The position numbers and the translations under genes were made by a program. From NCBI GenBank assembly GCA_012719455.1, contig JAAYAJ010000023.1:1-33044 (forward strand): a DNA stretch of 33,044 nucleotides. The letters run 5' to 3'. The notes under the pieces are model-generated. The model searched no databases. It was not told where the DNA came from and worked only from the letters and a program-made list of their open reading frames with translations. Numbering within the stretch: the stretch's first letter is position 1; the number at the start of each line of letters is the position of its first letter. Of the stretch, positions 1-33,044 are shown piece after piece. This stretch comes from Acidobacteriota bacterium (GTDB lineage Bacteria; Acidobacteriota; UBA6911).

Positions 1-8
1 CAGCCAGA

Positions 9-24
9 TTGGCATACTATTTGC
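9..24 (+). promoter_or_regulatory. sigma-54 (-24/-12) promoter for the PEP-CTERM gene
   Basis: The sequence TTGGCATACTATTTGC matches the sigma-54 pattern YTGGCAC-N5-TTGC, with the invariant GG (11-12) and GC (23-24) exactly ten bases apart. It ends 34 bases before the ATG at 59, leaving room for a start site near 36 and the Shine-Dalgarno GGGAGGG. PEP-CTERM genes are known to be often driven by sigma-54 with the PrsK/PrsR pair in other bacteria. Upstream activator sites would lie outside the window. Confidence 0.75.
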
Positions 25-58
25 CTATTAATAGATAGACACAGAAAGGGAGGGTTCC

Positions 59-712
59 ATGAAGCGTTTTTATGGTTTGCTTTTTGCTTGTTTGTTGCTG
101 GCGTTGCCTTTGACCGCCAATGCAGGTCCATTCTATTTTGGTTCAGGGACAATCAACGCTGCCGGCAGTTCGCCGACTGAATACAACCCCGGTGACGGAC
201 GAACATATTATTTGGATTACGATGGCAGTGTAACTATCGATGATTTTGAACCCGTCATTAACATCACCGATGCAGAACTCTTTTGCGTATCCGGCGTGAC
301 TTTGGATAGGAATAAACCGGACTATCTGTTTTACCAATTCGAAGATTACGAAAGAGCGGATTTTGCGAAGGCCACCTGGGTCGCTGACAACTGGACGACT
401 TTCATCACGGACAACCTAAGCCAGGACGTGAAAAAGGGTGAAGCCCAAAAGGCCATTTGGGCAATCATGGGAGTAATGAATATACTCGGTAACGACGGCT
501 GGGATCTCAGCCTTTTCAATGCCGCGTCCGCTACCCATGTAACCACAAATTGGCTTTGGGCAGAGAGCGTTCAAGGCTTAAGCCAGGATTTCCTGGTTCC
601 ATACGAATATCAGCTTCCCGGGGGTGATCTGCCCGAGGTTCCCGAGCCAAGCACGTTGATATTGCTGGGGTTGGGGCTGACCGGTATCGCTCTTTACAAA
701 AAGAAAAGATAA
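59..712 (+). CDS. PEP-CTERM sorted secreted protein with thioester-domain-like core
   Basis: A 217-aa protein exported and handed to the exosortase/PEP-CTERM sorting machinery. Visible parts: signal peptide (residues 1-22, hydrophobic run ending TANA), a globular middle, and a C-terminal tripartite sorting signal: VPEPST at about 194-199, a hydrophobic helix LILLGLGLTGIAL, and basic tail YKKKR. In the middle, FCV (Cys76) and AQKAIW (Gln130) resemble the paired Cys and Gln motifs of surface thioester domains, with an aromatic/Ala-rich ATWVADNW stretch between them; the thioester itself is inference. The start is set by GGGAGGG a few bases upstream. It has its own sigma-54-type promoter and terminator, so it is monocistronic. 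GC is lower than in the genes that follow. No exosortase gene is in the window. Confidence 0.9.
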   Translation: MKRFYGLLFACLLLALPLTANAGPFYFGSGTINAAGSSPTEYNPGDGRTYYLDYDGSVTIDDFEPVINITDAELFCVSGVTLDRNKPDYLFYQFEDYERADFAKATWVADNWTTFITDNLSQDVKKGEAQKAIWAIMGVMNILGNDGWDLSLFNAASATHVTTNWLWAESVQGLSQDFLVPYEYQLPGGDLPEVPEPSTLILLGLGLTGIALYKKKR

Positions 713-731
713 CCGGAACAGATTTCTTTCC

Positions 732-768
732 AAAAAAGCAGGATCGCTCGTTGATCCTGCTTTTTTTT
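732..768 (+). terminator. Rho-independent terminator of the PEP-CTERM gene
   Basis: An 8-bp perfect stem GCAGGATC/GATCCTGC (738-745 with 753-760) and a 7-base loop is followed by eight T (761-768); six A precede the stem, so it would also work in the opposite direction. It sits 20 bases after the stop codon. Confidence 0.92.
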
Positions 769-1633
769 GCCTGGAGCCAAATCCTGGACACCCACCTTTT
801 GTGGTCGCGATCGCAATCGGGAGCCCGCTGGAAACCCGGGCGACGGCCGTGACCATGGAAGCATCATCGCAGGGATGGAACGGGAAACAATCCGATCCAT
901 CCCGCAGGCATTGTAATGCACACACAATAATCCCACGGCCGAATCGCACACGGCGCGGCATCCCCCAGGCTTCGGGCACGGCGGCAGGCTACTCCACGGG
1001 TCTCTCCTTACGGCCGGTGATGGCGCCGGATCTTCCCTCTTCGTATTGGAGCCAAGAGTGTTTCGAGCGCAGGCTCCGGGAATCAGGGGGCTACAAAGAG
1101 GCCGGCTGATCGACATCCCGGGGTATTGACGCGGAGCCTTTTTATTGTTATCTAATCACTTCGCCCCAGCGCGGGCGGAGAGTTTTGCGCACATCCCGAG
1201 GGCCCTCCAAGGAACGAACAAGGAACAAATGAGGCGTGGCGGATCCGCCCGGCCCCCAATCCCCCGGACCAGATGGAAGACAGATTGCGGAGGGATGGGA
1301 AGAGCGAACGATTGTTTGGATTAGCCGTCCCGGGCGCAGGGCGCACGGGACGATGACGCCGTCGGCTGCGATGCCAGCGCCGACGCGCGCATGGAAACAT
1401 TGGCAGTCGTTTCAAAGCGGAGCATCTTGCCGGCGGCCTGATGTCGGCTCCGGTCCCCGGGCAACGGGGCCTCTGGAACGTTAAGGATTCAGGATTGACG
1501 GATCGAAGATATCGGGGGATGTGTGCCCGGGCCGGCAGGCTCCGGGCGCAGCCCGCCGGGGTTCGACCGCCTCCCTCCTCGACTGGTCCTGCCTTGAAAC
1601 CGCTGCCTCAAGCACGGAAGGACCCTGCAACTC
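769..1633. other. Long GC-rich intergenic region, no convincing gene
   Basis: Some 865 bases between the PEP-CTERM terminator and the MFS transporter. Open frames here on both strands give Arg/Pro/Ser-rich translations with no recognisable fold and lack good ribosome binding sites. Composition jumps from AT-rich to strongly GC-rich at about 790. The only signal I can support is a sigma-70-like promoter at 1126-1154; the 470 or so bases between it and the MFS start include a short inverted repeat (CGTCCCG at about 1338 with CGGGACG at about 1358) and may be an untranslated leader. Confidence 0.5.
1126..1154 (+). promoter_or_regulatory. Sigma-70-type promoter upstream of MFS transporter
   Basis: TTGACG (1126-1131), a 17-base spacer and TATCTA (1149-1154) form a near-consensus -35/-10 pair in an AT-rich patch of an otherwise very GC-rich region. 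The next plus-strand gene begins at 1634, implying a leader of about 470 bases if this is its promoter. Confidence 0.5.
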
Positions 1634-2875
1634 ATGGCGAACACCAGCAAGAGAGCGACAGCTCTGCTCGCGGGCATCGGAATCGAGGTCTGCGCGGGTA
1701 TCGGCTATGCCTGGAGCGTTTTCCAGAACCCCCTGATCGATAAGTACGGCTGGACCACCTCCGCCGTCAGCGTGGCTTTTACCCTTTTCATCCTGGCGGG
1801 GGCGATCGCGCCCCTGGTCGGGAAGCTCCAGGAATACCTCCGGACCAGGACGATCGTGCTGATCGGGGCCGTACTGTACGGCGCGAGCCTCTACGCCACC
1901 GGCACGGCCAGCTCCATTCCCGCCCTCTATCTCAGCTTCGGCCTGGGGGTGGGCGTGGGGACCACGACCATCTACCCGCTGCTGATTTCCTACATGATCA
2001 AGCTCTTCCCCGAGAAGAAGGGGCTGATCTCGGGAGTCATGGTGGCCAGCTACGGTTCGGGCGCTGTCCTGCTCGCCCCCATAGGAGCCTGGCTGACGTC
2101 CCAGTACGGGGTCAGCAACGCCTTTAAAATCCTGGGAGTGGGACTGTTCATCATCATCGCCGCAGCTTCCCGGCTGATCGACGACGTCCGCGACATTCGG
2201 ACGGAGATGCGCAAGGCGGCGCCCTCGGCCTCCCCCGCCCGGAAGGTGCGCGATCTGACCTGGCGCCAGATGCTCGCAACCCCCCGGTTCTACGTCGCCT
2301 TCACCGCGCTCACGATCGGGGCCACCTCCGGGCTCATGATCCTGGGTCATGCCTCCCCGATGATCCAGTCGACCATGGGGATCCCGGCGCAGCAGGCGGC
2401 CTTCATCGTCAGCATCCTGGCCGTGTCCAACACCGTCGGGAGGCTGTTCCTGGGAGGCTTTTCGGACCGGGTCGGCCGCTATCCCCTGATGATGATGCTC
2501 TTCGCCTGCTCCACCCTGTCGTTCGTAACGCTGGCGGCTTCGGACTGGGTCCCGCTCTTTCTCACCGGCGTGCTCCTCGTCGAGTTCTGTTACGGGGGAT
2601 ACATCGCCCTGATCGCGCCCGTCACCGCCGACCTGTTCGGAACCCGGCACCTGAGCATCAACTACGGGATCATGTTCCTCTCCTTCGCCATCGGCGGCGT
2701 GATCGGCCCCCGGCTCGCCGCCGTCATCAAGGAGACGTACGACGGCAGTTACCAGATGGCCTTCATCATCGCCGCCGCCCTCTGCGTCGTGGGTCTCGGG
2801 CTCGCCCTGGCCGCGGGGAGAATGAGGCGCCGGCAGCGGGACACGGCCGAGAATTCGAAACCGATCGCGGCCTGA
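1634..2875 (+). CDS. MFS transporter of the OFA (oxalate/formate antiporter) type
   Basis: A 413-aa inner-membrane transporter with twelve predicted hydrophobic helices in two halves separated by a charged loop at about 183-213. Family signs: GYAWSVFQNPL near residues 24-34, the Gly-rich SYGSGAVLLAPIGAW around 139-153 in the first half, and the MFS loop motif GGFSDRVGR (274-282) after helix 8. OFA members exchange small carboxylates such as oxalate/formate or lactate; the substrate cannot be read here. The ATG is preceded by GGAAGGA about 11 bases away, a slightly long spacing. It stands alone and converges on the NYN-domain gene, stops three bases apart. The C-terminus is Arg-rich and cytoplasmic. 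Confidence 0.88.
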   Translation: MANTSKRATALLAGIGIEVCAGIGYAWSVFQNPLIDKYGWTTSAVSVAFTLFILAGAIAPLVGKLQEYLRTRTIVLIGAVLYGASLYATGTASSIPALYLSFGLGVGVGTTTIYPLLISYMIKLFPEKKGLISGVMVASYGSGAVLLAPIGAWLTSQYGVSNAFKILGVGLFIIIAAASRLIDDVRDIRTEMRKAAPSASPARKVRDLTWRQMLATPRFYVAFTALTIGATSGLMILGHASPMIQSTMGIPAQQAAFIVSILAVSNTVGRLFLGGFSDRVGRYPLMMMLFACSTLSFVTLAASDWVPLFLTGVLLVEFCYGGYIALIAPVTADLFGTRHLSINYGIMFLSFAIGGVIGPRLAAVIKETYDGSYQMAFIIAAALCVVGLGLALAAGRMRRRQRDTAENSKPIAA

Positions 2876-2878
2876 GGC

Positions 2879-3283
2879 TCACGCTTCGGACATTTCGGCA
2901 CACCGCTCGAGCCGGCGCCGGAACTGGCCCGAAGTGACGACCCGGGCCCCGAGCACCCTCGCCTGGCGCGCGAGCGCCCGGTCGGAGGTCACCACGCACA
3001 CCTGCTCGCCGCCGCCGTGGTGGTACAGCTGCTCGAGGATGAGTTCGTCCGCGCTCGAGCCGCGGCGCGCGTAAAGAACCCGGAAAAGCGGCACGATTCC
3101 CTCTTCGGACGCGCCCCCCTCGCCCGGCCCGTCGCCCGGGGCATCGAAGACCAGGAGGTATGGCTCGTTTCCCCCGCTTGCAAGGCGTTCGACTTCTTCC
3201 CGCAGGCGCCGCCGCGCCGCGGGCTTGTCGCGGTGCCACCCCACCCGCTGCCCCATCACGTTGTTGCCGTCTACAATGACCAT
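2879..3283 (-). CDS. NYN-domain (YacP-like) putative RNA-binding nuclease
   Basis: A 134-aa protein of the YacP/Rae1-like NYN (PIN-related) family, whose members act on RNA, some on ribosome-bound mRNA. Visible active-site acids: MVIVDGNNVMG at the N-terminus (Asp5), LVFDAPGD in the middle, SSADELILEQL, then VCVVTSDRALARQA. The frame stays open far upstream across the 5' part of the ygiQ gene on the other strand, but only the ATG at 3281-3283 begins the fold, so the longer version is a GC-rich artefact. The gene is divergent from ygiQ with about 310 bases between them. Substrate and role in this organism are unknown. Confidence 0.82.
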   Translation of the reverse strand: MVIVDGNNVMGQRVGWHRDKPAARRRLREEVERLASGGNEPYLLVFDAPGDGPGEGGASEEGIVPLFRVLYARRGSSADELILEQLYHHGGGEQVCVVTSDRALARQARVLGARVVTSGQFRRRLERCAEMSEA

Positions 3284-3595
3284 GCCTTCATTATAGTGGA
3301 GACAGTCACCGCTGTCCCCTTGCCTGCCGCCCGCCCCCGGTTCAGCCGGGGCGCAGGACATCGGCCTGAACGGGATCATGGCGCAGGTCCCCGGGCGGTT
3401 CCCCCCGGCGGCGGAATTCTCTCTCCCCGGCCCGTTTTCATAGTAAGATTTAATCCATCGCAGGATCGTGCCCGAAACCCTCAGCGGGAGAAAAATGACG
3501 CACATGGCCCATCGCTTTGAAACGGCAGCGTCGACACTGCTCCGCCATCCGGCGGACATCGTCGCCCGCAAACCCCTTTTTTCGGAGGATGTCCG
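3284..3595. other. Divergent intergenic region between NYN gene and ygiQ
   Basis: 312 bases with no supported gene. An AT-richer patch near 3436-3455 (around TTCATAGTAAGATTTAATCC) could hold a promoter toward ygiQ, but no clean -35/-10 pair is visible. A GGAGG ribosome binding site for ygiQ lies at 3584-3588. Confidence 0.4.
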
Positions 3596-5308
3596 CTGAA
3601 ACCCTTCCTGCCCACGACGCGCGCGGAGATGATCGACCGCGGCTGGGACGAGCTCGACGTGCTCCTCGTCACCGGCGACGCCTACGTCGACCACCCTTCC
3701 TTCGGGGCGGCCGTGATCGGGCGGGTGCTGGAGGCCGAGGGGTGGCGCGTAGGCATCGTCGCCCAGCCGGATTGGACGGATGCGGAAGCGCTGACGGTGA
3801 TGGGCCGTCCACGCCTGTTCTGCGGGATCACCGCGGGGAACCTCGACTCGATGCTGGCGCATTACACCGCCGCGCGGCGCCGGCGGCGGGAGGACGCCTA
3901 TACCCCCGGCGGCGCCGTCGGCAAGCGCCCCAACCTGGCTTCCATGGTCTATGCGCAGCTGGCCCGCAAGGCCTTTCCCGGCATCACGACGGTGCTGGGG
4001 GGGATCGAGGCCAGCCTGCGCCGCACGGCGCATTACGACTACTGGCAGGACAAGGTGCGCCCTTCCATCCTGGCCGACGCGAAAGCGGACATCCTGGTGT
4101 ACGGCATGGGGGAGCAGGCGGTCCGCGAAATCGCCCGCCGCTGCGCCGGCGCCCTCCCGCTGGACCGGATCCCGGGCACGGCCCGGATGCCGGGCGCCCG
4201 GGAGTCGGACGCGGATCGTTTTGCCGACTGCGTCCTCCTGCCGTCGCTCGAGGAGTGCCGCGCCGATATCCGGAAGGTGCGGGAGCTGACGCGGCTGACC
4301 GAGCGGGAGCAGAACCCCTTCGGCGGAAGGCCGCTGGTGCAGCGGCACGGCGCGCGCGCCGTGCGGATCGAGCCGCCGGCGCCCCCCCTATCCACGGAGG
4401 AAATGGACCGGGTCTACGAGCTCCCCTTCCTGCGCCTGCCTCACCCTTCCGCTGCGGAGCCAATCCCCGCCTTCACGATGATCCGCGACTCGGTGACCGT
4501 GGTGCGCGGGTGCTCCGGCGGCTGTTCCTTCTGCGGCCTGGGCCTGCACCAGGGTCGTTTCCTGTCGAGCCGTTCCGAGGCGTCGGTCCTTGGCGAAGTG
4601 CGGGCCATGGCGGCCGCGCCCGGTTTCAGCGGCACCGTCACCGACCTGGGGGGGCCGACGGCGAACCTGTACGGCTCCGTCAACGGCACGGCCGCCGCCT
4701 GCCGCGTGTGCCGCCGTCCCAGCTGCCTCTTCCCCTCCCCCTGCCCGCATCTCGAACGACGCCAGGAAGCGGCGGTCCGGCTCATGAGCCGGGTGCGGGA
4801 AATCGAGGGGGTGCGCCACGTGTTCATCCAGTCGGGCATCCGGATGGACGTGGCCCTGGAGAGCCCGGAATATATCCGCGCCCTGGCGCGCCACCACGTG
4901 TCGGGACACCTGAAGGTGGCCCCGGAGCACCTGCATCCCGGGACCCTGCGCAAGATGCGCAAGCCGGGCCCGGAAATCTTTTACGCCTTTCAGGAAGCGT
5001 TTGCGGCGGAAAGCCGCGCGGCGGGACGCCGGCAATACCTGGTGCCCTACTTCATCTCCAATTTTCCCGGCTCGACCTCGCGGGAGATGCGGGAGGTCGA
5101 ACGCTTCGTCCTCCGGGAAAACTGGAACCTGCAACAGGTCCAGGACTTCATCCCCCTGCCGATGACGCCCGCCGCCGCCGTCTACGCGACCGGTCTTGAT
5201 TATGAAACCGGCGCGCCCGTCCCGGTGGTCCGGGGACTGGCCGAGCGCCGCGAGCAGATGGGGCAGCTCCGGCCCCGAGCGCGGAGGGGTAGACGCCGTC
5301 GCTCATAG
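3596..5308 (+). CDS. ygiQ: YgiQ family radical SAM protein (CTG start likely)
   Basis: A radical SAM enzyme of the YgiQ/UPF0313 family; reaction unknown. The N-terminal B12-binding-like region contains the family block [15 protein letters not shown], followed by GGIEASLRR, and the radical SAM cluster motif [12 protein letters not shown] gives CxxxCxxC at Cys306, Cys310 and Cys313 (numbered from the CTG). [14 protein letters not shown] and the [13 protein letters not shown] block are also typical. The first ATG in frame is at 3629, but homologs begin about eleven residues earlier with FLPTTREEM; here [11 protein letters not shown] is encoded upstream with no ATG/GTG/TTG. CTG at 3596 lies seven bases after GGAGG (3584-3588), so I place the start there. 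Length 570 aa. The C-terminus is an Arg-rich tail. Confidence 0.9.
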
Positions 5309-5346
5309 CCGGACCGGGGGCGTTTCGGAGGATTGCGAAACGCCCC

Positions 5347-5922
5347 TTACCCGGCCGTCTCCGCCTCCCGCCGCAACCGGGAGCGCAACCGCTCGAGCGC
5401 CGGTTCGAACTCCCGCCGCAGCGCCGCAAGCGCCGTCCGGTATCCCTCGTCCCGCTCCATCACCGGCACCACGGCCGAACCTGAAATCCCGAGCGCCGCC
5501 AGGCGCAGGCGTGCCCCCGCAGCCTGCTCCTCCGCCAGGGCCGCGCGCCTCTCCTCATATTCTCCCAGCAACCGCCCCCAATCGGACGCCGCCGCGCCGT
5601 CATCCCCCTTCCCCGCCAGGGCAACAAGTCCAGCCAGCGCCCGTTCGGCCGCCGCCGGTTTCTCCAGCTCGATCGCCCCGGAGAGACAGCCTACGAGCCC
5701 CCGGCGCACGATGCGCCCGGAGTCCCCTTCGTGCCGCCCCGCTTCAGGTGCCAATTCCCCGACAGCGAGAATCCCCTCGAGGTACCTGTGCCCGATCGCC
5801 TCTCCGAGGGGGCGGTACTCCTTCTCCCGCTGCTCCGCGATCTCCTCCGCGGAGAGTTCGGGCAGTTTGGAAACCCGCTCCATGGCAAGTTCCAGCGCGC
5901 TCTTGATCCCTTCCTCTTCCAC
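5347..5922 (-). CDS. Conserved-looking protein of unknown function, helical
   Basis: A 191-aa protein I do not recognise. It is rich in Glu, Ala, Arg and Leu with no signal peptide or membrane segment, and reads as mostly helical: IKSALELAMERVSKL at the N-terminus, then YEERRAALAEEQ, and an Arg/Glu C-terminal helix that could form a coiled coil. The start is GTG (5920-5922) with CCGGAGAG about six bases upstream. It begins 15 bases after the stop of the MBL-fold gene on the same strand, so the two are almost certainly cotranscribed and it may act with that hydrolase. Plus-strand frames across it are Pro/Arg-rich shadows. Confidence 0.65.
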   Translation of the reverse strand: MEEEGIKSALELAMERVSKLPELSAEEIAEQREKEYRPLGEAIGHRYLEGILAVGELAPEAGRHEGDSGRIVRRGLVGCLSGAIELEKPAAAERALAGLVALAGKGDDGAAASDWGRLLGEYEERRAALAEEQAAGARLRLAALGISGSAVVPVMERDEGYRTALAALRREFEPALERLRSRLRREAETAG

Positions 5923-5937
5923 CGCACTCTCCGGAAA

Positions 5938-6597
5938 TCAAAGGTAAGTGAGTATGATCCGAAAATTCTCCCGGACCTCCTCGCGGCCGCGGATGAAGCC
6001 GGAGTGACCGTAGGGGTGCCCGCAGAGCAGTTCCTCGACATCGAGCGCGGCCATCCGTTCGATGCTGCGCCTGAGTTGTCCCGCATCCCCCCCGGGGAAA
6101 TCGGTCCGGCCGGTGCTGCGGTAGAACACGCAATCCCCGGCAACAAGGACTTTCCGCTCGGGCCAGTAGAGGGTGATGTGCCCCGGTGAGTGCCCGGGCG
6201 AGTGGAGCACATCGAGCCGGAATTCCCCATCCAGTTCGAGCGTCCCGTCCTGGAGGTAGAGGTCCGCCTCCCCCCCCATCCGCCGGAACAGCTCCCCGTC
6301 CTCCCGGTGCAGCGCCACCTTCGCCCCCAGCCGGGCGAGATCGACCGCCCCCTCGACATGATCGGGGTGCCCGTGGGTGAGGATCACGAGACCGATGGCC
6401 GAGGGATCCAGGCCGTCGCGCCTGATCCCCGCGAGCAACCGCTCGAGCGCGGACTCCCCCATCGCCGGGGTGACGAAGTGCCCGGGATCGACCAGGACAT
6501 GCTTTCCGCCCGGCAACACGCCGGCAAACAGGCAGCTGTTGCAGTTATTGTCCCGCCCGTTCCAGAGGTAGACGTGAAAACGATCGAATACCTTCAT
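5938..6597 (-). CDS. MBL-fold metallo-hydrolase (glyoxalase II-like)
   Basis: A 219-aa cytoplasmic metallo-beta-lactamase-fold hydrolase with a complete binuclear metal site: THGHPDH (His75, His77, Asp79, His80), the next His in SPGHSPGH, Asp in VAGDCVFY, and the last His in LLCGHPYG. This set is typical of the glyoxalase II/hydroxyacylglutathione hydrolase branch; the true substrate cannot be read. I chose the ATG at 6595-6597 (MKVFDRFHVYLW) because GGAG lies five bases upstream, rather than the GTG seven codons earlier. First gene of a two-gene unit with the unknown gene 15 bases downstream; divergent from the methyltransferase with 99 bases between starts. Confidence 0.87.
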   Translation of the reverse strand: MKVFDRFHVYLWNGRDNNCNSCLFAGVLPGGKHVLVDPGHFVTPAMGESALERLLAGIRRDGLDPSAIGLVILTHGHPDHVEGAVDLARLGAKVALHREDGELFRRMGGEADLYLQDGTLELDGEFRLDVLHSPGHSPGHITLYWPERKVLVAGDCVFYRSTGRTDFPGGDAGQLRRSIERMAALDVEELLCGHPYGHSGFIRGREEVRENFRIILTYL

Positions 6598-6696
6598 ATT
6601 GTCTCCGCCGGCCTCCACTGCCGGCTTGATTGTCCGGACTGGATTTTACTACAGTTGACGGGCGCACCAAGGCCAAAAGCGGGAACGATCCCTGCC

Positions 6697-7491
6697 ATGA
6701 CGAGAAACAGCGTGGACAACTCGCTTTACCGCAACCGGGCCGCTTCCTGGTGGGATGACGATGACGGCGCCTTCAGCACCATCCGCCATTTTATCAACCC
6801 CGCCCGCTGCAACTGGTTCCGCCGCGTCCTCGAGGTCCGCCCGCCGTCCGGAGCAGGGGCGCCGACCCTCATCGATGTCGGCTGCGGCGGGGGTTATCTC
6901 GCCGAGGAGTTCGCCCGCATGGGCTGCCGCGTCACCGGAGTGGACGCCGCGCCCGAATCGCTCACGGCCGCGCGCCGCCACAGTGCCGCGTCGCGGCTCG
7001 ACATCGATTACGTGGGCGGCCGGGCCGAGCGCCTCCCCTTTCCGGCCGCCTCCTTCGACCTTGCCGCCTGCTGCGACGTCCTCGAGCACGTCGACAGCCC
7101 CGACATCGTCATCGCCGAAATCGCCCGCGTCCTCCGCCCCGGCGGCCTCTTCTTCTTCGACACCATCAACCGCACCCTCCGGAGCCGCATCGCCGTCATC
7201 GGCGCCATGCAGAATTGGCGCGCGACGGCGTTCGTACCCCCCGACACCCACGCCTATCGAAATTTCATCAAGCCGCGGGAACTGAAATGGATGCTCGAAA
7301 CAAACCGCCTCATTCCAGGCGAGATGCGCGGACTCTCCCCCCATTGCCATCCGCTGTCCGCCCTCCTCGACCTGCACCGGCGCGCCCGCGGCGCCATCTC
7401 CTTCGAGGAGCTGGGCCGCCGCCTCGCCTTCGGCCCGAGCGGCGATCTCTCGATCTCCTACATCGGGTACGCAAAGAAAAAGGCTCCCTGA
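6697..7491 (+). CDS. UbiG-like class I SAM-dependent O-methyltransferase
   Basis: A 264-aa Rossmann-fold methyltransferase. Motif I is LIDVGCGGGYLAEEF, then VTGVDAAPESL (motif II acid), AERLPFPAASFDLAACCDVLEHV (motif III/IV region) and LRPGGLFFFDTINRT, as in the 3-demethylubiquinol 3-O-methyltransferase family; the C-terminal DTHAYRNFIKPRELK corresponds to the UbiG/Coq3 insertion that contacts the quinone precursor. A role in quinone or another hydroxy-aromatic methylation is inferred. The ATG at 6697 starts the conserved part (SVDNSLYRNRAASWWD), so the much longer upstream open frame is antisense to the MBL gene. The terminator overlaps its stop codon. No other ubiquinone gene is nearby. Confidence 0.82.
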   Translation: MTRNSVDNSLYRNRAASWWDDDDGAFSTIRHFINPARCNWFRRVLEVRPPSGAGAPTLIDVGCGGGYLAEEFARMGCRVTGVDAAPESLTAARRHSAASRLDIDYVGGRAERLPFPAASFDLAACCDVLEHVDSPDIVIAEIARVLRPGGLFFFDTINRTLRSRIAVIGAMQNWRATAFVPPDTHAYRNFIKPRELKWMLETNRLIPGEMRGLSPHCHPLSALLDLHRRARGAISFEELGRRLAFGPSGDLSISYIGYAKKKAP

Positions 7492-7502
7492 GGGAGCCTT
7501 TT
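7478..7502 (+). terminator. Terminator overlapping the methyltransferase stop codon
   Basis: An 11-bp perfect stem AAAAGGCTCCC/GGGAGCCTTTT (7478-7488 with 7492-7502) around a three-base loop TGA. The stop codon lies in the loop. The A and T ends make it usable in both directions. Confidence 0.85.
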
Positions 7503-7562
7503 CCGCAATCATAAACCGAAACGAAGGGACCGCTTATCCGGCAACAGGATATGCGTTTATGC

Positions 7563-7591
7563 AAAAACACTCGGAATGTAAATTATTCCGA
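7563..7591 (-). terminator. Probable terminator of the peptidase-ArsC unit
   Basis: A 7-bp stem TCGGAAT/ATTCCGA (7571-7577 with 7585-7591) lies 20 bases beyond the stop of the ArsC-like gene; read on the minus strand it is followed by GTGTTTTTG, giving a short T run. Stem GC content is modest, hence moderate confidence. Confidence 0.5.
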
Positions 7592-7611
7592 CACCCTGGC
7601 GCCTTCGCGGC

Positions 7612-7944
7612 TCATTGCCACTCTTTCCATTGGTCCGGCTGGTACCCTACCGTCGCCGCACGGCCGTTTCTAACGATGGGGGTCTTGAGCAGGCGCGGGT
7701 CGCCCAGCAGTTGCTCGGCGACGTCGTGGATGATGTACTTGAGGTTCCGTTCCTCGTAGGCGCGCCCCTCCCGGTCGATGAGGTTGTCCAGCCCCACCGC
7801 CGCGCCGATGCCGTTGAGTTCCCCCCGGCTCAGCCCCTTGCGGGCGAGGTCCACGAACTGGAACGGGATGCGCCTTTCCTTGAAATAGCGCTGCGCCTTC
7901 TTAGTGTCGCGGCACTTCAGGGTACCGAAGATCTGGATGTTCAA
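7612..7944 (-). CDS. ArsC/Spx-family thioredoxin-fold protein
   Basis: A 110-aa small cytoplasmic protein of the ArsC/Spx family. The N-terminal strand and nucleophile region is IQIFGTLKCRDTKKAQRYF with a single Cys11 in place of a CxxC pair, followed by IPFQFVDLARKGLSRGEL and the family C-terminal block LLKTPIVRNGRAATVGY. Single-Cys members include arsenate reductase-like and regulatory proteins; no arsenic genes are nearby, so the function is open. The start is TTG (7942-7944), supported by a strong GGGAGGAGA site upstream. It begins 21 bases after the stop of the large peptidase gene on the same strand and is probably cotranscribed with it. Confidence 0.83.
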   Translation of the reverse strand: MNIQIFGTLKCRDTKKAQRYFKERRIPFQFVDLARKGLSRGELNGIGAAVGLDNLIDREGRAYEERNLKYIIHDVAEQLLGDPRLLKTPIVRNGRAATVGYQPDQWKEWQ

Positions 7945-7965
7945 ACAGTTCTCTCCTCCCGCCTG

Positions 7966-10900
7966 CTAAAAGCCGGGGATGATCGAAAATTCCCACCCCC
8001 AGCGCCGCGCGGGACGGTCGTTGGCGTGGACGTAGCTGAGCTGCGCAATGAAAAACCCCATGGCGTTGAACCGGAGCGAACCGCCCCAGCTCGAGACCGG
8101 GCGGCGCGGGATCCCCAGCGCGCTCGAGATCCGCTTCGAGCGCCAAGCCAGGCCCGCGTCGTAGAAGATGGCGGTCTCGACCGGCGGGAAGGAGCGGCTG
8201 GGGATGATGCCGAGCGGCCCCAGGGTTTGCAGCCGCGCCTCCACGTTCCCCACCAGCAGCCGGCTGCCGAAGATACGGTCGAAGGTGGGGCAGGAGAGTT
8301 CCCCACCGGTCCCGGGGGCGCACTCCTTCGGCGAGAAGGACCCCGGTTCGTAGCCCCGCACGAGCGACGGATAACCGAGTGAAAGTTCGCTGAGGCGTCC
8401 GTCCTCCGAATCGCCGCCGTACCGCCCGTAGTGAAGGACCCGCCCGGCCAGGCTCAGCGGACCCGCGATCCGCGCGTATCGGCGGTAATCGACGAGCAGG
8501 GTCGAGAAAGTGAGCGAGCCCCCCGATATCCCCGCCTCCATGCGGTAGCGCAGTCCCATGATGGGGCTGGTACCGCCGAAAACGGAGGCATCGTAGACCA
8601 TCGCCGCGCTCCCCATGCCCAGGTTGAGGGAATCGGGGGTGTCGATATCGTACCGCTCCTCGCCCAGGAACTCCCCCGTCACCCCCGAGTAGACCTCGAT
8701 CCTCCCCTCGGCGTCGTAGGAGATGTTCTGGAACCCGCCGGAAAACTCGAAGCGCTGGGCGCGGCTCGTTGGGCGCGCGAGCGTAACGGCGGCCTGGCGC
8801 GAGATCTCCCAGAACCGCACCGTCCGGTCGAGCAGGTAAGGCTTCCCCCCGATCGTTTCAAGGGTGCGGCCGTACGCCCCGGTCAGGTAAGGCACTTGCC
8901 CGCCGCTCAGGCCCCAATTCCACCTCGATTTCCGGTTTGCGTAAGCTGCGATGCCCGAGAGGCTGTTCAGGAATTTGCCGCCGTCGATGGTGGTGGCGGT
9001 CTGGAAAGCCGTCATCAGGTTATGGTACCCGAGCAGATCGCTCCAGTAGAACCCGATCCCCCCGCCGACCATCGACCCGAAGTTGCTGAAACCGATGCTG
9101 ACGGAGGGGGGCGCAACGTAGTCGAGCCCCAGGCTGGGCTTGTAATCGGTCTTCTCGAACGCGGCCGGCGCCGCGAGCCCGGTCGCGGCCTCGGACAGGT
9201 AGGGGCGCACCGCTTCCCGGTCGCGCTCCCGGGGGGGGAGGTCCCCCGCCCCCAGGGCCGCCACGGCGCCATCAAGGGGGACGCCCGCCAGTTCTTCCGC
9301 GCCCTCGAGGCGATAGACGGCGTAGTCCCCGTCGACGTAGGCGATGTAGACCAGCCGCCCGGACCGCGGCGCCACCGAGAAGGCCGGGCTCCACTTCGAT
9401 ATGCCGCTCACCCCTGTCTGCAGGCGCGTCAACTGGCGGATGGCGCCGCTCCGGAGGTTCAGCCGGTACACGTTGGGGATCCCGTCCCGGTCGGAAATGA
9501 AAAAGAGCTCGTCCCCATCCGCGCTCCACTGCGCCCCCAGGTGCTTTCCGGACGGGAAGGCCTCGACCGGCCGGATCTCCCCGGTCGCGACGTCGATCAA
9601 ACCGAGGCGCAGGTCGCCGAAGGAGAGGCGCGACAGGTCGGAGCTGAAGCGGTCAGTCGAGAATACAATGGAGCGGCCGTCGGGCGACCAGGCCGGGTGC
9701 AGCGCCGAGTACGCGTCGTCCGTCAGCCGCCGGGTGGTCCCCCGCCCCAGGTCCAGGATGAAAAGATCGGTGTAGCCGCCCGCCATTCCCGAAAAGACGA
9801 TCGCGCTTCCGTCCGGGGCCCAGGAGAGGCTGAAAAGGTCGGTGACATCGGCAAGCCGGTACCGGCGGGTGACCCTGTCCACGCCCAGGTTATAGATCGA
9901 GACCTCCGGCCGGCCGGCGCGCACGCTCCCGAAGGCGAACTCCCGTCCGTCGGGACTCCAGGCGCCGGCCGAGTTGGTGAACTGCAGGCTGTCGAAGTTC
10001 GGGTCGAGAACGGTCCGGGTCAGGGTGCGCCGGATTTCGCCCGTCCGGGCGTCGGCGAGAAAGAGGTCGATTGAAAACAGGCTTTTCTCGGAAAAGAAAG
10101 CCACCCAGGCCCCGTCGGGGCTCAGCACGGGGCTCACGTTGATCGCGCCCCCCCGCCTTTTTCCAATCAGTTCACGCGCCGGGTCGAGTGGGACCGTCGC
10201 CTGCAGCACGGGGCGGTAGGCCGATTCCAGCGCAGCGTGCCAGTCCCGGCTGAGCCCGTCGAGGTCGATGTCGAGCACCGCCGTGATGGCCCCTTGGGCG
10301 TTCCCGTCGCTTGCGGCCGCCTTCAGGACCTCCCCGATCACCCGGTCGCCGTACCGGCCCGCCACGTAGCTCCAGAAGGCCTGCCCCCAGCGGTAGGGGA
10401 AGTATTCGGGATCGTCCAGTGCGGAGACGGCGGGGAGTTCCCCCTGCAGTACCGCGTCCCGCATCCACATGGCCGTGTGCGGGTCCGACGCCCCGATCGT
10501 CAGGTATTCGGCCATCCCTTCCACGAACCAGAGGGGCAGCGTCAGCGCGATGGGGATGCCGCCGCTCGTGCGCGAGGAGATGTCGAACTGGAAGGCGTGC
10601 ACCAGCTCGTGGCCGAGCACGTGATCGGTTTCCCCGAGCGGGCCCGCGAGCGGCATCACGATCCGGCGCCGCAGCCCCTCCGTCATGCCCCCCGTCGTCT
10701 CCCCGATCTCGTTGTCGATCACGGTGGTCCCCCGGAAATCGGTGTGGCTGGCATAGAGAATGATGGGCTGCCGCGAGGAGAGCTCGTGGTTCAGGACGGT
10801 GCTCAGGCGCGTGTACCAGCGCTCGGCCATCCGGCCGAAATCGACGGCCGCCGCCTCGTGGTCGTCGTAGTAGTGGATGTCGAAATGATCGGTCTTGAGG

Positions 10901-11010
10901 ACCTTGAAATCGGGGCTCCGGTACCGGACCCGGTTTTGCCCGAAATACTGCGCCTGGGCGGTTGTGGCGACGAGACCGATCCAGAACAGGATGGAAACGA
11001 TGCGGGTCAT
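7966..11010 (-). CDS. Secreted peptidase-MA/TolB-propeller/outer-membrane-barrel fusion
   Basis: A 1014-aa envelope protein in three parts. A signal peptide (1-20, ending TAQA) is followed by a gluzincin-like peptidase domain: VLGHELVHAF gives HExxH at His134/Glu135/His138, and WFVEGMAEYL downstream supplies the third metal ligand Glu. A TolB/WD40-like propeller follows with repeated WSPDG motifs (SPDGAWVAFFS, WSPDGREFAFGS, WAPDGSAIVFSG, WSPDGRSIVFSTD, WSADGDELFFISD). The last 370 or so residues are Gly/Tyr-rich alternating strands resembling an Omp85/surface-antigen beta-barrel. This combination is known as uncharacterised proteins in Acidobacteriota and relatives; function is unknown. I chose the ATG at 11008-11010 (MTRIVSILFWIG), which begins the signal peptide and follows CGGGAG. 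Followed by the ArsC-like gene. Confidence 0.87.
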   Translation of the reverse strand: MTRIVSILFWIGLVATTAQAQYFGQNRVRYRSPDFKVLKTDHFDIHYYDDHEAAAVDFGRMAERWYTRLSTVLNHELSSRQPIILYASHTDFRGTTVIDNEIGETTGGMTEGLRRRIVMPLAGPLGETDHVLGHELVHAFQFDISSRTSGGIPIALTLPLWFVEGMAEYLTIGASDPHTAMWMRDAVLQGELPAVSALDDPEYFPYRWGQAFWSYVAGRYGDRVIGEVLKAAASDGNAQGAITAVLDIDLDGLSRDWHAALESAYRPVLQATVPLDPARELIGKRRGGAINVSPVLSPDGAWVAFFSEKSLFSIDLFLADARTGEIRRTLTRTVLDPNFDSLQFTNSAGAWSPDGREFAFGSVRAGRPEVSIYNLGVDRVTRRYRLADVTDLFSLSWAPDGSAIVFSGMAGGYTDLFILDLGRGTTRRLTDDAYSALHPAWSPDGRSIVFSTDRFSSDLSRLSFGDLRLGLIDVATGEIRPVEAFPSGKHLGAQWSADGDELFFISDRDGIPNVYRLNLRSGAIRQLTRLQTGVSGISKWSPAFSVAPRSGRLVYIAYVDGDYAVYRLEGAEELAGVPLDGAVAALGAGDLPPRERDREAVRPYLSEAATGLAAPAAFEKTDYKPSLGLDYVAPPSVSIGFSNFGSMVGGGIGFYWSDLLGYHNLMTAFQTATTIDGGKFLNSLSGIAAYANRKSRWNWGLSGGQVPYLTGAYGRTLETIGGKPYLLDRTVRFWEISRQAAVTLARPTSRAQRFEFSGGFQNISYDAEGRIEVYSGVTGEFLGEERYDIDTPDSLNLGMGSAAMVYDASVFGGTSPIMGLRYRMEAGISGGSLTFSTLLVDYRRYARIAGPLSLAGRVLHYGRYGGDSEDGRLSELSLGYPSLVRGYEPGSFSPKECAPGTGGELSCPTFDRIFGSRLLVGNVEARLQTLGPLGIIPSRSFPPVETAIFYDAGLAWRSKRISSALGIPRRPVSSWGGSLRFNAMGFFIAQLSYVHANDRPARRWGWEFSIIPGF

Positions 11011-11190
11011 GACAATCAGCTCCCGGTTGAGGTTTCGGCCCGGAATCCGGATTTTTTCCATGTATAAATCAAACCCGGCCCTTTGTCAAAAGAGGAGTTC
11101 CCCGCCAACCGCCGCCGGACCGGTGGCCGGATCCGGCGCTTCCGCCCGTCGGCCCGGCGCCGGCAATGGAATCGGAACAGGTCTTTCAGG

Positions 11191-12390
11191 TCAGCCCGCC
11201 ACCGCCCGGATGGCCTCCGCCATGATGCCGAGCCCCTCCCGCAGTTCCGCTTCGGTGATGGTCAGCGCCGGGAAGACGCGGATGCCGACCCCCTGGGTCT
11301 GGCGCACGAAGAGCCCGCGGGCCAGGCAGTCGTCGCTCACCCGCTTGGCGGTGTCCGCGTCCGCGAACTCGACCATGATCAGCAGCCCCTGCCCCCGGAT
11401 CTCCCGGATGGCGGCGGGATAGGCGTCTTTCCACCCCGCCATGGTGTCGAGGCAGATCCGGCCCATCTCTTCCACGTGGGCGGAGATGTTGTTTTCCCTG
11501 AGATAGCGGATGACGGCGGCCGAGACGGCGCAGCCCAGGGGGTTCCCACAGTAGGTGCCGCCATGGTCCCCGATTTCGAGCTTTTGCGCCACGGCTTCGG
11601 TCATGGCGAACCCGCCGAAGGGGAAGCCGCCGGCGATCCCCTTGGCCATGGTCAGGAAGTCCACCTCCACCCCCATCGCACCGGTGACGAACATCGGGCC
11701 GGTGCGGCAAAACCCGGTCTGGACCTCGTCGGCGATCAACAGGGCGCCGTTTTGCCGGCAGAGGCGGGACGCGGAGCGGAGGTATTCGCGGGAGGGGATA
11801 TGGACCCCGCCCTCCCCCTGGATCGGTTCGATGATGAAGGCGGCCACGTTGTCATCCAGCGCCTGTTCCAGCTCCGCCAAGTCCCCGTAGGCGACGAAGC
11901 GGTAGTTGGGCATCAGGGGGTTGAATATCTCCCGGTGGCTGGCCTGTCCGGTGGCCGAGGTCGTACTGATGGTGCGGCCGTGAAAGCTCTGGTGCGTGGA
12001 AATGACGTCCAGACGGCCCGTCACCTTCCGGGCCAGCTTGATGGCCGCGTCGTTGGCCTCAGCCCCGGAATTGGAGAAAAACACCCGGGTCAGGTTCGGC
12101 GGCAGCACCTGCATCAGTTCCAACAGGAGTTCGGCCCGGGCCGGGGAATAGGTGAGCCCGGAATTGGGGCCCTGGAGGATCTTGCGGCTCTGGCGCGCAA
12201 GCGCCTCCGTGATCACCGGGTGGGCGTGCCCCATGCACGTCACCCCCCAGCCGGCGGTGAAATCCAGGTAGCGGACCCCCTCCTCGTCCCAGACGTATAC
12301 CCCCTCGCCCCGGTCGATTGCAATCTTCTGCTTGATGAAAAAGGGGGCCATGTATCGATCTTCGGTTTCAAAGGTGTTCCGACTGGACAT
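11191..12390 (-). CDS. Class III PLP-dependent aminotransferase (acetylornithine/omega-type)
   Basis: A 399-aa cytoplasmic aminotransferase. Key blocks: FSNSGAEANDAAIKLAR for phosphate binding, SFHGRT, EPIQGEGGV, LIADEVQTGFCRTG with the PLP-ring Asp221, and MAKGIAGGFPFGG with the Schiff-base Lys250. The overall pattern is closest to acetylornithine and other omega-aminotransferases, but short of a tree the amino donor cannot be set. I start it at the ATG 12388-12390 because GGAG lies eight bases upstream; the GTG three codons earlier sits on top of that site. The stop of the NCS2 permease is 55 bases upstream on the same strand, so import of a nucleobase-like compound and transamination of a derived amine may be linked (inference). 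Confidence 0.86.
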   Translation of the reverse strand: MSSRNTFETEDRYMAPFFIKQKIAIDRGEGVYVWDEEGVRYLDFTAGWGVTCMGHAHPVITEALARQSRKILQGPNSGLTYSPARAELLLELMQVLPPNLTRVFFSNSGAEANDAAIKLARKVTGRLDVISTHQSFHGRTISTTSATGQASHREIFNPLMPNYRFVAYGDLAELEQALDDNVAAFIIEPIQGEGGVHIPSREYLRSASRLCRQNGALLIADEVQTGFCRTGPMFVTGAMGVEVDFLTMAKGIAGGFPFGGFAMTEAVAQKLEIGDHGGTYCGNPLGCAVSAAVIRYLRENNISAHVEEMGRICLDTMAGWKDAYPAAIREIRGQGLLIMVEFADADTAKRVSDDCLARGLFVRQTQGVGIRVFPALTITEAELREGLGIMAEAIRAVAG

Positions 12391-12445
12391 GATGCACACT
12401 CCGCTTTCAAATCAGCCCCTTGGCATACCCTGCCGGGGCGACCCG

Positions 12446-13798
12446 CTAAACATGAATGAAAAGGTACCGCAGAACGAAGAGAAGGGCCACCACCCAGATC
12501 AACCCGCCCGCCTCCCTGCCCCTCCCGGTGGCCAGCTTGAGGACCGGGTAAGCGATGAAGCCGAGGGCCAACCCGTCGGCGATGCTGTAGCTGAGCGGGA
12601 TGCCAATCAGGATCAGGAAGGCGGGAATCCCCTCGGTCGCGTCCTGCCAATCGACCTTGACGACGTTGCGCACCATCATCGCCCCGACGAGGACCAGGGC
12701 CGGGGCGGTAACCGGGTTCACCGATCCCCCCTCCGTCATCCAGCCGCCGCCGATCATCGCCGCCAGCGGGGTGAAAAAGAGCGCCACCAGGAAAAAACAG
12801 CCGGCGGTCACCGCCATCAACCCCGTTCTCCCCCCAGCCTCCACCCCCACGCAGCTCTCGATGTAGGAGGTCACGGTGCTGGTGCCGCTCGCGGCCCCCA
12901 CGACGGTGCCGACGGCGTCGGAGACCAGGGCGCGATTGGCGTTTGGGAGCTGGTTGTCCCGGATGATCCCCGCCTGCTCCCCCACCCCGATCAGGGTGCC
13001 GACCGTGTCGAACAGGTCCATGAAGAGGAACACAACGATGAAGGCGATGAAATCGGGACGCAGGACGTGGCGGAAGTCCAACTGGAAGAAGGCGTGATCC
13101 CGGGGCAGGCCGAACACCCCGGTAAACCGGATCTTGCCCCACAGGACCCCCAGGGCGGTCGAAAAAAGGATGCCCCACAGGATCGCGCCCTTCACCCGGC
13201 GGGCCTGTAGAACGGCCGTCACCAGCAGCCCGCCGAAAAAGATGACCACGTGGGGCTGGGTCAAGGACTTGTTGAGCATCACCAGGGAGCCGGGCGGGGC
13301 ATCGAGGATGACACCCGCGTTCTTGAGCCCGATGAAGGCGATGAAGATGCCGATCCCCACGGCGATGCCGTTCTTGAGGCTGGGACTGACGGCGTCGATG
13401 ATGGCCTTGCGGAACTGCAGCAGCGACAGGAGGAGAAACAGAACCCCGGAGATGAAGACGATGGCGAGCGCGGTTTTCCAGCCGTCGGCTATCCCCGCCG
13501 CCGTCACCGCCATCACCACCGTGACGAAAAAGAAGTTCTCCCCCATCCCCGGCGCCTGCACAATCGGCAAATTGGCGTAGAGTCCCATCAGCACCGAGGC
13601 GATAAACGCCGCCAGGCAGGTAGCCAGCATTGCCGCGTCGAAACTCAACCCCGTCGGCTGCCCGGCGAAATCGGTCGAGAGCACCGCCGGGTTGACAAAG
13701 ATCACGTAGGCCATGGTCAGGAAGGTTACGAGCCCCGCCAGGATCTCCGTCCGCGCATTGGTGTGGTGTTCCTTGAGTTTGAAAATTTTTTCAAGCAT
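12446..13798 (-). CDS. NCS2-family (AzgA/PbuG-like) nucleobase permease
   Basis: A 450-aa inner-membrane permease of the nucleobase-cation symporter 2, AzgA-like branch (adenine, hypoxanthine, guanine in studied members). Family signs: the N-terminal ARTEILAGLVTFLTMAYVIF and NPAVL, GLYANLPIVQAPGMGENFFF, LKNGIAVGIGIFIAFIGLKN, DLFDTVGTLIGVGEQAG, and GTSTVTSYIESCVGVEAGGRTG. Many hydrophobic helices span nearly the whole length. The start is the ATG 13796-13798 (MLEKIFKL), preceded by GGGAGGGGGAG; the longer frame upstream is spurious. First gene of a probable operon with the class III aminotransferase. Confidence 0.9.
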   Translation of the reverse strand: MLEKIFKLKEHHTNARTEILAGLVTFLTMAYVIFVNPAVLSTDFAGQPTGLSFDAAMLATCLAAFIASVLMGLYANLPIVQAPGMGENFFFVTVVMAVTAAGIADGWKTALAIVFISGVLFLLLSLLQFRKAIIDAVSPSLKNGIAVGIGIFIAFIGLKNAGVILDAPPGSLVMLNKSLTQPHVVIFFGGLLVTAVLQARRVKGAILWGILFSTALGVLWGKIRFTGVFGLPRDHAFFQLDFRHVLRPDFIAFIVVFLFMDLFDTVGTLIGVGEQAGIIRDNQLPNANRALVSDAVGTVVGAASGTSTVTSYIESCVGVEAGGRTGLMAVTAGCFFLVALFFTPLAAMIGGGWMTEGGSVNPVTAPALVLVGAMMVRNVVKVDWQDATEGIPAFLILIGIPLSYSIADGLALGFIAYPVLKLATGRGREAGGLIWVVALLFVLRYLFIHV

Positions 13799-13908
13799 CT
13801 CCCCCTCCCGTCGAACCTGACAGTATACATCGTATTGCAATCCCCCCCCGCTTTCGCGACAATACCGGTGTCCCGGGAAACCCGCCGATCGGCACAATCA
13901 CGGGGCAC

Positions 13909-13934
13909 AAAGAGGTCCTGGAAAGAGGTCCTGG
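13909..13934 (+). repeat. 13-bp perfect tandem duplication at the ribosome binding site
   Basis: AAAGAGGTCCTGG occurs twice back to back (13909-13921 and 13922-13934), ending one base before the ATG of the secreted hydrolase. Each copy carries AGAGG; the second copy is at functional spacing. Confidence 0.9.
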
Positions 13935-13935
13935 C

Positions 13936-14874
13936 ATGAAGAGGAAATTCCTGGCCGTCGTCCTGCTGGCGCTCTGCGCCATTCTTGCACCAGCCGGCCG
14001 CGGGGCGGACCCGCCCGTCGATTGGATCCAGCTGGCGCCCCCGGCGCCCGGGGATAACGAAACGGAGCGATTCGAGAACGAGCTCCTTTCAAACGTACGC
14101 AATCCGAGCCTGGGCGTCTTCCGGTCGACCCTCGGGAGCCCGCCGCGGGCGGCCGTGGTCCTCTGCCCCGGCGGCGGATATTCCATCCTGGCGATCGTGA
14201 AGGAGGGGTACGAGATCGCGCGCTGGCTCAACACGCTCGGGATCGACGCCTACGTCCTCAAGTACCGCCTCAGGGAATTCGGTTATCCCGCGCCGCTGCA
14301 GGACGCGGCCCTGGCGATCCGTTTCCTGCGCGCCGGTGCGCAGGAGCGGGGGATCGACCCGGGAAAGATCGGGATCATGGGCTTTTCCGCCGGCGGCCAC
14401 ACGGCCGCGATGGCGACGACGCTCTACGCCTCCCCGGACACCCGCACCGGGGGGCCTCTCGATGAGGTTTCGGCCCGCCCCGACTTCTCGGTCCTCGCCT
14501 ACCCCGTCGTCACCATGGCCGATCCCCACACCCACCAGGGCTCCCGCGCCAACCTGCTGGGAAACGCCCCGGCGGCGGAGATGATCGAGAAACTGTCGCT
14601 CGAGCGCCAGGTATCCGCGGACACGCCCCCGGTGTTCCTGTTCCACTCCGCCGATGACGAGGCCGTCCCGGTGGAAAACAGCCTTCACTTCGCCCTGGCG
14701 ATGGCACGCCACGACCGCCCCTTCACCCTCCACGTCGTCCCCTCCGCCCCGCACGGGATCGGGATGCGCCCCGGCTTCGGCCTGGCCTCCGCCTGGCCCG
14801 CGGCCCTGGCCGCCTGGCTCGCCGATCGCGGATTGGTTCCCACGTCGGCCCCGGCCGGGAGTCCGGCCAGGTAG
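13936..14874 (+). CDS. Secreted alpha/beta hydrolase (acetyl-xylan-esterase-like)
   Basis: A 312-aa exported hydrolase. Signal peptide at 1-23 (KRKFLAVVLLALCAILAPAG, ending near GRGA). The alpha/beta-hydrolase core shows the oxyanion block VVLCPGGGYS, nucleophile elbow GFSAGGH (Ser151), acid in FHSADDEAVPVENS (Asp240 or Asp241) and catalytic His273 in SAPHGIG. This layout fits carbohydrate-esterase-like or BD-FAE-type enzymes acting on acylated polysaccharides in the periplasm; the substrate is inferred. A duplicated ribosome binding site precedes it. It is divergent from the NCS2 permease. Its neighbour downstream is an outer-membrane receptor, in line with a carbohydrate or glycoconjugate uptake setting, but the intervening promoter argues for separate transcription. 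Confidence 0.85.
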   Translation: MKRKFLAVVLLALCAILAPAGRGADPPVDWIQLAPPAPGDNETERFENELLSNVRNPSLGVFRSTLGSPPRAAVVLCPGGGYSILAIVKEGYEIARWLNTLGIDAYVLKYRLREFGYPAPLQDAALAIRFLRAGAQERGIDPGKIGIMGFSAGGHTAAMATTLYASPDTRTGGPLDEVSARPDFSVLAYPVVTMADPHTHQGSRANLLGNAPAAEMIEKLSLERQVSADTPPVFLFHSADDEAVPVENSLHFALAMARHDRPFTLHVVPSAPHGIGMRPGFGLASAWPAALAAWLADRGLVPTSAPAGSPAR

Positions 14875-14917
14875 CGGAGGCTCCCGACCGCGCCGCCGGG
14901 AGTCGGGCCCGACCCGC

Positions 14918-14946
14918 TTGATAAAAGGGCATCCTCCTTTTATAAT
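14918..14946 (+). promoter_or_regulatory. Sigma-70 promoter of the Oar-like gene with palindrome in the spacer
   Basis: TTGATA (14918-14923), exactly 17 bases, then the perfect -10 TATAAT (14941-14946). An inverted repeat ATAAAAGG/CCTTTTAT (14921-14928 with 14936-14943) spans the spacer and touches both elements; it could be an operator for a repressor or a weak terminator of the upstream hydrolase gene. The leader to the ATG at 15173 would be about 220 bases. Confidence 0.72.
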
Positions 14947-15172
14947 GGCTTCACTGTTCGAAAAAGTGTTCACATTTTGCTGAGCGGGCAAAGGGCGTCT
15001 CGGGCCGCGGCGCAGCGATCGCCATGACGGGTCTCTGAAAACCCATTCCCGCGCTCTGTCCAGGAAACCGGCTATTTTGGCTGCTTGCGGTGCGGCGAAT
15101 GGTCCGGGAACAGATCCATTCGCATATCCCACAAGCTCATGTTCCATCGTGAAGGTACGAAAAGGGGGGGAT

Positions 15173-18100
15173 ATGAAAGGCAAACGAACACATCCCTGGC
15201 TGGCGGTCATCTCTCTGCTCGCCGTTGCCGCCATTTGTGGGCCATGGGCGTCGCCCGTCATGGCTCAATCCGCCGACACCGGGGCGTTGACCGGAGTGGT
15301 GAAAGATCCATCCGGATCGGTCATCAAGAACGCACGGGTCACGGCGACCAATCTCGGGACGGCTCAAAGCCGTTCGGCGCTTACGGACAACGACGGCTCC
15401 TTTAGAATCACTTTCCTGCCCCCGGGCAAATACAAGGTCCAGGCAGGCGCGGAAGGATTCCAGACATCCGAGTTCTCACCCATCACCATCAACGTCACCG
15501 AGACCGCCGTTCTGAACATGGACCTGAAAATCGGCGTGCCGACCGAAACGGTCACCATCGCAGCCGAAACGGAGCTCATTCAGACCACCACCTCGACTTT
15601 GGGGACCCTGGTCAGCGGGGACGACGTGGTGGCGCTGCCCCTGACCACGCGCAACTACACCCAGATCCTGGACCTTTCCGCCGGTGTCTCCGCCAGCGTT
15701 GCCAACGCGACGGAGCTTGGGAAAGGCACACAGCTGACGAGCGTCAACGGTTCCAGCCCCTCTCAGAACAATTACCAGATGGACGGGGTATCCATTAACA
15801 GCATCGCGGGCCTCGGCCATGCGCGGGACCACAACGTGGCCGCCGGCATCGGGATCCCGAACCCGGATGCACTCCAGGAATTCAAGATCCAGACCTCGAC
15901 CTACGATGCCAGCTACGGGCGGAACCCGGGCGCGAATGTCAATGTCGTCACCAAGTCCGGAAGCAATGAGCTGCACGGGACGGCCTTCTTCTTCCTGAGG
16001 GACACTGCGCTCAACGCCAACCCCTTCTTCTACAACCGTAACCGGCGGCCCGAGGACCCCGACAAGCCGATCCTGACCCAGAAGCAGTATGGCTTCACCC
16101 TGGGGGGACCGGTGCTGAAGGACAAGCTGCTCCTGTTCGGCAGCTGGCAGGGGTCGCGCCAGAAAAACGGGCTTGCCGGCGGAGGGACCGTGAACACCCA
16201 ATTGCCCCCCATCCCGGAGGGCGATCGCAGCGCACCCGGCTTTGCCGCCGCCCTGGCGGCGATGAACTGCGGGTTCAGCAATTGGGGCTGGGCCGGGGGA
16301 GCGAATGTCGCTTGCGACGGATCGAACATCAGCCCTGTCGTGCTCAACATCCTCAACCTGAAGCTCCCCGACGGCAGCTATTTTGTCCCCGGCTCCGGCA
16401 CCACCGGCTACACCCGGAGGACTTTCTCCATTCCGGCCCAATACAAAGGGGACCAGTTCCTGGCCAACGTGGATTACATGATCAACCAGCAGAACACGCT
16501 GTCGGGCAGGTTCTTCTACACCCGTGATCCCAGGATCATTCCCATGGGTTACGTCAACCTCCCCGGAAATCCCCAGACCAATTTCTATTCCAACCACAAC
16601 GTGGTGGGAAAGCTCACCACCTCCATCCGGAACAATCTGGTGAACGAGGTGCGTTTCGCCTACCAGCGGAACTGGGGCGATGTCTATGACGATGTGATCG
16701 ATGGAGCCACGCCCGCGGAGCTGGGCATCTACAGTCCCATTCCGGGCCAGGACCTCCCCCCCGCGATCTGGATCGTCGGCGGTCCCTACATGTTCAACTC
16801 CTTCCATCCCGCGCAGAGCCTGGGCGCCAGTTACCAATACGCCGACCAGATCTCGTGGTCCAGGGCCAACCACACCATCCGCGCCGGATTTGAATACGAG
16901 AGGGTACATTATTTTTCCAGGCCCGGGGCTTACCGGGGATGGCTGTATTATGGGACCTTCAATGACTTCCTGGTCAGCGGGCCGGGAAACATCTTCATGT
17001 CCGTGACCAACAAGGGAGACGGTCCGAAGGGGGAGTTTGACCACGATTACCGCCAGAACAATGCAAGCGCCTTCATCCAGGATGACTGGAAGGTCAGCCA
17101 AAACCTGACGCTCAACCTGGGGCTCCGGTGGGAATACAACAGCATGCTCAATGATTCCGTCGGCAACATGACCAGCATCTGGCCGAGCCGCCTGGCCACA
17201 GTTCCGGTACCCCCCAACGGGCCTACGACGTCGGGTGACGGGTTGGTGGGATATGTCGTCGCCAAAAACACGAATCCACTGTACGGGACTCCCCCGGAAG
17301 GGGTTTACGTGGCGGACAACAATAACGCCATCGAGGGCCATCCGCCCTACAGCAACTTCGGCCCGAGAATCGGTTTCGCATGGCAACCCACCGGCAAGGC
17401 CAACATGGTGGTGCGCGGAGGCTTCGGGATGTTTTACGACCGGGTGCAGGCGTACTACATGGTCCGCGCCTACCAGGAAAGCCCCCCGTACGCGGTTTCC
17501 CTGAGCTACGGACCGTTCAATCCCTACACCCTGGCAAACCCGTTTCCCGACCTGCCCACGGGATCCTATCCCTCCCGCTGGAGCACCCTTTCCTGCGACC
17601 CGGACGGCACAAACTGCCACGGCACCGGCTCCAATTTGAGCACCCTGTTTCTCAATCCCAAGGTCGACGTACCCCTGACTTATCAATACAACCTCAGCAT
17701 TCAGTATGAGCTGTTCCGCAACTGGGTGCTGGACGTGGCGTACGTTTCGTCGCACGGGACCAGGCTGATGAACTCGTACCGGAACGTCAACCTGGCCCAA
17801 TTGGCAAGCCCGGAGAACCCGATCAACGGCCAGATCGCCAACACCACCGCTAACGTGGGGCTGCGCGTCCCCCATATCGGTTATCAGCCGACCGGCCTGC
17901 AGGGTACGTTTTTCGATGCCAGGTCCAACTACCACAGCCTCCAGGCCACCCTGCGCAAGGCGTTCTCGCATGGACTGGCGATGCAGGCCTCCTACACGTT
18001 CAGCAAGAGCCTCACGACCCTGGGCGCCGGGGACAGCACGAACTCCAACGATCCGATGGACCAGGACCAGCAGTACGGCCCGAGCATTTGGAACCGGCCC

Positions 18101-18673
18101 CATCGCTTCATCCTGAACTATCAGTACGATCTCCCCTTCGGAACCCATGTGGGCATAAAGGGGAAACTCCTCAACGGCTGGAGCATTTCCGGAATCACCA
18201 CCATTCAAGCGGGTATTCCGCTGACCATCTCGGACAGCTCTGCGGGCAGCATTTTCGGGGCCAGCGGCGGCAGGGCGCAGCTGTGTCCCGGCGCCACGCG
18301 CAGCTCCATTCTGACCTCCGGCAGCCTTCACGAACGCCTGGGCGGGAAGAGCGGGGGGCCCGGTTATCTCAACGCCTCCGCATTCTGCGCGCCGCCCACC
18401 GGCGGGATCTACGGCAACGGCACCGGCTGGGGCAACTCCGGCGTCGGCATCGTTTCGGGTCCCGGCCAGCACAACTGGGATATTTCCATCATCAAAAACA
18501 CCCCGATACGGGAGGGCCAAAGCTTCCAGTTCCGGACGGAGTTTTACAATGCGTTCAACACTCCCCAGTTCGGCAATCCCGACACGCAGCTGCGCAACAG
18601 CACGTTCGGGCAGATCAACTCAACCAGCGTGGGGCCGCGCATCATCCAGTTCGGCTTGAAGTACCTTTTCTAG
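15173..18673 (+). CDS. Oar-like TonB-dependent outer-membrane protein with CarboxypepD_reg domain
   Basis: An 1166-aa outer-membrane protein. Signal peptide (1-29, ending SPVMA, next residue Q); carboxypeptidase-regulatory-like beta-sandwich (about 34-112: TGALTGVVKDPSGSVIKNA, FLPPGKYKVQAGAEGF); TonB plug region (about 120-270: LPLTTRNYTQILDLSAGVS, QMDGVSINS, QEFKIQTSTYDASYGRNPG, NVVTKSGSNELHGTAFFF); then a long beta-barrel rich in aromatic and Asn residues. The chain ends FGLKYLF, and a terminal Phe is the usual outer-membrane insertion signal. Such Oar-like proteins are highly expanded in Acidobacteriota; ligands are mostly unknown. The ATG at 15173 follows AAGGGGGGG. The gene has its own promoter about 220 bases upstream; the URO-D-like gene follows after 241 bases. 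Confidence 0.93.
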   Translation: MKGKRTHPWLAVISLLAVAAICGPWASPVMAQSADTGALTGVVKDPSGSVIKNARVTATNLGTAQSRSALTDNDGSFRITFLPPGKYKVQAGAEGFQTSEFSPITINVTETAVLNMDLKIGVPTETVTIAAETELIQTTTSTLGTLVSGDDVVALPLTTRNYTQILDLSAGVSASVANATELGKGTQLTSVNGSSPSQNNYQMDGVSINSIAGLGHARDHNVAAGIGIPNPDALQEFKIQTSTYDASYGRNPGANVNVVTKSGSNELHGTAFFFLRDTALNANPFFYNRNRRPEDPDKPILTQKQYGFTLGGPVLKDKLLLFGSWQGSRQKNGLAGGGTVNTQLPPIPEGDRSAPGFAAALAAMNCGFSNWGWAGGANVACDGSNISPVVLNILNLKLPDGSYFVPGSGTTGYTRRTFSIPAQYKGDQFLANVDYMINQQNTLSGRFFYTRDPRIIPMGYVNLPGNPQTNFYSNHNVVGKLTTSIRNNLVNEVRFAYQRNWGDVYDDVIDGATPAELGIYSPIPGQDLPPAIWIVGGPYMFNSFHPAQSLGASYQYADQISWSRANHTIRAGFEYERVHYFSRPGAYRGWLYYGTFNDFLVSGPGNIFMSVTNKGDGPKGEFDHDYRQNNASAFIQDDWKVSQNLTLNLGLRWEYNSMLNDSVGNMTSIWPSRLATVPVPPNGPTTSGDGLVGYVVAKNTNPLYGTPPEGVYVADNNNAIEGHPPYSNFGPRIGFAWQPTGKANMVVRGGFGMFYDRVQAYYMVRAYQESPPYAVSLSYGPFNPYTLANPFPDLPTGSYPSRWSTLSCDPDGTNCHGTGSNLSTLFLNPKVDVPLTYQYNLSIQYELFRNWVLDVAYVSSHGTRLMNSYRNVNLAQLASPENPINGQIANTTANVGLRVPHIGYQPTGLQGTFFDARSNYHSLQATLRKAFSHGLAMQASYTFSKSLTTLGAGDSTNSNDPMDQDQQYGPSIWNRPHRFILNYQYDLPFGTHVGIKGKLLNGWSISGITTIQAGIPLTISDSSAGSIFGASGGRAQLCPGATRSSILTSGSLHERLGGKSGGPGYLNASAFCAPPTGGIYGNGTGWGNSGVGIVSGPGQHNWDISIIKNTPIREGQSFQFRTEFYNAFNTPQFGNPDTQLRNSTFGQINSTSVGPRIIQFGLKYLF

Positions 18674-18703
18674 AAAACGGAAAGGAGCGGGGGATGAACC
18701 GAT

Positions 18704-18736
18704 CGCCGCTGCGGGCTTTTGGCGCCCGCAGCGGCG
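18704..18736 (+). terminator. GC-rich hairpin after the Oar-like gene
   Basis: A 13-bp perfect stem CGCCGCTGCGGGC/GCCCGCAGCGGCG (18704-18716 with 18724-18736) and a 7-base loop, 31 bases after the stop codon. No T run follows, so it may act as a weak terminator or 3'-end stabiliser. A 43-codon frame with a reasonable ribosome binding site begins at 18694 and runs through it, but has no recognisable product. Confidence 0.55.
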
Positions 18737-18914
18737 TGAAACCAAAGGCCTTCCCGGGAGAAAATGCAAGCCCTGGCGGAACCGTACCGTTTCCCGGCCG
18801 GGAACAAGTGCAGGATAGTGCGTGAAATCGCCGCCGGCTCGTAATAAGATCGTCTGTGTCGGCCCACAGCGGTCCGCATGTGAATGACCTTCTAACGGAA
18901 CAAGGAGAATCCGA

Positions 18915-19901
18915 ATGCTGTCTTTGAAACAAAATGTCCTGGAAACCATGAAAAACGGCAAGCCGGACGCCTTCGTCAACGAGTGGGAGCCCTTCCCGCA
19001 AGTGTGGGACCCGGTCTTCTACCACCTCTTCAACGTGGCGCCGGGCGGCGAGGCGATCAACCCCTGGGGGGTGAAGATCTACTGGGGGGAGAACGAGCCC
19101 GGGATCATGCCCATCGTCAACGATGAAACCAAGGTCTGTCCCGACGTGACCCGCTGGCGTGAATACGTCAAGGCTCCCGACCTGCATGCCCTGAAGCTGG
19201 ATTGGACCCAGGCCAAGGCGGACGCCGACAAGATCCGGGCGGAAGACAAGTTCGTCCATATCTGGCTCCCGACGGGCGTCTTCGAACAGCTCCACTTCCT
19301 GATGGGGTTCGAGGACACGCTCATGAACTTCCTGGAGGAGCCGGAGGCGATGCACGAGCTGATCGCCTACATCAAGGACTGGAAACTGCAGCAGGTCCAG
19401 ATCCTGATCGACAACCTGCATCCCGACGTCATGAATTTCCACGACGACTGGGGGGCCAAGCATGCCCTGTTCATGAGTCCCGACATCTGGCGCGAATTCT
19501 TCAAGGAACCCTACAAGGAGATCTACGGCCTGATGAAAAAGCACGGCGTCATCACCATGCACCACGCCGACTCCTTCTGCCAGCCGATCGCCAAGGACAT
19601 GGTGGACGTCGGCATCGACATCTGGCAGGGGATCCTCCCCTCCAACGACATCCAGCAGGTCAAGAAGGACACCGATTACAAGCTCACGCTCATGGGAGGG
19701 ATCGACGCCGCCATCGTCGACCGCGCGGACTGGACCGAGGAGGTCGTGCGCGCCGAGGTGGCCCGCGCTTGCAAGGAGTACCACGAGGGGGGGATGTTCA
19801 TCCCCTGCCTGACCTACGGAGGGGAAGGCAGCATCTTTCCCGGCGTCAACGACTGCATCATGGACGAGGTCCGGAAACAGAGCAAAATCTACTTCAAATA
19901 G
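18915..19901 (+). CDS. Uroporphyrinogen-decarboxylase-fold protein (corrinoid methyltransferase-like)
   Basis: A 328-aa cytoplasmic TIM-barrel protein of the URO-D superfamily. It is not a haem-pathway HemE: residues 215-226 read MHHADSFCQPIA, and a Cys (298) lies in IPCLTYGGEGSIFPGV, so His217, Cys222 and Cys298 are plausible metal ligands as in MtaA/MtbA-type methylcobalamin:thiol methyltransferases. Other recognisable parts are VNEWEPFPQVWDP at the N-terminus and TLMGGIDAAIVD. Substrate and partner are unknown, and no corrinoid protein gene lies in the window. The start is fixed by AAGGAG seven bases or so upstream of ATG. It follows the Oar-like receptor on the same strand after 241 bases that include a hairpin. 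Confidence 0.82.
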   Translation: MLSLKQNVLETMKNGKPDAFVNEWEPFPQVWDPVFYHLFNVAPGGEAINPWGVKIYWGENEPGIMPIVNDETKVCPDVTRWREYVKAPDLHALKLDWTQAKADADKIRAEDKFVHIWLPTGVFEQLHFLMGFEDTLMNFLEEPEAMHELIAYIKDWKLQQVQILIDNLHPDVMNFHDDWGAKHALFMSPDIWREFFKEPYKEIYGLMKKHGVITMHHADSFCQPIAKDMVDVGIDIWQGILPSNDIQQVKKDTDYKLTLMGGIDAAIVDRADWTEEVVRAEVARACKEYHEGGMFIPCLTYGGEGSIFPGVNDCIMDEVRKQSKIYFK

Positions 19902-19933
19902 TCCCGCTTCTCCCCGATACCGGGGATCCTGGG

Positions 19934-19967
19934 GGGGCGATGCCGGCGTTTGCGCCGGCATTGCCCC
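19934..19967 (+). terminator. Strong hairpin after the URO-D-like gene
   Basis: A 15-bp stem with one G-T pair, GGGGCGATGCCGGCG/CGCCGGCATTGCCCC (19934-19948 with 19953-19967), loop TTTG, 32 bases after the stop. There is no T run. It marks the last clearly high-GC sequence before the AT-richer island. Confidence 0.6.
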
Positions 19968-20067
19968 GCTCAACCTGAAGGCGTACGCGTATCGGCAAGA
20001 AACCTGTCAGAAAGGAACCGGATTTGAGGGCATTATGCGCCCCCAAACCGCCCACAAAGTAAATCCA

Positions 20068-20235
20068 TTAAAATTTTTTCCTGACCAACTGTTTCAATGC
20101 TTCAGCGATTTCTTCCGCGGTTGCATCGGGCGGGAAATCAAATCGAACAAGGGAACCGGCTTTTTTAGCCGATTTCAATCCGGCCTTTTCATCCTTTTCC
20201 CGTTCCTTGGCCTTTTTCTTACCTTTCATTCCCAA
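20068..20235 (-). CDS. Small Lys-rich protein of unknown function
   Basis: A 55-codon protein below the usual length cutoff. The N-terminal half is very basic and low in complexity (KGKKKAKEREKDEKAG, then KSAKKAGS); the C-terminal half, LVRFDFPPDATAEEIAEAL followed by KQLVRKKF, reads as a short strand and an amphipathic helix. A TTG start (20233-20235) is nine bases after a perfect AAGGAG (20245-20250 on the minus strand); an ATG two codons later (20227-20229) is the alternative but lies too far from that site. Strong codon-level coherence and the ribosome binding site make it likely real. It may bind nucleic acid through its basic half, which is only a guess. It stands alone, 130 bases downstream of the DUF554 gene on the same strand. 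Confidence 0.62.
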   Translation of the reverse strand: MGMKGKKKAKEREKDEKAGLKSAKKAGSLVRFDFPPDATAEEIAEALKQLVRKKF

Positions 20236-20364
20236 TGTTATGGTCTCCTTACATTAATGGACTCTGCCCCGACCCTGTCTATGCGATCGGGGTTTCACCA
20301 GGCTGGAAAACATCGGCGGCCCTTTTCCTCCAGGCGTCTTTGGATTTCGACGCACCGGTGTTTA

Positions 20365-21084
20365 CTAACCTAGAATACCCAAATTCAGCAGCAACGGCCG
20401 CAGCCAGGATTGCATTGACAGGAACAACCAGGGCAGAAAAATGGCCGGTATCATATTGGCCACCTTGATTTGACGCGAGATTAGAAAATTGAGGCCGATC
20501 GCGGCAATCAGCAGGCTTCCGACAGCCGACATTTCCATGATGATCTGGTCCGTCATAACCTGCTTTAGAACCCCTGCCGCCAGAGCGATGCCTCCTTCAT
20601 AAAGCAGAACCGGGACCGCAGACAGCGCAACGCCGGCGCCGCTCAGGGTGGACGCAAAAACGACCGCCATCACTCCGTCCAGAATGGATTTGGCAAACAG
20701 CATTTCGTGATTGCCCAGCAGGCCGCTGTTCATGGCGCCGACGATTGCCATCGATCCGGTACAATAAAGGATGCTGGCATTGACAAACCCGGCGGAGAAC
20801 TGGGGATCGGAAAAACCCATCCTTTTCTCCGCCAACGCGCTCAACCGCTTCATCGCACCGTCAATATCGAGCGCCTCGCCGATCAGGCTGCCGATCAGCA
20901 TACTGAAAATCAGCAACATGACCTGCCGGTTTTCCAGGGTTCCTTTAATTCCAATATAAAGCACGGATAGACCGATCGCCTTGCGCACGATTTCCTCAAA
21001 ACGATCCGGAATGCCCTTTATGAGAAATCTGCCGATCACCGCACCGAAAACGATGACCACCGCGTTTACAACCGGCCCCAGCAT
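20365..21084 (-). CDS. DUF554 family (YqgA-like) membrane protein
   Basis: A 239-aa inner-membrane protein of the DUF554/YqgA family. Signs: MLGPVVNAVVIVFGAVIGRF at the start, IGLSVLYIGIKG, MLIGSLIGEALDID, FVNASILYCTGSMAIVGAM, KSILDGVMAVVFASTLSGAG, and a C-terminal PAIFLPWLF. About six or seven hydrophobic helices. Function is unknown for the family. Its ATG overlaps the TGA of the preceding Asp23-like fragment (TGATG at 21082-21086), an arrangement for translational coupling, so the decayed upstream gene was probably once its operon partner. Confidence 0.88.
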   Translation of the reverse strand: MLGPVVNAVVIVFGAVIGRFLIKGIPDRFEEIVRKAIGLSVLYIGIKGTLENRQVMLLIFSMLIGSLIGEALDIDGAMKRLSALAEKRMGFSDPQFSAGFVNASILYCTGSMAIVGAMNSGLLGNHEMLFAKSILDGVMAVVFASTLSGAGVALSAVPVLLYEGGIALAAGVLKQVMTDQIIMEMSAVGSLLIAAIGLNFLISRQIKVANMIPAIFLPWLFLSMQSWLRPLLLNLGILG

Positions 21085-21275
21085 CAGACCACCAAGCCTC
21101 GCATATGAATGTTGACCCCGGTGACATCGAGCGCGGTCATATCTTCAACCCTTTCCGCGACTTTGTTCTGCAATGCTTCCGCTGTTTCGATCAGCAAACC
21201 GCCGCAGCTCAACCCTAAAATCAACGACGGGATAAAACAAAACTCCTTCGTGCACATAACTACTTGACGCCAATC
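21084..21275 (-). pseudogene. Decayed Asp23/Gls24-family gene, frameshifted and 5'-truncated
   Basis: The last 37 codons, from about LLIETAEALQNKVAERVED on to MTALDVTGVNIHMRGLVV, match the C-terminal half of Asp23/Gls24 envelope-stress proteins (helix, then VNxHVxGV strand). Just upstream the matching strand FYPVVDFRVELR appears in a different frame, so one base is inserted (or two lost) near 21205-21215. The N-terminal half of the usual 110-140-aa protein is missing: stop codons close all frames upstream of about 21275. A continuous 57-codon frame from ATG 21255-21257 exists, but its ribosome binding site is internal to it. The TGA overlaps the DUF554 start. A sequencing error could mimic the shift but not the missing N-terminus. 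Confidence 0.62.
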
Positions 21276-21596
21276 AAGTTACATGACTCCAAGGAGGCTT
21301 TCCGACGACGCAATCTACCACACGCCCCGTACTTTTCGGAATACATTTTCACGGCCCCTGCCGCCGTTGCCGTTGATCTGCCGGACAACAGTTCCGACGG
21401 AGGCGCCCTTTCCGCTCAAGGCGGCAGGCAACAATCCCAGCCCGACCGAACGCCTGGAGAAAATCATTCGCGCTTCCCGCCGGCCCGGTCACAGGCTTGC
21501 CGGGAGCGGTGTGGCATCATGGGCGATGGGCGAAGGGATGGAAGGCGCCAACCGCATTGCAATGACGCTTTCAGTGCACTTCGGGAATCAAGCGGG
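21276..21596. other. Non-coding or degenerate stretch with repeat copy
   Basis: About 320 bases between the Asp23 remnant and the SMR gene. A plus-strand frame of 105 codons (21283-21600) has no recognisable domain and no ribosome binding site. The stretch is GC-richer than its neighbours and ends in one copy of a 50-bp dispersed repeat (21550-21599), which overlaps the last three bases of the SMR gene. Confidence 0.4.
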
Positions 21597-21599
21597 TTA
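21550..21599 (+). repeat. Dispersed 50-bp repeat, copy 1
   Basis: Aligns without gaps to 27035-27084 at 40 of 50 positions. The centre (TTTCAGTGC) is identical in both copies. In the plus direction both copies translate to similar endings (NRIAMTLSVHFGNQAG and NGITMPISVRFRNEAD), each followed at once by a stop codon. Confidence 0.7.
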
Positions 21600-21935
21600 G
21601 GGGCTGGGCGTAGAATTCAAGTTCAAACCCACCACCGACAAGATCAGGGTTGTCAAAAAGAATATTTTCCAAAATGAAACCGGTTCGTTCATCAATAAAA
21701 TCCCGGCAATTACCGCTCCTCCTGCTCCAATGGCACCCCAAACCGCGTACGATAGTCCAATTCCCAGGCCCATGTTTATGGCTTTGTAAAGAAAAAACAT
21801 GGACAGGCTCACTGTGACAACGAACGACAGAAACCACAAGTACATTTCCCTGCCGGAACTTGCGGAAATTTTTCCGAGACTGAACGCAAAGAGCGTTTCA
21901 AAAAAACCGCCTATAATCAAGTAAAGCCAAGCCAT
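21597..21935 (-). CDS. Small multidrug resistance (SMR) family transporter
   Basis: A 112-aa four-helix inner-membrane protein of the SMR/DMT superfamily. The first helix is MAWLYLIIGGFFETLFAF with the essential acidic residue Glu13, the second FLSFVVTVSLSMFFLYKAI, the third SYAVWGAIGAGGAVIAGILL with the family signature AVWxAIGAxG, and the fourth WKIFFLTTLILSVVGLNL. SMR proteins exchange cations for protons, as dimers; SugE/Gdx members export guanidinium, EmrE members organic cations. The subgroup cannot be fixed. The ATG (21933-21935) has no clear Shine-Dalgarno. The 129 bases upstream carry an unusual set of inverted repeats described separately, but no match to guanidine riboswitch motifs. 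Confidence 0.87.
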   Translation of the reverse strand: MAWLYLIIGGFFETLFAFSLGKISASSGREMYLWFLSFVVTVSLSMFFLYKAINMGLGIGLSYAVWGAIGAGGAVIAGILLMNEPVSFWKIFFLTTLILSVVGLNLNSTPSP

Positions 21936-21965
21936 TTTTTGTTTATAGTAAAATAATTCAAGTTT

Positions 21966-22054
21966 CGCCGGTTCCTGTCACATAGTACCAGCCCGGGACA
22001 CCCGATTCACCTGATCCCGGCTCTCCGGCGGGCGGCGCGCACGCCGCCCGCCGG
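21966..22054 (-). other. Nested inverted repeats upstream of the SMR gene
   Basis: Read in the direction of transcription: a 13-bp perfect GC stem with four-base loop (22042-22054 with 22025-22037), likely a terminator-like end for the VWFA operon, then a hairpin CCGGGA/TCCCGG (22015-22020 with 21993-21998). CGCCGG at 22025-22030 can alternatively pair with CCGGCG at 21966-21971, closing a domain around the second hairpin, so two structures compete for the same bases. This could be a structured leader of the SMR gene or simply overlapping terminator and operator sequences. Confidence 0.45.
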
Positions 22055-22064
22055 GCCTCCGCCG

Positions 22065-24083
22065 TCAATTCGACCCGCCTCCCGGACGCCCCCCCGTGAC
22101 GGTTTCCGCGATTTCGACATCCGTATGCAGCCTGGCGCATTCCGCCGAAGAACCGTCACAGATATCGATGACCAGGCCATAGCCGCCGTCAGCCAATTGC
22201 GGGAGCGACAATCGAAGGCCAACGACGGCTTCCCTTTTGTTCAGGACGGAGGCTTTGTCCTTCAATGATATTGGATTCAGCGGGTGTTCCCTTCCCTTTT
22301 CATCCACGAACCGGACCTTGGCCGTCAGGTCCCACGGATCCGTTGCCTGCCGCAGATTGTATACATGAAATACCACGGGGACCGTTCCCCCTCGAAACAC
22401 GAGGTTGTTCACGCCGGGTTCGACCTGCATTCCCGCATAGATCAGCGGGTCGTCTTCACTGAGCAATTGAGATTGCAGATCCCGGATCAGCTCGGGAATG
22501 CCCGATACTTGCTCCGCTATCGCGATGCTGCTTCCCGCCAATCCATGTGCAGGCCATGGCGGGATATCCAGTTCCTGTTCCCTGGAACCCAGATTGCCGC
22601 CTTCATCCGCCACAACCATCTTCAGGCGGTACTTTCCCGGACGAAGTCTTAGAAAATTGCGATAGGCCATTTCTTTGCTGCGGAATTCTTCTTCCTTTTC
22701 CCGGGGGAAATAGACCGGCAGGCTTTCGCTGAACCGGGCGGCGACATTTCCGTCGGCGGCATAGGCCGCCCCCATGATGTTTAGATCCGCGCCGTATTGC
22801 CCTTTCCTTTTCCGGAACCTCGCCTTGGCCAACTGAATCCTGGCCGCCACCATGACTCTCGCCATCTGCGGCGAATCGTAGAAATACAGCGGCCGGAAAC
22901 GGACGGGCAACTGATCCAACTCAACCGGGGAAGCCAGTGCATCCCTAACAGCCTTTTCCTGTTTGTCGCTGTCCGGATTGCCGGCGGAACGCGGCTCCTG
23001 AACTTCCTCTCCATACTGCAGGCTGATTCCCTTCAACTTCGTCCGGACCGAGACCTTATGATAACCGCCCTCCTTCCCCTTCGCGCCTGATTGATATCCA
23101 AGGATGTAATAATTGCTGATCTGTCGATCCAGCCCGTCCAGCCCGCTGTCGAGGGCATTCGTATCCAGAATGGAGTAGCCGCCGCTTTCCGTGGCCAGGG
23201 ACCGCAGAGAAATCGCCATGGACGGATCCGGCCTGTTCAATCCCCCGGGATCCACGGTGTAAAACACAACATTGGCTTTTCTCGCCGCTTCCAACAAGTT
23301 TTTGTAGGTACTCTCCTGGGTGCCCGACCCCCTGGAGGTCCGCATCGCAACGGGCCTTCTTCCTATGACATCTCCTATTCCAATCGAGGACAATTCCGGC
23401 AATTGAGAAAGACCGCCCGTGGAAAGCGCATCCTGCGCATAAACCAGGACTGTTTTCTGCCCGCGGATACGCCCCAGCGACGGAATTATCCCTGCGAATT
23501 CACGCAGAAGGTTTTCGAAATAAATCGGGCCGCCGCCCGCGTTGGCTCCGGCGGGAGATTCGACGGCTTCCAGCACCGCTTCCTTATCGCCCGTGAAATT
23601 CTGAAGAATCTGCATTGTCATGCCGAAGGCGGCCACGGCAAAGACATCCTGCGACCGCATGTTCCGCCGGATGAAATCGGCGGCGGATTTCCGGGCCGTT
23701 TGGATATATTCCGAACGAATCGCCGTATCATCGAAAACAATCAGAACGGTCTTCCCGCGGCTCAATGCAGACTCGTCCGTCAAGTTTATGCCCAACGCGG
23801 AATTTGCAGGCTGCGCATTCACTTCATCGAGGCTCAAAATCTCCCGCCTTTCGCCGTCTTCGAAAAGCTGAAAATCTTCCTTCGCGAGATTGCTCACCGG
23901 CTCCCCTTTTTTATCGAAAGCCATGACCTGAACGGTCGTCAGATCGACGTGAACACGAAAACGGACGGCGCCTTCCGATCGCGCTTCGGATGCTTCGGAC
24001 GGGATTTGACCGAAAACGTCATTCCATGATCCGGCCAAACCCAGGCACATAAATAAAAGAAATAAACGAATCCGGTTTCTCAT
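22065..24083 (-). CDS. Secreted VWFA-related acidobacterial-type protein (second of pair)
   Basis: A 672-aa exported protein. Signal peptide at 1-25 (LFLLFMCLGLAGS, ending near VFGQ). The N-terminal strand RFRVHVDLTTVQVMAFDKKG with LAKEDFQLFEDGERREI is the characteristic entry to the VWFA-related domain of Acidobacteriota, followed by TVLIVFDDTAIRSEY in the metal-site position, QDVFAVAAFG, KTVLVYAQDALS, FYTVDPGGLNRPD and SNYYILGYQSG. The rest (about 370-672) is beta-rich and unrecognised, ending in a Gly-rich tail. Function of the family is unknown; adhesion or protein-binding at the surface is a guess. Eight bases separate its ATG from the upstream paralogue's stop, and the AGGA ribosome binding site overlaps that stop. 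Confidence 0.87.
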   Translation of the reverse strand: MRNRIRLFLLFMCLGLAGSWNDVFGQIPSEASEARSEGAVRFRVHVDLTTVQVMAFDKKGEPVSNLAKEDFQLFEDGERREILSLDEVNAQPANSALGINLTDESALSRGKTVLIVFDDTAIRSEYIQTARKSAADFIRRNMRSQDVFAVAAFGMTMQILQNFTGDKEAVLEAVESPAGANAGGGPIYFENLLREFAGIIPSLGRIRGQKTVLVYAQDALSTGGLSQLPELSSIGIGDVIGRRPVAMRTSRGSGTQESTYKNLLEAARKANVVFYTVDPGGLNRPDPSMAISLRSLATESGGYSILDTNALDSGLDGLDRQISNYYILGYQSGAKGKEGGYHKVSVRTKLKGISLQYGEEVQEPRSAGNPDSDKQEKAVRDALASPVELDQLPVRFRPLYFYDSPQMARVMVAARIQLAKARFRKRKGQYGADLNIMGAAYAADGNVAARFSESLPVYFPREKEEEFRSKEMAYRNFLRLRPGKYRLKMVVADEGGNLGSREQELDIPPWPAHGLAGSSIAIAEQVSGIPELIRDLQSQLLSEDDPLIYAGMQVEPGVNNLVFRGGTVPVVFHVYNLRQATDPWDLTAKVRFVDEKGREHPLNPISLKDKASVLNKREAVVGLRLSLPQLADGGYGLVIDICDGSSAECARLHTDVEIAETVTGGRPGGGSN

Positions 24084-24091
24084 CGTTTTTC

Positions 24092-25840
24092 CTATGGAAT
24101 TTCGATCGATTTGACAGCCGATCCCATCTTGCCCTGATTGCCCTCGCGCACCACCGCCTTGAGAGTATAACGTCCCGCAGGCAGGTTCAGCTCGACACGC
24201 GACGTCAATCCCCGGTTTAAAAGACCGGCGTAGCTGGATTCGAGCAGACGGAAATCGATGATTTTTTCAAGGCCGTTGATAAACTGCCCGGCTTCATCAT
24301 AGGCAGCCAACACGAGGCTTACCTGGTTGACGTTCCGGTCTTCTTCCAGGATAAATCCCAGGTCTTTCACGGGGACATGGGTCATGCAGGACACGGTATA
24401 GAGCGCATCTTCGTTCCGGAAATAGTCGTAAGCAATGGACATCTCAATCTCATCCATGTCGCCCGGCGCATGTAAAGCCGCCATGATGTCTTCCCGCCTT
24501 GAAGTCTCAACAACCATTTCTTCTTTGGGCGTGTAATATCCTTTGCGATAGGACAATTTCAACCCGGGGCGCAACGCTTCAAGCCGGACCGAATGGCGGA
24601 GGCCGTTGGCGGGATGAGCCGGCATTTCATAGGTCAGCACGTAGTAAGTCGACTGCTTTTCCGAAATCGTCTTCAGCGGCCCAAGCAGGTCGTTACCCTG
24701 AAAGAACATCCCGCCCGTCTCTTCCGCCATCTGCGCCAGAGCGGCGTGCTTTGCCTGCCTGTCGTCCTCGCGCATGGGGGTCATAACCGTCTCGATGATA
24801 TGGAAATCCCTGAGATTCTCCGTCAGGATATCCATGCCGTCTCGCATATCATCGTAACCTGTCAGGCCGCGGGTGCTCACCGTGTGGAGCGCAATATCGG
24901 CGCCCAATGCCGTATTTACGACGTCCTGCATTTTATAGGCGACCTTCCTTCCCGCTTTTGCCACGAACCCGTCCGAGAAGATCACCAGAACCTTGGTTCC
25001 CTTAAAATGCCTCAGGACGCGCAGGTGCTGCAGTATCGTGTGCAGAAGACCGTCGGTCCGGAATTCAAGGCCATCTTTGGTTTGCATTGCGAAATGCCAG
25101 AGCAGCTCTTCATTTGTGCCTTCGGCGAACTCATTGTTTGTGTTACACAGAAGATCGAGACTCTCATAGTAATGACTATACCGGTTCGGGTTGGTAGATA
25201 TGTTCCAGGCTTCAAGATCCGTCATGTATCGGCAGAACCGGAACGGCAGATTGATATTCAGCATATACGGGAGCGAATCCAGCTCCTTCAGCAGCCTTTG
25301 CCTGTCACTTGAAAAACCGAACTGAACCTTGCGGGAGCCGGACAACAGGGCGACCTGATCGGTATCGGCCAGATGGTTTTTTACGAATTCCTTTGCGGCA
25401 TTCACAATACGGGGGAAATCCTTCACCGATTCCATCGCAAGATCATCGATCACGATGGAGATCATGCGCGGGGGTTGTTCCGCCTTCTCCTTTGAATCGC
25501 TCCGGTCCTTCGATAAGACGTCCGGGCCCCCCCCGGTATCCGATTCCGTGGGCCCGGCTGTTTCCCTTGCAAAGGTCCGGATGACTTGCGGCTTTCCATC
25601 GTCATAAACTCTGAAGTCATCTGCCGTCAAATCCGCTACAGGCCGGCCGGCCTTATCCGTAGCTTCCACCCTTACCACAACTGTATTGACACGCACTTTA
25701 TAGGACGACGAGGCCGCAGGTTCATTTTCCCTGTCCCCTTTCTTTTCCCTTGAAGAAAGCGGCGCGCTGGCAAAAATGATCAGCAGCAGGCCCGGCAGGA
25801 TTTTCGAGGAAATCCGGAGGCAACTCCCGGAATAAGCCAT
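24092..25840 (-). CDS. Secreted VWFA-related acidobacterial-type protein (first of pair)
   Basis: A 582-aa exported protein with the same plan as its downstream neighbour. Signal sequence around 10-30 (ISSKILPGLLLIIFASAPLSS); entry strand YKVRVNTVVVRVEATDKAGRP and LTADDFRVYDDGKPQVI; RMISIVIDDLAMES; DQVALLSGSRKVQFGFS; KVLVIFSDGFV; ALHTVSTRGLTGYDD; ETGGMFFQGNDLLGPLK; QSTYYVLTYEMP; and the typical LEALRPGLKLSYRKGYYTP closing block. I chose the ATG 25838-25840 because GGAGG lies eight bases upstream and the signal peptide follows; the frame open 43 codons further is not supported. First gene of a two-gene operon. The two paralogues are too different to be a recent duplication. Confidence 0.88.
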   Translation of the reverse strand: MAYSGSCLRISSKILPGLLLIIFASAPLSSREKKGDRENEPAASSSYKVRVNTVVVRVEATDKAGRPVADLTADDFRVYDDGKPQVIRTFARETAGPTESDTGGGPDVLSKDRSDSKEKAEQPPRMISIVIDDLAMESVKDFPRIVNAAKEFVKNHLADTDQVALLSGSRKVQFGFSSDRQRLLKELDSLPYMLNINLPFRFCRYMTDLEAWNISTNPNRYSHYYESLDLLCNTNNEFAEGTNEELLWHFAMQTKDGLEFRTDGLLHTILQHLRVLRHFKGTKVLVIFSDGFVAKAGRKVAYKMQDVVNTALGADIALHTVSTRGLTGYDDMRDGMDILTENLRDFHIIETVMTPMREDDRQAKHAALAQMAEETGGMFFQGNDLLGPLKTISEKQSTYYVLTYEMPAHPANGLRHSVRLEALRPGLKLSYRKGYYTPKEEMVVETSRREDIMAALHAPGDMDEIEMSIAYDYFRNEDALYTVSCMTHVPVKDLGFILEEDRNVNQVSLVLAAYDEAGQFINGLEKIIDFRLLESSYAGLLNRGLTSRVELNLPAGRYTLKAVVREGNQGKMGSAVKSIEIP

Positions 25841-26339
25841 TTCCCCCACCTCCTTGCTATAATCCCTGTAAAACATCAGGATAAAAGGTTTGCCGGTTGT
25901 GGGGCGGGCGCTCCCGCCTCCCAACCTCGCCGCCGTACGGTGAACATCCAGAAAGGATTCCCGCATCAAGTTGGTTCAACCTGCGCTTGGTTCCACCCAC
26001 ATGACCCGGCAAATTGCTGTTTTATTCCCTATGGATTGTTCATGTGATAGGCATAAGCTTCTTCATGCATGCCATCACAGGAGTACGCCGCACCTTCCAA
26101 TACCGTAATATACAATCATAGATAACCTGGGGGGCGATTATGTTCAGTAATTATTGAGGTATGTGTATCTCTGCGCCATTCTGGGCTGGTATTCCCGGCG
26201 AGTGCTTTCCTGGAGACTTTCGATGCCGGCTATGTCGAATACCGCGTCGGGGATGCCGGCATGTTTATGACGGGCAGGCGCAGGATCCGGTTCCGCCAGG
26301 CGGTCCGATGAATGACCCAATACCAATGGGTGGAGCGAC
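25841..26339. other. Intergenic region with possible coding remnant
   Basis: About 500 bases without a complete gene. The 5' part (25841-26000) is the likely promoter region of the VWFA operon. In the right part a plus-strand frame ending at TGA 26309-26311 reads FLETFDAGYVEYRVGDAG and then MFMTGRRRIRFRQAVR with mostly G/C third positions, but it lacks a start codon and any family match I know; it may be the 3' remnant of a lost gene. Confidence 0.35.
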
Positions 26340-26675
26340 TCACATGCTGATAACCTGGTATCCCTGCGCCATATAGGGTTCCATGGGCGCATGGCCGAAC
26401 ATGTCGTTCAGCATGGGCAGGCCAAGCGATTGATTTTCCTCCAGCACGTTCAGCATCCTGGAGCAAGCCAGGCAGATGCCGGCCAGCAGCCCCTTGTCCC
26501 TCGCCTTAACATAGTGGGGGTTGCTCTCCTTTTGGAGTTGGCCGGGCAACAACACCGACCTTCCTTCAAAAACCACCTTGACCTCGTTGCCCTTTTCAGC
26601 CAGGTTCACCGCGTTCATCAGCACGTGCAGCAGGCAGCTCTTCTCCCCCGTCATGGCATAAAACAGTACCTTCAT
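26340..26675 (-). CDS. DsrE-like small cytoplasmic protein
   Basis: A 111-aa protein of the DsrE/DsrF-like superfamily, whose members handle sulfur as persulfides or serve as small redox partners. Signs: N-terminal strand KVLFYAMTGEKSCLLHVLM, helix and strand VNLAEKGNEVKVVFEGRS, then KGLLAGICLACSRMLN with CxxC (Cys68, Cys71), and the ending GHAPMEPYMAQGYQVISM. The extra Cys14 sits near the N-terminal loop. The ATG (26673-26675) is preceded by an excellent GGAGG seven bases away. It stands alone, but with the PerR-peroxiredoxin operon 470 bases upstream on the same strand it may share a redox-stress role (inference). Confidence 0.82.
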   Translation of the reverse strand: MKVLFYAMTGEKSCLLHVLMNAVNLAEKGNEVKVVFEGRSVLLPGQLQKESNPHYVKARDKGLLAGICLACSRMLNVLEENQSLGLPMLNDMFGHAPMEPYMAQGYQVISM

Positions 26676-27034
26676 CTTGTTTCCTCCTTCATGGCGATAT
26701 CAACACCCTCGGGCCGTTCCATTCATCTTGGTGGGCACGGCCTGCGTCCCGATGCCGGTTTCGGCACTCCGATCCTGGATTGCCTGGGCAGGGCAAAGCC
26801 TTGGCTCAAACCGCACCGATTTGTATTTGAACTCGAGATCGAGCGCACGAGCTGTACATCTTTTGAGGCCAACCAGTTCCGTCTTTTGCTGACTTCGGCC
26901 GCATACTTCAGGGAGATTCGGCGGCTGGGCGCCGAGGTGAAACGTTCATTCCCTTTGTCGTTCCTCTGCGGTTGATTTGCCCCGCGCAGCCCCCAGGCGC
27001 TCCCGCCGCCGCAATCTTGTTCCCAAGAAGCCGG

Positions 27035-27084
27035 AACGGCATAACAATGCCGATTTCAGTGCGCTTCAGGAATGAAGCAGATTA
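27035..27084 (+). repeat. Dispersed 50-bp repeat, copy 2
   Basis: Ungapped partner of 21550-21599 with ten mismatches. This copy contains the small palindrome GGCATAACAATGCC at 27038-27051; in copy 1 the corresponding bases are less symmetric. It abuts a terminator hairpin, as the other copy abuts a gene end. Confidence 0.7.
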
Positions 27085-27086
27085 AA

Positions 27087-27111
27087 ACGGCCGGCATGGT
27101 GTGCCGGCCGT
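27087..27111 (-). terminator. Terminator of the perR-peroxiredoxin operon
   Basis: A 10-bp perfect stem ACGGCCGGCA/TGCCGGCCGT (27087-27096 with 27102-27111) and a five-base loop. On the minus strand it is followed by TTTAATC, and it lies 36 bases after the peroxiredoxin stop codon. Confidence 0.78.
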
Positions 27112-27147
27112 CCTTGTTAAGGAAAAAAGGAGCGCAGTCCAAGCTTC

Positions 27148-27831
27148 TTATTTCTTGTCCTTTTTGAACGTCAGGAACCAGTCCTTCATCTCGTAGCCCT
27201 CGGCTTTAACTTCTTCCATGCGCGCCTTGATGGCGTTGCATGTCCCGGGCGGAGGCACGATGACGTCCTTGCCGGGCTGCCAGTTGGCCGGCAGGGCAAC
27301 CTTCTCCGCATCGGCTTTCTGCAGGCCAAGCACAATCCGCTTGATCTCCTCGAAGTTGCGTCCGAGTACAGCCGGGTAGTAGAGAATCGTGCGGATGATG
27401 CCGTTCGGATCGATAAAGAAAACGGCGCGGACGGCACTCGTCTCCGATTCCCCCTGCAGCATGCCGTACTTCTCAGCCACTTCCATTTTCAAATCGGCGA
27501 TGACGGGGAATTGGATCTCGGGCTTTTCGATACCGTTCCAGGAATAGCCGCGGATTGCATGCAACCAGGCCAGGTGAGAGTGAATCGAGTCGATTGACAG
27601 ACCGATCAGCTCGGTATTCAAGGCCTTGAATTCCTGCGCCATGCTGGCAAACGTCATGAACTCGGTCGTGCAGACCGGGGTGAAGTCGGCCGGATGCGAA
27701 AAAATAATCGCCCACTTGCCTTTGTAGTCCTCCGGGAAGTTGATCGTTCCCTGTGTTGTCTGTGCGACAAATGCCGGCGCCGGCGTGCCGATCAAGGGAA
27801 AGTTGACTGTCTTTTGTGTTGTTTCCTGCAT
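27148..27831 (-). CDS. Peroxiredoxin, Prx6-type
   Basis: A 227-aa thiol peroxidase that reduces H2O2 and organic peroxides. The thioredoxin-fold active site is SHPADFTPVCTTEF with peroxidatic Cys54; Thr51 and the conserved Arg (VRAVFFIDPNG region) complete the site. DSIHSHLAWLHAI, the Prx6-type long C-terminal domain, and IVPPPGTCNAIKAR with a second Cys198 place it with the Prx6 forms of archaea and anaerobes that use a C-terminal resolving Cys. The ATG (27829-27831) follows GGAGG by five bases. It begins 24 bases after the stop of the PerR-type regulator on the same strand, forming a two-gene operon with its own terminator. Confidence 0.93.
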   Translation of the reverse strand: MQETTQKTVNFPLIGTPAPAFVAQTTQGTINFPEDYKGKWAIIFSHPADFTPVCTTEFMTFASMAQEFKALNTELIGLSIDSIHSHLAWLHAIRGYSWNGIEKPEIQFPVIADLKMEVAEKYGMLQGESETSAVRAVFFIDPNGIIRTILYYPAVLGRNFEEIKRIVLGLQKADAEKVALPANWQPGKDVIVPPPGTCNAIKARMEEVKAEGYEMKDWFLTFKKDKK

Positions 27832-27855
27832 AACAACCTCCGTGTTGATGTGTTT

Positions 27856-28260
27856 TTATTTACTTAAACAATCTTTACAAATGCCTTTAAGTACAATGTC
27901 TTCGGACTGGACCAAAAAACCGTCCAGTTCCGGGGTATCGCATGAGAACGTGGGATGAAAGTCGTAGATCCGCCGGCACTCGGTGCAGATAAAATGGGCA
28001 TGCGGGTCAGACGCGAAATCGTAACGCGTACCGAATCGACCGGTGGCCAGCGTGCGGATGATCCCTTTTTCGGCAAATGCGTTCAGCGTGTTGTACACGG
28101 TCGCCAGTGCCAGGGTAGGAATCTCCTGCTTCAACGCCTGGTAAACGTCTTCAGCCGTGGAGTGGCTCTCGTCTTCAAGCAGGTACCCGAGAATGCGCAC
28201 GCGCTGGTACGAGGGCTTCAGTCCATTTTGTTCCAGTTGTTCAATGAGTGGGTCGGTCAT
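27856..28260 (-). CDS. perR: PerR-type Fur-family peroxide regulator
   Basis: A 134-aa metal-dependent repressor. The winged helix spans about 1-80 (GLKPSYQRVRILGYLLED, then LALATVYNTLNAFAEKGII). The dimerisation domain has both structural-zinc pairs Cys92-x2-Cys95 (ICTEC) and Cys128-x2-Cys131 (ICKDC), and the regulatory-metal ligands DPHAHF. In IYDFHP the position that separates PerR (Asp) from Fur (Glu) is Asp100, which together with the downstream peroxiredoxin supports peroxide sensing. The start ATG (28258-28260) has AAGGA upstream. Its promoter is flanked by a PerR-box-like palindrome, so it probably represses its own operon until peroxide oxidises it. Confidence 0.88.
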   Translation of the reverse strand: MTDPLIEQLEQNGLKPSYQRVRILGYLLEDESHSTAEDVYQALKQEIPTLALATVYNTLNAFAEKGIIRTLATGRFGTRYDFASDPHAHFICTECRRIYDFHPTFSCDTPELDGFLVQSEDIVLKGICKDCLSK

Positions 28261-28289
28261 GGCCAGCTATCCTTCTGCATTCCAACAAT

Positions 28290-28318
28290 AGAATAGCCTC
28301 AAAAAGACTACCTGTCAA
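28290..28318 (-). promoter_or_regulatory. Sigma-70 promoter of the perR-peroxiredoxin operon
   Basis: On the minus strand: consensus -35 TTGACA (28313-28318), 17-base spacer, -10 TATTCT (28290-28295). The transcript would begin near 28283, about 23 bases before the ATG. Confidence 0.82.
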
Positions 28319-28321
28319 TAG

Positions 28322-28336
28322 TTAGAGCCATTCTAA
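28322..28336. promoter_or_regulatory. PerR/Fur-box operator
   Basis: TTAGAGCCATTCTAA is a 7-1-7 palindrome with five of seven base pairs matching (the PerR box in Bacillus is TTATAATNATTATAA). It ends three bases upstream of the -35 element, where a bound dimer would contact the polymerase site. Confidence 0.68.
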
Positions 28337-28465
28337 TCATTGAATCATGTGCGATGATGTGTCGTCCGGCACTCCGCCGCTGTTGCGTTGACCGCGTGTT
28401 TCTTGCTGGGGGGATTCTTTATCGCTCTGGTCTTGCTGCGTTGCTTGTTTATCCGCGGTGCTGAC
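28337..28465. other. Intergenic stretch upstream of the perR promoter
   Basis: About 130 bases between the PerR box and the end of the doubtful frame at 28466. Minus-strand translations are Lys/Arg/Thr-rich with no recognisable fold. I see nothing else here. Confidence 0.3.
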
Positions 28466-28840
28466 TCAGCCGCTTTTCGATAGCCTTCTGATCTTTTGAA
28501 TAGAGTGGGCGTATTCCCTCTTTGGATCTTTCGTTTTCGCTTGCATAGTGGAGCGAGGCACGACGCGGGCCGTGGCATGGATCATTTTGGCCCTTACCCC
28601 GGTACCGAAGAGATCGTTTTGTTGGAACCTGGTATTTTCGCCCAACTTACGGCGATGTCCAAACACCTTTTGCAAAATCGCGTCTGCAGCTGCGTTTGCA
28701 AACGCATCCGAATCTCCACGGCGTTCTCCAAAATCGCCGGCAAACACTTGAGTTGGCAGATGCTTGCCATTCGGCGCCTTGGCACCTGAAATGACCGTTT
28801 TTGCAAAGCTGGGATCAAATGGATTAAGCGAATCCGTCAT
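28466..28840 (-). CDS. Doubtful hypothetical protein, possibly degenerate
   Basis: A 124-codon frame from ATG 28838-28840 (MTDSLNPFDPSFAKTVISG), with AGGAG about 13 bases upstream, which is long. Third codon positions show no G/C preference, the other two minus-strand frames are also open for 65-75 codons, and I recognise no domain. A further stretch just upstream reads VFGEFADKENKTILKAING then YLSKLD in another frame without a start codon. The region may be a decayed gene with frameshifts, or non-coding. Listed so that a reader can test it. Confidence 0.25.
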   Translation of the reverse strand: MTDSLNPFDPSFAKTVISGAKAPNGKHLPTQVFAGDFGERRGDSDAFANAAADAILQKVFGHRRKLGENTRFQQNDLFGTGVRAKMIHATARVVPRSTMQAKTKDPKREYAHSIQKIRRLSKSG

Positions 28841-29051
28841 TTTCTGTCCGAAGCTCCTCTTGTCTTCGTCTCCGGCTTGGCGAACCGATATCAAGCTTGG
28901 ACAAATAGCCGTTGATGGCCTTCAGTATCGTCTTATTTTCCTTATCAGCGAATTCGCCAAAAACATTAATACCTTTTCACAGTCTTCTCCCTTCAGAGGG
29001 CCTCATAAGGCTGTTGATCGTGACCCTGTTTTCTCCGTCTCCGCATTTTTT

Positions 29052-29342
29052 TCATGCCGGGAGCAGCCGCTTCCGGTTGCCTAAGACGGTCCCGTCCCCG
29101 CCGTAGGGGAAGGGGCCGCCCGTGCGGATGAGGTCCAGGGCGCGGTGCGCCTCGCGCGGCAGATCCTTGAGAGCGCTTTCAGGGACGCCGCCCGGCGCCG
29201 CCGCAGGGAGGGTGATTTCGGCGCGCGGGGCTTCGGGTGCGGATACCTGCCCGCAGGCCGAAAGACCGAGGAGAGCGAGCAGGAATGGGGCCGTCAACAG
29301 GGGCGGGGTGAAGGAACGAAGGTTTGCCTTTTTGCTGCCCAT
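29052..29342 (-). pseudogene. Guanyl-specific ribonuclease (RNase Sa/T1-N1 family), truncated within the catalytic domain
   Basis: A 96-codon frame from ATG 29340-29342. A lipoprotein-like signal (PFLLALLGLSAC, lipobox Cys30) and a Pro/Ala linker lead to LPREAHRALDLIRTGGPFPY and GGDGTVLGNRKRLLPA, which follow the N-terminal half of the RNase Sa fold (LPPEATDTLNLI...GPFPYSQDGVVFQNRE...LP). The protein then stops at TGA 29052-29054, before the part that in RNase Sa carries the catalytic Glu, Arg and His, so it should be inactive. Beyond the stop no frame resumes the fold, and composition drops sharply, so the gene was cut by the adjoining island. It starts 19 bases after the histidine kinase stop. 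Confidence 0.78.
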
Positions 29343-29361
29343 CCTGTTCCTTGTTCCCGTT

Positions 29362-30621
29362 TCATGGGCGCAGGCCGGGGTCGGGGAGGCGCAGGGTGCA
29401 GCGGGCGCCGCCGCCGGGGTTCGAGCCGAGGGAGAGGGCGCCGCCGAGGCTCTCCATGATCTGGCGCGATACGGCCAGGCCCAGGCCGGTCCCGCGGGTT
29501 TTCCCGGTGACGAAGGGGCGCACGAGATCCTCCGGGTCGCGGCCGCCGAAACCGGGGCCTGCATCGTCGATCCTGATTTCGAGAAAGCTTCCCTCCCTGG
29601 CAAGGGTCACCCCGATGACGCCCCCGGAGGGGGAGGCCTCCAGGGCATTCAGGAGGACGTTCAGGAGCACCTGGCGCATCCCGGCCGGGTCGGAACGGAG
29701 GGGGACGGAGCCGTCGGGAAGTTCGAGGGTGACGCCCGCGGCGGCGAGCTTCGGCTGGAGCATGCCGCGGAGGTCGCCCAGCAGCGGGACAAGGTCGAAC
29801 TCCCGGACCTCGGGCTCGCGGGGGCGGGCGAAGTCGAGCAGGTCGCTGACCAGCCGCTCCAGCCGCGCAGCCTCCCCCACCACCGTCCGGAGCCTCTCCT
29901 GGGCCGGATGGTCCGGACCGAGATCCTCTTGGGCCAGCTGCGTCAGCCCCTTCATCGCCCCGAGCGGGTTGCGGATCTCGTGGGCCAGGGAGGCGGACAT
30001 GACCCCGAGCGCCCGCAGCTGCGCCTCCTCCCCCTCCCGCGCCTTCAGCTTCAGGAAGCGGTCGAGGGTGCGCAGGAGGAAGAAGGCGAGCCCGAGAATA
30101 ATAAGGACCGCCGCGCCGGCAAGCGCCAGCTGCATCAGGGCCAGGCGCCGGATGAAATCGGCGGAGGAGGAATAGAGCCCGATCCGCATTTTCCAGCCCC
30201 TCATCCCCGGGTGCGGCTCCCGGCGCCCCCGGCGCGGATGCCCGAGCTCCTCCTCGAAGACGAAGAGGTCGGGGCCGGGATCAAGGATGGCGCCGGCATC
30301 CCCGACCGAAGCGAGCACGCGCCCGTTGGGAGCGACGACGGCGAGGAAGGCGGCGCTGCCCGAGTAGACCTCGTAGTGCGCGTCCAGCATCGACTGCCAG
30401 TATTCGGGGTTGTTCCGCCTCCCGGAGCCCCGCGCCTGGGTATCGATGGCCGCGGCGATTTCGTACCCGCGGTTGTCGAGGTACTGGGCGCGCAACCGCG
30501 TGAGGGTAAGGTAGGTGTAGACGGCGTTGGCCAGGAGCGCCAGGCTGACCAGCAGGGCGCCGGCCAGGACCCAGCCCCGGGGGAAGGCCGGTTTTGTGCG
30601 CGTGCGGGTGGATTCTGTCAT
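29362..30621 (-). CDS. Two-TM sensor histidine kinase
   Basis: A 419-aa inner-membrane kinase. TM1 at about 17-38 (WVLAGALLVSLALLANAVYT), a roughly 120-residue extracytoplasmic domain with a PAS/Cache-like strand pair AAFLAVVAPNGRVLASVGD, TM2 at about 163-184 (LALAGAAVLIILGLAFFLL), HisKA with phospho-acceptor His214 in SLAHEIRNPLGAMKG, then HATPase_c with N box VLLNVLLNALEAS, G1 DAGPGFGG and G2 GTGLGLAVS. The layout is that of ZraS/AtoS-type kinases that pair with sigma-54 response regulators; no REC-domain gene is directly next to it. A small secreted helical protein is divergent from it, and the truncated RNase is 19 bases downstream. The ATG follows AAGGGGT. Confidence 0.9.
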   Translation of the reverse strand: MTESTRTRTKPAFPRGWVLAGALLVSLALLANAVYTYLTLTRLRAQYLDNRGYEIAAAIDTQARGSGRRNNPEYWQSMLDAHYEVYSGSAAFLAVVAPNGRVLASVGDAGAILDPGPDLFVFEEELGHPRRGRREPHPGMRGWKMRIGLYSSSADFIRRLALMQLALAGAAVLIILGLAFFLLRTLDRFLKLKAREGEEAQLRALGVMSASLAHEIRNPLGAMKGLTQLAQEDLGPDHPAQERLRTVVGEAARLERLVSDLLDFARPREPEVREFDLVPLLGDLRGMLQPKLAAAGVTLELPDGSVPLRSDPAGMRQVLLNVLLNALEASPSGGVIGVTLAREGSFLEIRIDDAGPGFGGRDPEDLVRPFVTGKTRGTGLGLAVSRQIMESLGGALSLGSNPGGGARCTLRLPDPGLRP

Positions 30622-30823
30622 CGGGTACCCCTTCGGTCACCATTATGCACAAATCCAGGGCAAGGAGGATACCGCAAAGGTACGGGGAGCGAGTCGAGCG
30701 GAACTTTTTTCACCGCCCGTTGTTTATAGGGGGTGTGTGGATCAGGATCGCCGATCGGGCGAAAGCACGACGGGGACCAAGACGGAGCTGCATCGGCTTT
30801 GCCGGAGAAAAGGAGAAACGGTT

Positions 30824-31453
30824 ATGTGGAAGAAAACTTTGATCATCGGTTCCATCCTGACGCTCGCGCTCGCAACGGCCTATGCCCAGGGACGCGGCGG
30901 CGGCGGCATGAACCGGGGTTCCGGCCGGGGAGGGGTCGGCTCCGGGCGCGGACAAGGACAGATGCAGGGGCCGGGGGAGAACCGGGGCATGGGGGAAGCG
31001 AAGCGCAGCCCCCGGGCGGCCGAAGCCCAGGCCGAGCACAAGCGGGTGAAATCGACCAGCCGCCAGCGCAAGCAGATCCGCGACTGCGACCAGGCGGCCG
31101 AGAACGTGGGGAAGCAGGCGCGCAAAATGGCCCAGAACACCGGGAATAGGTATAACGCCCAGGAAGCGGCCAGGCAGCGCAAGGCGCTGGGAGAACAGGT
31201 CCGGAAGATGGATCAGCAGCACGAACGGCTGATCGGCGGGCTCAACGACGGCCAGAAGGAGGCCTGGCGGGACCAGATCCGCAACATGACGGAGATGCGG
31301 CGGCAGCTGCACAACCATATCGCCGCGATGCAGGCGGGGCAGCGGGTCGATCCCGACTGGTCCCGGAACGCCGAGCGCGCGCGGGAAATCGAGCGGATCA
31401 TGAACCGCTGGAGGACCGATTACGGGACGCTCGCAGCCCAGGCGGAGGAGTAG
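30824..31453 (+). CDS. Small secreted helical protein, CpxP/ZraP-like in style
   Basis: A 209-aa exported protein I cannot assign to a family. Signal peptide at 1-21 (WKKTLIIGSILTLALATAYA); a Gly/Arg/Met-rich low-complexity segment (RGGGGMNRGSGRGGVGSGR) at about 23-55; then a long charged helical region to the end (about 65-209) rich in Arg, Gln, Glu and Ala, including RKMDQQHERLIGGLNDGQKE. The LNDGQ in that stretch is reminiscent of the LTxxQ motifs of CpxP/Spy/ZraP periplasmic stress proteins; this likeness is inference. AAGGAG precedes the ATG at 30824. It is divergent from the sensor kinase with about 200 bases between, and its stop directly abuts that of trmO. Confidence 0.72.
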   Translation: MWKKTLIIGSILTLALATAYAQGRGGGGMNRGSGRGGVGSGRGQGQMQGPGENRGMGEAKRSPRAAEAQAEHKRVKSTSRQRKQIRDCDQAAENVGKQARKMAQNTGNRYNAQEAARQRKALGEQVRKMDQQHERLIGGLNDGQKEAWRDQIRNMTEMRRQLHNHIAAMQAGQRVDPDWSRNAERAREIERIMNRWRTDYGTLAAQAEE

Positions 31454-31948
31454 TCATTCTCTATGGCTGTCGTGGAACCGGCCGTCGGCCCGGCGCCGGT
31501 CCACGGCGGCCGAATCGAACCACCCCGCCCGGGAAACCGGGTAGGCGTCGAATTCCGGCACGTAGGGCTTGATGTCGAGCAGGGGCGTGCCATCGAGCAC
31601 GTCGATATCGGCCACGACCAGGGTGCTCCCCTCCCTGCGGAGCAATCGCACCACGCTCATCCCGATCGGGTTCGGCCGCGAGGGGGAGCGGGTGGCGAAC
31701 ACCCCGTGCTCCCGGTCGTCCCGGTAGGGGATCACCTTCAGCCGGAACGGTCCGACCCGGTCCATCCAGTAGATGAGCCACAACCGCTCGAACCCCTCGA
31801 TATCGTCCAGCGCCCGCTCGTAGGCGGGGTCGAGGGCCACCCGCCCCTCGGCGCCCCCGGCATAGGCGCTCTGGATGGGTGTGCCCGCCGCCGTTTGGTA
31901 AGGGGAATAGATGGTCCCGATCGCCTTGATGTCCTGTAGTGAATGCAT
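31454..31948 (-). CDS. trmO: TrmO (TsaA/YaeB-like) tRNA m6t6A37 methyltransferase
   Basis: A 164-aa SAM-dependent enzyme that N6-methylates threonylcarbamoyl-adenosine-37 in tRNA-Thr. Family blocks: IKAIGTIYSPY at the N-terminus, IEGFERLWLIYWMDRV, and the signature HGVFATRSPSRPNPIGMSV, followed by DIDVLDGTPLLDIKPYVPEFD. The start ATG (31946-31948) has AGAGGAAGG upstream; the frame continuing upstream over the sigma-54 gene is spurious. It starts 35 bases after the stop of the sigma-54 activator on the same strand and is probably cotranscribed with it, though a functional link is not obvious. Confidence 0.92.
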   Translation of the reverse strand: MHSLQDIKAIGTIYSPYQTAAGTPIQSAYAGGAEGRVALDPAYERALDDIEGFERLWLIYWMDRVGPFRLKVIPYRDDREHGVFATRSPSRPNPIGMSVVRLLRREGSTLVVADIDVLDGTPLLDIKPYVPEFDAYPVSRAGWFDSAAVDRRRADGRFHDSHRE

Positions 31949-31983
31949 CCTTCCTCTCCGCTTCCACCCGTTTCCCGGGCGCG

Positions 31984-33044
31984 TCAATATTCGATCTTGA
32001 GGGCTTTCATCTTCCGGTACAGGGTGCTGGGGTCGATCCCCAGCTGGGCCGCCGTCCTGCGCCGGGAGCCGCGGTGGCGCCTGAGCGCCGCGCTGATCAT
32101 CAGCTTTTCCATCGCCTTGAGCGACATGGGATTGCCGCCGTCCGGGGGCGCGGGCCGGAGTTCGGCCGGCAGGTGGTGGAGTTCGATCATGCGTCCGCGG
32201 CAGAGAACGAACGCCTGTTCGAGGATGTTCTCCAGCTCGCGCACGTTCCCCGGGTATTCGTATTCCATGAGCCGGGCCATGACCTCTTCGGACACCCCCT
32301 CGATCTCCCGCCCCTGGATCCGGTTGAATTTCCCCACCAGGTGCTCGACGAGCAACGGGATGTCCTCGCGCCGCTGGCTGAGGCTGGGGAGACGCAGGCT
32401 GACCACGTGCACCCGGTAGTAGAGATCTTCGCGGAACACCCCGTCCCGGACCAGTTGGCCGAGATCGCGGTGGGTGGCGGCCACCACGCGCACGTCGACC
32501 TTCATCGGTTCCACCGAGCCCAGGGGCTCGATCGTGCGCTCCTGCAGCACCCGCAGCAGCCGGACCTGCATCGCCGGCGAGACGTCGCCGATTTCGTCCA
32601 GGAAGATGGTGCCGCCGCTGGCCAGGGCGAAACGCCCCGGCTTGTCGCGCCGGGCGTCGGTAAAGGCCCCCGCCTTGTGGCCGAACAGCTCGCTCTCGAG
32701 CAGGGTGTCGGGGAGCGCGCCGCAATTGACGGTGACGAAGGGCTTGCTCCTGCGCGGTGACAGGTGGTGAATGGCGCGGGCGAACAGTTCCTTCCCGGTC
32801 CCGCTCGCCCCCTCGATCAGCACGGTGCTGGTACTGGCGGCGATCTGAGGCAGGAGCTCGAACAGCTTCTTCATGGGGGCGCTGTACCCGACGATGTCCT
32901 CGAAGGTATAGCGCGCCTTCAGCTCCTTCTGCAGCTGCTCGATGGAGCTGAGGTCCTGGAAGGTCTCCACCCCCCCGATCACCTCCCCGTCGTTGTCCCG
33001 GAGCAGGGCGGTGGAGATGCGGATGGGGATGCTCTCCCCGCTGC
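31984..33044 (-). CDS. Sigma-54-dependent transcriptional activator (5' end outside window)
   Basis: The last 352 codons of a Fis-type enhancer-binding protein; the frame stays open to the window edge, so the N-terminus is missing. The visible start is the end of a PAS-like domain (SIPIRISTALLRDNDGEVIGG). The AAA+ domain follows: Walker A GASGTGKELFARA, the sigma-54 contact loop reading GAFTDA instead of the usual GAFTGA, Walker B GTIFLDEIGDV, and arginine-finger region with YPGNVRELENIL. The Fis-like helix-turn-helix is RRRTAAQLGIDPSTLYRKMK at the end. Whether a REC domain lies before the PAS cannot be seen. It may serve the kinase three genes away or the PEP-CTERM promoter elsewhere (both inference). 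Confidence 0.92.
   Translation of the reverse strand, partial: SGESIPIRISTALLRDNDGEVIGGVETFQDLSSIEQLQKELKARYTFEDIVGYSAPMKKLFELLPQIAASTSTVLIEGASGTGKELFARAIHHLSPRRSKPFVTVNCGALPDTLLESELFGHKAGAFTDARRDKPGRFALASGGTIFLDEIGDVSPAMQVRLLRVLQERTIEPLGSVEPMKVDVRVVAATHRDLGQLVRDGVFREDLYYRVHVVSLRLPSLSQRREDIPLLVEHLVGKFNRIQGREIEGVSEEVMARLMEYEYPGNVRELENILEQAFVLCRGRMIELHHLPAELRPAPPDGGNPMSLKAMEKLMISAALRRHRGSRRRTAAQLGIDPSTLYRKMKALKIEY

Follow-up and report, generated by a model that had tools for sequence, protein, structure and literature searches.

Proteobacterial PEP-CTERM genes are preceded by an upstream element (motif 1), which is followed by a sigma-54 motif (motif 2), and both motifs were found only in Proteobacteria (Haft et al. 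2006; PMC1569441). Motif 1 is 17 nt long and terminates in TTTACA (PMC1569441). The spacer between motif 1 and motif 2 measures 62.8 ± 10.6 nt, with a range of 32–92 nt (PMC1569441). The gene pepA of Aquincola tertiaricarbonis RN12 has a −24/−12 promoter with a mapped transcription start, depends on rpoN1, and possesses a predicted upstream enhancer (Xia et al. 2023; PMC9850573). Natural sigma-54 enhancers are also known from the LuxO-qrr system of Vibrio, where the loop lengths cluster in steps of ~11 bp (PMC4740811).

Here we analyze a DNA stretch of 33,044 nucleotides from an Acidobacteriota bacterium (the whole stretch is referred to as the window), which contains a PEP-CTERM gene preceded by a −24/−12 element at its very start. 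Based on sequence comparisons within the source genome, its family and its phylum, we consider it highly probable that this element is a working sigma-54 promoter under the control of PrsK/PrsR, which would fire a scattered set of PEP-CTERM genes whose products are processed by XrtA.

The PEP-CTERM gene of the window and its predicted promoter

The open reading frame at window positions 59–712 (+) encodes a PEP-CTERM exosortase-substrate protein of 217 amino acids with an N-terminal signal peptide. It matched PF07589 (29.5 bits; cut-off 20.7) as well as TIGR02595, and the profile matches place the PEP-CTERM sorting signal VPEPSTLILLGLGLTGIALYKKKR at 638–709 (+). The open reading frame is followed by a predicted intrinsic terminator at 732–768 (+), which consists of a hairpin at 732–766 with the GC-rich core GCAGGATC/GATCCTGC and a T run (−19.4 kcal/mol and z = −6.35 for the folded RNA of positions 728–768). 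Because of this strong terminator, the gene forms a single-gene unit. No Pfam domain was found in the mature part of the protein, and a structure predicted from one sequence was uninformative (pLDDT 32.7). The window protein (residues 75–134) has the pattern FC...Q-x-A-[IM]-W in common with the proteins at G007:C59:38872, G008:C140:5208 and G010:C310:1136, and none of these proteins had a Pfam match in this part. We take the pattern to resemble the Cys-Gln signature present in thioester-domain adhesins from Gram-positive bacteria. A literature search found no paper on a thioester adhesin handled by an exosortase, and this combination would be worth testing.

An earlier note on this DNA had claimed a near-consensus sigma-54 promoter at the PEP-CTERM gene, and the element is indeed well placed and directly visible. 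In window positions 9–24 (TTGGCATACTATTTGC), GG at 11–12 and GC at 23–24 are separated by ten bases. The 16-mer TGGCATACTATTTGCC at 10–25 (+) differs from the pattern TGGCAYRNNNNTTGCW by one mismatch, which is the last base (C for A/T), and the GG-N10-GC core thus lies in the TGGCAY...TTGCW context except for this base. The ATG at position 59 is located 33 nt downstream of the element and is preceded by the Shine-Dalgarno sequence GGGAGGG at 48–54 (+; direct reading). The transcription start is predicted at position 36 (+), 12 nt past the −12 GC, from sigma-54 geometry only. The site at 10–25 was the only match with at most one mismatch to TGGCAYRNNNNTTGCW across the whole window. Shuffled windows contained 0.52 such sites on average, with at least one site in 37 of 100 shuffles, and the motif taken alone is no more than expected by chance and not significant. 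No sigma-70-like promoter was found in the region upstream of the gene.

The promoter sits at the very edge of contig C103, at whose end the window starts. Contig C102 overlaps exactly with window positions 1–127, and its reverse complement provides the upstream DNA, which is therefore a second contig joined via a 127-base overlap and not part of one contig. A second PEP-CTERM gene, which is cut at the start of contig C101, likewise overlaps contig C107 by 127 bases. Both joins are supported by the operator of the right type (see below) that they reveal above each gene. Two of the five PEP-CTERM genes in the genome are broken by contig ends within or just before the signal-peptide codons (C101:1/C107:1 and C103:1/C102:1), and these loci may reflect strain variation or an alternative join. 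The sequence CCAAATCCTGGAM occurs at window positions 777–789 and at C102:298–310, in opposite senses of the contigs and in the same sense of the joined sequence. It flanks the window PEP-CTERM gene on both sides and was absent from every other fetched locus. The two copies could delimit an inserted segment, an origin that would agree with the lower G+C content of the window PEP-CTERM stretch.

Sigma-54 sites and upstream operators in the source genome

The source genome (2.79 Mb in 107 contigs) contains five PEP-CTERM genes above the cut-off. All five possess a sigma-54 site with at most one mismatch on the right strand and within 100 bp of the start codon, namely TGGCATACTATTTGCC in the window, TGGCATTAATATTGCT on C107, TGGAACGCAGATTGCA on C28, TGGCATGCATTTTGCT on C39, and TGGCACGATCATTGCT at the C101 gene (reached through C107). 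Only 44 such sites were found on both strands of the entire genome (52 for the reversed pattern), and the chance of finding one at a given PEP-CTERM gene is ~8e-4. The stricter pattern TGGCACNNNNNTTGCW, which lacks the Y freedom, recovered just one of the five genes, and no such promoter site was found upstream of prsK in this genome. The earlier note had proposed to scan all PEP-CTERM genes of the genome for the motif and had named a lack of enrichment as refuting evidence; the complete set of five sites dispels this objection.

Farther upstream (70–310 bp), all five genes also carry the 17-bp element TGTCG-N6-TTTACA with at most one mismatch, of which 25 sites exist genome-wide. This operator and a sigma-54 site occur within 400 bp of each other at exactly five places in the genome, all of them at PEP-CTERM genes, compared to 0.13 places expected. 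An element with the length and the TTTACA end of motif 1 (at most one mismatch) is found above the sigma-54 site of each of these genes, in addition to its enrichment in the family (see below).

The best operator of the window gene, CGTCGGAAATCTTTACA, starts at −166, has one mismatch, and is separated from the promoter by a spacer of 149 nt, while a second, poor copy is located at −145 (spacer 128 nt). Both copies are ~3–4 bp off the favored helical phase described below. Among the five genes, that of the window is the weakest, with degenerate, off-phase operators and a promoter that lacks the final A/T. These weak and off-phase operators, together with the 37% of shuffled windows in which a one-mismatch site is expected, would also fit a scenario where the −24/−12 match of the window arose by chance and a sigma-70-type or unknown promoter drives the gene. 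We regard this as very improbable, because a site was present at five of five genes, co-occurred exclusively with the operator, and no sigma-70-like match was detected upstream. The window motif is thus very probably a real sigma-54 promoter, as judged from these sequence patterns.

An exact PrsR-type dyad (TGTCGGAATAATTTACA) was also observed at window positions 7577–7593 (−), where the 3′ ends of two convergent genes face each other. No sigma-54 site was found near this dyad, which may be a chance occurrence or a relic.

Distribution in the family and the phylum

Across 12 genomes of the same family, 37 of 94 PEP-CTERM genes had a sigma-54 site with at most one mismatch, including 17 exact matches, whereas the opposite strand and two reversed patterns each yielded no site. 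About half of the family PEP-CTERM genes had no recognizable sigma-54 site. In the family, the operator takes the form of a dyad, TGT[A/C][A/G]-N7-[T/C][T/G]ACA, of which 61 exact copies were detected above 46 sigma-54 genes (0.3 for permuted motifs). Such dyads were present above 38 of the 46 sigma-54 genes and above 11 of 44 other genes (p = 3e-8). In an unbiased 6-mer count above the family sigma-54 sites, TTTACA was the most enriched hexamer (41 of 46 vs. 15 of 44), and it agrees with the core of the proteobacterial motif 1.

Genome G012 had sites at six of ten genes, yet no PrsR above the cut-off was found in its fragmented assembly. In other acidobacterial families, the site rate was 6/16 in genomes with PrsR and 5/42 in genomes without PrsR (Fisher’s exact test; p = 0.036), which indicates a modest link between PrsR and the sites outside the family. 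Of the 396 genomes sampled from the phylum, 15 contain PrsR and 79 contain PEP-CTERM proteins, and the circuit therefore represents a minority arrangement in the Acidobacteriota. No PrsR above the cut-off was found in 66 of the 79 genomes with PEP-CTERM proteins. Hence, another mode of regulation must apply to these genes in the greater part of the phylum. Our literature search, which covered only a minority of subscription journals, found no report of a PrsR/sigma-54 PEP-CTERM circuit in the Acidobacteriota.

Enhancer layout and helical phasing

Half of the family sigma-54 genes possess two exact dyads, typically near −126 and −225 and 90–100 bp apart. Relative to the promoter, the operators start at −70, −93, −104, −115, −126, −137 and −147, and again at −191 to −240. 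For a set of 54 operators, which contained one gene per similarity cluster, the operator-promoter distances were phased with a Rayleigh Z of 19.4 at 11.15 bp (bootstrap 11.0–11.3), a value reached by none of 2000 jittered sets. The set is dominated by two genomes (G008 and G010), which were removed one at a time, and the phasing survived the omission of any single genome. When their distances were instead taken from the start codon, these operators were not phased (Z = 3.0). As the phasing refers to the promoter and not to the start codon, operator and promoter keep to a fixed helical face, which is a requirement for looping. A repeat of 11 bp is typical of bacterial DNA under negative supercoiling (PMC8501960). 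Between the two operators of a gene, phasing was not significant by itself, and periodic AT content in the loop region was weak (period 10.2, reached by 2.8% of the controls) and is not claimed here.

We regard the helical phasing as strong evolutionary evidence that operator and promoter cooperate through a DNA loop. We also lean toward the view that PrsR of this family acts via two distant dyad operators ~90–100 bp apart and in register with the sigma-54 promoter, so that natural variation among promoters would read out the in vivo helical repeat (11.1 bp) of an uncultured bacterium, a layout distinct from the usually single and close proteobacterial site.

Regulators and exosortase machinery

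The genome encodes RpoN at C80:36079–37461 (TIGR02395, 408.5 bits; cut-off 277.35). On contig C101, prsT, xrtA, prsR and prsK form one run beside a gene for an XrtA-system glycosyltransferase, and all products exceed the curated cut-offs: PrsR (C101:10474–11805) with 574.3 bits (TIGR02915; cut-off 502.6), PrsK with 341.8 bits (cut-off 300), XrtA with 225.4 bits (cut-off 208), PrsT with 594.4 bits (cut-off 312.2), and the glycosyltransferase (TIGR04063) with 547.5 bits (cut-off 442.05). The latter gene gives the prs/xrtA locus an exopolysaccharide-gene neighborhood. These acidobacterial proteins may already bear such labels in public annotations through curated models like TIGR02915.

The PrsR of the source genome is 93% identical to that of the Acidobacteria MAG isolate Zod_Metabat.919. 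In a phylogenetic tree, the acidobacterial PrsR sequences form one supported clade next to four sampled proteobacterial PrsR, and matches from Nitrospirota and Syntrophaceae were left unused as they group outside the PrsR clade. These relatives place the source organism, which the earlier note had merely suspected to be an acidobacterium, in the Acidobacteriota. Two prsR genes each were observed in the relatives G005, G008 and G010; those of G005 and G008 fall into two deep acidobacterial branches, and both copies of G010 belong to the same branch. The doubled genes hint at duplicated or acquired XrtA systems.

The sigma-54 activator that the earlier note had seen in the window (31984–33042) is an enhancer-binding protein, but it is not PrsR: it scored 305.9–307.4 bits against TIGR02915 (cut-off 502.6), and the true prsR lies on the other contig, C101. 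In total, 14 activator genes in the genome match the PrsR model at E ≤ 1e-60, and sigma-54-like sites also occur at some PEP-CTERM genes of Acidobacteriota that lack PrsR. Both observations would be compatible with a sigma-54-dependent promoter that is activated by another of these ~14 enhancer-binding proteins, such as the one encoded at 31984 onward. Against this stand three observations. Only one activator qualifies as PrsR by the curated cut-off, and its gene adjoins xrtA, prsK and prsT. In length and 3′ end, the operator agrees with the motif that accompanies PrsR in Proteobacteria. The same element also precedes the sigma-54 site of a single PEP-CTERM-like gene at the loci of Colwellia (by 79 bp) and of Magnetospirillum (by 70 bp). 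Activation by another enhancer-binding protein is therefore unlikely, and PrsR remains the favored activator.

Proposed circuit and comparison with known systems

In the proposed circuit, the membrane kinase PrsK would phosphorylate PrsR, which would then bind the 17-bp dyads about 50–300 bp upstream of its target promoters. The DNA would loop, the AAA+ domain of PrsR would open the complex of RpoN and polymerase, and a scattered set of single PEP-CTERM genes would be switched on. The exosortase XrtA would process their products, which would then reach the cell envelope or the exopolysaccharide matrix. The promoter and operator motifs, which co-occur exclusively at PEP-CTERM genes in the source genome, the full set of regulators and sortase, and the phasing in the family all point to such a circuit. 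The assignment of PrsR as the dyad-binding protein draws partly on the Aquincola work (PMC9850573), as do the presumed RpoN dependence and start site, and the products would presumably be sorted by XrtA. The window gene very probably belongs to an XrtA/PrsR regulon that exists in a second phylum and has a new enhancer layout. The sites at all five genes, together with rpoN, xrtA, prsK, prsR and prsT above their cut-offs, support the idea of the earlier note that the PEP-CTERM sigma-54/PrsK-PrsR wiring extends to another phylum.

A control circuit known for exosortase substrates of Proteobacteria would thus also operate in Acidobacteriota, and a tested sequence rule is now available for finding its targets. 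The data further show that a different enhancer layout can go with an unchanged protein machinery and operator sequence, and evidence for operator-promoter looping was obtained without any culture.

The closest described counterpart is the XrtA/EpsH system of Proteobacteria, which has the same sorting signal, exosortase, kinase, response regulator and TPR protein, and single genes with long upstream regions are common to both. The acidobacterial operator and motif 1 were compared by length and 3′ end; both are 17 nt long and end in TTTACA. The spacers differ: in 32 of 38 family genes, every operator copy lies beyond the 92 nt that limit the proteobacterial range, and, unlike in Proteobacteria, there are often two dyad copies, which are ~90–100 bp apart and helically phased with the promoter. 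This mismatch is a difference of layout, not of parts. Aquincola pepA is likewise a PEP-CTERM gene with a −24/−12 promoter, for which experimental data exist from a proteobacterium, whereas the acidobacterial circuit was deduced from sequence alone. The Vibrio LuxO-qrr enhancers share the steps of ~11 bp, but belong to another activator, phylum and target (small RNAs), and they feature a single tandem site near the promoter instead of the often two distant dyads of the Acidobacteriota.

Follow-up and report, generated by a model that had tools for sequence, protein, structure and literature searches.

The thioester-domain-like gene at the window edge

The window, by which we mean the whole 33,044-nt stretch of DNA analysed here, carries near its left end an open reading frame that begins with ATG (59–712, + strand) and encodes a 217-residue PEP-CTERM protein with a thioester-domain-like mature region. 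Residues 1–22 (MKRFYGLLFACLLLALPLTANA; 59–124, + strand) constitute a predicted signal peptide, which was read by eye and whose boundary is inferred. At the C-terminus is an exosortase sorting signal composed of VPEP, a hydrophobic segment and KKKR (638–709, + strand). This tail exceeds the cut-offs of both PF07589 (29.5 bits, cut-off 20.7) and TIGR02595 (29.3, cut-off 16), confirming the assignment as a PEP-CTERM protein made in an earlier, sequence-only reading of this DNA. All matches of the protein to Pfam and NCBIfam models, at E-values up to 10, fall within the tail.

Three short motifs, all encoded on the + strand, are evident between the signal peptide and the tail: (i) FCVS, within ELFCVSG, conforms to [YFL]C-Phi-zeta and contains Cys76 (284–286), the candidate thioester cysteine; (ii) QKAIW, within EAQKAIW, spans Gln130 to Trp134 (446–460, with the Gln130 codon at 446–448) and is the equivalent of the TQxx-Phi-W helix motif and (iii) QDFL, from Gln176 to Leu179 (584–595, with the Gln176 codon at 584–586), conforms to Q-zeta-Phi-Phi and supplies the candidate thioester glutamine. 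The sequence-only reading had singled out Cys76 in FCV and Gln130 in AQKAIW, and both are indeed present in the frame. Cys76 precedes Gln130 by 54 residues and Gln176 by 100, and Gln176 lies 18 residues ahead of VPEP. When the mature window sequence is shuffled, a cysteine motif followed by Q-x-A-[IV]-W arises 2 times in 200,000, and the three-motif pattern 12 times in 200,000.

Cys76 is the only cysteine in the region that follows the signal peptide. An intramolecular disulfide is ruled out by this single cysteine in the mature part, and a role as lipobox cysteine is ruled out by its position 54 residues past the signal peptide.

The gene is followed by an intrinsic terminator hairpin with a T run (732–766, + strand). 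The segment 730–772 folds at −19.4 kcal/mol (z −5.8), and none of 200 shuffles folds as well. Positions 1–127 of the window, at the end of the contig, recur in reverse complement at the start of contig C102. This overlap of exactly 127 nt has the appearance of an assembly k-mer break. With the two contigs joined there, the next open reading frame upstream, on C102 (513 aa; L014, 451–1992), has the same orientation as the gene.

A sparse family with four invariant mature residues

The family consists of 20 full-length PEP-CTERM proteins, including the window protein (P0001), and was drawn from searches covering the window's phylum and the phylum of genome G396. A search with the window protein against 396 genomes of its phylum matched seven genomes at E-values up to 0.001. 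Beyond its own gene, these matches involve either the C-terminal part only or the copy of the gene start in the C102 overlap, and both kinds were dropped from the family. One genuine relative emerged when genome contigs were scanned. It is encoded in the record titled 'Deltaproteobacteria bacterium ADurb.Bin151' (L013, genome G396) and is 40% identical to the window protein over the best segment, residues 1–200.

A two-sequence profile (A2) found the L013 gene alone among 395 genomes of the G396 phylum at E-values up to 0.01. Within the window's order (15 genomes) it found relatives in two genomes besides the window's own, and within the class of G396 (155 genomes) in three, G396 included; one match in the order (G298) and three further matches in the class were spurious and were dropped. 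Profile A4 found relatives in 6 of 297 genomes of the G396 phylum. Profile A6 found them in 4 of 277 genomes of the window's phylum, the window's own being one of the four, and, when the class of G396 was searched again, in 9 of 155 genomes, one of which (G920) holds a fragment. Four candidates at E-values of 0.08–0.23 (L028, L031, L032 and L033) were excluded because their frames lack both the motifs and a PEP-CTERM tail, and L069 (E 9.3e-4) was excluded because its contig holds just the C-terminal end. Relatives were not found in the viral contigs scanned, and tblastn searches of plasmids with P0001 and P0003 gave no match. The family is sparse, occurring in 1–2% of the sampled genomes per phylum, with higher frequencies in individual groups such as the window's order (3 of 15).

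The family is probably present in two phyla, since the host of the window looks acidobacterial and the L013 record is titled Deltaproteobacteria. The genomes listed in the two phylum samples do not overlap. Two adjacent VWA proteins encoded in the window (22065–25969, − strand) match TIGR03436 (acidobact_VWFA), which points to an acidobacterial host. The window also encodes a large beta-barrel protein of the outer membrane that has a CarboxypepD_reg domain (15077–18673, + strand; PF25183, 607 bits), which is evidence that the host is a diderm.

Identity to the window protein ranges from 19 to 46% across the alignment of the 20 members. The columns invariant in all of them are Cys76, Gln130, Trp134, Gln176 and two prolines of the tail, so that the mature domain has these four invariant residues and no others. 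Conservation of both Cys76 and Gln130 among homologues, set beforehand as a test of the sequence-only reading, is thus complete. A single cysteine is found in the mature domain of 19 members, and P0003 has two. The spacing from the cysteine to the first glutamine is 44–62 residues and to the second 99–129, and the second glutamine sits 6–18 residues ahead of the VPEP position.

The residue before the candidate bond cysteine is F or Y in all 20 members, in agreement with the Bond-Cys motif. After the second glutamine come D or N (20 of 20), a hydrophobic residue (19 of 20) and another hydrophobic residue (20 of 20); a hydrophobic residue precedes it in fewer than half of the members, and the window protein has Ser there. 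In the TQxx-Phi-W motif the glutamine and tryptophan are retained throughout, with Thr before the glutamine in L066 only and Ala at this position in the window protein. The tails of 17 members pass PF07589, and those of P0004, L039 and L068 are below its cut-off; L068 reads VPIPAA where the others have PEP. The three-motif pattern was also sought in 463 distinct open reading frames of 100 aa or longer, taken from the window and from the sampled loci other than plasmid loci. It is present in 13, every one a family member; this count is a specificity check and no independent test, because the spacing limits were set after the relatives had been seen.

Phylogeny of the family

In the tree, the window protein falls into a clade with proteins of genomes G818 and G396 (support 100/98), apart from members of its own genus (G266 and G113). 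The window-phylum label changes four times on the tree, with at least three of the changes forced by supported branches, and its clustering is no greater than that of shuffled labels. Several rows are long-branched, which makes the deeper forks unsure. Horizontal spread of the family is likely; the competing account would be that the members are ancient paralogues.

At L013, a transposase-like open reading frame (3440–4813, identified by eye) lies 210 nt upstream of the gene for the nearest relative, and two more PEP-CTERM genes are found near that relative. The transposase-like frame and the PEP-CTERM neighbors fit a mobile history.

Probable relationship to Gram-positive thioester domains

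Three family members exceed the cut-off of 22 bits for the thioester domain (TED) model PF08341: P0003 (28.2 bits), L070 (27.3 bits) and L064 (25.9 bits), with library-wide E-values of 2.7e-6 to 1.4e-5. The TED of the pLS20 protein Tie scores 25.9 bits by this model. Matches to PF08341 below the cut-off, at 13.1–17.6 bits, are seen for P0004, L036, L041, L049, L065, L066 and L067, and L038 matches TED_2 at 14.7 bits (cut-off 27). Nine of the 20 members, the window protein among them, match neither TED nor TED_2 at E-values up to 10 or 1; for the window protein, PF08341 gives no match at E-values up to 10 and the curated score is not reached.

The window protein is connected to the matching members by profiles. 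A profile that leaves out its three-member subfamily (the window protein and its two nearest relatives) finds it at 34.5 bits and E 1.3e-9 among 1017 open reading frames, with the best non-family frame at E 0.67. Five of the first eight non-family frames in this search are Gram-positive TEDs, at non-significant E-values of 0.67–3. A smaller profile, built from six relatives (five match TED, three of them above the cut-off), finds the window protein at 20.2 bits (E 2.7e-5), with the best non-family frame at 0.23; it misses L068.

Direct comparisons are less decisive. The hhalign comparison of the family with ten class II TEDs is non-significant (probability 2.5%, E 0.019), with cysteine placed on cysteine. 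Against the family HMM, seven of these ten TEDs each score at a level that no more than 5 in 200 shuffles attain, at values of no more than 7.3 bits and with displayed alignments that span the Cys motif only. Sequence searches of the PDB with A2, A4, A6 and P0003 matched no TED, and a match to a tail nozzle (E 0.36) was put down to chance. PF08341 found nothing in 297 genomes of the window's phylum, a result of little weight since the control genomes were silent as well. AlphaFold models computed with two sequences were unusable, both at full length (pLDDT 35.3) and for the mature domain (pLDDT 32.8).

The published TED motifs occur in order in the window protein, as FCVS, AQKAIW and QDFL. Taken with the three relatives above the Pfam cut-off and the invariance of the Cys and both Gln, the case from sequence for a predicted exosortase-sorted TED in a diderm is well supported, and this part of the sequence-only reading stands.

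Among known systems, a close likeness is to the class I TEDs of TIE proteins (PF08341; SfbI, PnTIE, CpTIE and Cpa), which share the [YFL]C-Phi-zeta motif, the Q/W helix motif and the late Q-zeta-Phi-Phi, as well as the combination of a secretion signal with a surface sorting signal. The window protein differs from them in its diderm host, in having PEP-CTERM in place of LPXTG and in the absence of a stalk of isopeptide or ester domains. The Cys–Gln spacing also differs, at 99–129 in the family versus the 129 (CpTIE), 152 (SfbI) and 153 (PnTIE) given in PMC4450167. Similarly, the cysteine and late glutamine (YQRLM) of Tie, a class II TED protein of the Bacillus subtilis plasmid pLS20, correspond by motif; its Cys68 is described as essential for its role in conjugation, and its TED as needed for efficient conjugation (PMC8092201). 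Unlike the window protein, Tie has 778 residues, Cna-like stalk domains, a TED of class II and no typical sorting signal, and its Cys–Gln spacing is 188 residues with the glutamine taken from the model in that paper (PMC8092201). Internal Cys–Gln thioester chemistry, predicted here, is shared with complement C3 and alpha-2-macroglobulin, which are described as having no kinship to bacterial TEDs in sequence or structure (PMC6194298). The CxEQ motif ascribed to complement-type thioester proteins in PMC8416519 is absent from the window protein.

Predicted sorting and regulation

An exosortase (PF09721) is present in the window's genome (G000), on contig C101 and outside the window, and passes the XrtA model TIGR03109 (225.4 bits, cut-off 208). 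The XrtA-type locus (L044, 24–13000) encodes proteins above the cut-offs for XrtA, EpsI, PrsR (574.1 bits, cut-off 502.6), PrsT (1337 aa), two exosortase-associated acyltransferases and the PepA floc protein (128.1 bits, cut-off 80). PrsK is below its cut-off (233.8 bits versus 300), and the stretch is cut at its end.

A sigma-54 (−24/−12) promoter-like site, TGGCAT-ACTAT-TTGC (10–24, + strand), starts 49 nt 5′ of the ATG. It is the best site within 150 nt upstream (p 0.002 versus 500 block shuffles). Comparable sites are found for 15 of 18 testable family genes, the window gene included (p ≤0.012 each), when the best site in 126–150 nt of upstream sequence is compared with block shuffles. All of these sites, including that at 10–24, were scored with weights that we set ourselves and against the −24/−12 consensus. 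No sigma-54-like site was found in the 126–150 nt scanned upstream of L027, L065 and L067; L049, with no clear start, and L064, with just 55 nt of upstream sequence, fall outside the testable set.

The exact string TGGCA-N6-TTGC occurs within 200 nt for 9 of the 12 first-found family members and for 4 of 15 other PEP-CTERM genes that pass the start filter (L041, L004, L006 and L023). Of 2094 segments of 200 nt chosen arbitrarily from these loci, 26 contain the string, family sites included. PEP-CTERM genes that bear the sigma-54 string without thioester motifs outline a PrsR-like regulon. A comparable arrangement is described for pepA of Aquincola, which has a −24/−12 promoter motif, is RpoN1-dependent and has a part in floc formation (PMC9850573). 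Like PepA (NF033554), the window protein is a PEP-CTERM protein whose gene has a −24/−12 motif and a terminator after it (PMC9850573), but its mature domain differs and it reaches 26.7 of the required 80 bits, through the tail only.

At the other end of the window, a sigma-54-dependent activator is encoded at 31984–33042 (− strand) and is truncated by the window end. Its best NCBIfam match is NifA (350.5 bits, below the cut-off of that model), and it scores 307.7 bits against the PrsR model TIGR02915 (cut-off 502.6).

Identity of the putative bond glutamine and alternative explanations

Conservation within the family cannot discriminate between Gln130 and Gln176, each of which is retained in 20 of 20 members, and the choice of partner for Cys76 therefore rests on homology to TEDs. 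The TQxx-Phi-W sequence, which the majority of TEDs but not every one possess, is described as an alpha-helical motif whose glutamine and tryptophan are dispensable for the thioester (Walden et al. 2015, PMC4450167), and Miller et al. 2018 agree that the helix-motif glutamine is dispensable for the bond (PMC6194298). Gln176 in QDFL matches the TED bond glutamine in order and place. Ten Gram-positive class II TEDs all retain the cysteine and a late glutamine at domain residue 214, which by offset corresponds to Gln256 of Tie. They share one further invariant glutamine, at residue 133, and have none between residues 26 and 133, the stretch in which the helix motif would be expected. By homology, the thioester probably joins Cys76 to Gln176 and not to Gln130. 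Our preferred explanation, to which we assign a probability of about 0.7, is an exosortase-sorted protein whose mature part would be a single TED, homologous to those of Gram-positive bacteria, with a Cys76–Gln176 thioester used for covalent attachment.

The sequence-only reading had instead paired Cys76 with Gln130 and made no mention of Gln176, now the expected partner. This pairing has in its favor the invariance of Gln130 and its position 54 residues from Cys76, but it assigns the bond to the helix-motif glutamine, which in characterised TEDs is dispensable for the bond (PMC4450167, PMC6194298) and in whose stretch the ten class II TEDs hold no invariant glutamine, while their late glutamine is invariant. 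In both low-confidence models, Cys76 also belongs to a strand and Gln130 lies within a long helix, with Gln176 in a three-residue helix (full length) or in coil before a short strand (mature domain), although we give them no weight. Overall, a Cys76–Gln130 bond appears very improbable. We would be nearly as surprised if the family were unrelated to TEDs, with motifs that are convergent and Pfam matches that are fortuitous. The non-significant comparison with class II TEDs, the lack of a PDB match and the nine members without a TED match would all be expected in that case, but three members exceeding a curated cut-off at E-values of 2.7e-6 to 1.4e-5, seven sub-threshold matches to the same model and three motifs in their published order would not.

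It is also conceivable, though unlikely, that the fold derives from a TED and no longer sustains a lasting thioester, with Cys, Gln and Trp kept for packing or for, e.g., ligand binding. The failure of the window protein to match the Pfam TED model agrees with such a fold. Against it, the invariant residues are exactly the two expected of the bond together with the helix-motif Gln and Trp, down to 19% identity, and 19 of 20 members have a single mature cysteine. A further question is where a genuine thioester would act. Instead of attaching the cell to a foreign surface, it could help to assemble the matrix by cross-linking either exopolysaccharide or further PEP-CTERM proteins, a variant that we count inside the preferred explanation and consider to have somewhat less than an even chance. 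The protein has no stalk and its Gln176 is just 18 residues from VPEP (6–18 in the family), and a sigma-54-like site and an XrtA/PrsT/PepA locus are present, as in floc systems. The SfbI TED, which is described as singling out one Lys in a host protein (PMC4450167), speaks against this variant.

A proposed model for covalent attachment

The preferred explanation, a sorted TED with a Cys76–Gln176 bond, suggests the following sequence of events. After export, Cys76 and Gln176 would form the internal thioester spontaneously, releasing ammonia. The thioester would then be attacked by a nucleophile of the target, such as the amine of a Lys or, in a polysaccharide, an amine or hydroxyl group, and this nucleophile would become covalently linked to Gln176. 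XrtA would process the PEP-CTERM tail, and PrsK/PrsR together with sigma-54 would turn the gene on alongside matrix genes. In this way the protein may hold cells to the extracellular matrix or to surfaces. We consider the extracellular matrix, with attachment either inside it or to it, a more likely setting than the binding of a foreign protein because of the missing stalk and the matrix-type regulatory setting.

TEDs have been described as occurring 'exclusively in Gram-positive bacteria' (Walden et al. 2015, PMC4450167), and in the open-access literature searched we found no description of a TED with a PEP-CTERM signal or of a covalent matrix cross-linking thioester in a diderm. A Pfam TED annotation of the cut-off-passing members probably already exists. 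A broader and more tentative proposal is that stalkless TEDs, horizontally spread, exosortase-sorted and switched by PrsR and sigma-54, may provide a covalent glue binding cells or proteins to exopolysaccharide in the flocs and biofilms of at least two diderm phyla; we consider this possible but below even odds by a clear measure. If the TED and its exosortase signal are real, covalent adhesion chemistry would reach the diderms, and some of the PEP-CTERM proteins of unknown role would gain a function for their mature domain.
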